Positions 1 to 64,000 of a DNA stretch of 64,000 nt are shown piece after piece (the first letter of the stretch is position 1; the number at the start of each line of letters is the position of its first letter). The translations under genes were made by a program, and so were the position numbers. The notes below the pieces were generated by a model. It made no database searches and was not told where the DNA came from. It saw only the letters and a program-made list of their open reading frames with translations. Origin of the DNA: Gammaproteobacteria bacterium (GTDB lineage Bacteria > Pseudomonadota > Gammaproteobacteria > Xanthomonadales > Wenzhouxiangellaceae); the NCBI GenBank assembly GCA_003567685.1, contig PWYW01000064.1:1-64000 (forward strand), read 5' to 3'.

Positions 1-180
1 CGCCGCTTTCGCCGCCGCTTTCGCCACCGCTTCCGCCGCCGCTTCCACCGCCGCTTCCACCGCCGCTTCCACCGCCACTTCCACCGCCACTTCCACCGCC
101 ACTTCCACCGCCACTTCCACCGCCACTTCCACCGCCACTTCCGCCGCCGCTTCCGCCACCGCTTTCGCCGCCACTTCCGC
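1..180 (-). repeat. 15 tandem 12-bp units encoding GGGS/GESG
   Basis: Fifteen contiguous 12-base units cover bases 1-180, and the array probably continues beyond the window. They vary mainly at two third-codon positions, and three units carry a change that turns Gly into Glu. In the pilin frame each unit encodes Gly-Gly-Ser-Gly or Gly-Glu-Ser-Gly. The central units (73-132) are identical, which suggests recent expansion. Because the unit is a multiple of three, copy-number change alters length but not frame. Confidence 0.97.
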
Positions 181-625
181 TACCGATTGGCATCTGAATG
201 CCGTTGTTCCGGCAAAGTGACGGTACGTGACTGGGGCTTCCGTCAATCAGTTCGCAGTTCCAGTTCAGAGACGCCATTGCCGTGTCCGGCCTCAATTGAA
301 TGATTGGGTCAACCTGGGCGCCGGTGTCACGGGTAAACATCTGGATGGTGCCGCCTTCGGCAATGCGTATGTCATTGCAGAAGCGCGTGCCGCTGAAGTC
401 AAATTGGGCTTCCGAGTCATTGCCCGGGAACCTGCCCAGAATCTGGCGGCGGACACCGACGGCAGTCCTTGCGCTGCTGGCCATGGACAGACACTCTGAC
501 ACCTTTCCCCGAATGGCGTAGTTCTGATACGCGGGAACGGCAATCGCAATGAGAATACCGAGCACGGCGGTAACCATCATGAGCTCAATGAGCGTGAATC
601 CTTTGGATTGCGGCGTGGTTTGCAT
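1..625 (-). CDS. Type IV major-pilin-like prepilin with Gly/Ser repeat tail (3' end outside window)
   Basis: This is a prepilin for a type IV pilus or pseudopilus, processed and methylated at the inner membrane before assembly. Reading the minus strand from the ATG at 625 gives a 9-residue leader ending in Gly9. Phe10 and Glu14 follow (mature positions +1 and +5), then a hydrophobic stretch to about residue 31, the classic GFTLIE class III signal. Cysteines at 45, 83, 124 and 138 could form disulfides. From about residue 147 the protein becomes a run of GGGS-type repeats that stays open to the window edge (at least 208 codons), so the end is missing. A weak AGAGAA lies upstream. A sigma-54 promoter sits about 40 bases upstream of the start. 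The pilin call is firm; whether it is the major PilA is inferred. Confidence 0.9.
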   Translation of the reverse strand, partial: MQTTPQSKGFTLIELMMVTAVLGILIAIAVPAYQNYAIRGKVSECLSMASSARTAVGVRRQILGRFPGNDSEAQFDFSGTRFCNDIRIAEGGTIQMFTRDTGAQVDPIIQLRPDTAMASLNWNCELIDGSPSHVPSLCRNNGIQMPIGSGSGGESGGGSGGGSGGGSGGGSGGGSGGGSGGGSGGGSGGGSGGGSGGGSGGESGGESG

Positions 626-662
626 TTGATTTTCTCTGTTGCAGTTTCGAATATCTGGGTAA

Positions 663-678
663 TGCAACAGGCGTGCCA
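663..678 (-). promoter_or_regulatory. Sigma-54 (-24/-12) promoter for the pilin gene
   Basis: The minus strand reads TGGCAC-GCCTG-TTGCA, matching the RpoN consensus with the invariant GG and GC separated by exactly 10 bases. Initiation would fall near base 652, giving a leader of about 27 bases before the ATG at 625. Type IV pilin genes in many gammaproteobacteria use RpoN with the PilS/PilR two-component system. PilR control here is inferred from that precedent. Confidence 0.85.
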
Positions 679-790
679 ATTTGGCTGGTCAAATATCGCA
701 GGGGCTGGCGGATACCTGTGTTCGAGCATACTGACGAGAAATGTCAGCGACGGTCGAAAGGTGGCACCGTCGGAGCGACGAATAATTCTG

Positions 791-1369
791 TCAGAGGCGG
801 GCAAGGCCGGTCAGGCCCATGAAAGCGAGGGCCATCAGGCCTGCAGTGATCAGGCCTATTGGTGCGCCGCGGAATGCCAATGGGACGTCCGCGAGGTCGA
901 GTCGCTCGCGCGCTGCTGCCAGCGCAATCAGGACCAAGCCAAAGCCGGCAGCGGCGCCGAAACCGAATAGGGCAGATTCAAGCAGTGTGTTTTGTTCACG
1001 CAAATTGAGCAGGGCCACGCCGAGGACTGCGCAATTGCTGGTAATCAGTGGCAAATAGAGCCCTAGAACACGATGCAGCAGAGGTGCGGAGTGGCGCATG
1101 AACAGCTCTGTCAACTGAACCAGCCCCGCGATAACCAGGATGAAAACCACGGTAGACAGGTACATCAAATCCAGCGGCACGAGCACCCACTGGGCGAGCA
1201 GGTAGCTGGCAACCGAGGCCAGCGTCAGCACAAACGCGGTAGCCAATGACATTCCCGCAGCCGACTCGACCGAATTGGACACCCCCATGAAAGGGCAAAG
1301 CCCAAGGAACTGGACAAGGACAAAGTTATTGACCAGCGCCGCGGAAACAATGATGAGGAAGAGATCCAT
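791..1369 (-). CDS. rsxA: Ion-translocating electron transport complex subunit RsxA/RnfA
   Basis: This is a six-helix inner-membrane subunit of the Rnf/Rsx complex, which moves electrons between NADH and ferredoxin or, in enterobacteria, reduces SoxR. The family motifs LGLCPFMG (Cys25) and TSNCAVLG (Cys113) are present; related Nqr/Rnf subunits use such cysteines for an intramembrane iron-sulfur centre. I chose the ATG at 1369 over a TTG one codon earlier. Length (192 aa) is normal. It lies downstream of metG on the same strand. No rsxB, C, D, G or E follows: the next gene is the pilin with its own promoter, so the partners must be elsewhere. Confidence 0.93.
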
Positions 1370-1390
1370 CAAATTCGGTGAAAAGTCAAA

Positions 1391-1464
1391 GGTAAAAGGT
1401 AAGAGGTGAAGGCAAGAGAGCAGGAGAAAGGCATTCTTTCACCTTTCACCTCTCACCTTTTACC
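1391..1464. repeat. Imperfect inverted repeat between metG and rsxA
   Basis: Arms at 1391-1412 and 1442-1464 are near-perfect reverse complements (one mismatch and one extra base). They are built from GGTAAAAGG/GGTGAAAGG-like heptamers and separated by 29 bases. The arm sequence is purine-rich on one strand and has no T-run, so it is not a standard terminator. It fills the metG-rsxA spacer. Confidence 0.8.
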
Positions 1465-1467
1465 GCT

Positions 1468-3531
1468 TTATTTCACCTTCATCCCCGGTGTCGCGTCGCT
1501 GTCGGGGCTGAGGAGATAGGGACGGCCGCCGTCTTCGCTGGCCGCCAGGACCATGCCCTCGGACAGGCCAAAGCGCATCTTGCGCGGGGCCAGGTTGGCA
1601 ACCATCACGGTCAGGCGGCCTTCCAGTTCAGCCGGGTCGTAGTGACCACGGATGCCGGCGAAGACCTGGCGGGTTTCGCCGCCCAGGTCGAGTTCCAGGC
1701 GCAGCAGCTTGTCGGCGCCTTCCACTTCTTCGGCCTTGGCAATTCGAGCGATGCGCAGGTCGACTTTGGCGAATTCGGGGAACTCGATGATGTCGCTGGT
1801 CGAATCCGGTTTGCTGGCTTTGTCGTTCACGGTTTTTTTCTCGGTCTGCTTGCTGTTTTTGGTAGGGGCGGGCGTCCTGCTTTCCAGCGACTCCCGGCTG
1901 GCTTGTAGAACCCTTTCAAGCTGTTCTGGTTCGACCCGCTTGAGCAGCGGCTTGAACTTGTTGATTCTGTGATCCAGAAGCGGGCTTTGGATGCTGTCGA
2001 AATGGTCGAGCGGGCTGTCGAGGAACTCGGCTGCGGTGGCCGCTACCTGCGGGATCACCGGGGCCAGCCAGGTCATCATGGCGCGGAACAGGTTGATGCC
2101 CTGGGTGCAGACCGCCAGCACCTCGGCCTCGCGTCCTTCCTCCTTGGCCAGGACCCAGGGTTTGTGCTCGTCGATGTAGCGGTTGGCCTGATCGGCCAGC
2201 GCCATGATGCGGCGGATGGCCAGCTGGTAGTTGCGGTTCTCGAAGTCGGCCGCGATTGCCTCGTGCTCGTCGACAAAGCGCTGGTAAAGCGCCGGGTCAG
2301 GCAGTTCGGCCGCCAGCTTGCCGTCGCCGAACTTGTGCACGAAGCCGGCCGAGCGACTGGCAATGTTAACCAGCTTGCCGACCAGGTCGGCGTTGACCCG
2401 GGCGCGGAAGTCGTCCAGGCTCAGGTCGATGTCGGCCAGGCCGGAACCGAGCTTGGCCGCGAAGTAGTAGCGCAGGGTGTCCGGATGGAGTTCATCCAGC
2501 CAGGTACGGGCCTTGATGAAGGTGCCACGCGACTTCGACATTTTGGCCCCGTTGACGGTCAGAAAACCGTGGGCGTAAACGCCGGTCGGGCGGCGCATCC
2601 GCGCACCTTCGAGCATGGCAGGCCAGAACAGGCAGTGGAAGTAGATGATGTCCTTGCCAATGAAATGGTGCATTTCGGTCGGGCTGTCGGGCCTGATCCA
2701 CTCCTCGAAGTCCAGGCCTTCGCGTTCGCAGATCTCGGCAAAGCTGGCGAGGTAGCCAACCGGGGCGTCGAGCCAGACATAGAAATACTTGTCGGTGGTG
2801 CCGGGGATCGGGAAGCCGAAATAGGGCGCATCGCGGGTCACGTCCCAGTCCCGTAATGCCTCACCGAACCATTCCTCGAGCTTGTTGGCGACTTCGTCCT
2901 GCAGCGCGCCGGAGCGGACCCAGGCTTTCAGGCTGTCGCGGAAGCTCTCCAGGGTCACGAAGTAGTGCTCGGTCTGCTTCATTACCGGCGTTGCGCCGGA
3001 GACCACCGAGCGCGGATCGACCAGCTCGGTCGGGTCGTAGGTCGCGCCGCAGACTTCGCAGGAATCGCCGTATTGGTCTTCGGCACCGCATTTGGGGCAG
3101 TTCCCGCGGATGAAACGGTCGGGCAGGAACATCTTGCGTTCCGGGTCGAAGTACTGCTCGATGGTGCGGGTGCTGACCGCGCCGGCGTCCGTCAGGCTGG
3201 CCCAGATGCGCTTGACCAGCGCGCGATTACGCGCTGAGTGCGTTGAGGAAAAATTGTCGTGCGAGAGGCCGAAATCGGCAAAATCGCGCTGGTGCTCGGC
3301 ATTCATGTCCTCGATCAGCTGCTCTGGTGAGACGCCTTTCTTTTCGGCGTGCAACATGATTGGCGTGCCGTGGGCATCGTCGGCCCAGGCAAACCAGACT
3401 TCGTTGCCGCGGGCGCGCTGGAACCGGGCCCAGATGTCGGTCTGGATGTATTCGAGCATGTGGCCTAGGTGAATCGAGCCGTTGGCATAGGGCAGGGCGG
3501 CAGTGACGAGAATGCGGCGCTTGTCAGACAT
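1468..3531 (-). CDS. metG: Methionyl-tRNA synthetase
   Basis: This cytoplasmic class I synthetase charges elongator and initiator tRNA with methionine. The HLGH form of the HIGH motif is at residues 21-24 and KMSKS at 330-334. A CxxC-x9-CxxC zinc knuckle sits at Cys145, 148, 158 and 161. A C-terminal EMAP-II-like tRNA-binding domain (about 585-687) follows a lysine-rich linker. Its 687 residues match the long dimeric gammaproteobacterial form. It is divergent from mrp, with about 145 bases between their starts; metG next to mrp is a common arrangement. Confidence 0.98.
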
Positions 3532-3675
3532 GTAGTTAAAACGGAGTCAGTAAGAGGTCTTGCCGAAATTATCGCACGCCGGCCGGTGACGCCGTGCGGC
3601 GTTGTCAAGAGACGAACGATGGTCAAGGGCTTACAATACAGGACCAATCTTGTACGCTTTTGGAAAAGGTTCAGC

Positions 3676-4761
3676 ATGAGTGGGAATGATCTGAATGATG
3701 CGCTCAAGGCGCTGGTGGCCGGCCTGGCCGATCCTCATACCGGACAAGCGCTGGGAGAAGCGGTGCGGGCCCTGTCGGTACGAGGCGAGAAGGTCGCTGT
3801 GGATATCCATCTGGGCTACCCCGCCCGGGGGTATGTTGACCGTCTTTCGGACCTGGTCAGGAGACAGTTGCTGGCCGAGCCCGGTGTCAACTCCGTTACG
3901 GTGGATATCGACTGGTCCGTGCCGTCGCACAGTGTTCAGGAAGGCTTGAGTCCTCTTGAGGGCGTTCGGAACATCATCGCGGTCGCTTCCGGAAAGGGTG
4001 GGGTTGGCAAGTCCACCGTGTCGGCGAACCTGGCGTTGGCGCTCCGTGCCGAAGGTGCTTGCGTCGGCATCTTGGATGCCGACATCTATGGGCCCAGCCA
4101 ACCGCGCATGCTGGGCCTGTCCGGCCGGCCGGAAACCACCCAGGAAAGGCGCATTTTGCCGATGAGTACGATGGGGCTTCAGGCGATGTCCATCGGCTGC
4201 CTGGTCGAGGTCAACCAGGCAATGATCTGGCGCGGCCCCATGGCCACCCAGGCCTTGCAGCAAATGGTTTCCGAAACCCTGTGGCGCGACCTGGATTATC
4301 TGATTATCGACCTGCCGCCGGGCACGGGTGATATTCAGCTCACTCTGGCCCAGCGAATTCCGGTGGCGGCTGCCCTGGCGGTGACCACGCCGCAAGAGGT
4401 GGCGCTGGATGATGTTCGGCGTGCCGTTGCGATGTTTGCCAAGGTCCGAATTCCTGTACTGGGTGTGGTGGAAAACATGAGTACCCACATCTGCTCGAAC
4501 TGCGGGCACGAGGAAGCGGTCTTCGGTGAGGGTGGCGGTGAGCGAATCGCCCGGGAATGCGGGGTCAACCTGCTGGGCCAGGTGCCGCTGGAGGCGAGCA
4601 TCGGGCGTTCGACCGACCAGGGGATGCCGATCGTTGCCGCCGAGCCCGAGCACCCGGTCTCGCTGCGGTTCCGCGAGTTGGCTCGGCGCACCGCCGCACG
4701 TCTATCGTTGCAAACGCGCAACCAATCCATCCGGATGCCGAAAATTCGTATCGTCGATTAG
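3676..4761 (+). CDS. apbC: Mrp/ApbC iron-sulfur cluster carrier ATPase
   Basis: This P-loop ATPase of the Mrp/NBP35 family carries and delivers iron-sulfur clusters. An N-terminal MIP18/DUF59 domain (about 1-80) precedes the deviant Walker A GKGGVGKST (106-114). A CSNC pair near residue 275 is the cluster-binding CxxC. The ATG at 3676 has AAGG upstream and gives 361 residues, the family length. An in-frame extension back to 3469 would run into metG and is rejected. Divergent from metG. Confidence 0.95.
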   Translation: MSGNDLNDALKALVAGLADPHTGQALGEAVRALSVRGEKVAVDIHLGYPARGYVDRLSDLVRRQLLAEPGVNSVTVDIDWSVPSHSVQEGLSPLEGVRNIIAVASGKGGVGKSTVSANLALALRAEGACVGILDADIYGPSQPRMLGLSGRPETTQERRILPMSTMGLQAMSIGCLVEVNQAMIWRGPMATQALQQMVSETLWRDLDYLIIDLPPGTGDIQLTLAQRIPVAAALAVTTPQEVALDDVRRAVAMFAKVRIPVLGVVENMSTHICSNCGHEEAVFGEGGGERIARECGVNLLGQVPLEASIGRSTDQGMPIVAAEPEHPVSLRFRELARRTAARLSLQTRNQSIRMPKIRIVD

Positions 4762-4918
4762 GGAAATTTCAATGAAGCTTTGATCGATCAGACAGCTGCG
4801 GAGCGAGCCTCTGCCGGAGGCTTCGCCTGGCCAGCACTCCAGACGGTATTTTCCAGAGGTTTCTCAAGGGCCGCTTGCGGTTACCATTGTCACTTCGATT
4901 CGGGCCAGGGAGCCGCAA

Positions 4919-5488
4919 ATGAGCATCAAGTCTGACCGCTGGATTCGGCAAATGGCCGAGCAACACGGCATGATTGACCCCTTCGAACCGGGCCAGGTGC
5001 GCCAGGCGCAGGATGGTCGCAAACTGGTGTCTTATGGCACCTCCAGCTACGGCTACGATGGCCGCTGTGCTGATGAATTCAAGATTTTCACCAACATCAA
5101 TTCGGCGGTCGTTGACCCCAAGCATTTCGACGAAAACAGCTTCGTCGATTTCAAGGGAGACACCTGCATCATTCCGCCCAACTCATTTGCCTTGGCACGA
5201 ACCGTTGAATATTTCCGCATTCCACGGAACGTGCTGACGATCTGCCTGGGCAAATCAACCTACGCTCGCTGCGGCATTATCGTGAATGTCACGCCGTTGG
5301 AGCCCGAATGGGAAGGTCATGTAACCCTGGAATTTTCCAATACCACGCCGCTGCCAGCCCGTATCCATGCTAACGAGGGCGTAGCCCAATTCTTGTTCCT
5401 GGAATCGGACGAGGCTTGCGAAACCTCCTATGCCGATCGCGCCGGGAAATACATGGGGCAGCGGGGGGTCACCCTGCCCAAGGCTTGA
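4919..5488 (+). CDS. dcd: dCTP deaminase
   Basis: This enzyme converts dCTP to dUTP plus ammonia for thymidylate synthesis. The 189-residue protein matches the trimeric bacterial family end to end. It has the GKSTYAR segment and the GHVTLEFSN segment of the active site, whose Glu acts as general base. A 157-base spacer after apbC suggests its own promoter, though I see no strong boxes. Its TGA abuts the TGA of the convergent degS-like gene with no base between them. Confidence 0.97.
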
Positions 5489-6589
5489 TCAGGTATCGGG
5501 CAGCGGGGGTTGCTGTAGCAGACTGACCGCCGTGGTGTAAAGCTGGCCGCCACGCATTACCACCAGTTCCATGCGATCGCCCGGTGGTGTCTGGGCAATG
5601 CGCAGCATCAATTCGCGGGCACTGCCTACGGATTGATCGTCGGTTTGAGTGATGACGTCGCCGGAACGAAGCCCGGCTCGCCAAGCCGGGCCGGCAGGGT
5701 CGACGCGACTGATGCGGGCGCCGGTAATGCGCTGCCCGTCATGCTCAAGCGCGAAAGGCAGGTCCATGAGGTCAATGCCCATCCAGCCGCGTCGAACTTG
5801 TCCGTATTCGACGATCTGTTCCATGGTCTGGCGGGCAAGTGGGGCAGGAATAGCGAAGCTGATGCCCTGGGCGCCGACTGTCTGGCCCAGCGAGGCGCTG
5901 TTGATGCCGACAACCTCGCCACGAGGGTTGATCAGCGCACCACCACTGTTGCCGGCATTGATCGCTGCGTCGGTCTGAATGAAATCCTCCAGCGAGGCAA
6001 GGTTGAGCTGGCCCCGGCCGGTTGCGCTGATGATGCCCATTGTCACGGTGTGACTGAGTCCGAAAGCATTGCCGATGGCCAGGACCACGTCGCCCGTTCG
6101 CGGGGCGCGAGAAGGCTTCAGCCTGGCTGCTGGCAGGTCGTTCAGTGCAATCTGCAGGACAGCCAGATCCGTGGCCGGATCGGCACCAACCACGCTCGCC
6201 TCGGCCACGCGGCCGTCCCACAGCGCAACAACAATATTGTCGACGCCTTCGATGACGTGCAGCGTCGTCAGAATCAGTCCATCCGATGAGACGATGACGC
6301 CGGAACCCAGTCCCCTGCTGGGTCGGGTGATGGTGCGATCCTGGGTCAGTCGCCTGAACAACGGGTCTGAAAATGCGCTGCTCATCGGCTGGCTGATCAG
6401 GGTTCGGGTGTAGATGCTGACTACTGAAGGGGCCGCCAGGTTGACAGCGTCGGCATAGGAATCCACCGCTTTGGCCGGTGGCGGTTGATCCAGTGCCGGC
6501 AGCAGGTCGGGGCGGAAGAACACCGCGATAAACGCCACGGCCAGGCCGAGGACCGCAAAGCGGGCGATGAAGTTAAGCGTCTTGATCAA
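5489..6589 (-). CDS. degS: DegS/AlgW-type S1C serine protease with one PDZ domain
   Basis: This is a periplasmic trypsin-like protease anchored by an N-terminal helix (about 9-25). The family senses misfolded outer-membrane proteins and cleaves the anti-sigma factor RseA/MucA. The triad is visible as His111 (TTLHVIEG), Asp141 (ATDLAVL) and Ser215 (GNSGGAL). A single PDZ domain (about 265-350) ends the 366-residue protein, fitting DegS rather than two-PDZ DegP. The only in-frame start is TTG at 6589, since a stop lies just upstream. No rseA or rpoE is in the window, so the sigma-E link is from family knowledge. Confidence 0.88.
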   Translation of the reverse strand: MIKTLNFIARFAVLGLAVAFIAVFFRPDLLPALDQPPPAKAVDSYADAVNLAAPSVVSIYTRTLISQPMSSAFSDPLFRRLTQDRTITRPSRGLGSGVIVSSDGLILTTLHVIEGVDNIVVALWDGRVAEASVVGADPATDLAVLQIALNDLPAARLKPSRAPRTGDVVLAIGNAFGLSHTVTMGIISATGRGQLNLASLEDFIQTDAAINAGNSGGALINPRGEVVGINSASLGQTVGAQGISFAIPAPLARQTMEQIVEYGQVRRGWMGIDLMDLPFALEHDGQRITGARISRVDPAGPAWRAGLRSGDVITQTDDQSVGSARELMLRIAQTPPGDRMELVVMRGGQLYTTAVSLLQQPPLPDT

Positions 6590-6677
6590 GGAAATGGCGC
6601 CGGGTTCTCAGGGGGCAGACGGAGGCTTGGCCAATCGGGCCGCATCGACTCCAGAGCGAATTCCGATCAGTATAATA

Positions 6678-6705
6678 GTGACTTATCTTAATTTTCCGCT
6701 AAAAT
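6678..6705 (+). promoter_or_regulatory. Putative sigma-70 promoter for petABC
   Basis: GTGACT at 6678-6683 and TAAAAT at 6700-6705 are 16 bases apart, in an unusually AT-rich stretch of the 252-base gap between the divergent degS-like gene and petA. A second TATAAT lies at 6671-6676 but lacks a good -35. The predicted leader would be about 130 bases. Confidence 0.4.
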
Positions 6706-6841
6706 GTTGGATTGAACCCTGACCTGAACGACGATGCGTTTCTCATCGCACCGTCTTAATGCGGTCGGACTTCAGATGTTTGCTGACCGTCGTCGGGTGC
6801 CACACCGGATGACCTCAAGAATCGCCAGATCGGAGAACCCC

Positions 6842-7465
6842 ATGTCCGAAACCGAATCAGTGGATTCCCTGCAGAAACCTGCGGATCCATCCCGCCGCCG
6901 CTTGTTGACCGCCGCGACCGGCGTTCTCGGGGCCGCCGGCGTCGCCGCTGCCGCTTGGCCTTTTGTTTCCACGCTCCAACCGAGCGCTCGCGCTCGCATC
7001 GTGGGTGCTCCGGTCGAGGTTTTCATCGGTAACCTCGAGCCGGGCCAGTTGGCCCGTGTCCAATGGCGCGGCTCGACCATCGGCATCATGCGGCGCACGG
7101 ATCGCATGCTCTCCCAGCTGGAAGGTCTGAATGCACGTTTGCGGGACCCGGATTCGGACAATGCCAACCAGCAACCGCCTTATGCCCAGAACCTCTATCG
7201 CTCGATCCGGCCGGAAATTCTGGTTCTGAACATCCACTGTACCCATCTCGGTTGCGTGCCGCAGGTGCTGCCGGAAGTTGGTCCGCAGCCTTTCGATGCC
7301 AACTGGCGGGGTGGGTTCTTCTGCCCTTGCCACCGGTCTACCTTTGATTTGGCCGGGCGAGTTTTCAGCGGTGTGCCTGCGATCGCCAACCTGCTGGTGC
7401 CGCCTCATTCTTTCATTGACGACGATCACGTCATCATTGGCGTTGATCCGGAAGGAGCTGCCTGA
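6842..7465 (+). CDS. petA: Ubiquinol-cytochrome c reductase Rieske subunit
   Basis: This is the Rieske [2Fe-2S] protein of cytochrome bc1, which takes one electron from ubiquinol and passes it to cytochrome c1. A twin-arginine-type N-terminus (SRRRLLTAATG, 17-27) is retained as the membrane anchor. Cluster ligands are Cys133 and His135 (CTHLGC) and Cys161 and His164 (CPCH); Cys138 and Cys163 form the usual disulfide. The ATG at 6842 has GGAG at good spacing and gives 207 residues; the longer in-frame extension to 6734 is not conserved. First gene of petABC. Confidence 0.96.
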   Translation: MSETESVDSLQKPADPSRRRLLTAATGVLGAAGVAAAAWPFVSTLQPSARARIVGAPVEVFIGNLEPGQLARVQWRGSTIGIMRRTDRMLSQLEGLNARLRDPDSDNANQQPPYAQNLYRSIRPEILVLNIHCTHLGCVPQVLPEVGPQPFDANWRGGFFCPCHRSTFDLAGRVFSGVPAIANLLVPPHSFIDDDHVIIGVDPEGAA

Positions 7466-7467
7466 TA

Positions 7468-8706
7468 ATGGCCAAGATTGCTAATCATCTCAACCGCGGC
7501 GCGACAGCCGTCAGTGACTGGGTAAATGAGCGCGCCGGTGTTGGCGAGTTCTACAAGAAGCATATCAGCGAATACTACGCCCCGAAAAACTTCAACCTCT
7601 GGTACTTCTTCGGCTCGCTGTCGCTGCTTGTTCTGGTCAACCAGCTCTTGACGGGTATCTTCCTGACCATGCATTACAAACCGGATGCCGAGCTGGCGTT
7701 CGCGTCGGTCGAATACATCATGCGCGATGTCCAGTGGGGATGGTTGATCCGCTACATGCACTCCACCGGCGCTTCCTTGTTTTTCGTAGTGGTGTATCTG
7801 CACATGCTGCGCGCGCTGATGTACGGCTCGTACCAGAAGCCGCGCGAATTGGTCTGGATCCTGGGTGTCACCATTTTCCTGGTTCTGATGGCCGAGTCAT
7901 TCATGGGCTACGTTCTGCCGTGGGGCCAGATGTCTTACTGGGGTGCCCAGGTGATCATCTCGCTGTTCGGCGCGGTGCCTGTGCTCGGACCCGACCTCGT
8001 CGAGTGGATCCGCGGCGATTATTTCGTGGCGGATGCCACGTTGAACCGCTTCTTCGCGCTTCATGTGGTCGCACTGCCGCTGGTGTTGCTGGCGCTGGTA
8101 GTCTTGCACCTGGCCGCCTTGCACGAAGTGGGCTCCAACAACCCGGATGGGGTCGATATCAAGGCCAACAAGGACGAGGCGGGCCGCCCGCGTGACGGCA
8201 TTCCGTTCCATCCTTACTACACCGTGAAGGACATCTTCGGTGCGGCGTTCTTCCTGTTGATTGCTGCCTTCATCATTTTCTTCTGGCCGGAATTCGGCGG
8301 CTATTTCCTCAAGCCCGACAACTTCGTTGAGGCCAACCCGCTGGTGACGCCGGATCATATCCCGCCGGTTTGGTACTTCACCCCGTTCTACGCCATCCTG
8401 CAGGCAGTGCCTGACAAACTGATGGGCGTTGTGCTGATGGGCGCTGCGGTGTTGATTTTTTACCTGGTTCCCTGGCTGGATCGCAGTCCGGTTCGATCCA
8501 TTCGATACCGCGGCTGGATGTCGAAATTCATGCTCGCGCTGTTCTGCCTGGCGTTTGTCAGGCTGGGCATGCTGGGCCTCTCGCAGGAGTCGAGCACGTT
8601 CGAGCTTCGCCTGTGGACGTTCGTCTACTTCGCCTTCTTCATCCTGATGCCGATCTGGACCAGCATTGAGAAGACCAAACCCGTACCGGAGCGAGTGACC
8701 CACTGA
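7468..8706 (+). CDS. petB: Cytochrome b of the bc1 complex
   Basis: This membrane subunit carries two b hemes and the Qo and Qi quinone sites. The paired heme ligands are visible as His98/His112 and His199/His214. The Qo motif reads PVWY instead of the mitochondrial-type PEWY, a variant also known from other beta- and gammaproteobacteria. The 412-residue length is typical of a complete, unsplit cytochrome b. It starts two bases after the petA stop and ends overlapping petC by one base, so the three genes are co-transcribed. Confidence 0.97.
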   Translation: MAKIANHLNRGATAVSDWVNERAGVGEFYKKHISEYYAPKNFNLWYFFGSLSLLVLVNQLLTGIFLTMHYKPDAELAFASVEYIMRDVQWGWLIRYMHSTGASLFFVVVYLHMLRALMYGSYQKPRELVWILGVTIFLVLMAESFMGYVLPWGQMSYWGAQVIISLFGAVPVLGPDLVEWIRGDYFVADATLNRFFALHVVALPLVLLALVVLHLAALHEVGSNNPDGVDIKANKDEAGRPRDGIPFHPYYTVKDIFGAAFFLLIAAFIIFFWPEFGGYFLKPDNFVEANPLVTPDHIPPVWYFTPFYAILQAVPDKLMGVVLMGAAVLIFYLVPWLDRSPVRSIRYRGWMSKFMLALFCLAFVRLGMLGLSQESSTFELRLWTFVYFAFFILMPIWTSIEKTKPVPERVTH

Positions 8707-9440
8707 TGAAAGCAAGATATATCCTCACCGGCGCGGTCTTGCTTTTGGCCGCTTTCGCCGCCCACGGAGCAAAGACCAGCGGGCTTGACCATGCCGGCAG
8801 CAATGTTTTCGACACTGCCTCGGTACAGCGTGGCGCAGCAGCGTTTGCCAACTATTGCATGGCGTGCCATTCGATGCAGTTCAAGCGCTATCAGCGGCTG
8901 GTCCAGGACCTGAACATGAGCGAAGAGGAAGTGCTCGAGTTTTTGGCCTTTGGCGAGCAGGAGCTTTCCGACTACATGGTGGCTGCCATGCGCGATGAAG
9001 ATGCCGAAGAGTGGTTCGGCGTGGTACCGCCGGATCTGTCATTGACCGCGCGGTCCCGTAGTCCGGACTGGATCTATACGTTCCTGCGCAGTTACTTCCT
9101 TACCGACAATGGGTGGGACAACACCGTCAAGGAACTTACCGCCATGCCTCATGTGCTGGTTGAACTCCAGGGCATACAGCGTGCGGTGACTGAAACTCGC
9201 GAAGTCGGCGACGAGCTGCGTACCGAGGTGATCGGGCTCGAACTGGATCGCCCGGGTTTGATGTCGCCCAGCGAGTACGACGATTTCGTGCGCGATATCG
9301 TGGCCTTCATGGAATATGCTGCGGAGCCTGCTCGCCTGCAGCGCGAGCGCTTGGGTGTTTGGGTGCTGTTGTTCCTGTCGCTGTTCACTTTCGTGTCCTA
9401 TCTCCTCTACCAGGAGTACTGGAAGGACGTCAAGAAGTAA
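8706..9440 (+). CDS. petC: Cytochrome c1
   Basis: This membrane-anchored c-type cytochrome accepts electrons from the Rieske centre. A signal peptide (about 1-22) precedes the heme site CMACH (Cys51, Cys54, His55). A C-terminal helix (about 217-236) anchors the globular domain, ending in a short lysine-rich tail. The start ATG overlaps the petB stop as TGATG. Length (244 aa) is normal for gammaproteobacteria. Confidence 0.95.
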   Translation: MKARYILTGAVLLLAAFAAHGAKTSGLDHAGSNVFDTASVQRGAAAFANYCMACHSMQFKRYQRLVQDLNMSEEEVLEFLAFGEQELSDYMVAAMRDEDAEEWFGVVPPDLSLTARSRSPDWIYTFLRSYFLTDNGWDNTVKELTAMPHVLVELQGIQRAVTETREVGDELRTEVIGLELDRPGLMSPSEYDDFVRDIVAFMEYAAEPARLQRERLGVWVLLFLSLFTFVSYLLYQEYWKDVKK

Positions 9441-9442
9441 TT

Positions 9443-9474
9443 GTTGGCCCGGCAGGCACGACCCGCCGGGCAAC
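9443..9474 (+). other. Hairpin between petC and sspA
   Basis: An 11-base arm and its complement with one bulge (core GCCCGGC/GCCGGGC) can fold in the 56-base petC-sspA spacer. No T-run follows, so it is more likely a 3'-end stabiliser or partial attenuator than a full terminator. Confidence 0.45.
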
Positions 9475-9496
9475 CTAGCGCAAGAGGGAACGCGGC

Positions 9497-10111
9497 ATGA
9501 TGGCACTGTATTCATCCGAGAATTGTCTGGACTGTCATCGGGTCCGGTTTGTTTTGGCTGAGAAGGGAATCAATGTGGAGATCATCCACATTGAACAGGA
9601 CCGGGCAGCCACGGCTGACCTGGCCGAACTGAACCCCTATGGCGAACCACCGACGCTGGTCGATCGCGACATGGTTCTGTACGGGACGCGCCCGGTGACT
9701 GAGTATCTGGACGAGCGTTACCCGCACCCCCCGCTGATGCCGATCGACCCGGTTTCCCGGTCCCGGCTGCGCTTGCTGATGTATCGGATGAAGCGGGATT
9801 GGATTGAAGCCGGAAAGATCATCGAAACATCCGGCGGAGAAAAGAAGGTTGCCGCCACTCGCAAAGCGCTGCGTGAGGGCCTGGTTTCCTCCGACCAGTT
9901 GTTTGGTTTGTCTCCTTTCCTGTTGAACGATGAGCTTTCGCTTGCCGATTGTGCTCTGCTGCCGCTGTTGTGGCGCTTGCCCCATTACGGTGTTGAGCTC
10001 ACGCCACGTCAGGCACCGGAACTGCACCGCTATATGGATCGCATGTTCCGTCGCGACTCCTTCCAACGCAGCCTGACCGAGGTTGAACGTCGCTTCCGGA
10101 TCGATGACTGA
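9497..10111 (+). CDS. sspA: Stringent starvation protein A
   Basis: This is a glutathione-S-transferase-fold protein that binds RNA polymerase and modulates transcription in starvation and acid stress; it is not a catalytic GST. The thioredoxin-like N-terminal half begins with SSENCLDCHRVR and the helical half runs from about 90 to 200. The first of two adjacent ATGs (9497) has GAGGGAA at good spacing. It follows petABC and overlaps sspB, the usual proteobacterial order. Confidence 0.93.
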   Translation: MMALYSSENCLDCHRVRFVLAEKGINVEIIHIEQDRAATADLAELNPYGEPPTLVDRDMVLYGTRPVTEYLDERYPHPPLMPIDPVSRSRLRLLMYRMKRDWIEAGKIIETSGGEKKVAATRKALREGLVSSDQLFGLSPFLLNDELSLADCALLPLLWRLPHYGVELTPRQAPELHRYMDRMFRRDSFQRSLTEVERRFRIDD

Positions 10112-10577
10112 TTCGATCCGTATGAAATCCAGTCGGCCCTACCTGATCCGCGCCATGGTCGATTGGATAAGCGATTCGGGTCTGACGCCACACCTTCTGG
10201 CCGATGCCGATCACCCGGGCGGGGTCAATGTGCCACCCCAGGCAGTCCAGGACGGCAAGGTGGTGCTGAATATCAGCCCGTCGGCAGTTCGAGATCTGTT
10301 CATTGACAGCGATATGGTCAGCTTTGTCGCCCGCTTTGGTGGTGTTTCCCGAGCTGTCAGCGTGGCGACGCCTGCCGTTATGGCCATTTATGCCCGCGAG
10401 AACGGCCGGGGAATGATGTTTTCCGAAGATCAGGATGGGCTTGAGGTAGATGAGTCGTCGGTTGATCGGCCCGAGTTGTCCAGGGTGTCCGGTCAAAAGC
10501 GCAAAACCGATCAGGACGACCCCGAGCCGCCGGAAGGCCCGGATCGCGGCGGCCCCCGACTGCATGTGGTCAAGTAG
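10104..10577 (+). CDS. sspB: ClpXP adaptor SspB
   Basis: This adaptor delivers ssrA-tagged proteins to ClpXP. The folded domain begins at SSRPYLIRAMVDW and ends near residue 110. A charged, variable linker leads to a short C-terminal tail (HVVK) that in the family docks on ClpX. The ATG at 10104 overlaps the end of sspA by 8 bases; an alternative ATG at 10122 would remove six residues. It is convergent with the DUF3301 gene after a 13-base gap. Confidence 0.92.
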   Translation: MTDSIRMKSSRPYLIRAMVDWISDSGLTPHLLADADHPGGVNVPPQAVQDGKVVLNISPSAVRDLFIDSDMVSFVARFGGVSRAVSVATPAVMAIYARENGRGMMFSEDQDGLEVDESSVDRPELSRVSGQKRKTDQDDPEPPEGPDRGGPRLHVVK

Positions 10578-10590
10578 CGTCCGGCTTTTT

Positions 10591-10935
10591 CTAGTTTGAC
10601 TGGATGTCGTTCGACTGAATCAGGCGGCTGCCATCGGGCTGCACGGCACTGATTTGTTCAACCGCTTTGCCGAGTAACCAGATTTCGCCGGGCAACCGGG
10701 CGGCCCCGTCCGGAGAGTAGTCAAAACGATAGGCCCTCCGCCACTGCCAGCTATCCACGTGTCGAACCGGCTTGAGCTTTTTCAGCGCGACGGTCTGGTC
10801 GAGCAGTTGCCAACCTTGCCGCTGACAGAACGATCGTGCCAGCAAGCGTGCACGCTCCCTGGCCTGGACCGATCCGTGCCACCAAAGTATCACTGCGCCC
10901 AGCAATAACAGGGCCGCTACGCCAGAATTGTCCAT
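10591..10935 (-). CDS. DUF3301 small membrane protein
   Basis: This 114-residue protein has one N-terminal transmembrane helix (about 5-20), then a soluble domain rich in Arg and aromatic residues (segments LARSFCQRQGWQLLDQTV and RAYRFDYSPDG). This matches the DUF3301 family, which has no known function. It sits 10 bases after the Smr gene on the same strand, so the two are probably co-transcribed. Confidence 0.8.
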   Translation of the reverse strand: MDNSGVAALLLLGAVILWWHGSVQARERARLLARSFCQRQGWQLLDQTVALKKLKPVRHVDSWQWRRAYRFDYSPDGAARLPGEIWLLGKAVEQISAVQPDGSRLIQSNDIQSN

Positions 10936-10945
10936 CCGCGTCGCA

Positions 10946-11473
10946 TCAGCGTTTCAGTAACACGTAAACCGCGCCCGTTCCGCCGTCGCGAACCGGTGCC
11001 GAGGCAAAGGCGCAAACGCGCGGGTGACGACTCAACAGGCGGGCGGTCAGCCGTTTCAGGCGCGGCCCGTCCGGGCCCGATCGGAGTCCCTTGCCATGGA
11101 TGATCTTGACGCAACTCAGGCCGTCCCGGTGGGCCAGGCCCAGAAACGTTCGGATGGCGCCCGAGGCCGCGTCGGTATTCATTTCATGCAGATCCAGCTC
11201 GTCCTGGATGCGCCAGTGACCGCGTCTGAGACGGCTCAGCACCCGTCGCTGCAGTCCTTCCCGCAACCAGCTGATTTCCTCGCCGGTTTCGACCGTTTCA
11301 AAGTCAATCGGGGCGTTGGCCAGTTCGTCGAGCACCATCGCTTCGTCCCGCTGACGCTGCCGCGGAAGTGGCTTGCGGCGGCGCAGGTTGGGCGCGACTC
11401 GATCACCCTGAATCCGGCGCACATCCTGCATTGCCTGACGAAACAGGTCTTTGTCGTCATCCTTGCCGTTCAT
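10946..11473 (-). CDS. Smr (MutS-related) domain protein
   Basis: This is a 175-residue protein with a charged N-terminal region and a C-terminal Smr domain (about 90-175), seen in other proteins as an RNA or DNA endonuclease. The first motif reads LDLHEMN instead of the usual LDLHGM; the second, IHGKGLRS, is intact. The architecture resembles E. coli SmrA/SmrB, and SmrB cleaves mRNA at collided ribosomes. Which one this represents cannot be settled by eye. Divergent from surE with 80 bases between starts. Confidence 0.85.
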   Translation of the reverse strand: MNGKDDDKDLFRQAMQDVRRIQGDRVAPNLRRRKPLPRQRQRDEAMVLDELANAPIDFETVETGEEISWLREGLQRRVLSRLRRGHWRIQDELDLHEMNTDAASGAIRTFLGLAHRDGLSCVKIIHGKGLRSGPDGPRLKRLTARLLSRHPRVCAFASAPVRDGGTGAVYVLLKR

Positions 11474-11553
11474 GAACGATAAATTGCCTTCCGAGCGCTG
11501 CCGATGGGTGGTCTTTGATTTATAGTGAAGGCTTCCAAATCGGCCTCCCCGAC

Positions 11554-12333
11554 ATGCATATTCTCATATCCAACGACGACGGGCTGTATGCGCCCGGAAT
11601 ACGGCTTTTGGCCGAAAAACTGGCGGCGCTTTGCGAACGCGTCACCATTGTAGCGCCCGATCGCGACCGTTCCGGGGCCAGCAACTCGCTGACCCTCGAT
11701 CAGCCAATTCGCGTCGAGCAGCAGGACGACAACCGTTTCAAGGTCTTCGGCACGCCGACCGATTGTGTCCACATCGCCATCACTGGCCTGCTCGGTGATG
11801 AACCGGACATGGTGGTCTCCGGTATCAACCATGGCGCCAACCTCGGCGACGACGTGCTGTATTCGGGAACCGTGGCAGCGGCCATGGAGGGCCGTTTCCT
11901 TGGTCTGCCGGCCATGGCCGTTTCACTGGTTTACGGCAAAGGTGGTCCCAGACATTACGACTCGGCTGCGCAGGCGGCATCAATTCTCATGCGACAGCTG
12001 GTTCGCGAACCGTTGCCGGCGGACACCATTCTCAACGTCAATGTCCCGGACTTGCCCTGGGATGAAATCCGGGGTTTTGAGACGACCCGGTTGGGTCATC
12101 GGCATCGCTCCGAACATGTCATACCGCTGGAGGACCCGCGCGGGCGATCGTTTTTCTGGATCGGCCCCCCGGGTGATGAATCCGACAGTGGACCCGGCAC
12201 GGATTTCCAGGCCGTGCGCAACGGCTATGTATCGGTCACGCCCATCCACGTCGATTTGACCCGCTACCAGGCGCTGGACCAGGTCAGCCAATGGATCGAG
12301 CGGCTGAACAGCGCTGGAGAAACGGGCGGCTGA
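11554..12333 (+). CDS. surE: 5'/3'-nucleotidase SurE
   Basis: This metal-dependent nucleoside monophosphatase has polyphosphatase activity in some species. The N-terminal [10 protein letters not shown] contains the metal-binding Asp pair, and [11 protein letters not shown] follows near residue 90. The ATG at 11554 starts exactly at the conserved N-terminus; the upstream extension to 11515 is not conserved. 259 residues is normal. It opens the surE-pcm-yqaA-nlpD run. Confidence 0.96.
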
Positions 12334-12365
12334 TGCAAACAGGGCGGGCGCACAAGGGGGTCGGC

Positions 12366-12998
12366 ATGACCTCCGACAATACCCGCCAGCGTCTGGTCAG
12401 GCGTCTGCGGGAGAAGGGTATTCACGATGAGCGCGTGCTGTCGGCCATTGCCGCCACGCCGCGTCATCTGTTTGTCGATGAAGCCTTGTCGTCGCGCGCC
12501 TACGAAGACACCGCCCTGCCCATTGGCCGGGGCCAGACCATCTCGCAGCCTTACGTCGTCGCCCTGATGACCCAGGCGGTACTTGCCGGCGACGCGCCGC
12601 TGGGTAAGGTGTTGGAGGTTGGCACAGGGTCCGGTTACCAAGCGGCGGTCCTGGCTCGCGTGGCCGGTCAGGTCTTTACCACCGAACGAATTGGCGAATT
12701 GTTACGCAGTGCGCGACAACGTTTCCACCTTCTGGGCTTGCACAATGTGCTGACCCGTCATGCTGATGGGTTGAATGGCTGGCCAACCCAGGCCCCGTTT
12801 GATGGCATCGTGGTAACCGCGGGCGGCTTCGTTCCCCGCTCGCTGGTTGATCAGCTTGCCATGGGCGGCACATTGATCGCGCCAGAGGCCATCGATGGCC
12901 AGCAGCGTTTGATTCGAACCCGCCGGCTTGAATCTGGCCTGGAGCGGCAAGATCTCGGTGAGGTCGTTTTCGTGCCCCTGCTGGAGGGATTGGATTAA
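12366..12998 (+). CDS. pcm: Protein-L-isoaspartate O-methyltransferase
   Basis: This repair methyltransferase uses S-adenosylmethionine to methylate isoaspartyl residues in damaged proteins. The SAM-binding VLEVGTGSGYQ motif and the preceding GRGQTISQPYVV substrate loop are intact. The ATG at 12366 has GGGGG upstream and fits the E. coli N-terminus. An alternative ATG at 12333 overlaps the surE stop and adds 11 residues. Usual partner of surE. Confidence 0.94.
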   Translation: MTSDNTRQRLVRRLREKGIHDERVLSAIAATPRHLFVDEALSSRAYEDTALPIGRGQTISQPYVVALMTQAVLAGDAPLGKVLEVGTGSGYQAAVLARVAGQVFTTERIGELLRSARQRFHLLGLHNVLTRHADGLNGWPTQAPFDGIVVTAGGFVPRSLVDQLAMGGTLIAPEAIDGQQRLIRTRRLESGLERQDLGEVVFVPLLEGLD

Positions 12999-13028
12999 CC
13001 ATGCGATCCATCCTATGCCTTTCCAGCG

Positions 13029-13044
13029 ATCGGGAGCTCCCGAT
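13029..13044. other. Perfect 16-bp palindrome between pcm and yqaA-like gene
   Basis: ATCGGGAGCTCCCGAT is a perfect palindrome in the 97-base pcm-yqaA spacer. Flanking ATCCATC and GATGGAT form a second, overlapping inverted pair. It could be an operator or simply a hairpin; nothing else shows its role. Confidence 0.5.
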
Positions 13045-13095
13045 GGATTCCGCCAATGGTGCGATGCCGGCTGGTCGTCTGGGTCGCTTGAGCTG

Positions 13096-13683
13096 ATGCC
13101 CAGCCTTTTCAGTGGAATGTACGATTGGGTGCTGAAGCTTGCCCGTCATCGCCATGCGGAGCGTTATCTGGTCGGCGTGACCGTCGCCGAGGCGGTGATT
13201 TTTCCCATTCCCCCTGACGTCATGCTCGCACCCATGGTGCTGGCCGAGCGCCGCCGCGCCTGGCGATTGGCCTTCAAGACCACGGTTGCGTCAGTGACCG
13301 GTGGTCTGATCGGGTATTTGCTGGGATGGATGGCGCTGGAGCTTGTCCTGCCCTGGATCGAGCGGGCGGGTTATCTGCCTGCCTATGAACAAGCGGTTGA
13401 TGCGTTCCGGCGTTTCGGCGTCTGGTTCGTGATCCTGGCAGGCTTTTCACCCATTCCATTCAAGGTCATTACCGTGGCCGCCGGCGCCTTGGGGATGTCG
13501 TTGCCGGCCTTTGTGCTGGGCAGCGTGATTGGTCGCGGCTCGCGCTTCTTTCTGGTTGCTGCCATTATCTATGCGGGAGGCGAGCGGGCGGCCGAGCGAT
13601 TGCGAGACTGGATTGATTTGCTCGGTTGGGTAGCGGTGATCGGTACGGCCCTGGCCCTGCTGGTCTGGTGGTTCTGGTTTTGA
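13096..13683 (+). CDS. YqaA family (DedA/SNARE-associated-like) membrane protein
   Basis: This 195-residue inner-membrane protein is of the YqaA branch of the DedA/VTT superfamily. The motif IFPIPPDVMLAPMVL near residue 40 and the later GFSPIPFKVITVAAG carry the prolines and charged residues typical of the family. DedA relatives take part in membrane lipid turnover; YqaA itself is uncharacterised. The ATG at 13096 follows TTGAGCTG and fits the conserved start. A yqaA-like gene between pcm and nlpD recurs in gammaproteobacteria. Confidence 0.88.
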   Translation: MPSLFSGMYDWVLKLARHRHAERYLVGVTVAEAVIFPIPPDVMLAPMVLAERRRAWRLAFKTTVASVTGGLIGYLLGWMALELVLPWIERAGYLPAYEQAVDAFRRFGVWFVILAGFSPIPFKVITVAAGALGMSLPAFVLGSVIGRGSRFFLVAAIIYAGGERAAERLRDWIDLLGWVAVIGTALALLVWWFWF

Positions 13684-13693
13684 GGCGGCAGCC

Positions 13694-14566
13694 ATGCGTG
13701 GCGTAACGAATGTCCTGAAATTATTGGCAATCGCGGTTTTCCTGGTTGCATGCGCGCCTTGGCAGCCAGCGCCGGTCGAGGATCGACGGGACTCCGCCGG
13801 GAGCGCGTCGCCTCAAGCGGGTAGTCCAGCGCGTCATCGCGCCAGCGGGCCGGTGCCTCCTTTTCATGAAGTTGGCCGCGGCGACACGCTCTACTCCATC
13901 GCTTTTCGCTACGGTTTGGACTGGCGTTCCGTGGCCCAGTGGAATCGTATTCAGCCGCCGTATACCATCCGGCCCGGTCAGGAGTTGCGCCTGAGCGCGC
14001 CGCCTGATGCGGTTGCAACCACGAGGCCTGAACCTTCTCGGCCGTCGCCGGCGAGTCGAGAGCCGTCCTCACCACCCGACCCGACGCCGGCTACCCCCAG
14101 CCCGCCCCGGGATACGACGCCCGCCCAGCGTCCGGCGCCGGCGTCGACGGGTAGCGCAGCGCCACCGGCCGCGTCAGCCGCGACACGTGACGTGGCAGGA
14201 GTTACCTGGCGCTGGCCGACCACCGGCAACATCGAGCGTCGATTCGATCCAGCGGCCACCCGTCGGGGTATCGGCATCGCGGGTGAAGTGGGGCAGCTGG
14301 TGCTGGCGGCAGCCGATGGCCAAGTGGTCTACAGCGGCACTGCCTTGATTGGCTATGGCGAACTGATCATCATCAAGCACTCGGATACCATGCTGTCGGC
14401 CTATGGCCACAATCGGCGGCGTCTCGTCACGGAAGGAGATCGTGTTCGTGCAGGCCAGCCGATTGCCGAGATGGGCATGAACGAGTCCCAGCGCGCCCTG
14501 TTGCATTTTGAAGTGCGCCGCAACGGGCAACCGGAAGATCCCATGGCCTTCTTGCCGCCCCGATAG
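13694..14566 (+). CDS. nlpD: Lipoprotein NlpD (LysM plus degenerate M23 domain)
   Basis: This outer-membrane lipoprotein activates the cell-division amidase AmiC in the periplasm. The signal peptide ends in a lipobox, LVAC, with Cys20 as the lipidation site. A LysM domain (about 57-100) binds peptidoglycan. A long Pro/Ser/Thr linker (about 100-165) leads to an M23 fold (about 185-285). The fold has GIGIAG where active enzymes carry an HxxxD zinc ligand set, so it is catalytically dead, as in NlpD/EnvC. The next gene is its predicted target amiC; the usual follower rpoS is absent. Confidence 0.93.
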   Translation: MRGVTNVLKLLAIAVFLVACAPWQPAPVEDRRDSAGSASPQAGSPARHRASGPVPPFHEVGRGDTLYSIAFRYGLDWRSVAQWNRIQPPYTIRPGQELRLSAPPDAVATTRPEPSRPSPASREPSSPPDPTPATPSPPRDTTPAQRPAPASTGSAAPPAASAATRDVAGVTWRWPTTGNIERRFDPAATRRGIGIAGEVGQLVLAAADGQVVYSGTALIGYGELIIIKHSDTMLSAYGHNRRRLVTEGDRVRAGQPIAEMGMNESQRALLHFEVRRNGQPEDPMAFLPPR

Positions 14567-14617
14567 CTGGCAGTACGTAGAATTTTTCTCTCGAACTAGC
14601 GCTATCTCCCCGTTTTA

Positions 14618-14645
14618 CTTGCAAAAAAACCTTCTTTTGTGCAAG
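14618..14645 (+). other. Hairpin in the amiC leader region
   Basis: CTTGCA and TGCAAG, extended by A- and T-rich arms, form an inverted repeat in the 131-base nlpD-amiC gap. It lies 53 bases before the amiC ATG. It may be a weak terminator for nlpD or a leader structure. Confidence 0.4.
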
Positions 14646-14697
14646 ATGATGGTAGGTGCAGGGCGACTCCTGCGCAGGGCTAATCGGGTCGGGAATC

Positions 14698-16005
14698 ATG
14701 CGCGCGATCACTAAAGTACTGATTTTGATGCTGATTTCGTCGTCGATCTGGGCGACGGAGGTGGAGAATCTCCGGATATGGGCCGGGCCGGATAATACCC
14801 GAGTCGTGCTGGATCTGGCCGACCGGGTTGATTACCGCCTTTTCACGCTCGAAAATCCTGATCGGGTGGTCATCGACATTGATGCCAGCCAGATTAGTGG
14901 CGAGTTGCCCTTTGATTCGGACCGAAGCGGTGTCGTTTCCGGCTTCAGGCACGGTATTCGCAACGGCAATGACCTGCGGGTCGTTCTGGACCTGAATGAC
15001 CAGGCCAAGCCGCAAAGCTTCCTGCTTGACCCCGCTGGCGAGTACGGCCATCGCCTGGTGATCGACCTGAAACCGGAGGGCGCACAGACGCCTGCCGAGC
15101 GTGTACGTGAGGTGGTTCGGACTGCTCCGGACGGTGAAGGCGACATGGTGGTCGCCATCGACGCCGGCCACGGTGGTGAAGACCCCGGTGCCATTGGACC
15201 GGGGGGAACCTTTGAAAAAGAAGTAACCCTGGCGATCGCCCGGGAACTTGAACAGCGCATCAACGACATGCCTGGCATGCAGGCCGTGCTGGTGCGTACC
15301 GGCGATTACTTCGTTCCCTTGCAGGAACGATATTCACGGGCCCGCCAGGCGCAGGCCGACCTGTTTCTCTCGATACACGCCGACGCTTTCCGTGATTTTC
15401 GGGTGCGCGGCAGTTCGGTCTATGTGTTGTCCCGCAGCGGTGCATCCAGCGAGGCGGCACGGTTGCTGGCCCAGCGCGAGAACAAATCCGATTTGATTGG
15501 TGGCGTCAGCCTTGACCGCGGGGATGACATGCTTAGCTCCGTGCTGCTGGATCTCTCACAGAGTGCAGCGCTGGAATATTCGAACAGCGCCGCCGAAAAG
15601 ATCCTTGGCGAGTTAGGATCGGTGGGGCGGCGGCACCGAAACCGGGTCGAGCGTGCCAATTTCGTGGTGTTGCGCTCGCCGGATGTCCCATCGGTATTGA
15701 TCGAGGTTGGGTTCATCAGTAATCCCCAGGATGAGCAGAATCTGAATAATGCCCACCATCGGCAGCAGGTGGCCAACGCCATTGCCACCGGGGTTCACCA
15801 GCATTTCCATCGCACCGCCCCGCAGGGCACCTGGTTCGCGGCCAACCGCGAAGGTTACCGCCATATCGTGGCTCGCGGCGACACATTGGGCGTCATCGCC
15901 CAGCGTTACTCGGTCAGCGTCAATCGCATTCGCGAGGCCAACAACCTGAACGGCGACGTCATTCACCCCGGCGCTGTCCTGGTCATTCCGGCTGCCGGCG
16001 GCTGA
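14698..16005 (+). CDS. amiC: N-acetylmuramoyl-L-alanine amidase (AmiC/AmiB type)
   Basis: This periplasmic zinc amidase splits septal peptidoglycan during cell separation. A signal peptide (about 1-19) is followed by an AMIN domain (about 22-115), which directs it to the septum. The amidase_3 domain (about 150-370) has the zinc ligands in DAGHGG and SIHAD and the catalytic Glu in LIEVGF. A C-terminal LysM (about 390-434) makes it more like AmiB/AmiC of pseudomonads than of E. coli. The start is the ATG at 14698 just before the hydrophobic segment. It precedes mutL, the usual amiB-mutL order. Confidence 0.93.
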   Translation: MRAITKVLILMLISSSIWATEVENLRIWAGPDNTRVVLDLADRVDYRLFTLENPDRVVIDIDASQISGELPFDSDRSGVVSGFRHGIRNGNDLRVVLDLNDQAKPQSFLLDPAGEYGHRLVIDLKPEGAQTPAERVREVVRTAPDGEGDMVVAIDAGHGGEDPGAIGPGGTFEKEVTLAIARELEQRINDMPGMQAVLVRTGDYFVPLQERYSRARQAQADLFLSIHADAFRDFRVRGSSVYVLSRSGASSEAARLLAQRENKSDLIGGVSLDRGDDMLSSVLLDLSQSAALEYSNSAAEKILGELGSVGRRHRNRVERANFVVLRSPDVPSVLIEVGFISNPQDEQNLNNAHHRQQVANAIATGVHQHFHRTAPQGTWFAANREGYRHIVARGDTLGVIAQRYSVSVNRIREANNLNGDVIHPGAVLVIPAAGG

Positions 16006-16071
16006 TTTCCGCCGGCGTTTGCCGGGCGCTTCGCCGGACTGCGAGATCTGCCTCCGGGTTAGAATCGGCGC

Positions 16072-17856
16072 ATGTCGATTCGTCAACTCCCCACCCACCT
16101 GGTTAACCAGATTGCTGCCGGCGAAGTCGTCGAGCGGCCCGCCTCCGTCGTCAAGGAATTGCTTGAAAACGCCTTGGATGCGGGTGCCTCGCGCATTCGC
16201 CTTGAAGTAGAGCAGGGCGGGCTCAGGCGTCTTCGAATCAGTGATGATGGCCGCGGCATGGGTGCCGAAGATCTGCCTCTGGCGCTGTCGCCGCATGCCA
16301 CCAGCAAGATTGAGAGCCTGGATGATCTGGAAGCGGTGTCCAGCTTTGGATTCCGTGGTGAAGCCTTGCCCTCGATTGCCTCGGTTTCCCGATTGCGCCT
16401 GGCCTCTCGTCCGGCCGAGGCCGACAGCGGCTTCGAGGTTCGATCGGAAGGCGGGCAAACCAGCGAGGCGGTGCCCGTTGGCATGCCGCAGGGCACCGTG
16501 GTAGAGGTGCGCGATTTGTTCTACAACACGCCCGCCCGGCGGAAATTTCTGAAAACCGAGCGCACCGAGTTCAATCACATTGACGACACCATTCGTCGCC
16601 TGGCGCTGGCCAATATGACGGTCGGCTTTGAATTGTTCCACAACGGTCGCGCCGTGCGACGCCTGCCGCCCGCCGATAACGAGGCTGCGCGCAGCCGGCG
16701 AGTGGGCGAGGTTTGTGGTGAGGCCTTTCTTGACCAGGCCCTGGTGCTGGATAACCAGCATGCCGAGTTGCGCCTGAGCGGCTGGATTGCCCGCCCTAGT
16801 TTTTCGCGCAGCCAGGCCGATTTGCAGTTTTTCTTCGTCAACGGTCGACTGGTACGCGATCGACTGGTGGCCCATGCGGTAAAACAGGCCTATCGCGACG
16901 TGCTGTTCCACGGTCGGCACCCGGCCTTCGTGTTGCGCCTCAGTCTCGACCCTCGGCGAGTCGACGTCAACGTCCACCCACAAAAAACCGAAGTGCGGTT
17001 CCGCGACGGACGGCTGGTGCATGATTTTTTGTTTTCCACCATCAACCGGGCGCTGGCCGACACCCGGCCCGGTCAGGGCCATTCTGCGCCGGCCTCGTTG
17101 CCGGCCTGGCCGGGAACATCGGCGGCTTCTGCATCGCCCTCCAGCCCCATGGCCTGGCCCCGCCAGGACGGCCAGGGCGGTCTGGCCCTGCCGGTCAGCG
17201 AGCAGCTGGAACGCTACGCTCAATTGGCTGGCGGGTCCGGGCAAGGGGCCGGCCGTGATGCCGAGGCACCCATTCCCCCGCTGGGCTTCGCGGTAGCGCA
17301 AATCCACGGCGTTTATGTCCTGGCCGAAAACGCCGAAGGGCTGGTCATGGTGGACATGCATGCTGCCCATGAGCGAATCGTTTATGAGCAGCTCAAGCAA
17401 CGCTGGTCGGATGATCGTGTTCGATCCCAGCGTTTGCTGGTGCCCGAGCGTCTGGCGGTTTCCTCGCGCGAAGTCAACGCGCTGGAACGCCACCTCGACG
17501 CGTTGGGCCGCCTGGGTTTTGAACTGGACCTGGCTGGCCCTGAAACCGTGTTGCTGCGGGCGGTACCCAGCCTGCTGGCCCAGGCCAATCCGATCGGCCT
17601 GGTTCGCGATGTGTTGGCCGATCTGGTTGAGCTTGGGGACAGCAGTCGGGTCGAGAGCGCCATGGATGAGTTGCTGTCGACCATGGCCTGCCATGGTTCG
17701 GTACGCGCCAACCGCCGGTTGAACCTGGAAGAAATGAATGCACTGCTGCGGGACATGGAGCGCACCGAGCGTAGTGACCAGTGCAACCATGGCCGGCCCA
17801 CCTGGGTTCAGCTGGACATGAAGAGCCTCGACCGGTTGTTCCTGCGTGGCCAGTGA
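16072..17856 (+). CDS. mutL: DNA mismatch repair protein MutL
   Basis: This GHKL ATPase couples MutS mismatch recognition to strand incision. N-terminal motifs NALDAG, DDGRGM and GFRGEAL are intact. A Pro/Ala/Ser-rich linker (about 335-385) joins the C-terminal dimerisation domain. That domain carries [12 protein letters not shown], the DQHA(X)2E(X)4E endonuclease motif with Met for Gln, plus CNHGRP. This predicts MutL-directed nicking as in species lacking MutH. 594 residues is normal. The last 11 bases overlap miaA. Confidence 0.97.
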
Positions 17857-18781
17857 ACTGCCGCCGGCCGTTTTCCTCATGGGGCCGACGGCGGCCGGCA
17901 AGACGGCCGCGGCCATGGCGCTGTTCGATCAACTGCCCGTGGGGCTGATCAGCGTCGACTCGGCCCAGGTTTACCGAGGGCTGGATATCGGATCGGCCAA
18001 GGCCACGCCTGCCGAGCTCCAGCGCTATCCGCATGCCTTGATCGATATTCGCGAGCCCGAGGACGTCTATTCCGCGGCCGATTTCGTTCGCGATGCCGAA
18101 CAAGCGATGCGACAATTGGCTGCCCAGGGGCGCCTGCCGGTTCTGGTCGGTGGAACCGCGCTGTATTTTCGCGCCTTACTCTATGGTTTGGATGACCTGC
18201 CGCCGGCCAACCCTGCCATCCGGGCCCGTCTTCAGGCGGAAGCTGAGCGGGAGGGCTGGGAAGCCTTGCATCAACGATTGGCGGACCGAGATCCAGCATC
18301 GCTTCGTGTTATCAAGCCGGCCGATCGACAACGCATTCTGCGGGCACTGGAGTTGATTGAGCTAACGGGCAAGGGGCCGGGGGACCTGTTCAACCACGCG
18401 CGCCAACCGCGATTTCCTGCACTGCGTTTCGTGTTGACGCCAGCTGACAGAAGGCAGCTTCACGATGCTATTGCCCGCCGACTGGAGTGGATGTTCGAAC
18501 AAGGCTTCCTTGCCGAGGTTGAAGCGCTTCGACGTCGACCTGGCTTGAGCCCGACCACGCCTGCCATGCGCGCGGTCGGCTATCGTCAGGCGTGGATGCA
18601 TCTGGAAGGTGAGTATGACCAGGCAGAGTGCCGGGTCCGGGCAAAAGCAGCTACTCGGCAGTTGGCCAAACGTCAGTTGACGGCATTCCGACAGTTTGGC
18701 GCAACCCTCTGGTATGATTCAAAAACAAGGCAATCGCTCAAACGAGTTGTTGAGCGTGTGAAGGGGTTCGCCGGCTGCTGA
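17846..18781 (+). CDS. miaA: tRNA dimethylallyltransferase
   Basis: This enzyme prenylates adenosine 37 of tRNAs reading UNN codons. The P-loop MGPTAAGKT lies at residues 12-20, followed by [17 protein letters not shown] and the DIREPED segment of the substrate site. The start is GTG at 17846, inside the last 11 bases of mutL; the next ATG would cut into the P-loop, so GTG is well supported. 311 residues is normal. Translational coupling to mutL is likely. Confidence 0.96.
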
Positions 18782-18890
18782 TCAGGCGGCCGACGTGTCA
18801 TGGGGCGGGCTTTCGGGCCCGAGACGAGGCGCAAAATCGAATCCAGGCGACCCAATTCCATACCAAGGCAGTACCAAGGAGTAAAACAAC

Positions 18891-19121
18891 ATGTCAAAGG
18901 GTCAATCGTTGCAGGATCCGTTTTTGAACGCACTGCGACGCGAACGCGTACCGGTGCACATCTACCTGGTCAACGGCATCAAGCTCCAGGGCCAGATCGA
19001 ATCGTTCGACAATTTTGTCGTGTTGCTGAAAAACCAGGTCAGTCAAATGATCTACAAACATGCCATTTCGACGGTGGTGCCGAGCAGGAATGTCCGGCTC
19101 CAGCCAGACGATGAGGACTGA
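18891..19121 (+). CDS. hfq: RNA chaperone Hfq
   Basis: This hexameric Sm-like chaperone pairs small RNAs with mRNAs. The 76-residue protein has the Sm1 core ([16 protein letters not shown]) and the Sm2 motif YKHAIS. The C-terminal tail after the core is very short and acidic, unlike the 100-residue E. coli protein. AAGGAG lies nine bases before the ATG. A 109-base spacer after miaA could hold an extra hfq promoter; I see no clear boxes. Confidence 0.97.
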
Positions 19122-19198
19122 CCACTCTGATTGATCAGCCAGCGCCGGGACAGCTTGCCCGGTCATCGAAAGCTGTCCTTCTTCATCCGGTTATTGGG

Positions 19199-20434
19199 TT
19201 GGAAGGTGATGAAAACGCGCGCGAGGAGTTTTATCACCTGGCCGTGTCGGCCGGTGTTGAGGTTGTTGGCCAACTGAAAGCCCCGCGTGATCGGCCAGAC
19301 CCGCGTTATCTGGTCGGAGGCGGCAAGGTGGAGGAAACGGCCGCCTTGGTCAAAACCGAGGGCGCGGATTTGGTGTTGGTCAATGCTCGATTGACTCCGG
19401 TGCAGGAACGGAACCTTGCTCGTCAGCTCAAATGCGGTGTCCTTGATCGGACAACGCTGATTCTCGATATTTTCGCCCAACGTGCGCGGTCTCACGAGGG
19501 CAAGCTACAGGTAGAGCTCGCCCAGTTGCGCCATCTGTCAACCCGCCTTGTGCGGGGCTGGACCCACCTCGAGCGTCAGCGCGGTGGTATTGGTTTGCGA
19601 GGCCCTGGCGAAACCCAGCTGGAAACCGACCGTCGGCTCCTAGGCGACCGGATTCGCCAGCTTACCGCCAGACTGGGCAAGGTCGCCCAGCGGCGCGAAC
19701 AGGGCCGCCGCGCTCGCAGTCGCAGTGATATCCCGCTGGTTGCCCTGGTGGGTTATACCAATGCCGGCAAATCGACCCTGTTCAACCGCATGACCAGCTC
19801 GACGGTGATGGCGCGCGACCAGCTGTTTGCCACCCTGGACCCCACCGTACGGCGCATTGAAGGGCTGGACGGCTCGGCCATGCTGTTGAGCGACACGGTG
19901 GGCTTCATTCGCGACCTGCCGCCCGAGCTGATCGCTGCGTTCAAGGCGACGCTGGAAGAGACACTGTCGGCCAACCTGGTTGTGCACGTGATTGACGGCG
20001 CTGATCCTGATCGCCTGGGTCACCAGGCCGTCGTCGACGAGGTGCTGGATGACATCGGCGCCGGCGACCTCCCTAGACTGCGAGTTTTCAACAAGGTCGA
20101 CGCCACCGATCATGCCACCGGACTGGAGCGTGACGAGGACGGCATCGTGACCTCGGTGTGGGTCTCCGCGTTGACCGGCGATGGGCTCCCCGCGCTGGAA
20201 CAGGCCCTGTTGGAGCGGGTGGGTGGGGGGCTGATTCGTCGGCGAATTTGCCTGCCGGTCAACTGCGGCCGATTGCGCGCGCAACTGTTCGAAATCGGGG
20301 CGGTCAGAGAGGAAAGTATCGATGACCAGGGCGACAGTCACCTGACTGTTGAAATCAGCCGCCGCGATGCCGAGCTGTTGACGCGGCTTGACGGTCGTGA
20401 TGGCAAACTGGCGTTTGATCTACTGTTACACTAA
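19199..20434 (+). CDS. hflX: Ribosome-associated GTPase HflX (start uncertain)
   Basis: This GTPase splits stalled 70S ribosomes after heat stress. The N-terminal HflX domain contains DPRYLVGGGKVEE and GKLQVELAQLRHLSTRLV. The glycine-rich GGIGLRGPGETQLETDRR precedes the G domain with GYTNAGKST (G1), DTVGFI (G3) and NKVD (G4). The only canonical in-frame start is TTG at 19199. Yet the frame is open back to the stop at 19112-19114 and encodes KAVLLHPVIG, matching the family N-terminus (AVLVHI in E. coli). The real start may be a rarer CTG or ATT at 19118-19132. Confidence 0.93.
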   Translation: MEGDENAREEFYHLAVSAGVEVVGQLKAPRDRPDPRYLVGGGKVEETAALVKTEGADLVLVNARLTPVQERNLARQLKCGVLDRTTLILDIFAQRARSHEGKLQVELAQLRHLSTRLVRGWTHLERQRGGIGLRGPGETQLETDRRLLGDRIRQLTARLGKVAQRREQGRRARSRSDIPLVALVGYTNAGKSTLFNRMTSSTVMARDQLFATLDPTVRRIEGLDGSAMLLSDTVGFIRDLPPELIAAFKATLEETLSANLVVHVIDGADPDRLGHQAVVDEVLDDIGAGDLPRLRVFNKVDATDHATGLERDEDGIVTSVWVSALTGDGLPALEQALLERVGGGLIRRRICLPVNCGRLRAQLFEIGAVREESIDDQGDSHLTVEISRRDAELLTRLDGRDGKLAFDLLLH

Positions 20435-20528
20435 ACGGCTGAATCATCCACCGCTCGGTGGACAGGCTTGTTGGTACGTTCCCGAAGCGGTTCGGGGATG
20501 ACCCACGCAACGATTGACGGAGAATTCA

Positions 20529-21698
20529 ATGCCCTGGAATGAACCTGGACGCGGCAGCGGTGGCGGCGGCGGTGGTGGTGATCGAGATCCCTGGAAAGGC
20601 GGCAACGGACAGCAGCCGCCCGACCTGGACGAGGTCTTTGCCAACGTGCAGCGGCGGTTGAAAAAAATCATGGGTGGAGGCGATGGCGGCAGTGGCGGCC
20701 AGTCGTCTGGCGGCAGCGGCCCCTCAATGGGCGGATTACTCATTCTGGTTGGGGTTTTGCTGGCCCTTTGGGTGGTCTGGAACTCGATCCACATTATTGA
20801 TGAATCGGAACGTGGGGTCGTTCTGCGTTTTGGTGAATATTCCCGAACATTGAATCCGGGCCTGAATTTCACCCTGCCACGCCCGATCGAGGAAGTGCTC
20901 AAGGTGAACGTCAGCCAGGTTCGTTCGCTGGAAAGCTCCAGCCGGATGCTGACCGGGGACGAAAACCTGATTGATCTGGCCTTTGCCGTGCAGTTCCGCG
21001 TTTTCGAGCCGGAAAAGTTTTTGTTCAACGTGGCTGATCCGGAAGATTCCCTGTCCCAGGCGGCTGACAGCGCCATGCGCGAGATTGTCGGTACCAACAA
21101 CATGGATTTCATCCTTGAAATTGGTCGAGGACAAATCGCCCTGGATGCCCAGGAGTTGCTGGAAGAAATCATTACCCGCTATGACCCGGGTATCGAGATT
21201 ACCTCTTTCAACCTGCAGGAAGTGCGTCCGCCGGCTCAGGTTCGATCTGCGTTCGACGATGTGGTTCGTGCCCGTGAAGACCAGATTCGTTTCGCCAATG
21301 AAGCCCAGGCCTACGCTAACCAGGAAGTGCCGGAAGCGCGCGGTCGCGCGGCACGCGTGATCGAAGAAGCTCAGGCCTACCGCGAAGCCATCATTGCCCA
21401 GGCAACCGGTGAATCCGATCGGTTCGTTGCCATCCTCGAGCAGTACTCGCTGGCTCCGGAAGTCACCCGAGAGCGTATCTTCCTGGAGACGCTGGAAGCC
21501 ATCTACGGCCGTTCGTCGAAGATTCTGCTTGACGTCAGCGACTCAAACAACATGTTCTACCTGCCGCTGGATCGCATGGGCGGCGGCAGCGGTTCGGCAA
21601 GCGCGCCACCGCCGGTGCCTCTGATGGCCCCTCAGGAACAACAGCGCATTACCAGTCAGGCTGACCCACGCGCCCGTCGCGGCCGGGAGGGACGTTGA
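20529..21698 (+). CDS. hflK: FtsH protease modulator HflK
   Basis: This SPFH-family membrane protein assembles with HflC into a periplasmic cage around FtsH. The N-terminus is glycine-rich (about 5-17). One transmembrane helix (about 65-85) precedes the SPFH domain and a long coiled segment rich in Glu, Ala and Arg. The ATG at 20529 has GGAG upstream and gives 389 residues; an ATG 15 bases earlier lacks support. Translationally coupled to hflC. Confidence 0.95.
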   Translation: MPWNEPGRGSGGGGGGGDRDPWKGGNGQQPPDLDEVFANVQRRLKKIMGGGDGGSGGQSSGGSGPSMGGLLILVGVLLALWVVWNSIHIIDESERGVVLRFGEYSRTLNPGLNFTLPRPIEEVLKVNVSQVRSLESSSRMLTGDENLIDLAFAVQFRVFEPEKFLFNVADPEDSLSQAADSAMREIVGTNNMDFILEIGRGQIALDAQELLEEIITRYDPGIEITSFNLQEVRPPAQVRSAFDDVVRAREDQIRFANEAQAYANQEVPEARGRAARVIEEAQAYREAIIAQATGESDRFVAILEQYSLAPEVTRERIFLETLEAIYGRSSKILLDVSDSNNMFYLPLDRMGGGSGSASAPPPVPLMAPQEQQRITSQADPRARRGREGR

Positions 21699-21700
21699 TC

Positions 21701-23868
<2,168 letters not shown>

Positions 23869-23894
23869 CTTTTCCTGGCCGTTCTGCTTTGCCG

Positions 23895-23920
23895 AAAACG
23901 CGCCCGCCGGGCGCGTTTTT
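23895..23920 (+). terminator. Rho-independent terminator of purA
   Basis: An 8-base perfect GC-rich stem (ACGCGCCC/GGGCGCGT) with a three-base loop is flanked by AAAA and TTTTT, 27 bases after the purA stop. It ends the block that began with amiC and mutL. Confidence 0.93.
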
Positions 23921-26074
<2,154 letters not shown>

Positions 26075-26093
26075 CACCATGGATCATCAAGGC

Positions 26094-27164
26094 ATGAGCC
26101 GCGTGCATAACTTTTCTGCCGGTCCGGCCGCGCTGCCGCGAGCCGTTCGCGAGCGCTTGTCCGAGGCGTTGAAGCCAACGCCGGATGGCCAGCCTTCCGT
26201 GGCGGAGATTTCCCACCGTGGCCCGCGTTTTGCCGCCATCGCCGATGAACTGGTTGAGCGGCTGCGGCATCTGATGCAGGTGGGTGACGAGCACGAGGTG
26301 TTGTTGCTTCAGGGCGGTGCCAATCTCCAGTTCGCCTGGTTGCCGATGAATCTGGCGGCGGGTCGGGTGGCTGCCTACACGCTTACCGGCCACTGGGGCG
26401 AGAAGGCCCTGGCCGAAGCCCGGCGCGTCGGGCAGGCCGTGTCGGTTGGCTCAAGCGAAGCCTGCAGTTTTACCCGGCTGCCGGCGCTGGAGGCATTGCC
26501 GCCGGACTGTGCCTATCTGCATTACACGGGTAATGAAACCATCCACGGCGTTCAGCACCCCTTGCCGCCGGCTTGCGAAGTTCCGCTGGCCGCCGATCTT
26601 TCCTCGGAGTTCCTGTCGCGGCCCTATCCCTATGCCGATCTGGCCTTTGCCTACGCCGGGGCCCAAAAAAACCTGGGCATTGCCGGGCTGACCGTGGTGC
26701 TGATTCGTCGCGACCTGCTAGAAACCATTCCGGACGGCTTGCCGAAATACCTGGATTACCGAAGCTGGGTGGCGTCCGACTCGATGTTCAACACCCCGGC
26801 TACGCTGTCCTGGTACGTGGCGCTGGAAGTCTTGCGCTGGATTGACAGCGTGGGTGGCCTTGGCGCGCTGGAACAGCGCAACGCCCGGCGCGCCCGGCGC
26901 TTGTACCAGACCATTGATGCCAGCGATTTCTGGTCAAACCCGGTCGATGACGACTGCCGATCGGTCATGAACGTGCCGTTTTTCGCCGCCGACGAACGCT
27001 TGACCATGGCGGCCGTGGAAGCCGCCGAGGCGGCTGGACTGCTCGGCCTGAAGGGCCACCGCGCCCTCGGTGGCTTGCGGGCCAGTCTGTACAATGCCAT
27101 TGACGACGATGCCGTGGAGAGCCTGATTGACTTCCTCAAAGACTTCGAACGCCGCCGAGCCTGA
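26094..27164 (+). CDS. serC: Phosphoserine aminotransferase
   Basis: This PLP enzyme acts in serine and pyridoxine synthesis. The N-terminus VHNFSAGPAALP and the segment YAGAQKNLGIAG with the PLP lysine are characteristic. I chose the ATG at 26094 because it fits the family start; an ATG at 26079 would add five residues, and neither has an ideal ribosome site. About 356 residues. Its end overlaps the pheA start by 38 bases. Confidence 0.95.
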   Translation: MSRVHNFSAGPAALPRAVRERLSEALKPTPDGQPSVAEISHRGPRFAAIADELVERLRHLMQVGDEHEVLLLQGGANLQFAWLPMNLAAGRVAAYTLTGHWGEKALAEARRVGQAVSVGSSEACSFTRLPALEALPPDCAYLHYTGNETIHGVQHPLPPACEVPLAADLSSEFLSRPYPYADLAFAYAGAQKNLGIAGLTVVLIRRDLLETIPDGLPKYLDYRSWVASDSMFNTPATLSWYVALEVLRWIDSVGGLGALEQRNARRARRLYQTIDASDFWSNPVDDDCRSVMNVPFFAADERLTMAAVEAAEAAGLLGLKGHRALGGLRASLYNAIDDDAVESLIDFLKDFERRRA

Positions 27165-28269
27165 AGCGGCGCTGGCCGGCGTTCGCCAGCGAATTGACGA
27201 GCTTGACCAGCAAGTGCAGGCGCTGATTGCCGAGCGGGCGCACCTGGCCGCCGAGGTGCGCGCGGCCAAGGGCGAGCTGGGCGGGGCGGCGGCCTATTAC
27301 CGGCCCGATCGCGAAGCCCAGGTGCTGCGAAAAGTGATCGAGCGCAACGAGGGACCGTTGAGCGATTCGGTGATGCTCCGGGTGTTTCGGGAAATCATGT
27401 CGGCCTGCCTGGCCCAGCAGGAGCCCATGCGGATTGCCTACCTGGGACCGGAAGGCACGTTTACCCAGCAGGCCGTTTATCGTCAGTTTGGTCATTCGGT
27501 CAATGCCATCAGCCAGCCCAGCATCGAGGACGTATTCCTTCAGGTCCAGGCGGGTGAGGCCGATTTCGGCGTCGTGCCGGTCGAGAATTCGACCCAGGGC
27601 ATCGTCTCGCACACGCTCGACATGTTCATGCATGCCGATCTGAAGATCGCGGCGGAGGTCGAGCTTCGGATCCACCAGCACCTGCTCACCCAGGCGCGCC
27701 GGCTTGATGAGATCGAGCGGGTTTACGCGCATGCCCAGTCGCTGGCCCAGTGCAAGCATTGGCTGTCGGCTCACCTGGCGCATGCCGAGGTGCTGGCCGT
27801 GTCCAGCAATGCCGAGGCGGCCCGTCGGGTTCGTCATGCGCCGGATGCTGCGGCCATTGCAGGCCGTCATGCTGCCGAGGTCTATGGACTGCCGGTGCTG
27901 TTTGCCAACATCGAGGATCACGTCGACAACACCACGCGCTTTCTGGTGCTGGGTCGTGAACTGTTGTCGCCCTCGGGCGAAGATAAAACCACCTTGATGG
28001 TGGCCGGTCGAGACGGCCCTGGCGCACTGTTCCGCCTGTTGGAGCCGCTGGCCCGTCATGGCGTCAACATGAATCGGATCGAGTCCCGGCCTTCCCGACA
28101 GGGGCGTTGGGACTACGTCTTTTTCATTGATGTCGAGGGTCATGTCGAGGATGCCAACCTGGCTGCCGCGATGGCTGATCTGGACAGTGAGGCCCGCCTG
28201 GTCAAGGTACTGGGCTCCTATCCCAAGGCGATTCTGGGGCGGCTGCCAGAATCCACCGGCGCTGCCTGA
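27127..28269 (+). CDS. pheA: Bifunctional chorismate mutase / prephenate dehydratase
   Basis: This enzyme makes phenylpyruvate from chorismate for phenylalanine. An AroQ-type mutase domain (about 15-95) precedes the dehydratase (YLGPEGTFTQQA, then VPVENSTQG) and a C-terminal ACT domain with the ESRP regulatory motif. The start is TTG at 27127, supported by GGAG seven bases upstream, and lies within serC, so the genes are coupled. 380 residues is close to family length. The serC-pheA-hisC-aroA order matches pseudomonads. Confidence 0.96.
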   Translation: MTSSKTSNAAEPEAALAGVRQRIDELDQQVQALIAERAHLAAEVRAAKGELGGAAAYYRPDREAQVLRKVIERNEGPLSDSVMLRVFREIMSACLAQQEPMRIAYLGPEGTFTQQAVYRQFGHSVNAISQPSIEDVFLQVQAGEADFGVVPVENSTQGIVSHTLDMFMHADLKIAAEVELRIHQHLLTQARRLDEIERVYAHAQSLAQCKHWLSAHLAHAEVLAVSSNAEAARRVRHAPDAAAIAGRHAAEVYGLPVLFANIEDHVDNTTRFLVLGRELLSPSGEDKTTLMVAGRDGPGALFRLLEPLARHGVNMNRIESRPSRQGRWDYVFFIDVEGHVEDANLAAAMADLDSEARLVKVLGSYPKAILGRLPESTGAA

Positions 28270-28302
28270 AACCCACCGAGAATTTCGAGAAGACGCGATT
28301 CC

Positions 28303-29439
28303 ATGAAACATTACGACTTTACCGATCTTGCCGTTCCCGGCGTTCGCCAGCTCAAGCCCTACATTCCCGGCAAGCCCACCGCCGAGCTCGAGCGCGAGTA
28401 CGGGGTGAGCAATTCGATCAAGCTGGCCTCGAATGAGAATCCGCTGGGGGCCAGCCCGCGCGCCATCGAGGCGATGCGCGGTGAACTGGACGATCTCTGG
28501 CTCTACCCCGATGCCAACGGCTTTGAACTCAAACAAGCGCTGGCCGCCCGCCATGGCGTCGATCCGAGCTGCATCACGCTCGGCAACGGCTCGAACGACG
28601 TGCTGGTGTTTCTGGCCCAGGTCTTTCTCCAGCCGGGGCTGGAAGCGGTGTTTTCGCAGTACTGTTTTGCCGTCTACCCGATTGCCACGCAAATGGTCGG
28701 CGCCACGGCCAAGGTTGCACCAGCGCTGCCGGCCGATCACGTCATGCCGCTGGGTCATGACCTGCGCGCGCTTTATGAGCAGGTCGGGCCGGATACCCGA
28801 TTGGTCATGGTGGCCAACCCGAACAACCCCACGGGTACCTGGCTGGACGGTGCCCGTCTGAAGGATTTCGTCGCCTCATTGCCGCCGCACGTGATCTGCG
28901 TGGTTGATGAGGCCTATACCGAATACGCCGAAAGCGACCGTCTCGGCGATGCCTCGACCTGGCTGGATGAATGCCCCAGCCTGGTCGTGACCCGCACCTT
29001 CTCCAAGGCCTACGGCCTGGCGGGATTGCGAGTGGGCTATGCGCTGAGCAACCCCGGAATCAGCGATCTGCTCAACCGAGTTCGTCCTGCCTTCAACGTG
29101 AACTCGCTGGCCCTGACGGCTGCCCGTGCTGCGCTCGACGACCAGGCCTTTATTGATCACAGCCGCGAGGTGAACAGCGCGGGCCTGGTTCAGCTGGGCG
29201 AGGGCCTGGGGCACCTGGGCGCGCGCGTCGTGCCGTCGGCGGCCAACTTTGTCCTGGCCGAATTCGACCGCTCGGGCGCGGAACTGAACGAGCAGCTGTT
29301 GCGGGCCGGCATCATTGTCCGTCCGGTGGCCAACTACGGGCTTGAGAACTACCTGCGCATTACCGTCGGTACCGAGGCGCAAAACCAGCGGGTTCTGGAT
29401 GCCCTGGGCACGATCCTCGGCCAGTCGTCTGGCCAATGA
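28303..29439 (+). CDS. hisC: Histidinol-phosphate aminotransferase (HisC2 type)
   Basis: This PLP aminotransferase of fold type I has NENPLGASP near the N-terminus, NPNNPTGTW in the cofactor site and SKAYGLAGLRVGYAL containing the PLP lysine. It is annotated for histidine synthesis. Copies in this aromatic cluster are thought also to transaminate prephenate or phenylpyruvate, which is inferred from context. It overlaps aroA by four bases (ATGA). Confidence 0.92.
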   Translation: MKHYDFTDLAVPGVRQLKPYIPGKPTAELEREYGVSNSIKLASNENPLGASPRAIEAMRGELDDLWLYPDANGFELKQALAARHGVDPSCITLGNGSNDVLVFLAQVFLQPGLEAVFSQYCFAVYPIATQMVGATAKVAPALPADHVMPLGHDLRALYEQVGPDTRLVMVANPNNPTGTWLDGARLKDFVASLPPHVICVVDEAYTEYAESDRLGDASTWLDECPSLVVTRTFSKAYGLAGLRVGYALSNPGISDLLNRVRPAFNVNSLALTAARAALDDQAFIDHSREVNSAGLVQLGEGLGHLGARVVPSAANFVLAEFDRSGAELNEQLLRAGIIVRPVANYGLENYLRITVGTEAQNQRVLDALGTILGQSSGQ

Positions 29440-30743
29440 GCAGGCTGCTCGTCAAGCCGTGTCGGCACGGGCTGAAAGGCCGCTGCCAGCCGCCGGGCGA
29501 CAAGTCGATCTCGCATCGCCTGGCCATCCTGGGCGGACTGGCCCAGGGTGAAACCCGCATTCGTGGCTTCCTGGAGGCCGAAGATACCCGGGCCACGCTG
29601 GCGGCGATGGCGGCGATGGGTGCCGAGGTCAGCGAACAGGGTGATGTCATCCGGATTCGGGGCGGGCGGCTGCGTGCGCCGGACTCGCCGCTGGATCTGG
29701 GCAATTCCGGTACCGGCATGCGCTTGCTGTGCGGGGCGCTGGCTGGCCGTCCGGAACTGCTCGGTCAGCGGCTGACGCTGATTGGCGATGCCTCGCTGTC
29801 CAGCCGTCCGATGGGGCGGGTTTGCGATCCCTTGTCGCTGATGGGCGCCTGTATTCGTTCCCGCGAGGGCAGGGCGCCGCTGGACATTGAGCCGGCCCCG
29901 CTCCAAGGCATCGAGTATGCACTGCCGGTGGCCATCGCCCAGATCAAGTCGGCCCTGTTGCTGGCCGGTTTGGTCGCCGAAGGCACGACGACCTTGCTGG
30001 AACCCGGCCCCAGTCGCGACCACAGCGAACGTCTGCTGCCGGCGTTTGGCGCCGCAGTCAAGCAGAGTCCGGGACAGGTTGCCATCCAGGGTGGCCAGGC
30101 GCTGACTGGAATCGAGTGCAGGGTGCCGGGCGATCTCAGTTCGGCCACCTTTGCCATGGCCGCCGCCCTGCTTGTGCCCGATTCCGACGTGGTTTTTGAC
30201 AACCTGGGCATCAACCCGACGCGTGATGGCATTCTCAGGATTTTCCGGGCCATGGGCGGCCAGGTGGTCATTGAGGAAGAGTCCAGTCTGGGCGCCGAGC
30301 CAGTGGCCCGTTTGCGGCTGAGCAGCGCGCCGCTGCGCGGCATTGACGTGCCTCCTGAGTGGGTGCCTCTGGCCATTGACGAATTCCCGATGCTGATGGC
30401 CATGGCTGCAGCCGTTGAGGGGACCACCCGCATTCGCGGCGCGGAGGAACTTCGGGTCAAGGAGTCGGACCGCCTGGCGGTGATGAGCGAGCAGTTGCGG
30501 CACTTGGGCGTCAACGTCGAGGAAACGCCGGACGGCGCCGTGATTCAGGGTGGCCGGGTTAGCGGTGGCCGGGTCGATTCGCACGGCGACCATCGGATTG
30601 CCATGAGTCTGGCCGTGCTCGGCCTGGTGGCCGATGCGCCCGTGGAAATTGACAACGCCCAGTGGATCCGGACCAGTTATCCCGTTTTTGTCGATGACAT
30701 GAACGCCCTGGGTGCCGGGATCGAATGGCAGGAGGACAACTGA
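29436..30743 (+). CDS. aroA: 3-phosphoshikimate 1-carboxyvinyltransferase (EPSP synthase)
   Basis: This enzyme joins shikimate 3-phosphate and phosphoenolpyruvate, the sixth step of the shikimate pathway. PPGDKSISHRL at the N-terminus, LGNSGTGMRLLCG near residue 88 and KESDRLAVM near 345 are the substrate-binding signatures. It is a single-domain protein of 435 residues, not fused to tyrA as in Pseudomonas, and no tyrA is nearby. Coupled to hisC upstream and cmk downstream. Confidence 0.97.
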   Translation: MSRLLVKPCRHGLKGRCQPPGDKSISHRLAILGGLAQGETRIRGFLEAEDTRATLAAMAAMGAEVSEQGDVIRIRGGRLRAPDSPLDLGNSGTGMRLLCGALAGRPELLGQRLTLIGDASLSSRPMGRVCDPLSLMGACIRSREGRAPLDIEPAPLQGIEYALPVAIAQIKSALLLAGLVAEGTTTLLEPGPSRDHSERLLPAFGAAVKQSPGQVAIQGGQALTGIECRVPGDLSSATFAMAAALLVPDSDVVFDNLGINPTRDGILRIFRAMGGQVVIEEESSLGAEPVARLRLSSAPLRGIDVPPEWVPLAIDEFPMLMAMAAAVEGTTRIRGAEELRVKESDRLAVMSEQLRHLGVNVEETPDGAVIQGGRVSGGRVDSHGDHRIAMSLAVLGLVADAPVEIDNAQWIRTSYPVFVDDMNALGAGIEWQEDN

Positions 30744-31411
30744 TGGCACCGGTATTGACCATCGACGGGCCAAGCGGGGCCGGCAAGGGCACTATCGCTC
30801 TCAAGGTGGCGCAGGCTTTGGGCTGGAATCTGCTGGATTCCGGTGCGGTGTATCGTGCCGTTGCCGCCAGCGCCTTCGACCACCAGATCGGGCCTGAGGA
30901 TGTTGACGGCCTGTTGCTGCTGTGTCGGGATATCGATTTGTCGTTCAAGCTGAAGCCTGAGGGCGTCGACGTCTTGTTGAACGGCGAGTCGGCCGACGCC
31001 CGGATACGTCGCGAGGAGGTGGCCGTGATGAGCTCGCGGATCGCCTCGCTACCGCCAGTGCGTTCGGCTTTGTTGACGCTTCAGCGCAGCTTTCGGCGCC
31101 CGCCTGGCCTGGTGGCCGATGGACGGGACATGGGCACCGTGGTGTTTCCGGATGCCGACTGCAAGATCTTCCTGACTGCGAGTGTGGAAGAGCGGGCGCG
31201 TAGACGCTTCGAACAGTTGAAGCAAAGCGGGAAAGATGTTATCTTTGACCGTCTTTTTCAGGACCTTCAGGAAAGGGACAGGCGAGATCGCGAACGCGCC
31301 GTTTCCCCGACCGTGGCGGCACAAGATGCCGTGGAGATTGATTCGACCACCCTCACGATTGACGAGGTGGTTGCCATTATCATGAATAGCGCCGCCGCTC
31401 GGCTGAGCTGA
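30743..31411 (+). CDS. cmk: Cytidylate kinase
   Basis: This kinase phosphorylates CMP and dCMP. The P-loop [11 protein letters not shown] is at residues 7-17 and [10 protein letters not shown] follows in the substrate site; [13 protein letters not shown] is also conserved. The ATG at 30743 overlaps the aroA stop (TGATG); the upstream ATG at 30725 inside aroA is less likely. It precedes rpsA, the usual order. Confidence 0.96.
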
Positions 31412-31577
31412 GCACTGGCCCCGAAGAAGTAATCGCCGCTGGCCCCGACCGGATCGGGAGCCGGCTTTTTGTGAACGAGCGCCGTGTGTGTGGAAACTGG
31501 CGCAGATGACCAGGAACCGACGGGATGGCCACGCCAGTCCCCGAAAGAACCTGTTTTCTCAGGAACCCTCAACCGTA

Positions 31578-33248
31578 ATGACCGAAACATTTGCTGAACT
31601 GTTTGAACAAAGCCTGACCGAGAAAGAGCTCCGCCCCGGAGCGATCATCATGGGTCGGGTTGTCGAGATCCGCGACGACGCCGTCGTCATCAACGCCGGA
31701 CTCAAATCTGAAGGCATCGTCCCCATCCACCAGTTCCAGAAGCACGATGGCGAACTGGAAGTGGCTGTCGGCGACGAAGTCGAAGTTTCCCTGGACGCCG
31801 TCGAAGACGGATTTGGCGAAACGCGCCTGTCGCGCGAAAAAGCCAAGCGCTCGCGCGTCTGGACCACCCTCGAAAAAGTGTTCGAGGCCGAAGAAAATGT
31901 CATTGGTCAGATCTCTGGCAAGGTCAAGGGTGGATTCACCGTCAACATCGACGGCATCCGCGCCTTTCTGCCGGGTTCGCTGGTTGATGTCCGCCCGGTG
32001 CGTGATCCGGCCTACCTCGAAGGCAAGGATCTGGAATTCAAGATCATCAAGCTTGACCGTCGCCGCAACAACCTGGTTGTGTCGCGTCGCGCCGTGGTCG
32101 AGCACGAATATGCCGCCGAGCGTGATGACCTGATCGAGCGCCTGACCGAAGGTGCCGTGATCAAGGGTGTGGTCAAGAACCTCACCGACTACGGTGCCTT
32201 CCTGGACCTGGGCGGTATTGACGGTCTGCTGCACATTACCGACATGGCGTGGAAGCGCGTTCGTCACCCTTCTGAAGTGGTGGAAGTGGGCGATGAGCTG
32301 GAAGTGCGCGTGTTGCGCTTCGACCGAGAGCGCATGCGCGTATCGCTGGGCTTGAAGCAGCTGGGCGATGATCCGTGGAGCAATATTGACCGCCGTTACC
32401 CGCCGACCTCGCGTCTGTTCGGTAAAGTCACCAACATCACCGACTACGGCTGCTTCGTTGAGATCGAAGACGGCGTCGAAGGTCTGGTTCACGTGTCCGA
32501 AATGGACTGGACCAACAAGAACGTCAACCCGGCCAAGATGGTCCATGTCGGCCAGGAAGTCGAAGTCATGGTGCTGGATGTCGACGAAGAGCGTCGTCGT
32601 ATCTCGCTGGGCATGAAGCAGTGCACGCCGAACCCTTGGGAAGCCTTTGCCGCCATCCACAACAAGGGCGACAAGGTGGGCGGTGCGATCAAGTCGATTA
32701 CCGATTTCGGTATCTTCATCGGCCTGGACGGCGGCATCGACGGCCTGGTTCACCTGTCCGACATCTCGTGGATGACGGCGGGCGAAGACGCCATTCGCAA
32801 CTTCCGCAAGGGTGAAGAAGTCGAGGCCGTGGTTCTGGCGGTTGATCCCGAGCGCGAGCGCATCTCGCTGGGCATCAAGCAACTGGAACAGGACCCGTTC
32901 GCTACGTTCATGGCCGAGCATCCGCGCGGTTCCATCGTCAACGGCAAGGTCAAGAGCGTCGATCCGCGTGGTGCGGTCGTTGAGCTCGCCGACGGCGTCG
33001 ACGGTTACATCAAGGCGTCTGACCTGGCCAAGGAACGCGTCGAGGACGCGACCAAGATCCTGTCCGAGGGTGATGATATCGAAGCCAAGTTCGTGGCGCT
33101 GGATCGCAAGACGCGTAACCTGACCCTGTCGATCCGGGCCAAGGATGACGATGAGCTGGCCGAAGCGCTGGACCAGTACCAGTCGCGCAGCGGCGGTGGT
33201 GGTACTACCTTGGGTGATCTGCTCAAGGAACAGCTCGGCAAGGACTGA
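31578..33248 (+). CDS. rpsA: Ribosomal protein S1
   Basis: This mRNA-binding protein of the small subunit has six S1 OB-fold repeats over 556 residues. Repeats 3-6 are most alike ([21 protein letters not shown], each with DYG or DFG near the core). The first two bind the ribosome and the rest bind mRNA. The ATG at 31578 fits the family start [10 protein letters not shown]; the long in-frame extension is not conserved. A 166-base leader follows cmk, long enough for the autoregulation known for rpsA. A hairpin terminator follows. Confidence 0.97.
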
Positions 33249-33261
33249 GTAAGTGACACGC

Positions 33262-33291
33262 CGGCCGGCACCGCGGTGCCGGCCGGTTTTA
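33262..33291 (+). terminator. Rho-independent terminator between rpsA and ihfB
   Basis: A 12-base perfect palindromic stem (CCGGCCGGCACC and complement) is followed by TTTT. It stands only 20 bases before the ihfB start, so it would end most rpsA transcripts and set a lower read-through level into ihfB. Confidence 0.8.
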
Positions 33292-33310
33292 CCGAGGGGA
33301 GTCGGGACCA

Positions 33311-33598
33311 TTGACCAAGTCTGAATTGATCGAGCGGCTTGCCGCCACCCAGCCTCATCTCAGCCAGGCCGATGTTGAATTGGCCGTGCGTTGTATTCTT
33401 GAACAGCTCAGCAAAGCCCTCTCCGAGGGTGACCGTATAGAGATTCGCGGCTTTGGCAGCTTTTCACTCCACTACCGCCCGGCGCGAATGGGACGCAACC
33501 CCAAGACCGGCGAGCCGGTTGCTCTGCCAGCCAAGCACGTGCCTCACTTCAAGCCCGGCAAAGCGCTTCGCGAACGAGTCAACGACGGCCTGCTCTGA
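33311..33598 (+). CDS. ihfB: Integration host factor beta subunit
   Basis: This DNA-bending protein pairs with IhfA. The 95-residue HU/IHF fold includes [21 protein letters not shown], whose arm and intercalating proline contact the minor groove. The start is TTG at 33311 with GGGGAG upstream; the encoded N-terminus TKSELIERL equals that of E. coli IhfB, which supports it. It follows rpsA as in most gammaproteobacteria, but behind a terminator hairpin. Confidence 0.96.
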
Positions 33599-33725
33599 CG
33601 CCTTTCATGTTAGCTACCCGGACAGTGCCGGGTATCACCCATCAAGGCCTGCCTCGGCCATGGCGCCCCATCCGGCCCGCATCGGTATAATCCGGGCTTG
33701 AGTAAATCGATGATCCGGGGCATTC

Positions 33726-33986
33726 ATGTATCGCTGGTTACTGTTGTTGGCTTGTTTGATCGCCGCCGTGGCGGGTCTTTCTGTCGGGGTGATGAACCCT
33801 GATCCTGTGACACTTCGCTTGCCGGGCTATGCCGTCGAGCTGGCTCTTGGCCCATTGATCATGCTGGTGTTCGTCGCTGGTACTGTCATTGGTCTGGTTC
33901 TTTTCATGGTGCTGTTTCATCTGCCATCGCGTTGGACGCGTCGGCGCAAGGCCAGTGGCTCTGATCTGAGCCGTATTGATGAATGA
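33726..33986 (+). CDS. lapA: Lipopolysaccharide assembly protein A (DUF1049)
   Basis: This small inner-membrane protein has two helices (about 3-22 and 40-65) and a basic C-terminal tail, matching the LapA/DUF1049 family. In E. coli LapA works with LapB in regulating LPS synthesis through LpxC turnover. A TATAAT at 33686-33691 lies 40 bases before the start, though without a clear -35. The last eight bases overlap lapB. Confidence 0.9.
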   Translation: MYRWLLLLACLIAAVAGLSVGVMNPDPVTLRLPGYAVELALGPLIMLVFVAGTVIGLVLFMVLFHLPSRWTRRRKASGSDLSRIDE

Positions 33987-35142
33987 AATCCTCTGGCTTT
34001 TCCTGCTCTTGCCGGTGGCTGCTGCGAGTGGCTGGTATCTCGCGGCCTTTCGGTCGCGCGGCAAGGTGCGGCAGAGCTCCCGTCTTTCCCGAAATTATTT
34101 TCGCGGCCTGAATTACCTGCTTAACGAAGAGTCCGACAAGGCCATTGAGCTGTTCATGGAAATAGCCGAGGTCAATCGGGATACCGTCGAAACTCATCTC
34201 GCGCTGGGTAAGCTGTTTCGCCGTCGCGGGGAGATGGACAAGGCCATTCGGTTTCATAAACACATCATTTCCCGGCCTAATCTGAGCGATGACCAGCGTG
34301 GCCAAGCGCTTATGGCGCTCGGTGAAGATTACATGCAGGCGGGCCTGCTTGATCGCGCAGAGCGTTTGTTCAGCGAATTGCTGGTCATTGCCCCCGGTGA
34401 TCCTGCACCCGTGCGCCAACTGCTGGCCATTTACCAGCAAGAAAAAGACTGGGCCAAGGCCATTGATATGGCGGCGCATCTGGGCACGGAAAAAGACGAC
34501 GTTCGCCAGATGGTTGCCCAGTTTCACTGTGAGCAGGCCGAGATGGCCTTGGCCGATGACGACGCGGACCGGGTCATGTCTGCATTGAGACAGGCCCGTC
34601 GCTATGACCCGAAACACCCCAGGTCGCGCCTGCTGGAGGCCGCATTGGCGCATCGCCGAGGGCAGTGGCTCAAGGTTGGACAGCTGTTACGTGAGGCCTG
34701 CGAGCTGGAGCCCGGCTGCCTGGTGGGTTCAATAGACAAGTTGCTTGAGAGTCATCGTCGAACTGACATGCTTGACCAACTGATGAGTTGGCTGGGCTCG
34801 ATGGTCGATCGCCACCGCTCGACGACCGCTACACTGGCACTCGCGGAGCTGCTGCTTGACGATGACCCGGAAGCAGCCCTCGCCGTTTTGCTTGAGCAAC
34901 TGGCTCATCGGCCCTCGGTCAAGGGGCTTGAACATCTTATGGCGCTTTTGCATGAGCAAAAAGTGGGCTTTGATCGGGTTGAGCCGGAGCGGATCCGGGA
35001 TCTTGCCCGGTCGTTGCTCAAAGGCCAGCCCAGCTATCGCTGCAGTCAGTGCGGTTTCAGTGGAAACTCGCTTCACTGGTTATGCCCGAGCTGCAGGCAA
35101 TGGAATACCACGCGCGCCATAACCGGGGTGTTGGGCGAGTGA
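33979..35142 (+). CDS. lapB: Lipopolysaccharide assembly protein B
   Basis: This membrane-anchored TPR protein recruits FtsH to degrade LpxC and so sets LPS levels. The N-terminal helix (about 3-20) precedes tandem TPR units (about 35-330). A rubredoxin-like metal knuckle of two CxxC pairs (CSQCGFSG and WLCPSC) closes the protein. The ATG at 33979 lies inside the end of lapA; a TTG one codon earlier is less likely. 387 residues is normal. Confidence 0.95.
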   Translation: MNEILWLFLLLPVAAASGWYLAAFRSRGKVRQSSRLSRNYFRGLNYLLNEESDKAIELFMEIAEVNRDTVETHLALGKLFRRRGEMDKAIRFHKHIISRPNLSDDQRGQALMALGEDYMQAGLLDRAERLFSELLVIAPGDPAPVRQLLAIYQQEKDWAKAIDMAAHLGTEKDDVRQMVAQFHCEQAEMALADDDADRVMSALRQARRYDPKHPRSRLLEAALAHRRGQWLKVGQLLREACELEPGCLVGSIDKLLESHRRTDMLDQLMSWLGSMVDRHRSTTATLALAELLLDDDPEAALAVLLEQLAHRPSVKGLEHLMALLHEQKVGFDRVEPERIRDLARSLLKGQPSYRCSQCGFSGNSLHWLCPSCRQWNTTRAITGVLGE

Positions 35143-36161
35143 TCGATTCCTGGTTCCCCGGTCTGATGCTGCCGCCAGCGGCTTTGATGCTGATGCTGGC
35201 CGTGTTACCAGGGTGGCGGTCCTGGCTGTTATCCCGTCAGGTTGTCGACCAACCCGACGCTCGTCGAAGTCACAGCCGGGCGACTCCACGGGGTGGCGGT
35301 GTCATCATGGCGCTGGCTTTGATTCTCCTGGCGCTTGGATTGTCGTTGAACAACGTTCACGTCGCAGGGATCTTGCTGTTTGTTGTCCTGATGACCGCGC
35401 TACCCGGCTGGATGGACGATCGCTCATCCCTGCCGGTGAGGCTCAGGCTGATGATTCAGTGCGCTTTTGCCGCCGGACTCATTATTTTCCAAGGGTTGCC
35501 GGCTATCGTCAGTTTGGGGCCTGTGAGCCTGTCTTCGACGTTAGGTATCGGTTTCCTGGCGGCACTGGCCATTGTCTGGATGGTCAATCTGCATAATTTC
35601 ATGGACGGTTCTGACGGCCTGGCCGGCCAGCAGGCCGTGGTGCAGGGCGGCTTGTACGCGCTGTTGTTCTGGCAATCCGGTCAGCCCGCCCTCGCCACGG
35701 TAGCGCTTGGCCTTGTGGCGGTTGCGCTTGGCTTCCTGCGCTTTAATTGGCCTCCGGCCAGCCTGTTCATGGGCGACAGTGGCTCACTGCTGGTTGGCGG
35801 CTTGGTGGCGTGGTTCGCGTTGGCCTCTCTTCAAGGCGATTCCGCGGGCCTGTTGATGTGCGTGCTGATCAGTAGCGTCTTCGTGGTTGACAGTACGCTG
35901 ACTCTGTTGCGCAGGCTGGTCAAAAAGCAGCCGTGGTATACTCCGCACCGCGAACATGCCTACCAGGCACTGTTGGCTCGGGGGGCGAGCCACGGTCAGG
36001 TTCTGATGATTTACGTCTCGATCAACCTGGGGCTTGTCGTTCCGGCCAGTTTGTTGGCAATGCGTTTTCCAGCCTGGCAAGGCTGGATTGTTGCAGGGGT
36101 GATGATAGTGCTGATTGCGGCCTGGATTTCCACTCAGGGCAATCGCCACGGAGAAGCCTGA
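35139..36161 (+). CDS. WecA/WbpL-like undecaprenyl-phosphate sugar-phosphate transferase
   Basis: This polytopic membrane enzyme of the MraY/WecA family moves a sugar-1-phosphate from a UDP-sugar to undecaprenyl phosphate, starting an O-antigen or exopolysaccharide unit. HNFMDGSDGLAG carries the catalytic aspartates and FMGDSGSLLVGG is the second family loop. A short lysine- and His-containing loop near residue 265 is also typical. The GTG start at 35139 overlaps the lapB stop, with GGGGTG upstream. With the following WbpM-like gene it resembles the wbpL-wbpM pair of P. aeruginosa. Confidence 0.9.
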   Translation: MIDSWFPGLMLPPAALMLMLAVLPGWRSWLLSRQVVDQPDARRSHSRATPRGGGVIMALALILLALGLSLNNVHVAGILLFVVLMTALPGWMDDRSSLPVRLRLMIQCAFAAGLIIFQGLPAIVSLGPVSLSSTLGIGFLAALAIVWMVNLHNFMDGSDGLAGQQAVVQGGLYALLFWQSGQPALATVALGLVAVALGFLRFNWPPASLFMGDSGSLLVGGLVAWFALASLQGDSAGLLMCVLISSVFVVDSTLTLLRRLVKKQPWYTPHREHAYQALLARGASHGQVLMIYVSINLGLVVPASLLAMRFPAWQGWIVAGVMIVLIAAWISTQGNRHGEA

Positions 36162-36165
36162 AATC

Positions 36166-38079
36166 ATGGTTGATCAAGTCGAACGCCGCGCTCCGCTGTT
36201 GAACCTGCGCTTGCTGGTTATCTTGCACGATCTTTTCATGGTGGTTGCCGCCTGGGTGAGCGTTCGCATGGCAACCGGCTGGTTGGCGGGTACGCCAATG
36301 ATCGGTTGGCAACAAATTGCCATCGAAATCAATCTCATTCTCCTGGCACAGGGTTTTCTGCAGTGGCGAGCCGGGCTCTATCGCGGAGTCTGGCGATTTG
36401 CCAGCCTGCCCGACCTGGCCAACCTGCTCAAGGCCGGCATCATGGGGGCAGCCGCGGGAGGCGCCGTATTGTTGCTGCTGGACGCACCGATTGAGAGCAC
36501 GGTACTGGTAGTCTGGGCCTTTCCTGCACTCCTCTTAGTCCTTCTCGGGCTGCCGCGTCTGGCGTATCGTATTTTCAAGGACATGCGCCAGGAGGCGCAT
36601 CGGCGCCGGGTGACACAACGCACGCTGGTGTTGGGTGCCGGCCGTTCCGGACGTTTGCTGGTCCCTGAGCTCAAGCGTCGCGGTGGTTATGACGTGGTCG
36701 GCTTCCTTGACGACAGTCGGCGTCTTCGGAATACCGAAATCCGCGGCATCCCGGTGCTCGGGGCGATTAACCACCTGCCGAGAGTGGTCAGGGAGGCGTC
36801 CGTCGACCTGGTGGTCATTGCCATCCCCTCGGCCACCAATCAGCAGATGCAGCGTGTCGTCGAAATTTGCGAGCAAGCCGAGGTTGAATTCAAGACCCTG
36901 CCTACGTTGACCGAACTTGGCAACAGTGTGACTCGCTTTGATGATCTGAAGCCTGTCGCCATTGATGATTTGCTCGGGCGCGAGCCGGTATCACTCAACT
37001 GGGAATCCATTCGGGCGGGCTTGACTGGCAAACGGGTGCTGGTCACCGGCGGCGGCGGCTCGATTGGTTCGGAATTGTGTCAGCAGATTGCCCGTCTCGC
37101 GCCGGCATCGCTGGTTGTGCTTGATCACAGTGAGTACAACCTCTATCGCATAGAGCGCCGACTGCGCCAGCACTTTGGCGACCTGGTCATCGAGGCCGTG
37201 CTGGGTGATGTGGCTGATTCAGCGACGGTCGAACAGGTCATGCAGCTCAACCGCCCGCAGGTGGTGTTTCACGCCGCTGCCTACAAGCATCTGCCGATGC
37301 TCCAGAACCAGGTGCGCGCGGCCTTTCGTAACAACGTAATCGGTACCCGGCGGATGGCAGACGCCGCCGATCGACACCGCGTTGAAACGTTTGTACTGAT
37401 TTCCACCGACAAGGCGGTCAATCCGAGCAACGTGATGGGGGCCAGTAAACGCATGGCTGAACTCTATTGCCAGGCGATCAATGGCCGTTCACCGACCCGA
37501 TTCATAACGGTGCGATTTGGCAATGTTCTTAACTCGACCGGCTCGGTAGTTCCGCTGTTCAACGAGCAGATACGCCAGGGTGGGCCGGTGACCGTGACGC
37601 ACCCGGAGATCACCCGCTACTTCATGACCATTGCCGAAGCGGGCCAGTTGATTCTACAGGCCGGTGTGCTGGGCGAGGGCGGTGAGGTTTTCGTCCTCGA
37701 CATGGGAGAGCCGGTCAGGATCAGCTACCTTGCCGAACAGCTCATTCGCCTGGCGGGCCGAGAGCCGGGCCGGGATATCGAGATTGTCTATACCGGCCTG
37801 AGGCCGGGAGAGAAACTCTTCGAAGAATTGTTCCACCAGCACGAATCCTACGCAAAAACCGCGCACGAGAAGATCTTCCTCACCCGCAGCTCGGCACCGA
37901 TGCTGGACGGGCTTGATGAGGCGCTGGTCAGGGCTGAACAGGCGGTGCTTCAGTATGAGCCGGGCGTCTTGCGCGCTACGCTTGAGCGTTTTGTTCCGGA
38001 GCTTCGTCGTTCCAGTCGGGCGGAGTCTGACAGCAAGATCAGCCGCCTGCAGGCGGGCCCGGCCAACAAGGCTGGCTGA
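36166..38079 (+). CDS. WbpM/CapD-type UDP-sugar 4,6-dehydratase
   Basis: This 637-residue membrane protein has four N-terminal helices, a first Rossmann domain (about 140-270) and a second, catalytic one with TGGGGSIGSELC near 292. It belongs to the extended SDR family of WbpM, PglF and FlaA1. These convert UDP-GlcNAc to a 4-keto-6-deoxy sugar for rare sugars such as QuiNAc or FucNAc. STDKAVNPSNVMGASK holds the catalytic lysine, with Met in place of Tyr, as in WbpM. It begins five bases after the transferase. Confidence 0.93.
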   Translation: MVDQVERRAPLLNLRLLVILHDLFMVVAAWVSVRMATGWLAGTPMIGWQQIAIEINLILLAQGFLQWRAGLYRGVWRFASLPDLANLLKAGIMGAAAGGAVLLLLDAPIESTVLVVWAFPALLLVLLGLPRLAYRIFKDMRQEAHRRRVTQRTLVLGAGRSGRLLVPELKRRGGYDVVGFLDDSRRLRNTEIRGIPVLGAINHLPRVVREASVDLVVIAIPSATNQQMQRVVEICEQAEVEFKTLPTLTELGNSVTRFDDLKPVAIDDLLGREPVSLNWESIRAGLTGKRVLVTGGGGSIGSELCQQIARLAPASLVVLDHSEYNLYRIERRLRQHFGDLVIEAVLGDVADSATVEQVMQLNRPQVVFHAAAYKHLPMLQNQVRAAFRNNVIGTRRMADAADRHRVETFVLISTDKAVNPSNVMGASKRMAELYCQAINGRSPTRFITVRFGNVLNSTGSVVPLFNEQIRQGGPVTVTHPEITRYFMTIAEAGQLILQAGVLGEGGEVFVLDMGEPVRISYLAEQLIRLAGREPGRDIEIVYTGLRPGEKLFEELFHQHESYAKTAHEKIFLTRSSAPMLDGLDEALVRAEQAVLQYEPGVLRATLERFVPELRRSSRAESDSKISRLQAGPANKAG

Positions 38080-38213
38080 CAACGGTCCCAGCTGCGCAAC
38101 CAGGCGGTATGGCGCGGCACTTTTGCCACGGCGGCGCAGGCGGTTGTTAAACTGACGGCGTCCATCTCGAAGCACCTTTCGCCAACCCCGCCTGAACCCT
38201 GCCAGGAGACCCC

Positions 38214-39275
38214 ATGAGCGAATCGCTGAAAAGCTTGCGCCCAACAACGGCTCGACCGCAAGGTCGGCTGGTCATGCTGAAACTGCGTTCCCGGATATTG
38301 CTCGACAATCCGCTCGGCGATCCGGCAGAACGTGAGCACCCCGTTTACCTTCCAGCCGGCTACGACGACCACCCGGATCGTCGCTACCCGCTGTTTTGCA
38401 GCCTGGCGGCTTATACCAACGCCGGCCCTGGCCAGGTGGCATGGCGCAATCATGGAGAAACGCTGCCTCAGCGGCTGGACCGTCTGATTGATGAGCAGCG
38501 CCTGCCGCCGCTGATCATGGTGTTCCCGGACTGTTACACCGCTCTGGGCGGCAACCAGTACGTCAACACGCCGGCGATGGGTCGCTATGCGGATTTTCTG
38601 ACTGAAGAATTGATTCCGGCCGTGGATGCGCGCTTCCGAACGCTGGCCACACCCGACAGTCGTGCCGTGTTTGGCAAGTCGTCCGGCGGCTTTGGTGCGC
38701 TCCACCTGGCCATGAGCCACCCCGGCACCTTTGGCGCTGTGGCAAGCCATGCCGGTGACGCGGGCTTTGACCTGGTTTACCGTCGCGACTTCACTGTGGC
38801 CTGTGACGTGCTGGCTCGCCACGATGGCAATCTGGAACACTTCGTGCGTACCTTCTGGCGCGATCGCAAGCCGGGCGGTGCGGCGTTTCATACGCTGATG
38901 ACCCTGTGCCTGGCAGCCAGTTACTCGCCGGATGCCACTCGCCCCCTTGGCCTGGCGTTGCCGTTTGACCTGAAGTATTGTCGGCTGGACGAGGCGGTCT
39001 GGAATCGCTGGCTGGCCTTCGACCCTGTTCAGCAAGCCCCGGCTTGCCGGGATGCGCTGGCCGGGCTCAAAGGCCTCTGGATTGACGCCGGATCCCGTGA
39101 TCAATACTTCATCCACTACGGTACCCGCCAACTGGCCCAGGCGCTTTCGGACGGCGATGTGGCGCATCACTTCGAGGAGTTTGACGGCACGCACTCAGGG
39201 ATTGACTGGCGCTACGACCATTCATTGCCCTGGCTGGCGGAGCGCTTGAATCTGGCCTCCGCCGCCGCTACGTAA
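38214..39275 (+). CDS. Alpha/beta-hydrolase, putative esterase (esterase D / Ig85-like)
   Basis: This is a 353-residue cytoplasmic hydrolase of the PF00756 type; no signal peptide is seen. The nucleophile elbow is GKSSGG near residue 161. An acid is likely in DAGSRDQ and the His in DGTHSGIDWRYD near the end, completing the triad. The substrate is unknown; relatives act on S-formylglutathione, trehalose mycolates or siderophore esters. It stands between wbpM and nfuA with its own 130-base upstream gap. Confidence 0.8.
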   Translation: MSESLKSLRPTTARPQGRLVMLKLRSRILLDNPLGDPAEREHPVYLPAGYDDHPDRRYPLFCSLAAYTNAGPGQVAWRNHGETLPQRLDRLIDEQRLPPLIMVFPDCYTALGGNQYVNTPAMGRYADFLTEELIPAVDARFRTLATPDSRAVFGKSSGGFGALHLAMSHPGTFGAVASHAGDAGFDLVYRRDFTVACDVLARHDGNLEHFVRTFWRDRKPGGAAFHTLMTLCLAASYSPDATRPLGLALPFDLKYCRLDEAVWNRWLAFDPVQQAPACRDALAGLKGLWIDAGSRDQYFIHYGTRQLAQALSDGDVAHHFEEFDGTHSGIDWRYDHSLPWLAERLNLASAAAT

Positions 39276-39315
39276 ACTCTGTAAGAACGGATTCGAACCA
39301 AGGAAACCCCCTGTC

Positions 39316-39891
39316 ATGCTCACCATTACTCCTGCTGCCCGGGATTACTTCACCGGCTTGCTCGAACAGCAGACCGACGGCACCAATCTTCGCCTGCGAA
39401 CCGTCAATCCCGGCACCCCAAGGGCAGATGTCGAGCTGACCTTTTGCCCACCGGGCGGTGAGAAAGCGGGTGACCAGGCCATGGACTGCCAAACGTTTAC
39501 CCTGTTTGTCGACGAGCCCAGCGTTGCCAGCCTGGAAGGCGCCATGATTGATTTCGAGACCAACGCCATGGGCGGCGAATTGTCAATCCGAGCGCCTGGC
39601 CTGAAAGGGCAGCGTCCGGGCGACGACGCGCCTTTGCGGGAGCGGGGGATCTGGGTGCTGGAATCCCGGATCAACCCGATGGTGGCCTCGCACGGTGGTT
39701 CGGTTGGACTGGTCGAAGTGACCGAGGACAAGGACGTGGTACTTCAGTTTGGTGGTGGCTGTCACGGCTGCGGAATGGTGGACGTGACCCTGAAACAGGG
39801 CATTGAAACCACCATGAAGCAGGAAATCCCCGAGGTCCGCCAGGTGATTGACGCCACCGATCATGCGCAGGGCGAAAACCCCTATTATTGA
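39316..39891 (+). CDS. nfuA: Iron-sulfur biogenesis protein NfuA
   Basis: This carrier delivers [4Fe-4S] clusters to target enzymes under stress. An N-terminal degenerate A-type domain (about 1-95) is fused to a C-terminal NifU-like domain. Its GGGCHGCGM holds the cluster cysteines at about 149 and 152. 191 residues and this fusion are the gammaproteobacterial NfuA form. A bidirectional terminator follows. Confidence 0.96.
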   Translation: MLTITPAARDYFTGLLEQQTDGTNLRLRTVNPGTPRADVELTFCPPGGEKAGDQAMDCQTFTLFVDEPSVASLEGAMIDFETNAMGGELSIRAPGLKGQRPGDDAPLRERGIWVLESRINPMVASHGGSVGLVEVTEDKDVVLQFGGGCHGCGMVDVTLKQGIETTMKQEIPEVRQVIDATDHAQGENPYY

Positions 39892-39917
39892 GTGCCTGAA
39901 TGCTTTGCAAATGGCAC

Positions 39918-39947
39918 AAAAAAGCCGGCATTCAAGCCGGCTTTTTT
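39918..39947. terminator. Bidirectional terminator between nfuA and cytochrome c pair
   Basis: A perfect stem (AAAAAAGCCGGC/GCCGGCTTTTTT) with a six-base loop carries an A-run on one side and a T-run on the other. It can stop both nfuA and the convergent cytochrome operon. Confidence 0.95.
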
Positions 39948-39967
39948 CATCATTACAACCCGTAGAA

Positions 39968-40306
39968 TCAGCGAAGACGCATGACTCTGAGGACGCTGTC
40001 CTGTCGTGCATACCACGCAGCCAGGGCGCGAATGTCCTGATCAGACAAATCACTGGCGAAAGGAGACATGATGGCGTTGTCCCGATCTCCGGAGCGATAG
40101 GCACGCAGCGCAAAAACCAGGTAGTCCTCGTGCTGGCCGCCGATTTTCGGGTAGTCATCCACTAGCGCCAGATTACCGTCCATGCCGTGACAGGCCGCGC
40201 AAACGGCTTCTGCCAGTTCCTGGCCACGGGCGAGATTCCCGCTTGCCTGGGCGGTTGCTGAAACCGTGCCCAGCGCAAGGAAGAGTGCGATCGTCAGGGC
40301 TTTCAT
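39968..40306 (-). CDS. Small periplasmic cytochrome c (second of pair)
   Basis: This is a class I monoheme cytochrome of 112 residues with a cleavable signal peptide (about 1-22). The heme site is CAACH (Cys36, Cys39, His40) and a Met in NAIMSPFAS is the likely sixth ligand. The fold resembles one half of diheme cytochrome c4 or c553. It starts inside the last four bases of the upstream cytochrome gene (ATGA), so the two are co-expressed. It probably shuttles electrons from the bc1 complex to an oxidase, which is inferred. Confidence 0.88.
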   Translation of the reverse strand: MKALTIALFLALGTVSATAQASGNLARGQELAEAVCAACHGMDGNLALVDDYPKIGGQHEDYLVFALRAYRSGDRDNAIMSPFASDLSDQDIRALAAWYARQDSVLRVMRLR

Positions 40307-40632
40307 GGCTGTTCCTCCCGTTGCTGGGCAAGAAATGCTGAAATGTCGCGGATATCCTGTTCAGACAGCGTGGCGGATTGAGCCTGCATCGTGGGGTGGC
40401 GACGTTCGCCGCTCTGGTAGGCCTGCAGCGCTGAAACCAGGTAGCCGTAGCTCTGGCCGGCAATCAGAGGAACAGAGTAGGTCGGATACACGTTCTGGTG
40501 AAAGGGGATGCCGTGGCAGCCATGGCAGGTTCGGGCCAGCCAGCGGCCGTTTTCCGGGTCGCCCTGTTCGGCCAGGGCCGGCTGCGAAGCGCCGGCAATC
40601 AGCACGACGGCGAAAAGAAGTCGTTTCAGCAT
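40303..40632 (-). CDS. Small periplasmic cytochrome c (first of pair)
   Basis: This is a 109-residue monoheme cytochrome with a signal peptide (about 1-21). The heme site is CHGCH (Cys36, Cys39, His40), with a Met in HPTMQAQS as probable axial ligand. It is similar in length and layout to the next gene, and together they look like the two halves of a cytochrome c4 encoded separately. A TATAAT box lies 36 bases upstream. Confidence 0.87.
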   Translation of the reverse strand: MLKRLLFAVVLIAGASQPALAEQGDPENGRWLARTCHGCHGIPFHQNVYPTYSVPLIAGQSYGYLVSALQAYQSGERRHPTMQAQSATLSEQDIRDISAFLAQQREEQP

Positions 40633-40667
40633 TTCCGTAAGGCCAAGTGTGGGAAATCAAGCCTTGT

Positions 40668-40673
40668 ATTATA
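40668..40673 (-). promoter_or_regulatory. -10 box for the cytochrome c pair
   Basis: The minus strand reads TATAAT 36 bases before the ATG at 40632, implying a leader of about 29 bases. The matching -35 region is weak, so the box may depend on an activator. Confidence 0.5.
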
Positions 40674-40802
40674 GCCACGCTGGTGCCAAAGGGGAAACCT
40701 CCCTGGCGACTCTGGTGGTGTATTCGCTCTCTTCACCGGGACGGAAACTTCCGGCTGATCAGTTAAAATGCACCTTGTATTCAAAGAACAAGACCGACTC
40801 CC

Positions 40803-41972
40803 ATGCCCATGCGCCCGCTTGATCCCACCGATCTGTTCGATATCAGCCAGGACCTCACCGAAGAGGAACGGATGATCAAGGACAGCGTTGCCCGTTTTGT
40901 CGATGAAAAAGCCCTGCCGTTGATCGCCGATGCCTTTGATCGCGGCACCTTTCCGATGGAACTGATTCCTGAAATTGCCGATCTTGGCCTGTTCGGTTCC
41001 AGCCTGGAGGGTTATGGTTGTGCCGGCCTTAATGCCGTCAGCTACGGCTTGATCTGCCAGGAGCTGGAGCGAGGCGATTCCGGGCTGCGCAGCCTGGTGT
41101 CGGTACAGTCGTCCTTGTGCATGTATCCCATTTACGCCTTCGGCTCCGACGAGCAGAAGGAGCGCTGGTTGCCTGACATGGCCGCTGGCAAGGTGATTGG
41201 CTGCTTCGGCCTGACCGAACCGCATGGCGGCTCGGACCCGGCCAACATGAAGACCCATGCCAAGCGTGACGGTGACGACTGGATTCTGAACGGCGCCAAG
41301 ATGTGGATCACCAACGGCTCGATTGCCGACATCGCTATCGTTTGGGCGCGCACCGAAGACGGCATCCAGGGCTTCATCGTCGAGAAGGACTTCAAGGGCT
41401 TCGAGGCGCGCGATATCCGCAGCAAGATGTCCCTTCGGGCGTCGGTCACCTCGGAGCTGTATTTCGACAATGTTCGCATTCCCGACAGCAACCGCCTGCC
41501 GAATGTGATTGGCCTGAAAGGCCCATTGTCCTGCCTGAGCCAGGCGCGCTATGGCATCACCTGGGGCCCGATCGGTGCGGCCATTGCCTGCTTGACCGAA
41601 GCTCTCGACTACACCGCCGACCGGGAACTGTTCAAACGACCGCTGGCGGCCAACCAGGCCGTCCAGATTCGCCTGGCTGATCATGCGCGCCGGATCACCC
41701 TGGCCCAGTTGCTCAGCCTGCGGCTTGGTCGTCTCAAGGACGCCGGCAAGGTGCATCCCACGCAGATCTCCCTGGCCAAGTGGAACAACGTGCGCATGGC
41801 CATTGACATCGCCCGCGACTGCCGTGACCTGCTGGGCGGTTCCGGCATCACGCTGGAGTACGTGGCCATTCGCCATGCGCTGAATCTGGAGTCGGTGATT
41901 ACCTATGAAGGTACTGAAACCGTGCATCAACTGGTCGTGGGGCGGGAGCTGACCGGTTTGAACGCGTTTTAA
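40803..41972 (+). CDS. gcdH: Acyl-CoA dehydrogenase, glutaryl-CoA dehydrogenase-like
   Basis: This FAD enzyme is of the acyl-CoA dehydrogenase family. CFGLTEPHGGSDP and MWITNGSIADIA line the FAD and substrate sites, and the catalytic base is the Glu of TYEGTETVH near residue 372. SQARYGITWGPIGAA is typical of the glutaryl-CoA dehydrogenase branch, which forms crotonyl-CoA plus CO2 in lysine and tryptophan breakdown. Branch assignment by eye is good but not certain. The next gene, 47 bases on, is a 2-oxoacid dehydrogenase E1, consistent with a 2-oxoadipate route. Confidence 0.87.
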   Translation: MPMRPLDPTDLFDISQDLTEEERMIKDSVARFVDEKALPLIADAFDRGTFPMELIPEIADLGLFGSSLEGYGCAGLNAVSYGLICQELERGDSGLRSLVSVQSSLCMYPIYAFGSDEQKERWLPDMAAGKVIGCFGLTEPHGGSDPANMKTHAKRDGDDWILNGAKMWITNGSIADIAIVWARTEDGIQGFIVEKDFKGFEARDIRSKMSLRASVTSELYFDNVRIPDSNRLPNVIGLKGPLSCLSQARYGITWGPIGAAIACLTEALDYTADRELFKRPLAANQAVQIRLADHARRITLAQLLSLRLGRLKDAGKVHPTQISLAKWNNVRMAIDIARDCRDLLGGSGITLEYVAIRHALNLESVITYEGTETVHQLVVGRELTGLNAF

Positions 41973-42019
41973 TTGTCGAACGTCAGTGTCGGGCGTTCGG
42001 CTTTGGAGGGAGCCAGCCT

Positions 42020-44272
42020 ATGAGTCAAGCTAATCGTCGGGCACGACAACTGAACCGTGCGCAAGTGATCGACGAGGCCTTCCTCGACTACGTGCGGGCG
42101 TTGCAACTGGGGCTCGACCGCGAGGAGGCCGACGACACGGCACTGGCTGATTCCGCGTTGCTGGAACTGTTCGAAAGCCAGATGCTGTCGCGCCAGATTG
42201 ACCTGATGGCGCGGGTCAAGCGGTTGGAAAACAAGGTTTTCTACACCATCGGTTCTTCCGGTCACGAGGGCAATGCGCTGGTTGGGCGCCTGACCCGGGA
42301 AACGGACCCGGCGTTTCTGCACTATCGCTCGGGTGCCTTCATGGCCGAGCGCTATCGCAAGCAGCCAAAGCTGGATTTCCTGCGCGATACCTGCCTGTCG
42401 TTTGCGGCCAGCAGTGACGACCCGGCCTCCGGCGGGCGTCACAAGGTCTGGGGCTCACAGCCGCTGTGGGTATTGCCGCAAACCTCCACGATTGCCTCCC
42501 ACCTGCCCAAAGCCGTAGGCACGGCGCTGGCGATTGCCCGCGGACAATCCGGAGGTCACGAGCCGCCGGTCCCGTCCGACAGCCTGGTGGTGTGCTCCTT
42601 CGGCGATGCCAGCCTCAACCATGCCACGGCCCAGGTGGCGCTCAATACCTGCGCCTGGACGCGTCATCAAAACCTGCCCCTGCCGGTGCTGATGGTGTGC
42701 GAAGACAACGGGATCGGCATTTCGGTACCCACGCCGCGCGACTGGGTGGCCCGCGGCATGGCCGAACGCTATGGCTTTTCCTACCATTTTGCCGACGGCC
42801 TGGATCTTGAGTCCGGCTATGTGTCGGTGGCAGCGGCTGTTGATGAATGTCGCCGCAAGCGCCGTCCCGTGTTTTTGCACCTGCGCACCACCCGCCTGAT
42901 GGGGCATGCCGGCACCGATTTCGAAATCGAGTATCGGGCGCCTGAAGAACTGGCCGCTGCGGAGTCGCTGGATCCGCTTTGGCGGTCGGCCGAACGCGTA
43001 GTTTCCCGTGGGCTGATGAGCCCCGGCGAAATCATCGAGCGCTACGAGGGCTATCGCCAGCGTTGCCTGGCCGAGGCCGACCGGGCTGATCAGCAGCCGC
43101 GTCTGAAAACGCTGGCCGATGTCGTGGCCCCGCTGGCCCCGCTGTCGGTCGACGCGGTCCAGGCCGAGGCACGCAGAGCGCCGGAAATGGCGGATCGAGT
43201 GGCCGCCTTCGGCAGCGACAAGCAGCTGCCGGAAAACCAGCCGCCGCGCCATCTGGCCATCCAGATCAATCGTGGTCTGACCGATCTGATGGTCAAGTAT
43301 CCGCAGGCCCTGGTGTTTGGCGAGGACGTAGCACGCAAGGGCGGGGTCTACACCGTCACCAAGGGATTGTGGCAACGCTTCGGGCGCAGCCGGGTGTTCA
43401 ACACCCTGCTGGATGAAACCACTATCCTGGGCCTGGCGCAGGGCTTTGGCAGCATGGGCTATTTGCCGATCCCCGAAATTCAGTACCTGGCCTACTTCCA
43501 CAACGCCGCCGATCAGATTCGCGGCGAGGCCTGCTCGCTGCAGTTTTTCTCCAATGGCCAGTTCCGTAACCCGATGGTGATGCGAATTGCCAGCCTCGGT
43601 TATCAGAAAGGCTTCGGCGGTCATTTTCACAATGACAATTCCATTGCCGCCCTCCGCGATATTCCCGGCCTGGTGATTGGTTGCCCCTCGCGAGGCGACG
43701 ATGCCGTCAACATGCTGCGCACGATGATGGCCATGGCCCAGGTCGACGGCCGGGTCTGCGCTTTTCTGGAGCCGATTGCGCTCTACATGAGCAAGGATTT
43801 GTACGCCGCCGATGACAACGGCTGGTTGTTCGACTACCCGGCAGCGGATGACTGCCTGGTGCCGTTCGAGCCGCGCGTTTATCATTCTGAAGCCAGTGAT
43901 CTTGCCATTGTGACTTATGGCAACGGCGTACCGATGGCGCTGCGGGCAGCCCGTGCGCTGGAGAAATCTTCGGGCGCCAAGGTGCGAGTGGTTGATCTGC
44001 GCTGGCTCAAGCCGCTGGACATGCCGGCGATCGCTGCCAGCCTCGCTGATGCCCGGGCGCTGGTGATTTTTGATGAAGGACGACCGGATGGTGGCATCGG
44101 GGAAGGCCTGGTCTGCGGCCTGGTCGAGCAGGGCCTGGCTGACCGACCGATAAAGCGCGTCACCGGCGCGGACTGCTATATCCCGCTGGCCGATGCTGCC
44201 AACCTGGTGCTGGCATCAGAATCGCAGTTGCTGGAGGCCTGCGTTCGCGCCTTGCATGCCCGAACACATTAA
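42020..44272 (+). CDS. Fused alpha/beta E1 of a thiamine-dependent 2-oxoacid dehydrogenase
   Basis: One 750-residue chain joins an E1-alpha part (about 1-400) to an E1-beta part (about 415-750), which most bacteria encode separately. The thiamine diphosphate motif appears as GDASLNHA...CEDNGIGIS, slightly altered from GDG...NN. The beta half begins at HLAIQINRGLTDLM and contains FGEDVARKGGVY. The closest classes are branched-chain 2-oxoacid dehydrogenase E1 and its fused relatives. No E2 or E3 gene is adjacent. The stop overlaps that of the convergent monooxygenase in a shared TTAA. Confidence 0.85.
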   Translation: MSQANRRARQLNRAQVIDEAFLDYVRALQLGLDREEADDTALADSALLELFESQMLSRQIDLMARVKRLENKVFYTIGSSGHEGNALVGRLTRETDPAFLHYRSGAFMAERYRKQPKLDFLRDTCLSFAASSDDPASGGRHKVWGSQPLWVLPQTSTIASHLPKAVGTALAIARGQSGGHEPPVPSDSLVVCSFGDASLNHATAQVALNTCAWTRHQNLPLPVLMVCEDNGIGISVPTPRDWVARGMAERYGFSYHFADGLDLESGYVSVAAAVDECRRKRRPVFLHLRTTRLMGHAGTDFEIEYRAPEELAAAESLDPLWRSAERVVSRGLMSPGEIIERYEGYRQRCLAEADRADQQPRLKTLADVVAPLAPLSVDAVQAEARRAPEMADRVAAFGSDKQLPENQPPRHLAIQINRGLTDLMVKYPQALVFGEDVARKGGVYTVTKGLWQRFGRSRVFNTLLDETTILGLAQGFGSMGYLPIPEIQYLAYFHNAADQIRGEACSLQFFSNGQFRNPMVMRIASLGYQKGFGGHFHNDNSIAALRDIPGLVIGCPSRGDDAVNMLRTMMAMAQVDGRVCAFLEPIALYMSKDLYAADDNGWLFDYPAADDCLVPFEPRVYHSEASDLAIVTYGNGVPMALRAARALEKSSGAKVRVVDLRWLKPLDMPAIAASLADARALVIFDEGRPDGGIGEGLVCGLVEQGLADRPIKRVTGADCYIPLADAANLVLASESQLLEACVRALHARTH

Positions 44273-45768
44273 ACCTTTGATACCGCCCGCTTTCGCTCGT
44301 AGGCTTTAGGGTCGAAGCGGCGCGTCAGCAGGGCGAAACGCCAGGTCCAGCGTGGCCAAAGCGTGGCATTGCGACCGCTCACCGGGTGCCGATACCAGCT
44401 GGCGCAACCGCCGCGGTTCCAGACCGTTCGCGCCAGCCGCTGCTGTAGCGCATCGTTCCACGCGCTTTGATCCCAAAGACGCACGTTCAGGCTGCCTGTG
44501 CCGGATTGCTGCATGAAATCCAGGGCATCCAGCACGTAGCGAATCTGGGCTTCGATCATCAGAAGAACCGAGTTATGGCCCAGCGCGGTGTTTGGGCCGA
44601 GCAGGGTGAACAGGTTGGGAAAGCCGTTGACCGTGCTGCCCTTGTAGGCCATTGGGCCTTGCTTCCAGATCTCGGCCAGGTCGCGGCCATCCCGGCCAAT
44701 GATCAACCCGGCGGGTACCGGCTCGGTGGCCTTGAAGCCGGTCGCCAGAATCACGCTGTCCACCGCCCGTCGGCTGCCTTCGGCATCGACCACGGCGCCG
44801 GGCTCCAGGCGGGCAATCGGCGTGGTGATCAATTCGCAATTGTCGGCGGCCACCGCCGGGTAAAAGTCATTGCTCATGAGCACGCGCTTGCAGCCCATCG
44901 CGTAGTCGGGCCTGAGTTTTGCTCTCAGTTCCGGGTCCTTCACTTGGCGTTCCAGCCAGCGCCGGGCCTGGCGTCGATGCAGGCCGGAAAGCCACGGGAA
45001 ATGGCTGAAAGCCGGCAGCCGGGTTTCCAGTAGCAGGTAAATGGCCAGGCGACGAGCGAGGCGCAGCACCGGCAGGCGTTCATACGCCGTTTGCCAGCGC
45101 GGCGAGATCGGTCGATCTGGCTTGGGCAGAATCCATTGCGGGGTTCGCTGGTAAAGATCCAGCCTGGCCACTTTGGGCTGAATCCGCGGGACAAACTGAA
45201 TGGCCGAGGCACCGGAACCGATCACCGCCACGCGTTGACCGGTGGGGTCAAAATCGTCCGGCCATTCCTGCGAGTGAATCACCGGCCCGGCAAACCTGTC
45301 CAGCCCGGGGATGGCTGGCCGGTTCGGCCGCGACAGTCCGCCAATCGCCGACACCAGCACCGAGCATTCGATGGTCTCGCCGGCCCCAGTGACGATTTGC
45401 CAGGCTTGTTTGCCTTCTTGCCAGCGGGTCTGGCGCACCGGCGTGCCAAGTTGGATATGTTGGCGCAGTCCGCTGCTGTCCACGATTGTCTGCAAATAGC
45501 TCTGGATTTCCTCGCGCGGCGCGAACTGCCTCGACCAGTCGGCCTTGGGCGCAAATGACAGCGAGTACAAATGCGACTGAACGTCACAGGCACAACCCGG
45601 ATAGCGATTGACCCACCAGGGGCCGCCAATGCCGTCGGCCTGGTCAAGAATCAGAAAATCGCGCTCTCCGCGCTCCAGCAGTTTCAGGCCCAGACCGATG
45701 CCGGCAAAGCCGGCGCCGATGATGACCACCCGTACAGACGATGATGGCGGGGAATGGGCTGACAACAA
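44269..45768 (-). CDS. Flavin-containing monooxygenase, Baeyer-Villiger type
   Basis: This 499-residue FAD/NADPH enzyme has an N-terminal Rossmann motif GAGFAGIG (about 18-25). A second nucleotide site is VIGSGASAIQ. Between them, FAGPVIHSQEWP fits the Baeyer-Villiger fingerprint FxGxxxHxxxWP. It is expected to insert oxygen next to a ketone; the substrate is unknown. The only usable starts are two consecutive TTG codons (45768, 45765), since a stop lies upstream in frame. It stands alone, convergent to E1. Confidence 0.85.
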   Translation of the reverse strand: MLSAHSPPSSSVRVVIIGAGFAGIGLGLKLLERGERDFLILDQADGIGGPWWVNRYPGCACDVQSHLYSLSFAPKADWSRQFAPREEIQSYLQTIVDSSGLRQHIQLGTPVRQTRWQEGKQAWQIVTGAGETIECSVLVSAIGGLSRPNRPAIPGLDRFAGPVIHSQEWPDDFDPTGQRVAVIGSGASAIQFVPRIQPKVARLDLYQRTPQWILPKPDRPISPRWQTAYERLPVLRLARRLAIYLLLETRLPAFSHFPWLSGLHRRQARRWLERQVKDPELRAKLRPDYAMGCKRVLMSNDFYPAVAADNCELITTPIARLEPGAVVDAEGSRRAVDSVILATGFKATEPVPAGLIIGRDGRDLAEIWKQGPMAYKGSTVNGFPNLFTLLGPNTALGHNSVLLMIEAQIRYVLDALDFMQQSGTGSLNVRLWDQSAWNDALQQRLARTVWNRGGCASWYRHPVSGRNATLWPRWTWRFALLTRRFDPKAYERKRAVSKV

Positions 45769-45825
45769 AGAGGCTCTCTCGACAGATCGACAAAAAGCTT
45801 AGCGCAGATTGTGTCATGTAAACCG

Positions 45826-45952
45826 GCAACGAAATACCTACGGTATTCGTTGCGCGGCATTTGCGGCACATGTCCGCAAATGCCTTCGCTCATAGGTCCC
45901 GTCCGTTCCGGCCGGGCATTAACCCGGCAACCTGTTTGGTTGCCGGGTTAAT
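45826..45952. other. Three successive hairpins upstream of the DUF1538 operon
   Basis: The 211-base gap before the DUF1538 gene contains three inverted repeats. The first is 45826-45853 (12 pairs, one bulge, 3-base loop). The second is 45857-45883 (10 perfect pairs, 7-base loop containing ACATGT). The third is 45918-45952 (15 perfect pairs, 5-base loop), ending 27 bases before the ATG at 45980. None has a following T-run, so they look more like operators or leader-RNA structure than terminators. Confidence 0.8.
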
Positions 45953-45979
45953 AGTAAGTCAGTGCTACTCTTTTCACTC

Positions 45980-46717
45980 ATGATCCTGGCGTCCCGCTTT
46001 TTCTTTCGAACCTTGCTCGGCAGTCTTCGTGACCTGGCGCCGATCTTTCTGGTGATCGCCGTATTCCAGCTCTTGGTCCTTGGCCAGCCAATCCCCGACC
46101 CGGGCGGTCTGTTAATGGGTGCGTTGCTGGTTGTCGTTGGGTTGACGCTCTTCGTCATGGGTCTGGAGTTGGGCCTGTTTCCGATTGGCGAGTCCATGGC
46201 CCACGATTTCGCCCGCAAGGGCAGTCTGTTCTGGCTTTTGGTATTTGGCTTTGCTTTGGGGTTCGGGACCACCATTGCCGAGCCTGCCTTGATTGCGGTC
46301 GCTGCCGAGGCGGCCCGGGTGGCGGCTGACGGGGCCTGGATTGCGTCCGACGAACACAGCCTGCGACAGTACGCCCTGGGCTTGCGCCTGACCGTCGCTT
46401 TTTCGGTGGGCCTGGCGATCCTTGTTGGCCTGCTCAGGATCATTCATGGCTGGCCGGTCCATTACCTGATCATCGCAGGCTACCTCGGCGTGGTGGTGAT
46501 GACCCGTTTTGCGCCCGCTGAAATCATCGGGATCGCCTACGATTCTGGCGGCGTGACCACCTCGACGATTACTGTACCGCTGGTCGCCGCACTGGGCATC
46601 GGGCTGGCCAGTACCATCAAGGGGCGTAACCCGGTCGTCGACGGCTTTGGACTGATTGCCTTTGCCTCACTGACACCCATCATTGGTGTCATGGCCTACG
46701 GTGTGCTCTGGTCATGA
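45980..46717 (+). CDS. DUF1538 membrane protein (first of pair)
   Basis: This polytopic protein of 245 residues has about six or seven hydrophobic segments. The DUF1538 signatures [12 protein letters not shown] (97-108) and [20 protein letters not shown] (from 187) are present; acidic and hydroxyl residues inside the membrane suggest an ion or small-solute path. No function is assigned to the family to my knowledge. I chose the ATG at 45980; a GTG at 45962 is possible. The gene overlaps the next by four bases. Its neighbours encode PII-like proteins, which often gate transporters. Confidence 0.87.
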
Positions 46718-47499
46718 ATTGGCTGATCGAATTTCTTCAAACCCTGCTGCTGACAGTGCTGGATGTGCTGCCCATCGCCGCCGTATTGATTGGTTTTCAG
46801 TTGCTGGTGCTGCGCCGCCGGATTGCCAACCTGGGCCGTGTGCTGATCGGTTTTGCTTGTGTGATCGTGGGCCTTGCCTTGTTTCTGCAAGGCCTGGAGC
46901 AGGCACTGTTTCCGCTTGGCACCCTGATGGCGGCCCAATTAACCGCGCCGGAGTTTCTGGTGACCGATGGCTCGGCAGTGCTGGATACGATTCCCTGGCA
47001 GGATTACTTCTGGGTGTACGCCTTTGCCTTCTGCATTGGCTTTTCCACCACGATTGCCGAGCCGGCACTCATTGCCGTTGCGATGAAGGCCGAGCGTATT
47101 TCCGGCGGCGCCATCAGTGTCATGGGGCTGCGCCTCACCGTTGCCTTGGGCGTGGCCGTCGGCATCGCACTGGGCAGCTGGCGAATTGTCACTGGAGCGC
47201 CGCTGGAACATTTCATCATGGCCGGTTACCTGATCGTGGTCGTCCAGACGGTATTCGCGCCGCGCATGATCATTGCGCTGGCCTACGATTCCGGCGGCGT
47301 GACCACCTCCACAGTGACCGTGCCCCTGGTCGCCGCGCTGGGTCTCGGCCTGGCAGCCGGTGTGCCTGGCCGGAGCCCGCTGCTCGACGGATTCGGCTTG
47401 ATTGCCTTTGCCAGCCTGTTTCCTATCATTGCGGTATTGGCCTATGCTCAGATTGGCGCCGTCGTCAAACGCACTCGAGGAAGCGAGGACAAACCCTGA
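46714..47499 (+). CDS. DUF1538 membrane protein (second of pair)
   Basis: This 261-residue paralog of the preceding protein has [12 protein letters not shown] at 112-123 and [10 protein letters not shown] at 191-200. An extra polar loop lies between helices at about 72-98. The two copies are diverged outside the motifs, suggesting a heterodimer or a split two-repeat transporter. The start overlaps the first copy (ATGA) and the end overlaps the PII-like gene (TGATG), so all four genes are translationally coupled. Confidence 0.87.
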
Positions 47500-47837
47500 T
47501 GAATCGAAAATTGCTGGTGGTGACGGTCGAAGCGGCCGAGACCGATCAAGTGATAGCCGCGGCCCGGGAGGCCGGGGCAAGCGGGGCAACCCTGATTCAT
47601 CAGGCGCGTGGCGAGGGGCGCCGAGAATTGGGCCAGCTGATGGCGCTCAGCCTGGACGCCAGTCGCGACATTGTTTTGATCATCGTCACGCAGATGCAGT
47701 TACCGATGGTGATTGATGCGATCGCAAAAGTCGCCTCGCTCGACGACACGCCGGGCACTGGCGTGCTGTTCGAGTTGGACATCGAGGATGCGGTTGGTCT
47801 GGACAAGCCGACCATGGATGCGGGGTATTCAGCATGA
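47499..47837 (+). CDS. PII-like small protein (first of pair)
   Basis: This 112-residue protein resembles the PII/GlnB ferredoxin-like fold: KLLVVTVEAAETDQVIAAA, GASGATLIHQARGEG, IVLIIVTQMQLPMVIDAIAKVA, then GTGVLFELDIEDAVGL. The region matching the T-loop is short and lacks the uridylylated Tyr of GlnB, and the C-terminal RTGE-type end is absent. It is therefore a divergent PII-like signal protein, not a nitrogen regulator of the GlnB/GlnK type. Partner and ligand are unknown; gene order points to the DUF1538 proteins. Confidence 0.78.
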   Translation: MNRKLLVVTVEAAETDQVIAAAREAGASGATLIHQARGEGRRELGQLMALSLDASRDIVLIIVTQMQLPMVIDAIAKVASLDDTPGTGVLFELDIEDAVGLDKPTMDAGYSA

Positions 47838-48166
47838 ATTTCAAACTCATCATGACCGTGGTCGAAAGCCGCAAGACCCGCAAGCTGCTGAAAGCGGCGC
47901 GCGAGGCGGGTGCCAGCGGCTCGACGGTCATTGCCAACGTTCGCGGCGAAGGCGCGACACGATCCTTCGGTATTCTGGGACTGGAGGTTACTGACGTACG
48001 TGACGTGCTGCTGTTTCTGGTCCACGCCGATCAGGCGCAAACCATCCTGCATACGCTTGCCGAGGTTGGCGAGTTCGATCAGAAATCCGGGACCGGTATC
48101 GCTATTCAGCTGGATGTGGAACAGGCACTCGGTATTGAGCGCCAGTTCGGGGCTGGGAAAGGCTGA
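47834..48166 (+). CDS. PII-like small protein (second of pair)
   Basis: This 110-residue paralog of the preceding protein has KLIMTVVESRKTRKLLKAA, GASGSTVIANVRGEG, VLLFLVHADQAQTILHTLAEV, and then GTGIAIQLDVEQALGI. The shared RGEG after the second strand sits where canonical PII has KGFGR. The two PII-like genes and the two DUF1538 genes suggest that each membrane partner has its own sensor, or that a hetero-oligomer forms. It overlaps the first copy by four bases and ends the operon. Confidence 0.78.
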   Translation: MNFKLIMTVVESRKTRKLLKAAREAGASGSTVIANVRGEGATRSFGILGLEVTDVRDVLLFLVHADQAQTILHTLAEVGEFDQKSGTGIAIQLDVEQALGIERQFGAGKG

Positions 48167-48178
48167 GGTTGGGAAGGG

Positions 48179-48205
48179 CCGGTCGATCCTGGTGGATTCG
48201 ACCGG
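48179..48205. other. Hairpin in the convergent PII-like/kbl gap
   Basis: CCGGTCGATCC and its complement (one bulge) enclose a four-base loop in the 71-base gap between two convergent operons. It has no T-run but is well placed to separate them. An 11-base direct repeat GTTGGCGATCA is near the kbl stop. Confidence 0.5.
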
Positions 48206-48237
48206 CGGATTTCGATGAATTGGCGATCAGTTGGCGA

Positions 48238-49431
48238 TCAGCCGAGCACGCCCAGGCGCTTGCCAACCCGGGTGAAGGCATCAACCGCCTGCTCCAGCTG
48301 CTCGCGGGTGTGAGCCGCTGAAATCTGGGTGCGGATGCGGGCCTCGCCCTTGGGTACAACGGGATAGAAAAAGCCAATGACGTAAACGCCTTCCTTGAGC
48401 AGCTCGTCGGCCATCTTCTGGGCCAGCGGGGCGTCGTAGAGCATCACCGGCACGATCGGATGGTCGCCTGGCTTGATGTCGAAGCCGGCCTCGGACATGG
48501 CCTGGCGGAAAAAGCGGGTGTTCTCTTCCAGTCGGTCGCGCAGAGCGGTGGAGGCATTCAGCATCTCGAACACTTTCAGGCTGGCCGCCACCAGCGGCGG
48601 TGCCAGCGAGTTCGAGAACAAATACGGCCGCGAGCGCTGGCGCAGCATGTCGATGATTGGCTGGCTGGCCACGGTAAAGCCGCCCATGCCGCCGCCCAGC
48701 GCCTTGCCCAGGGGGGAGGTGTAGATATCGACCTTGTCGAGCACGCCGTGGTATTCGGCCGAGCCACGACCCGTTGGGCCGAAAAAGCCGGTGGCGTGGC
48801 AGTCGTCGACCATGACCAGTGCGTTGTATTGCTCGGCCAGGGCAGTGATTTCGTCCAGTTTGGCCACGTAGCCGTCCATCGAGAACACGCCGTCGGTGGC
48901 GATCAGTCGCGTGCGCTTGTCCTGGGTTTTTTTCAGCGCGCCTTCCAGCGCGTTCATGTCCGAGTTCGGGTAGCGATGACGCTCGGCCTTGCACAAGCGA
49001 ATGCCGTCGATGATCGAGGCATGGTTGAGCTGGTCAGAGATGATCGCGTCTTCCGGTCCCAGCAACGGCTCGAACAGGCCGCCGTTGGCATCAAAGCAGG
49101 CGGCGTAAAGAATGCTGTCGTCCTTGCCAAAGAAATCGGCAATGGTGCGCTCAAGCTGCTTGTGCAAATCCTGGGTGCCGCAAATAAATCGAACCGAGGC
49201 GACGCCAAAGCCATGCTGATCCAGTGCCTGTTTGGCAGCGGCGATGATCTCCGGGTTATCGGCCAGGCCCAGGTAGTTGTTGGCGCAGAAATTCAGTACG
49301 TCGCCCCCTTCGGCGGTGTTGATGGCGACTCGCTGCGGCGTGGTAATCGAGCGTTCGCGCTTGTACAGTCCGTCGCGCTCGATCTGGTCCAACTCGTCCT
49401 GAAGGCGCTTCAGCGTGGCTGCATCATTCAT
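48238..49431 (-). CDS. kbl: 2-amino-3-ketobutyrate CoA ligase (glycine C-acetyltransferase)
   Basis: This PLP enzyme cleaves 2-amino-3-oxobutyrate with CoA to glycine and acetyl-CoA, the second step of threonine breakdown. [32 protein letters not shown] and [15 protein letters not shown] (with the PLP lysine) are diagnostic. 397 residues is normal. It overlaps tdh by four bases on the minus strand. Confidence 0.97.
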
Positions 49432-50477
49432 GCCGCAACCTCGCCGGTCCAGTCACAGACCACCTTGCCGCACTGGCCGGCAGCCATCAGGTCGAAGCCG
49501 GTCTGGAAATCGTCGATGGCAATCTGGTGGGTCAACACTTTATGCAACGGGAAGCCGGTCAGCAGCATCTGGGTCATCTTGTACCAGGTTTCATACATGC
49601 GCCGGCCGTAAATACCGTGCATTTCCAGGCCCTTGAAGATGACCTGGTCCCAGTCAATGCCGGTGTCCTTGGGCAGGATCCCCAGCAGGGCAACCTTGCC
49701 GCCGTGATACATGCAGTTAAGCATGTCGTTGAATGCCTGCGGGTTGCCCGACATCTCCAGGCCGACGTCGAAGCCGTCGATATTGAGCGACTTGACGACA
49801 TCGGCAAGTTTTTCATTGCGCACGTTGACGGTTCGCGTCGCGCCCATCTGACGGGCCAGATCAAGGCGCAGATCGTTGAGGTCGCTGACCACGACGTGTC
49901 GGGCGCCGACGTGGCGGGCGATGCCGGCCGCGATGATGCCGATAGGGCCGGCACCGGTAATCAAGACGTCCTCGCCGACCAGGTCGAATTGGAGCGCGCA
50001 GTGGGCCGCATTGCCATAGGGGTCGAAAAAGGCGGCCAGCTCGGAGGGAATCTCGTCGGGAATCGGCCACAAATTGGTGGCCGGAACGCTGATGTACTCA
50101 GCAAAGGCGCCATCGCGGTTGACACCAATGCCCACCGTGTTGGGGCACAGGTGCGGCTTGCCGGCGCGACAATTGCGGCAGACGCCGCAAACGATATGGC
50201 CTTCGGCCGAGACGCGTTGGCCTTCCTGGTAACCCTTGACCGCGCTGCCCAGCTCGACAATCCTGCCGACAAATTCATGGCCGATCACCAAGGGTGTGCG
50301 GATGGTGCGCTGGGCCCAGTCGTCCCACTGGTAGATGTGCAGATCGGTACCGCAAATGGCGGTTTTTTCCAGCTTGACCAGGACATCGTTGGGGCCGATC
50401 TTGGGGACGGGCACTTCCCGCATTTCGACGCCAGGGGCTGCCTGAGCCTTGACCAGCGCTCTCATTGTCGCGCTCAT
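49428..50477 (-). CDS. tdh: L-threonine 3-dehydrogenase
   Basis: This zinc alcohol-dehydrogenase-family enzyme oxidises threonine with NAD to 2-amino-3-oxobutyrate. The catalytic zinc ligands lie in [14 protein letters not shown] and GHEFVG, the structural zinc cysteines in [15 protein letters not shown], and [13 protein letters not shown] binds NAD. GGAG precedes the ATG. With kbl it forms the classic tdh-kbl unit. Confidence 0.97.
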
Positions 50478-50511
50478 ACCATCTCTCCAATAGGGGTGGG
50501 AAAACCTGACA

Positions 50512-50517
50512 ATTATA
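50512..50517 (-). promoter_or_regulatory. -10 box for tdh-kbl
   Basis: The minus strand reads TATAAT 35 bases before the tdh ATG, giving a leader of about 28 bases that includes the GGAG ribosome site. The -35 region is poor. The box lies in the 76-base gap after the sirtuin gene. Confidence 0.45.
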
Positions 50518-50553
50518 ACGAATCAGGGTGCAGGCTCGTCTGTGCGCGCAGGC

Positions 50554-51330
50554 TCAGGTGGATTGTCGTACAACCTCTTGCAGCTTGGGTACACAGGCTG
50601 CAGCCCGGCCGGCAAGGCGCCAAGTGGCCAGTCTCGTCAATTCGCTGGGCATGGGGTTGATTTCAATCAGGTGGGTGCCTCGTCGAGCGGCCTCGACAGG
50701 AATGCTGGCGGCCGGTTGAACCAGACCGGCCGTGCCTATGACCACGACCAAATCGGCCGATTCAGCGAACTGCAAGGCCCGGTCAAGCAGGCGGCTGTCC
50801 AGTGCCTCGCCGAACCAAACGACATCGGGCCTTGCGAGGCCTTCAGGGTGGTGAGGCGATGGCGGCGGTTCCCTGTCGGCATGCCGATCCAGCCAGGCCT
50901 GATCAATGGCCTGGCGTGTCTCTGAACAGACAGTCTGGTGAATGTTCCCGTGGAGGGCGACGACCGGGTCGCTACCGGCGCGCTGGTGAAGGCCGTCGAC
51001 GTTCTGGGTTATCAGCAGACTGCCGGGGCATGCGGCCTGCCAACGGGCCAGGGCGTGGTGGGCGGCATTCGGGCTGACCTGGCTGATCAACCTCCGACGC
51101 CATTGATACCAGCGCCAAACCAGACCCGGGTCATCGGCGAAACCTTCGGGCGAGGCCAGTCGCATCGGTTCAAATCTGGACCAGAGTCCGCTTTGTGCAT
51201 CACGAAAGGTCGGGATGCCGGATTCTGCCGACATGCCAGCCCCGGTAAACAGCAAGGCACGTTGCGATGATTGGAGGCATTCAACCAAATCGGTGGGCAA
51301 AGCCTCTTCGGGTTCAAGGGTATGCGCCAT
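50554..51330 (-). CDS. Sir2-family NAD-dependent protein deacylase with degenerate zinc site
   Basis: This sirtuin removes lysine acyl groups using NAD. The motifs GAGMSAESGIPTFRD, TQNVDGLH and the catalytic His in LHGN are intact. WYQWRRRL supplies the Tyr and Arg (YxxR) that in CobB/SIRT5 recognise succinyl or malonyl lysine. After LHGN only one Cys (VCSET) remains where four zinc cysteines are expected; the others are replaced by polar residues and a short SPHH segment. The fold may be stabilised otherwise. It overlaps the aspartoacylase-like gene by one base. Confidence 0.87.
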   Translation of the reverse strand: MAHTLEPEEALPTDLVECLQSSQRALLFTGAGMSAESGIPTFRDAQSGLWSRFEPMRLASPEGFADDPGLVWRWYQWRRRLISQVSPNAAHHALARWQAACPGSLLITQNVDGLHQRAGSDPVVALHGNIHQTVCSETRQAIDQAWLDRHADREPPPSPHHPEGLARPDVVWFGEALDSRLLDRALQFAESADLVVVIGTAGLVQPAASIPVEAARRGTHLIEINPMPSELTRLATWRLAGRAAACVPKLQEVVRQST

Positions 51331-52397
51331 CAGTCCAGGGAACCGACGTCGGTATAAGGGAAATCGTCAGCTTCCAGGCTGTCCTGGTAACCCTCGACGC
51401 GTTCATGGGCCAGATCGGTACGGTGGAAGCGGGCCACGTGGTAAATGGCATCGCCCTCGTTGACCAGCGGCAGCTTCAGGCGTCCAATGACCAGCCCGCT
51501 GAAGGGCGCGCGTATTTCCTGCTCGCGTTCGCCAAAGGGGTCGCTGACCATGCCGAGCACGGTTTCTCCACGCACTACGCGTTCGCCGAGGTCTACGTAG
51601 GCTCTGAACAAGCCGCTGTCCGGGGCGCGTATCCAGCTGCTTGATCGGGCAACAATGGGTTCCTTTGGTGGTTTGCGTCGACCCGGCGGCAACATGTCAA
51701 GCAGGCGCATCACGCGGATGATCCCTTCAACGCCACCCCGAATGCTGAATTCGTCCAGGCGCAGGGCTTCACCGGCTTCGTAGAGCAAAATGGGGATTTG
51801 CTTCTGCATCGCGGCAGCCCTCAGGGAACCGTCGCGAATCGCCGAATTGAGTATTACCGGTGTCCCGAAGGCCTGGGCCATGGACAGCACGGTGGAATCA
51901 TCCAGGTTGGCCCGAATTTGCGGCAGGTTGGATCGGTGGATGGCACCGGTGTGCAGATCGATACCATGAGTGCACTGGCTGACGATTTCGCGCATGAACA
52001 GATCGGCAATGCGCCCGGCCAGCGAGCCCTGTTCCGATCCCGGGAAGCTGCGATTGAGATCGCGACGATCGGGCAGGTAGCGGCTCTTGTCGATGAATCC
52101 ATGCAGATTGACGATGGGCACCGCAACCAGCGTGCCCCGCAGTTTCCCAAGAATGGGCGCCTTGAGCAGCCGGCGAATGATTTCTACCCCATTGAGTTCA
52201 TCACCGTGGATCGCTGCGCTGACAAACATGACCGGGCCTGCCTTGCGGCCACAGATAATTTGCACCGGCAGGGTGGTGGGCGCATGGGTGTAAAGCCTGC
52301 CGGCCTCAAGATCGACGCTCTTGCGTTCACCCGCCTCCACCAAAACCCCGCCAATGCGGATGCCCGGGTTGCGAGCGCGTTTGCCCGTTTTGCTCAT
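51330..52397 (-). CDS. Succinylglutamate desuccinylase/aspartoacylase family zinc hydrolase
   Basis: This M14-like zinc carboxypeptidase-fold enzyme cleaves an N-acyl amino acid or modified peptide end. AAIHGDELNGVEIIRRL supplies the His and Glu zinc ligands, DRRDLNRSFPG the substrate arginines, and GIDLHTGA the third His. A C-terminal beta domain (about 265-355) holds APFSGLVIG. I took the ATG at 52397 as start; one at 52436 adds 13 non-conserved residues. Relatives near rimK act in C-terminal glutamate modification, but rimK is not here. Confidence 0.85.
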   Translation of the reverse strand: MSKTGKRARNPGIRIGGVLVEAGERKSVDLEAGRLYTHAPTTLPVQIICGRKAGPVMFVSAAIHGDELNGVEIIRRLLKAPILGKLRGTLVAVPIVNLHGFIDKSRYLPDRRDLNRSFPGSEQGSLAGRIADLFMREIVSQCTHGIDLHTGAIHRSNLPQIRANLDDSTVLSMAQAFGTPVILNSAIRDGSLRAAAMQKQIPILLYEAGEALRLDEFSIRGGVEGIIRVMRLLDMLPPGRRKPPKEPIVARSSSWIRAPDSGLFRAYVDLGERVVRGETVLGMVSDPFGEREQEIRAPFSGLVIGRLKLPLVNEGDAIYHVARFHRTDLAHERVEGYQDSLEADDFPYTDVGSLD

Positions 52398-52564
52398 TGG
52401 AATGCTGTCTTGTTTCGCTGACCAAGGGTTCAACATCTTCGCTGATATTGCCGTCCCTGTCTTTACGTAATGCTGATTACGCAGATGACTTGACCGTCGC
52501 CACGGATGAGGTGAGTGGAGGTTGCCAGCGGCGGGCGCTGGCCTTGGCCTGTCGATGGTTTACT

Positions 52565-52588
52565 AAGACCTTCGTATTCAAAGGTCTT
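52565..52588 (-). other. Hairpin spanning the blh stop codon
   Basis: AAGACCTT and AAGGTCTT form a perfect 8-base stem with an 8-base loop that includes the blh TGA. It could mark the 3' end of the carotenoid operon transcript, but no T-run follows. Confidence 0.45.
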
Positions 52589-53510
52589 GGTAACGATGGC
52601 TCTGGCGAGCCTCGACTGGCGGTGGTGATGCCCAGGCAAGGATAAGCATGTGCGGCACGGTCAGCGCGGCAAGGCCGATGAATATCAATGGCACCAGCCG
52701 CTGCTCCAGGCTGGCCCCGGACAATAGCCAGACAAAGGCCGCCAGGCCAAGCACCAGGGTCGCCAGCGAATAGCCAATCAGTTCTTGCCAGAGCCGGCGA
52801 CGCCGTGAGGCGGGCGTTTGGTGCCAGCTGCGGTGGAAATGTCTCAGACTGTGCAGGCAGCAGAAATACACGGCAAAGTAGACCAGCGGCGGGGTAAGCC
52901 AGGCCAGCACCAGCAGCAAGACCAACTCGATGGCGAAGATTGGACGGAAGCGGGCGAGTGCGGCCGCCAGAATCAGCCCGCCAACCGCCAGACCGGCGAC
53001 GGGCAGGGCCAGCGTTTCAGCGAGCCACGCGCCACCGTTGCCTGACAGCATCTCAAAGAGCCCGGCGACATCGGCGGTGTGAAAGGCGATGGGTAACAGC
53101 AACAGCCAGGCGCCAGCCAGCCACTGCCATGACCTGGGTGCCGGCTTGAAATCCCCGCCGAAGTGAATGGCGCTGATCAACAGGAAAGCGGCCAAGGAGA
53201 CCGTCGGCAACCACCACCACAGCACTACCACCCCGAAGGCCAGCAACAGGTAGCTAAGGTGAAAACCAAGCAAGCCGTGTCGCCTGGGCCAGTGGCCACT
53301 GTTGCGAAGCAAAAGTCCATCGAGGGCACCGTGCGGAATTCCCAGAAAGACCACCCCCAGCGACAACAGCACCAGCGGCAGCCAATCCGGCACCCAGGCT
53401 GCCAGCGGCCAGTACAGCAGAACGGCCATCAGGGCAGCGGCACTGAACAGCCTGAACGCCGGATCGCCGGCATCGATTGCGGGTCGGGCTTGCGCGCGGC
53501 GTGCCGGCAT
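52578..53510 (-). CDS. blh: Beta-carotene 15,15'-dioxygenase, Brp/Blh family
   Basis: This inner-membrane iron enzyme splits beta-carotene into two molecules of retinal. The protein has about eight helices. Likely iron-binding histidines are in LGIPHGALDG, SAIHFGGDF, CCLHSLRHFHRSWH and TVPHMLIL. I chose the ATG at 53510, which overlaps the crtY stop (TGATG), over a TTG one codon earlier. It is the last gene of crtE-I-B-Y-blh and supplies the chromophore for the rhodopsin at 58318. Confidence 0.93.
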   Translation of the reverse strand: MPARRAQARPAIDAGDPAFRLFSAAALMAVLLYWPLAAWVPDWLPLVLLSLGVVFLGIPHGALDGLLLRNSGHWPRRHGLLGFHLSYLLLAFGVVVLWWWLPTVSLAAFLLISAIHFGGDFKPAPRSWQWLAGAWLLLLPIAFHTADVAGLFEMLSGNGGAWLAETLALPVAGLAVGGLILAAALARFRPIFAIELVLLLVLAWLTPPLVYFAVYFCCLHSLRHFHRSWHQTPASRRRRLWQELIGYSLATLVLGLAAFVWLLSGASLEQRLVPLIFIGLAALTVPHMLILAWASPPPVEARQSHRYQDL

Positions 53511-54694
53511 CAACTACTGCCGGCAACCGACCACGAGCGATTCGGCGACAGACAGAGACCGCGCAGAAACGGCCGTCTCGGCAGGCTTCGGATCACGTTG
53601 AGATAGTCACCCGGGCCGGCCTGGTCGCTGAGGAAGCGCACGACGGAATCGGGATGTGCCCGTTCGAACAGCTGGCTGAACAGCGCCGGCGCCAGGGACA
53701 GATCGTCGGCCAGTACTCGCAGAAACAGGCCGTCCATCAAGGATTGCAGGCGTGGATCTCTTGCCTGACCCAGCAAAGGGCCGCCGCTTTGCAGCCGCTG
53801 CAGGCAGCGCGCGGCCCAGGCCTGGATGCGCAGGAAGGCATAGCCGCTGGAAGGGCGCAAGGCACCGCCGGCCATGCCGGCACGGACGATACCCGGCTGG
53901 CTGGCTTCAGCGTCCGGCAGGCCCATTGGCAAGCAGCCGGCTTCCCGCCTGATCTGCCGGTGGCGGTCGAGTCCACGCTGAGCCAGCACGGTGTGCAAGT
54001 CGTGATCGAGAACGTCTTGATCCAGCGGGCGGTTCGAGAAACGGGTCACTTCAACCAGCGCGCGTCGCGTCCCGAATGGCAACAGGTAAGTGAAGTACAG
54101 ACCATCACGGTCATGGCGCAGCTGGGTCATCAGCTCCACGCAATCCGGCTCAAGGTGGCCATCCTGGTCCAGCTCGATTTCCACACCTTTGAACGTCTGC
54201 AGCAGCATGGCCGATTCCAGATGGGCGCGTCCCGGTGGGCGGGTATCCAGCACTTCGGCTGCGGTCAGACTGCCTCGGCTGGTTTCAATGCGCCAGCCCT
54301 TGCCCTGCCGCTCGATCGCGTTGACCGAGGTTGAGCGATGAAGATCGATGAGCGGGTGGCGCTCGATCGCGGCCAGATGGGTCTGGTAGAAGTCCACGGA
54401 GCGGACGTACTGGTAACTGAAGCGCCGGCTCTGGCGCTCGATCAGCGCCCGGTTTTCCCGGCCGACCAGCCAGCGTGACCAGCGATGACTGACCAGTTGC
54501 TCATGGCGATGGCGCGGTGGCGCAAAAAAGCACCAGCTGCGATCATCGCGATAGTCGCTGCGCGTTTCGAGCACGGCAACAGACAGTCGACTGCCCTGAC
54601 TGGCCAGGCGGCCGGCCAGCGACAATCCCGCACAGCCTCCGCCGATGATAACGAGATCATGCTCTGCGCTGCCTGATCGCTTGGTGTTGTTCAT
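53510..54694 (-). CDS. crtY: Lycopene beta-cyclase
   Basis: This flavoprotein cyclises both ends of lycopene to make beta-carotene. The Rossmann motif LVIIGGGCAGLSLAGRL starts near residue 15 and DDRSWCFF lies near 51; the later segment GMAGGALRPSSGYAF is a CrtY signature. 394 residues fits the CrtY family. It overlaps crtB by four bases and blh by one. Confidence 0.95.
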   Translation of the reverse strand: MNNTKRSGSAEHDLVIIGGGCAGLSLAGRLASQGSRLSVAVLETRSDYRDDRSWCFFAPPRHRHEQLVSHRWSRWLVGRENRALIERQSRRFSYQYVRSVDFYQTHLAAIERHPLIDLHRSTSVNAIERQGKGWRIETSRGSLTAAEVLDTRPPGRAHLESAMLLQTFKGVEIELDQDGHLEPDCVELMTQLRHDRDGLYFTYLLPFGTRRALVEVTRFSNRPLDQDVLDHDLHTVLAQRGLDRHRQIRREAGCLPMGLPDAEASQPGIVRAGMAGGALRPSSGYAFLRIQAWAARCLQRLQSGGPLLGQARDPRLQSLMDGLFLRVLADDLSLAPALFSQLFERAHPDSVVRFLSDQAGPGDYLNVIRSLPRRPFLRGLCLSPNRSWSVAGSS

Positions 54695-55629
54695 GCGTTC
54701 ACCTTCCTTAAGTCACTGAAGGCCCGGTGCAGTTCCGCCTGGTGCGGGGGAGGTGCGTCGGGTGGGGTGATATCGGCCAGCAGGGTCCGGATGGCCAGTC
54801 GCCAACGTCGGTGAGAAGGGACCACGGTCCGGTGCTGCCAGCCGCGAGCCTGGCGCCGCTGAAGATCCCTGCCGATTTCACGATAAACGGCCGCCGCCAC
54901 GCCGATGGCGCGGCGTGCCCGAGCCGGCAGGAAATACAAGCCGGCCCGACCGCTGGCGTAGTAGTACTCGGCCAGCCCAAGCAACTGCAGGATGGCCGAG
55001 CGGATGTTCTCATCGTCCCGCTCAGGGTCTTCCAGGCAGCGGGCCGGACGAGTGTCGCCCAGCCAGGATGCCGGCAGATAGACCCGCCCCATGCTGGCGT
55101 CTTCGGCAACATCACGCGCAATGTTGGTCAGCTGCATAGCAATGCCCAGGTCGATGGCGTAAGGCAAGGCCTGTTTTTCGTCGTTGCAGCCGAGCAGGGC
55201 CGTCATCATCTCGCCGACGGTGCCGGCCACCTTGTAGGCATAGCGAAGCAGTTCGTCGACGCTGAATAACTGGACAGGCCCAAGGTCACCGAGCAGGCCG
55301 TCGATCAAGGCCAGAGTCGGCGACCGCGGGATGGCCATTGAAGCTGATAGATCCAGAAAGTCGGCGGTTTGCGGGCAGTCGGACTGTCCCGCAATGATGT
55401 CAGCGGCCACTTTTTCCAGTTGAGTGCGTGCCTGCAAGCGGTCGTCGGGTCGGTCGGCCAGATCATCGACGTGTCGGCAAAAGGCATACAGGCGTGTGGC
55501 TGCCTGCCTGGAATCCTTGTCCAGGAACAAACCGGCCAGATGAAAGGTGCGCCCATGCCGCTGCAGAATGGCCGCCGCATCCACCGAGTCAGCGCTCAGG
55601 TCATCAACCAGTTCAGCGGGCCCGTTCAT
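54691..55629 (-). CDS. crtB: Phytoene synthase
   Basis: This trans-isoprenyl synthase condenses two GGPP into phytoene. The two Asp-rich motifs are in FCRHVDDLADRPDD and in the second half around NIARDVAEDASMGRVYLP. 312 residues is normal. It is coupled to crtI and crtY by four-base overlaps. Confidence 0.96.
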   Translation of the reverse strand: MNGPAELVDDLSADSVDAAAILQRHGRTFHLAGLFLDKDSRQAATRLYAFCRHVDDLADRPDDRLQARTQLEKVAADIIAGQSDCPQTADFLDLSASMAIPRSPTLALIDGLLGDLGPVQLFSVDELLRYAYKVAGTVGEMMTALLGCNDEKQALPYAIDLGIAMQLTNIARDVAEDASMGRVYLPASWLGDTRPARCLEDPERDDENIRSAILQLLGLAEYYYASGRAGLYFLPARARRAIGVAAAVYREIGRDLQRRQARGWQHRTVVPSHRRWRLAIRTLLADITPPDAPPPHQAELHRAFSDLRKVNA

Positions 55630-57137
55630 GAGGCGACCGCCCGCGCGACCGGCTGGGACAGGCTCTCGGTATACGGCTCGATGAGCCGGTCGACCAGTTT
55701 GGCCGAAGACAATACGCCCGGCACCCCGGCGCCCGGGTGTGTTCCGGCACCTACCAGGTAGAGGTTGGCCGGGCCTTCGGCCCGGTTGTGGAATCGGAAC
55801 CAGGCTGATTGGCGGAAATGCGGCGCAATGGAAAAGCCCGCGCCGTCGGGCGACAGGTAATCGTGCTCGAAGTCGTCCGGAGTCATTTCGAAGTCGGCGC
55901 AGATGTTCTGCTTCAGGCCGGGCAGAATGCTTTGATCCAGCGCCTCGATGACCCGGGCCTTGAGTGCAGGGCCGGCGCTTGCCCAGTCGATGCCTGCCTG
56001 GCCGTTCGGTACCGGCACCAGCGCATAGAAGCTGTCGCAGCCGGCCGGGGCGAAGCTCGGGTCGCTGGCGGTTGGCCGATGAAGATAAATCGAGAAGTCC
56101 TCGGCCAGCCGTTTGTTGTGGAAGATATCCTTCAAGAGTGCTTCGTAACGCGGGCCCAACCAGATGGTGTGGTGGGCAACGTCCGGGTATTGCCGACGGG
56201 TTCCGAAGTACATCACGAACAAGCCCATGGACCGGTCGGCATGGCGGGTTTTCAGGCGCGCCGACAATTTGATGTCGCTTTGCTTGAGTACATTGCGGTA
56301 CAGATGAACCGGGTCGGCATTCGAGACGACCAGGTCTACCGGCTCCACGCGTTGGCCGTCAATCTCGACTTCGTGGATGCGTCCGGCGCGAGTCGCCATG
56401 CCGGTGACCGTGCTGCCGGGTTCCAGCGAGATGCCCTGGCGCTTCATCAGGTCGCTCAGCGAATCGACCAGGGCGCCGGTGCCGCCGCGCGCGAAATGCA
56501 CGCCGTAGGCGCGTTCAAGAAAATGGATCAGGGCATAGATGCTGGTGGTATCGAACGGGTTGCCTCCGACCAGCAGCGGCTGAATCGAGAAGGCCTGGCG
56601 TAGGTGGTCGCTTTCAAGGTGCTTGCAGACCAGTTGCCAGACGGTGCGCCAGGCACCCAGTCGGGCCAGGTTGGGAATCTGTCGAAGCATCGTGCCGAAC
56701 TGGTGAAACGGCTGATCGGACAGTTGTTTGAAGCCGACATCGAAGATCGCTCTGGAGTGTTCGAGCAGGGCCCGATAGCCATCCACATCGGCCGGGTTGA
56801 TTCGCTCGATCTCGGCCAGCGTTTCTTCCAGGCTGCCGCCGTAGTCGAAGCGCGTGCCATCGCGGTACTCAAAGCGGTACCAGGGTTTGAGTGGCATCAG
56901 CTCGATGTGGTCGGACAGTCGTTCGCCGAACAATTCGAACAGCTCTTCGAACAGGAAGGGAGCGGTCAGTACCGTCGGGCCGGCATCATGGCGAAAGCCT
57001 TCCCGCTCGAACACCTGGGCCCGGCCACCGGGCCGCTCGCAGCGATCCACCAAGTGAACCTGATAGCCCTTGGCGCGGAGTCGGAGCGCGGCCGCAATGC
57101 CGCCGAAGCCAGCGCCGATAACCAAAGCGCGGTTCAT
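55626..57137 (-). CDS. crtI: Phytoene desaturase (lycopene-forming)
   Basis: This FAD-dependent desaturase introduces four double bonds to make lycopene. The N-terminal VIGAGFGGIAAALRL binds FAD and is followed by RPGGRAQVFEREGF. The C-terminal NLYLVGAGTHPGAGVPGV is the bacterial desaturase signature. 503 residues is typical. ATGA overlaps on both sides. Confidence 0.97.
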   Translation of the reverse strand: MNRALVIGAGFGGIAAALRLRAKGYQVHLVDRCERPGGRAQVFEREGFRHDAGPTVLTAPFLFEELFELFGERLSDHIELMPLKPWYRFEYRDGTRFDYGGSLEETLAEIERINPADVDGYRALLEHSRAIFDVGFKQLSDQPFHQFGTMLRQIPNLARLGAWRTVWQLVCKHLESDHLRQAFSIQPLLVGGNPFDTTSIYALIHFLERAYGVHFARGGTGALVDSLSDLMKRQGISLEPGSTVTGMATRAGRIHEVEIDGQRVEPVDLVVSNADPVHLYRNVLKQSDIKLSARLKTRHADRSMGLFVMYFGTRRQYPDVAHHTIWLGPRYEALLKDIFHNKRLAEDFSIYLHRPTASDPSFAPAGCDSFYALVPVPNGQAGIDWASAGPALKARVIEALDQSILPGLKQNICADFEMTPDDFEHDYLSPDGAGFSIAPHFRQSAWFRFHNRAEGPANLYLVGAGTHPGAGVPGVLSSAKLVDRLIEPYTESLSQPVARAVAS

Positions 57138-58078
57138 GGAGAAGAAGCCTCGGTTGATTGGTCGCAGAGCGCATCCAGAAGATGCGTTGCCATCTCCGCC
57201 AGGCAGCCTCCGATAGCCCTTGGCAATGTCTCAGCGCGTTGCTTGGCCTGTTCCAGGGATTGTCTGGCAATCGATTCGGCGCGCCGCACCGGGTTGGCGT
57301 AGCGTTTCGCCAGTGCGTTCACCAGATTTGGGCTGCCAACTAATTCGTCGTCGCTTTGATCATGGATGTCGTCCATGGCCTGGTATCCGACCGCCAGGTC
57401 CTCGGCAATATCACGCACAGTCTGTCGATGTTGGGTTTTGCCAGCGCTCACCAGGCACAAATCCACCGGCAATGCGATCAGATCGGCCGATTTGGCAATA
57501 GCAATTTCTCGGCAGCGGGCCGGCCCACAAGCCGCGCGACGGCGCTGGTCAAGATCCTGACATTGCCCTCTGATCAGGCGAGCGACGGCCTGGTGGGTGA
57601 TACTGATCAGTTCGGCCGGATTACGCTTGGTTTCCGCCAGCAAGCTGTAGGCACGGGAAAGAAGGTAATCGCCTGCACAAATCGCAACGTCAGGTCCAAA
57701 GCGTTGCCATAGTGCCTCCTGGTCTCGACGGCAGCGTTGGCGGTCCTGCAGATCGTCGTGGATGAGTGACGCATTGTGGATGATCTCGCAGCTGGCGGCA
57801 ATGCGAAGCAGGCAGTGCGTGTCGATGGCCAGGGCGTTACCGGTTTCGAGTGCCAGACGCATCCGCTTCTGACTGCCTTGCTTGGCAAAGTGGAAGGCGA
57901 GGGCCCGGTCAAGCGTGGTTCGCGAGCAGCCGGCTCGACCCTCCAGGATTCGTGCTCGCAGCCAGGCGCTGGCTTGCCGACATTGGCGATCCGGCGGGGC
58001 TGTCGCCTTCGATTGTTTCGATGGAGCGTTTACCCTGCGTAGAGCCTGGGGGCCCGTTTCATTCAACAATACCTGCAT
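57134..58078 (-). CDS. crtE: Geranylgeranyl diphosphate synthase
   Basis: This prenyltransferase makes the C20 precursor for carotenoids. The first Asp-rich motif lies in SLIHDDLQDRQRCRRD and the second in YQAMDDIHDQSDDE. The ATG at 58078 has GGAG at seven bases; ATGs at 58081 and 58144 are possible but less suited. The length is then 314 residues. It is the first gene of the five-gene operon. No idi gene is present. Confidence 0.93.
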   Translation of the reverse strand: MQVLLNETGPQALRRVNAPSKQSKATAPPDRQCRQASAWLRARILEGRAGCSRTTLDRALAFHFAKQGSQKRMRLALETGNALAIDTHCLLRIAASCEIIHNASLIHDDLQDRQRCRRDQEALWQRFGPDVAICAGDYLLSRAYSLLAETKRNPAELISITHQAVARLIRGQCQDLDQRRRAACGPARCREIAIAKSADLIALPVDLCLVSAGKTQHRQTVRDIAEDLAVGYQAMDDIHDQSDDELVGSPNLVNALAKRYANPVRRAESIARQSLEQAKQRAETLPRAIGGCLAEMATHLLDALCDQSTEASSP

Positions 58079-58317
58079 CATCCCTCTCCATCTAGAAGCT
58101 GACCAGGTCAGCGATGGCGCGGCTCGATGGCCGGTTGCTTTCAACGCTACGCTCGGGATGTGGAGGGAAGGTCAAGGTCTTGTTCACAAACCCTTGATGC
58201 AAGTCATCTTTTTGTTCACGCAACACTCACTGTGATCTCACGAGACGAGCGCACTGTTTCGCTCAAGCCCGACGCTGCTGTTGGGCTCCATTAACTACAA
58301 CGACGAAGGGATAAATC
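58079..58317. promoter_or_regulatory. Divergent crtE/rhodopsin control region with direct repeats
   Basis: This 239-base gap must hold promoters for both the carotenoid operon (minus) and the rhodopsin (plus). TTGTTCAC occurs twice in the same orientation, at 58180-58187 and 58212-58219, 32 bases apart, i.e. about three helical turns. AAGGGAT precedes the rhodopsin ATG. No confident -35/-10 pair was found for either gene. Joint control, possibly by light, is inferred. Confidence 0.55.
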
Positions 58318-59187
58318 ATGGACCTGGACGAGCTAATCAGTGCCCTTGGTAATGCCACGTTTGAAAACTACGTGGGTGCCTCGACGGGCTTCTCTGAAAT
58401 TGCCTATCAGTTTTCATCACATGTTCTGACCTTTGGCTTCGCGGTCATGCTGGCCGCGCTGCTGTATTTCGTGCTTACCATCAAAACCGTTGCCCCCAAA
58501 TATCGGATTTCTTCGGTGCTATCGGTCGTTGTCATGGTGTCTGCATTCCTGCTGTTGATGATCCAGCAGCAGAATTGGACCAACGCCATGGTTTATGACC
58601 TCGAAGCAGGGCGTTATGTGCTGGGCGACGGTCGCGACCTGTTCAACAACGGCTATCGCTATCTGAACTGGCTTATCGACGTTCCAATGTTGCTGTTCCA
58701 GATTTTGTTCGTTGTTACGCTGACCACGAGCAAATTCAGCTCCGTACGCAATGGCTTCTGGATCTCGGGTACCTTGATGATTCTGACTGGCTACTATGGC
58801 CAGTACTTCGAAGTGACCAGCCCCGGCACGTTCTTCTTCTGGGGCATTGTCTCGACGTTGTTTTTCATTCACATCCTTTACCTGATGCGCAAGGTCATCA
58901 AGGAAGGTCAGGTCGGCGCGCCGCCCAAGGCGCAGCAGTACCTTGGCCTGATCTGGATCATCTTCCTGTTCTCGTGGATGCTTTATCCGATCGCTTACGT
59001 CATGCCCTACATCTTCGGGATCACCGAAGCAGCGTTGAACGAGTGGGCCGTGATGCTGCGCCACGTCACCTACACGGTGGCTGACATTGCCTCGAAGGTG
59101 ATCTACGGCATCCTGCTCACTCTGACTGCGCAGGAAATGTCCAAAGCCGACGGTTATGATTACGAAAAAATGGAAAACGCCATCTAA
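58318..59187 (+). CDS. Light-driven sodium pump rhodopsin (NDQ type)
   Basis: This seven-helix retinal protein pumps ions in light. The third-helix motif reads GYRYLNWLIDVPMLLFQ with Arg114, Asn117, Asp121 and Gln128. These equal Arg109, Asn112, Asp116 and Gln123 of the sodium pump KR2 from a flavobacterium, and the offset of +5 holds throughout. Retinal lysine is Lys260 and the nearby Asp is Asp256 (ADIASK). His35 and Asp107 match the KR2 oligomer-interface pair. A proton pump would show D-T-E. Ser66 and Thr268 replace KR2 Asn61 and Gly263 at the cytoplasmic entry. The adjacent crt-blh operon makes retinal. Confidence 0.95.
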   Translation: MDLDELISALGNATFENYVGASTGFSEIAYQFSSHVLTFGFAVMLAALLYFVLTIKTVAPKYRISSVLSVVVMVSAFLLLMIQQQNWTNAMVYDLEAGRYVLGDGRDLFNNGYRYLNWLIDVPMLLFQILFVVTLTTSKFSSVRNGFWISGTLMILTGYYGQYFEVTSPGTFFFWGIVSTLFFIHILYLMRKVIKEGQVGAPPKAQQYLGLIWIIFLFSWMLYPIAYVMPYIFGITEAALNEWAVMLRHVTYTVADIASKVIYGILLTLTAQEMSKADGYDYEKMENAI

Positions 59188-59212
59188 TTTCGGCGGACAC
59201 TCCAGCCCCAAA

Positions 59213-59241
59213 AGCCCCGGTGCATCGCCGGGGCTTTTTTT
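59213..59241 (+). terminator. Rho-independent terminator of the rhodopsin gene
   Basis: AGCCCCGG and CCGGGGCT form an 8-base perfect stem with a seven-base loop, followed by a run of seven T, 26 bases after the stop. The rhodopsin is therefore transcribed as a single gene. Confidence 0.95.
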
Positions 59242-59361
59242 GTCGGCTTGATATCAACTGCGGTCCCTGTCGTTCTGCAGGGGCAGAGGTGCGCTGTTTC
59301 CGTGGCCGAGTGCGAACGTCTTAGGTACACTGAGGCCCCCAAAACACGGATACGCCTCGGG

Positions 59362-60744
59362 ATGCTCGGATTGTTTGGTCTGGTCTTTGCCGTTCTTGCC
59401 TTGATTTTGATGGCCCTGCGTGGCGTCAACATTCTGATTGCGGTTCTGGTAGCCAGCCTTCTGGTGGCGTTGACCAACCAGCTTGGAATTGCCGATACGC
59501 TGCTCGTGCATTTTCCGACCGGCCCCTTGGGTGCGTTTAGTTTTGCCGGGCAATTCTTCGTGCTCTTCCTGACCGGCGCTATTTTCGGAAAAGTAATGGC
59601 TAACAGTGGCGCGGCGGCGGCAATTGCCTTCGGCATCATCAGTGCCCTCGGGCCACGACGGGTGCTGTTGGTCACTGTCCTGGTTTGCGGCTTGCTCACC
59701 TATGGAGGGGTGGTTGTTTTCGTCGTGATATTCACCATGTATCCGCTCGGAATTGCGTTGATGCGGGAAGCCGACCTGCCCAAACGTCTTTTTTGTGGCG
59801 CCATTGGACTGGGTGCCGGTACATTCACGATGACTGCGTTGCCGGGCACTCCATCCGTCCAGAACGTTATCGCTGCATCGGCTCTCGGAACGGATCTGTT
59901 TGCCGGCGCAATGATTGGTTTACTGGCCGGTCTGGTGATGGCGGCTTTGGGATGGTGGTATCTGGAAGATCAGTGGCGTCGCTCCCGCAGGCGCAACGAG
60001 GGTTACGAACCCAATCAACAGGATGCCGCGATGGAAAAAATGGCTCCCGAGCAGGCTCGAATTCCCTCGCCTTTCCTGGCAGTCATCCCCCTGGTGGTGG
60101 TTCTGGGTACCATTCTGGCACCGCGATTGCTGACGTTGCTCGGGTCGGGAAATGCTGATCCCAGCGAGGCGAACGGACTGTTGGCATTCGCGCTTACCCA
60201 GCCCATTGTCTGGCCCAGTTTCGCGCTGGTCATGGGAACGGTCTGCAGCATCCTGTTGTTCCCGGTCTTGCGCCAGCAGCTTCTTGACCCCCTCGGTACG
60301 GGTGCCAACGACAGCATCATGCCCTTGTTGAATACCGCAGCGGTCATTGGTTTCGGCGGTGTCGTGACCCAGACGGCTGGTTTCGAAGGCTTTGCCCAGT
60401 GGGTAGTCGGGCTTGATTTGCCGCCGTTGGTTTCGATTGCCGCATCGGTCAGCGTGATCTCCGGCACCGTCGGTTCAGCCTCGGGTGGACTGCAAATTTT
60501 CATGCAGACGTTCGCCGAAACCTACCCGGCCATGGGGGTTGACCCCTCCAGTCTCCATCGTATTGCTACCATTGCTTCCGGGGGGCTAGACTCCCTGCCG
60601 CACAGCGGGGCGGTCGTTGCGATGCTGACGATCATGGGCCTGCGACATGCCGAGGCCTATCGGGATATTTTCATCGTGACCGTGCTGGTGCCGGTGGTTG
60701 CCACCGCGGTTGTCATCGTGGTCGCTCAGTTAGTGCTGATGTGA
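59362..60744 (+). CDS. GntP-family permease
   Basis: This polytopic inner-membrane transporter has about 12 helices over 460 residues. LTGAIFGKVMANSGAAAAIA and the loop TALPGTPSVQNVI match the GntP family. Characterised members move gluconate or other small organic acids such as 3-hydroxybutyrate, with protons or sodium. The substrate cannot be read from sequence. The ATG at 59362 starts at the first helix; the in-frame extension to 59248 overlaps the terminator region and is rejected. Confidence 0.83.
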   Translation: MLGLFGLVFAVLALILMALRGVNILIAVLVASLLVALTNQLGIADTLLVHFPTGPLGAFSFAGQFFVLFLTGAIFGKVMANSGAAAAIAFGIISALGPRRVLLVTVLVCGLLTYGGVVVFVVIFTMYPLGIALMREADLPKRLFCGAIGLGAGTFTMTALPGTPSVQNVIAASALGTDLFAGAMIGLLAGLVMAALGWWYLEDQWRRSRRRNEGYEPNQQDAAMEKMAPEQARIPSPFLAVIPLVVVLGTILAPRLLTLLGSGNADPSEANGLLAFALTQPIVWPSFALVMGTVCSILLFPVLRQQLLDPLGTGANDSIMPLLNTAAVIGFGGVVTQTAGFEGFAQWVVGLDLPPLVSIAASVSVISGTVGSASGGLQIFMQTFAETYPAMGVDPSSLHRIATIASGGLDSLPHSGAVVAMLTIMGLRHAEAYRDIFIVTVLVPVVATAVVIVVAQLVLM

Positions 60745-60766
60745 GCGCCAACATCAACCTGCCGGG

Positions 60767-63268
60767 CTAGTGGCGTGCGTTCACCTTCTCCAGTGAAAAG
60801 CGGCTGAGGAATTCGGTCAACTGACTCGCCGGCAGAGGCCGGCTGAACAGGAAGCCTTGAGCATAGTCGCATTTCATTCTTCGAAGGGTTTCAAGTTGTT
60901 CGAAGGATTCCAGCCCTTCGGCGATGACCTTGAAACCAAGCTCGTGAGCGATCGAGACGATACCTCGTGTCAGGCTGCGGCGTTTGCCGGAATGAACGCT
61001 GTTGGTGAACGACTTGTCTATCTTGATGAAGCGAGCGGGCATTTCGGCCAGATAGTTCAGCGAAGAATAGCCCGTCCCGAAGTCATCAATGGCTAATTCG
61101 AAACCGCAGTTCACCAATTTCTGCAGGCTGGCGAAGTCTTCCTGACGGTCGAAGATCAGCTGGCTCTCAGTCAGCTCGATGACGATCGGGCGGCAGCTCT
61201 CCTCACGTGCAGTGGGCTGCAGCAGGCGATTGACCAGACGCTCTGATTTGAGGCACTGTCCGGTCAGGTTGATTGACATTTGCAGGTCCAGACCGGCTTC
61301 GCGCCACAGTCGGCACTGGGCCAGCGCTTCGTCGTAGGCCCAACAGGAAATTTCGTCAACGATACCCAGCGATTCGGCCAGCGGGATGAAATGCATGGGT
61401 TCGATCAAGCTGTTGTCACTCTGTCGCCAGCGGATCAGTGCTTCAATCTTGTCGACATGCCCGCTTTCAAGGTCCACGATCGGCTGATAGTGGAAAACGA
61501 ACTCGGAATGATCGATGGCTCTGCGAAGCGCCTGTTGTTTATGAAGGCGTTCGTCGGCAAGTTGTCGAAACTCATGGCGATAATGGCGGGCTTGTTTGCG
61601 CCCGGCTGTTTTCGCGCTGTACATGGCCAGATCGGCTGACTGCATCAGCTCTTCGACGGTTGCCCCATCGTCGGGGAAACGGCTGGCACCGAGACTCGCC
61701 GTCAGGCTGATTGGCTGCTGGTCGAGCTCGAAGGGCGCGCTGACCGTTGCAAGCAGGGATTGGCAGACCTCGGTCAGGTTGCCATCTGTCTCGGCCAGCT
61801 TGATCATGATCAGGAATTCATCACCGCCGAAGCGAGCCACCAGGCCCTTTCGGCCAATCGTGTTTTCGAGGCGTTGTGCCATCATTTGCAGTGTGTAATC
61901 GCCGGCTCGATGTCCTTTGCTGTCGTTGACCGTCTTGAATAGATCCAGATCAAGCATGATGATGGCCAGCGGATCACCGGCTCGAAGAGCCTGACCCAAG
62001 TGTTCCTCGAACTGATGGCGGTTGGCGAGGCCTGTCAGGCTGTCATAACGGGCCTGCCGGACAATGGTTTCTTCAAAGGCCTTGCGTCGGCTGAGGTCTT
62101 CGACAAACGACCAGACCAGCTCTTCATCGTCGCGATCCTTGATCAGGTTGCCACTTAACAGAACAGGCCGTTGCGTCCCATCCTTGCATGTAAGCATCCG
62201 CTCAAAGGAATGGTAGAAGCCTAGTTCCTCGAGTTCCTGCATGGCGCGCAACGTGCGCCAATCATTGTCGACCGGGGTAGTGGTTTCCACCGGTTGGCCG
62301 AACAGTTCATCGGCGGTGTAGCCCACCATTTTGAGATAGGCCGGGTTAGCGGCCTTGAAACTTCGACTTGCGCGATGAACCAGGACAATCCCGATTGGGG
62401 ATTTTTCGAACAGCCCGTCGAGAAGTTGTCGGCGATAGTCCGATTCACGCGCCTCAATGACCTTTTCGGTAACGTCGGTGACCATGCAGACGACACTGCC
62501 GCCCAACCGACGGGTGGGGAGTACCGGCGCAGAATTGATGGAAACGAAGCGCCGCTGTCCATTCGGCCAGGTGATGGAGTGACGGAAATCCCTGACTGGC
62601 TTGCCGGTGGCCTGGACGCGGGCGAATGGCAGTTCCTCGGCGGCCAGCGGTCTGCCGTCGAGATCGGTGATCTGCCAGGCGTCATCGGCAAAGCTGCGGT
62701 TCTTCAATTCATCCTGCGGCAACTCGAAAAGCCGTTCGGCTTCGCGGTTGGCATAGATGATCTGGCCTTCCTCGTTCAAGACCGTGACGCCGGACGCATT
62801 GGCGTTAAGCAGGCTTTTCAGGAAAGCTGCCTCGGAATTCGGGTTCTGGCTGGCCTGGTCGCTGTCGGTCAGGCAGGCAAGAATTCCGAGAATCCTTGCT
62901 GGACGGCCTGTTTCGTCTCGCCCGGCAACGCGGCCACGATCCAACATCTGGACGTAGTGGCCGTCTGCATGGCGAAGCCGAACCTCAAATCGGTATTCGT
63001 CGACGGTCGACTTCTGACACGCCGCGAAGGCCTGTGCATAGGCAGCGGCGTCTTCGGGGTGGCATCGTTCCAGCCAGTCAGCGGTCGTCTTCGGGGGATT
63101 GCTGGTAGAAAGGCCCAGCAGCTTCAGGCAACGTGGATCGAGTTGGATCTGATCTGTGAGGACATCCCATTCCCAGAAGCCGAAGGCGCCGGGGCCCCAT
63201 TGCTCGAAAAGGAAGCGGGCCGCTTCGGCGATGGCTGCTTCCGTCATCAGCGCATTGGAATGGTCCAT
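60767..63268 (-). CDS. PAS-PAS-PAS-GGDEF-EAL cyclic di-GMP enzyme
   Basis: This 833-residue cytoplasmic protein has no membrane helix or signal peptide. Three PAS domains occupy about 25-400 (segments HADGHYVQMLDRGR, LNEEGQIIYANREAERLF, ANPAYLKMVGYTADEL). A GGDEF domain has its intact motif near 479 (VARFGGDEFLIMI). An EAL domain starts near 585 with KIEALIRW near 607 and IDDFGTGYSS near 750. Both catalytic motifs look intact, so it may make or degrade cyclic di-GMP. The sensed signal is unknown. Confidence 0.93.
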   Translation of the reverse strand: MDHSNALMTEAAIAEAARFLFEQWGPGAFGFWEWDVLTDQIQLDPRCLKLLGLSTSNPPKTTADWLERCHPEDAAAYAQAFAACQKSTVDEYRFEVRLRHADGHYVQMLDRGRVAGRDETGRPARILGILACLTDSDQASQNPNSEAAFLKSLLNANASGVTVLNEEGQIIYANREAERLFELPQDELKNRSFADDAWQITDLDGRPLAAEELPFARVQATGKPVRDFRHSITWPNGQRRFVSINSAPVLPTRRLGGSVVCMVTDVTEKVIEARESDYRRQLLDGLFEKSPIGIVLVHRASRSFKAANPAYLKMVGYTADELFGQPVETTTPVDNDWRTLRAMQELEELGFYHSFERMLTCKDGTQRPVLLSGNLIKDRDDEELVWSFVEDLSRRKAFEETIVRQARYDSLTGLANRHQFEEHLGQALRAGDPLAIIMLDLDLFKTVNDSKGHRAGDYTLQMMAQRLENTIGRKGLVARFGGDEFLIMIKLAETDGNLTEVCQSLLATVSAPFELDQQPISLTASLGASRFPDDGATVEELMQSADLAMYSAKTAGRKQARHYRHEFRQLADERLHKQQALRRAIDHSEFVFHYQPIVDLESGHVDKIEALIRWRQSDNSLIEPMHFIPLAESLGIVDEISCWAYDEALAQCRLWREAGLDLQMSINLTGQCLKSERLVNRLLQPTAREESCRPIVIELTESQLIFDRQEDFASLQKLVNCGFELAIDDFGTGYSSLNYLAEMPARFIKIDKSFTNSVHSGKRRSLTRGIVSIAHELGFKVIAEGLESFEQLETLRRMKCDYAQGFLFSRPLPASQLTEFLSRFSLEKVNARH

Positions 63269-63430
63269 TAAGTCCCCCGGTTTCTGATGCCTGCTGGCTT
63301 ATCCAGCGGGCTCAGTCTTGACGTCTTGCGCCCCTGTCCCGTTAGTATACGCACACTGATAAGCATTTGGAATCTGTATGAATTCTCTCCTTCGTCCTGG
63401 CGCTTGCCTTGGCCAGCCAAGCGGGACCCG

Positions 63431-63946
63431 ATGCCTTTAGAGCGAAGCAAGCAACACGCGGAGCCACGCTTCCAACGGCGGGCACGGCGGGTTGCCTCGG
63501 TTTTGGTGGCTGTGCTGGGCCTCGTTCTGCTGGCCGATCGAACATTTGTCCTCTCGCAGGGCCACGCCAGTCTCGACTGGCCGCAGGTGGAAGGGGTGGT
63601 GTTGCTGTCGGAATCCTGGCCGCTGGGCGCCGCACGTGGCGGTGAGCGCTATGGCTTGAACGTGCTTTACGGCTACACCGTGGATGGTCAGGATTTCGAG
63701 GGACGACGTCTTGAATTCAAACGATCGCTGGCGCAACGCGATGAGCAGGCCGCACTGGAAGCAATGACGTTGCTCGAGGTGGGTGCGCCAGTCACTGTGT
63801 TTCATCATCCGAGCTACCCGGAGCTGGCCGTTCTTGCGCCTGGTACAGATCCGTCAGCCTGGGTGGGTCTGGGGTTCGCTGTGCTGCTGCTGGTCGTTGC
63901 GACGATTGCCTGGACGGTGCCGGTCAGGCGTCAAACCAAATCATGA
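63431..63946 (+). CDS. DUF3592 membrane protein
   Basis: This 171-residue protein has two transmembrane helices (about 22-38 and 145-165) flanking an extracytoplasmic beta-rich domain. That domain contains YGLNVLYGYTVDGQDFEG and VFHHPSYPELAVLAPG, the pattern of DUF3592. No function is known. The ATG at 63431 begins just before a basic segment and the first helix. It is convergent with the partial gene at the right edge, sharing three bases. Confidence 0.75.
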   Translation: MPLERSKQHAEPRFQRRARRVASVLVAVLGLVLLADRTFVLSQGHASLDWPQVEGVVLLSESWPLGAARGGERYGLNVLYGYTVDGQDFEGRRLEFKRSLAQRDEQAALEAMTLLEVGAPVTVFHHPSYPELAVLAPGTDPSAWVGLGFAVLLLVVATIAWTVPVRRQTKS

Positions 63947-64000
63947 TCGTTGCTGCCGGCCGGTCAGGCGATGCTTTTTGAGAATGCCTCGAATCTGGTC
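63941..64000 (-). CDS. C-terminal fragment of an unidentified protein
   Basis: Reading the minus strand from the right edge gives 19 residues ending RGILKKHRLTGRQQRS and a TGA at 63941-63943. Codon choice and the tail-to-tail position against the DUF3592 gene fit a real gene, but the piece is too short to identify. Confidence 0.35.
   Translation of the reverse strand, partial: DQIRGILKKHRLTGRQQRS

Follow-up and report, generated by a model that had tools for sequence, protein, structure and literature searches.

A putative NDQ-type sodium-pump rhodopsin of Balneolales type beside retinal genes in a gammaproteobacterial genome with a broken proteorhodopsin gene

The window (the whole stretch of DNA analyzed in this work, 64,000 nt) represents contig C35 of a 2.74 Mb draft genome (G000; 107 contigs, 99.6% complete, 1.0% contaminated). 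Within it, a 6.6-kb block composed of five retinal genes (crtE, crtI, crtB, crtY, and blh) and a rhodopsin gene lies exactly between a doeB-like gene and gntP, and the five retinal genes are localized directly upstream of the rhodopsin gene, on the divergent strand. The following features were distinguished:

51330..52436, minus strand: left flank, DoeB-like deacylase gene (family match below cut-off), adjoining gntP in 8 of 12 congeners examined
~52437-52577: left junction of the block
52578..53513, minus strand: blh, beta-carotene 15,15'-dioxygenase, which makes retinal (TIGR03753, 187.1 bits, cut-off 95.25; listed start TTG)
53510..54694, minus strand: crtY, lycopene cyclase (TIGR01790, 99.5 bits, below the cut-off of 209.5; same place in congener operons)
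54691..55629, minus strand: crtB, phytoene synthase (SQS_PSY, E 1e-62; named by gene order)
55626..57137, minus strand: crtI, phytoene desaturase (TIGR02734, 560.8 bits, cut-off 238.1)
57134..58144, minus strand: crtE-like polyprenyl (geranylgeranyl) diphosphate synthase gene (Pfam polyprenyl_synt, E 9.6e-37; same place in congener operons)
58318..59187, plus strand: putative NDQ-motif sodium-pump rhodopsin gene (ATG start, 289 aa, intact ORF)
~59188-59361: right junction of the block
59210..59241, plus strand: intrinsic-terminator-like hairpin with a T run, directly 3' of the rhodopsin gene (read from the sequence, absent from the scanner's list)
59248..60744, plus strand: right flank, GntP-type permease gene (true start probably ~59362)

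CrtE, CrtB, and CrtY match NCBIfam models below the respective cut-offs (for CrtB, HpnD came first, followed by two phytoene synthase models), and they are named partly by Pfam and by gene order. The listed start of the crtE-like gene is TTG, and its true start may be further in. The start of GntP was placed near 59362 because many congener alignments begin near residue 36-39. No sigma-70-like promoters were found in a scan of positions 57900-59500.

The product of the rhodopsin gene matches Pfam Bac_rhodopsin (E 1.8e-40), and the solved structures nearest to it are 8jh0 (E 2e-118; labelled xanthorhodopsin, which by the literature we take to be the Indibacter sodium pump) and 4xtl of KR2 (E 2.4e-107); these E-values exclude a chance match. 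A previous reading made from the sequence alone had named the gene an NDQ sodium-pump rhodopsin, with the key residues of KR2 at a constant offset of +5, and both points were borne out. Helix C carries Arg114, Asn117, Asp121, and Gln128 in place of R109, N112, D116, and Q123 of KR2, and His35, Asp107, Asp256, and Lys260 correspond to H30, D102, D251, and K255, all of them at +5. The NDQ motif (Asn/Asp/Gln at KR2 positions 112/116/123) is thus formed by N117, D121, and Q128, and the residues expected of a sodium-pump rhodopsin (NaR), i.e., the retinal lysine of helix G with its aspartate and the arginine of helix C, are K260, D256, and R114. KR2 of Krokinobacter eikastus and IaNaR of Indibacter alkaliphilus share with the window protein the NDQ motif, the equivalents of Asp102, His30, Asp251, and Lys255, and the extracellular Glu-Glu-Arg cluster (E16-E165-R248 in the window protein), described for both in the accessible part of PMC10679507. 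According to the available text of PMC11006869, subgroup 1 of NaRs has Leu/Ile at KR2 position 74 and Asp at position 102; the window protein, with L79 and D107, follows this rule, and Leu at position 74 is also found in KR2 and IaNaR. What distinguishes the window protein from these two pumps is the sequence itself (67% identity to the Indibacter NaR and 62% to KR2) and the gammaproteobacterial host. The DTE/DTD-type motif of proteorhodopsins is replaced by NDQ, the identity to eight related proteorhodopsins is 29-33%, and Asp121 occupies the position (KR2 116) at which NTQ chloride pumps have Thr. These features argue for a subgroup-1 NDQ light-driven Na+ pump.

The mechanism of such a pump can be carried over from KR2 and IaNaR because of residue identity. 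Retinal would be carried on Lys260, and light would move the Schiff-base proton to Asp121; Na+ would enter from the cytoplasm past Ser66, Thr268, and Gln128, bind near Asn117 and Asp256, and exit outward past Arg114. Products of the divergent crtE-crtI-crtB-crtY-blh genes would make beta-carotene and then cleave it to retinal, and the block, with its retinal presumably supplied by this cluster, looks like a self-sufficient sodium-pump photosystem.

A 16S gene was found in only one of the 30 genomes of the genus scanned (G027), and the window's own genome gave no match. Among the 15 matches listed for the G027 gene in plasmid/chromid records, the best was 88.9% identical (Methylomagnum), and all 15 presumably represent gammaproteobacterial genera, in agreement with the gammaproteobacterial host proposed before; three lower-ranked records beyond these 15 show 90-95% identity, covering less of the query, and the 16S of E. 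coli is ~85% identical. The Kbl protein was rejected as a marker of the host class, as its best matches (~63%) are found in several phyla, and the congener 16S was used instead.

NDQ pumps have been described mainly from Bacteroidota-type bacteria and from some alphaproteobacteria. In the parts of the sources available to us, Erythrobacter is named among the carriers (PMC11006869, PMC5864233), putative sodium pumps are reported in soda-lake Bacteroidetes (PMC4766312), and one NDQ-motif gene is reported in Absconditabacteria (PMC8406219), which, beside the Bacteroidota-type and alphaproteobacterial genes, means that the NDQ family does cross phyla. We found no description of a gammaproteobacterial NDQ pump in the literature searched, outside which most subscription papers lie. 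With the window protein as a query, no other NDQ gene was detected in 368 other sampled genomes of the class or in 397 other sampled genomes of the order (the two samples overlap). Besides the window's own gene, the class sample (369 genomes, including the window's) yielded three matches at 30-31% identity, and the order sample (398 genomes) 11 matches at 30-33%; all 14 are proteorhodopsins, as judged by comparison with that of G022, which is among them (56-100% identity). Furthermore, a scan of ~85,000 GTDB 220 genomes with two N-terminal peptide patterns, from which records near the window's genome may be missing, revealed 87 NDQ relatives. The best 80 of these 87 bear Bacteroidota/Balneolota/Rhodothermota-type names, with the exception of one Verrucomicrobiales MAG, and the first five of the 80 are Balneolaceae (75-77% identity), for which isolate names such as CSSed presumably point to soda-lake sediments. 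The NDQ rhodopsin of the MAG labelled Verrucomicrobiales (L073, 2739-3566), 66% identical to the window's and adjoining a crtY-like match (33%), might reflect another transfer between phyla, or its contig may have been mis-binned.

In a quick maximum-likelihood tree, of which the inner grouping alone was used (the rooting row is very long), the window rhodopsin was nested within the NDQ clade, inside a 28-row set (SH-aLRT 97) whose 27 other rows comprise 20 Balneolota, 3 Rhodothermota, and 4 MAGs named Bacteroidetes. The window rhodopsin stands on a long end branch (0.38), and its sister is not settled in this tree; the Balneolaceae rhodopsins, nearest to it among the relatives listed, belong to the same supported set. 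Nine Balneolota NDQ sequences (L040-L046, L054, and L090) form a strongly supported group on a long stem (SH-aLRT 100, stem 0.54), away from the remaining Balneolota sequences. Lateral transfer, previously suggested from the sequence, is well supported, as the nearest relatives are Balneolaceae and the class and order samples contain no other NDQ gene; the place of the protein among Balneolota and Rhodothermota and the absence of the gene from the corresponding site in congeners speak for it as well. A phylogeny against flavobacterial NaRs had been proposed as a check; the source lies nearer to Balneolales than to flavobacteria, and the rhodopsin would derive from a Balneolales-type bacterium.

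The proposed comparison of codons and GC content with neighbouring genes proved powerless, since the GC3 of the rhodopsin gene (0.73) falls inside the range of its neighbours (0.63-0.80), in contrast to the low GC3 of the five Balneolaceae NDQ genes checked (0.40-0.51). The total GC of the gene is low (0.52), which goes with amino-acid content, since four congener proteorhodopsins (0.55-0.59) likewise fall below their adjacent crtI genes (0.60-0.67); GC content was therefore rejected as a sign of transfer. As a low-GC donor has left no mark on the codon composition, the transfer was presumably old, or proceeded via a GC-rich host or otherwise indirectly. A plasmid or virus vehicle was also rejected: the two plasmid matches show 32-34% identity over 59% of the query, and the viral contigs gave no match.

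The insertion site was compared in six congener stretches, i.e., those of G022, G005, G013, G002, and G025, in which kbl and gntP are close on one contig, and that of G018, chosen as a proteorhodopsin carrier. The kbl, tdh, and doeB-like genes are present in all six, and gntP directly follows the doeB-like gene, in divergent orientation, in five, G018 being without gntP there. Within nine shorter gntP loci, the doeB-like gene is located beside gntP in six (G025, G022, and G005 again, as well as G014, G016, and G001) and was not found within the fetched gntP flank of G017, G019, and G009. Overall, the two genes adjoin in 8 of the 12 congeners compared, and all 12 stretches were without crt or NDQ matches at the site. 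The arrangement varies within the genus, as G017, G019, G009, and G018 differ. One 9-bp direct repeat occurs at 52453 and 59263; it was discounted as a target-site repeat, because ~0.3 such matches are expected by chance (a rough estimate).

The Bac_rhodopsin domain was found in 9 of 61 genomes, i.e., in that of the window, in seven congeners, and in one member of the family, and the eight other carriers all have the DTE helix C of proteorhodopsins. In the congeners, the proteorhodopsin gene is the first of a series of retinal genes on its strand; the series is complete or could be followed up to contig ends and within the limits of the matches (G023 gave no crtE match). In the rhodopsin-bearing family member, blh alone accompanies the proteorhodopsin gene in the fetched stretch. 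In another genus of the family, blh comes after the proteorhodopsin in three of the four rhodopsin-bearing members (L119, L180, and L181), whose fetched stretches gave no crt match, and the fourth (L182) gave crtI and crtY matches. The window's genome carries a remnant of a gene of this type:

8199-8770 of locus L111 (contig C92, genome G000), minus strand: broken proteorhodopsin, with two surviving pieces (89% and 90% identity to the G022 proteorhodopsin)

In this remnant, the helix C region is missing (residues 65-125, ~184 nt), with 5 nt instead, and the frame is changed. The surviving parts are 76-79% identical at the DNA level and 89-90% at the protein level, as would be expected for a gene under selection until recently. 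No crt match was found beside it on C92; of its neighbours, MarC is present, among the seven proteorhodopsin-bearing congeners, only in G013 (at E 1e-20), on another contig than the proteorhodopsin, and TonB-C gave no match above 30% in the genus. Because the congeners have DTE proteorhodopsins with retinal genes and the window's genome keeps only a broken one, the proton pump appears to have been replaced by the sodium-pump photosystem.

The retinal cluster of the window has the same five genes, in the same order, as the gammaproteobacterial proteorhodopsin operon (PR-crtE-crtI-crtB-crtY-blh), from which it differs in the absence of the head gene, in place of which a distant NDQ gene is located divergently. 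In Salinivibrio, according to the accessible part of PMC4094778, xanthorhodopsin-type (proton-pump) genes are clustered with crtE, I, B, Y, and blh. The CrtI of the window is 66-71% identical to eight congener CrtI proteins, and its relatives outside the genus reach 69% in the class sample. Of the 80 NDQ loci fetched, 9 contained some match to the Crt or Blh proteins of the window (tblastn, E 1e-10), with 22-33% identity, and no locus had all five genes of the block, many of these loci being short. Judged by the CrtI relatives at 69% in the class sample against the 22-33% matches at NDQ loci, the retinal cluster is gammaproteobacterial in kind and the rhodopsin is not.

Taken together, we consider it probable (roughly 0.8) that the locus encodes a subgroup-1 NDQ Na+ pump of Balneolales type, placed with gammaproteobacterial retinal genes between the doeB-like gene and gntP in a genome whose inherited proteorhodopsin was inactivated. 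One species would thereby have shifted from light-driven H+ to Na+ export, the other sampled rhodopsin carriers of the genus being of the proton-pump type. Several other explanations were weighed. The sequence-only reading had correctly placed Ser66 and Thr268 against Asn61 and Gly263 of KR2 and had suggested that the ion preference may differ; a preference for K+, Cs+, or H+ now seems very unlikely. In KR2, these two residues are thought to form a cytoplasmic filter, and engineered changes at N61 and G263 permit K+ or Cs+ pumping, mostly with large hydrophobic residues, as stated in the accessible part of PMC10608830. Ser/Thr is, however, the commonest natural pair at KR2 positions 61/263 (58 of 82 aligned rows, against 8 with Asn/Gly as in KR2; the rows come from the 80 GTDB loci, i.e., the best 80 of 87, and include one NTQ chloride-type paralogue, L087_rev, and one fragment), and IaNaR, for which Na+ pumping has been demonstrated, carries it as well; the deviation from KR2 thus suggests no other ion, and altered selectivity was rejected. 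An assembly or binning error, joining a Balneolales fragment to a gammaproteobacterial contig, might be suspected in a draft of 107 contigs whose NDQ gene has its nearest relatives in other phyla; this is the least probable of the explanations, as both flanks of the block are genus-native (neighbours in the 8 congeners mentioned), the retinal genes inside it are of gammaproteobacterial type, the GC3 of the rhodopsin gene fits the contig and not the Balneolaceae copies, and the window sequence contains no N. Hardly more plausible is vertical descent from an old gammaproteobacterial NDQ lineage, with losses elsewhere: a fully adapted GC3 and the long end branch would suit it, but NDQ genes are absent from all 29 congeners (several incomplete), from the 397 other order genomes sampled, and from the site in the 12 congeners examined, and the rhodopsin-bearing congeners have distant DTE rhodopsins.

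Whether the pump and the retinal genes arrived together was approached by comparing the proteins of G000 with those of the group of G018, G013, G005, and G022. CrtI is 66-71% identical to members of this group, which share 82-95% with each other; the respective values are 46-50% vs. 61-80% for CrtY and 36-42% vs. 56-80% for Blh. This divergence exceeds that of Kbl (86-90% vs. 86-88%), the broken proteorhodopsin (86-89% vs. 89-95%), and the DoeB-like protein (73-76% vs. 75-95%), and the crt genes thus look foreign to the G018 group. The favoured reading is the arrival of the block as a unit from an unsampled gammaproteobacterium. A composite photosystem, with a Balneolales NDQ pump and gammaproteobacterial retinal genes, would have been assembled there and would have entered at a fresh site, the inherited proteorhodopsin losing its helix C region, so that light would now drive Na+ rather than H+ export. 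We regard this as having about an even chance, its probability being lowered by the extra divergence that some flanking native genes also show, i.e., Tdh (80-84% vs. 85-94%), GntP (70-74% vs. 78-93%), and CobB (55-56% vs. 64-83% among G022, G013, and G005), so part of the divergence of the crt genes may simply reflect distance. Somewhat doubtful, though a serious candidate, is the import of the rhodopsin alone, with the retinal operon of the genus itself moving to this site and joining it when or after the proteorhodopsin was lost. Such a course is consistent with a gammaproteobacterial CrtI nearest to that of a congener (71% with G018), with no second CrtI at E 1e-40 in the window's genome, and with a broken proteorhodopsin orphaned from crt genes. 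A CrtI clade of all congeners with G000 was not rejected in the AU test (p 0.35), but a clade of G000 with the G018 group was marginally rejected (p 0.046), and the excess divergence of CrtI, CrtY, and Blh, with little in Kbl and the broken proteorhodopsin, also speaks against it; in the CrtI trees, the row of the window took differing, weakly supported places.

A benefit of the putative Na+ photosystem to the host may be presumed. A soda-lake Balneolaeota isolate with an NDQ rhodopsin showed light-dependent Na+ export in washed cells, as given in the available part of PMC6243061. The window's genome encodes NqrF (679 bits, cut-off 295), which is above the cut-off also in 16 of the 29 other genomes of the genus, and Na+ energetics is thus independent of the pump. 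A gammaproteobacterial NDQ pump beside a retinal pathway, together with a wrecked inherited proton pump, would offer a natural before-and-after case of changing the light-pumped ion, and related proton-pump species allow comparison, e.g., under conditions of high salt and high pH, in which exporting Na+ might be more profitable than exporting H+. Elsewhere in the window, positions 45962-47499 contain what, from a look at the sequence, we take to be a pair of neighbouring small membrane proteins that resemble each other, with short P-II-like ORFs after them.
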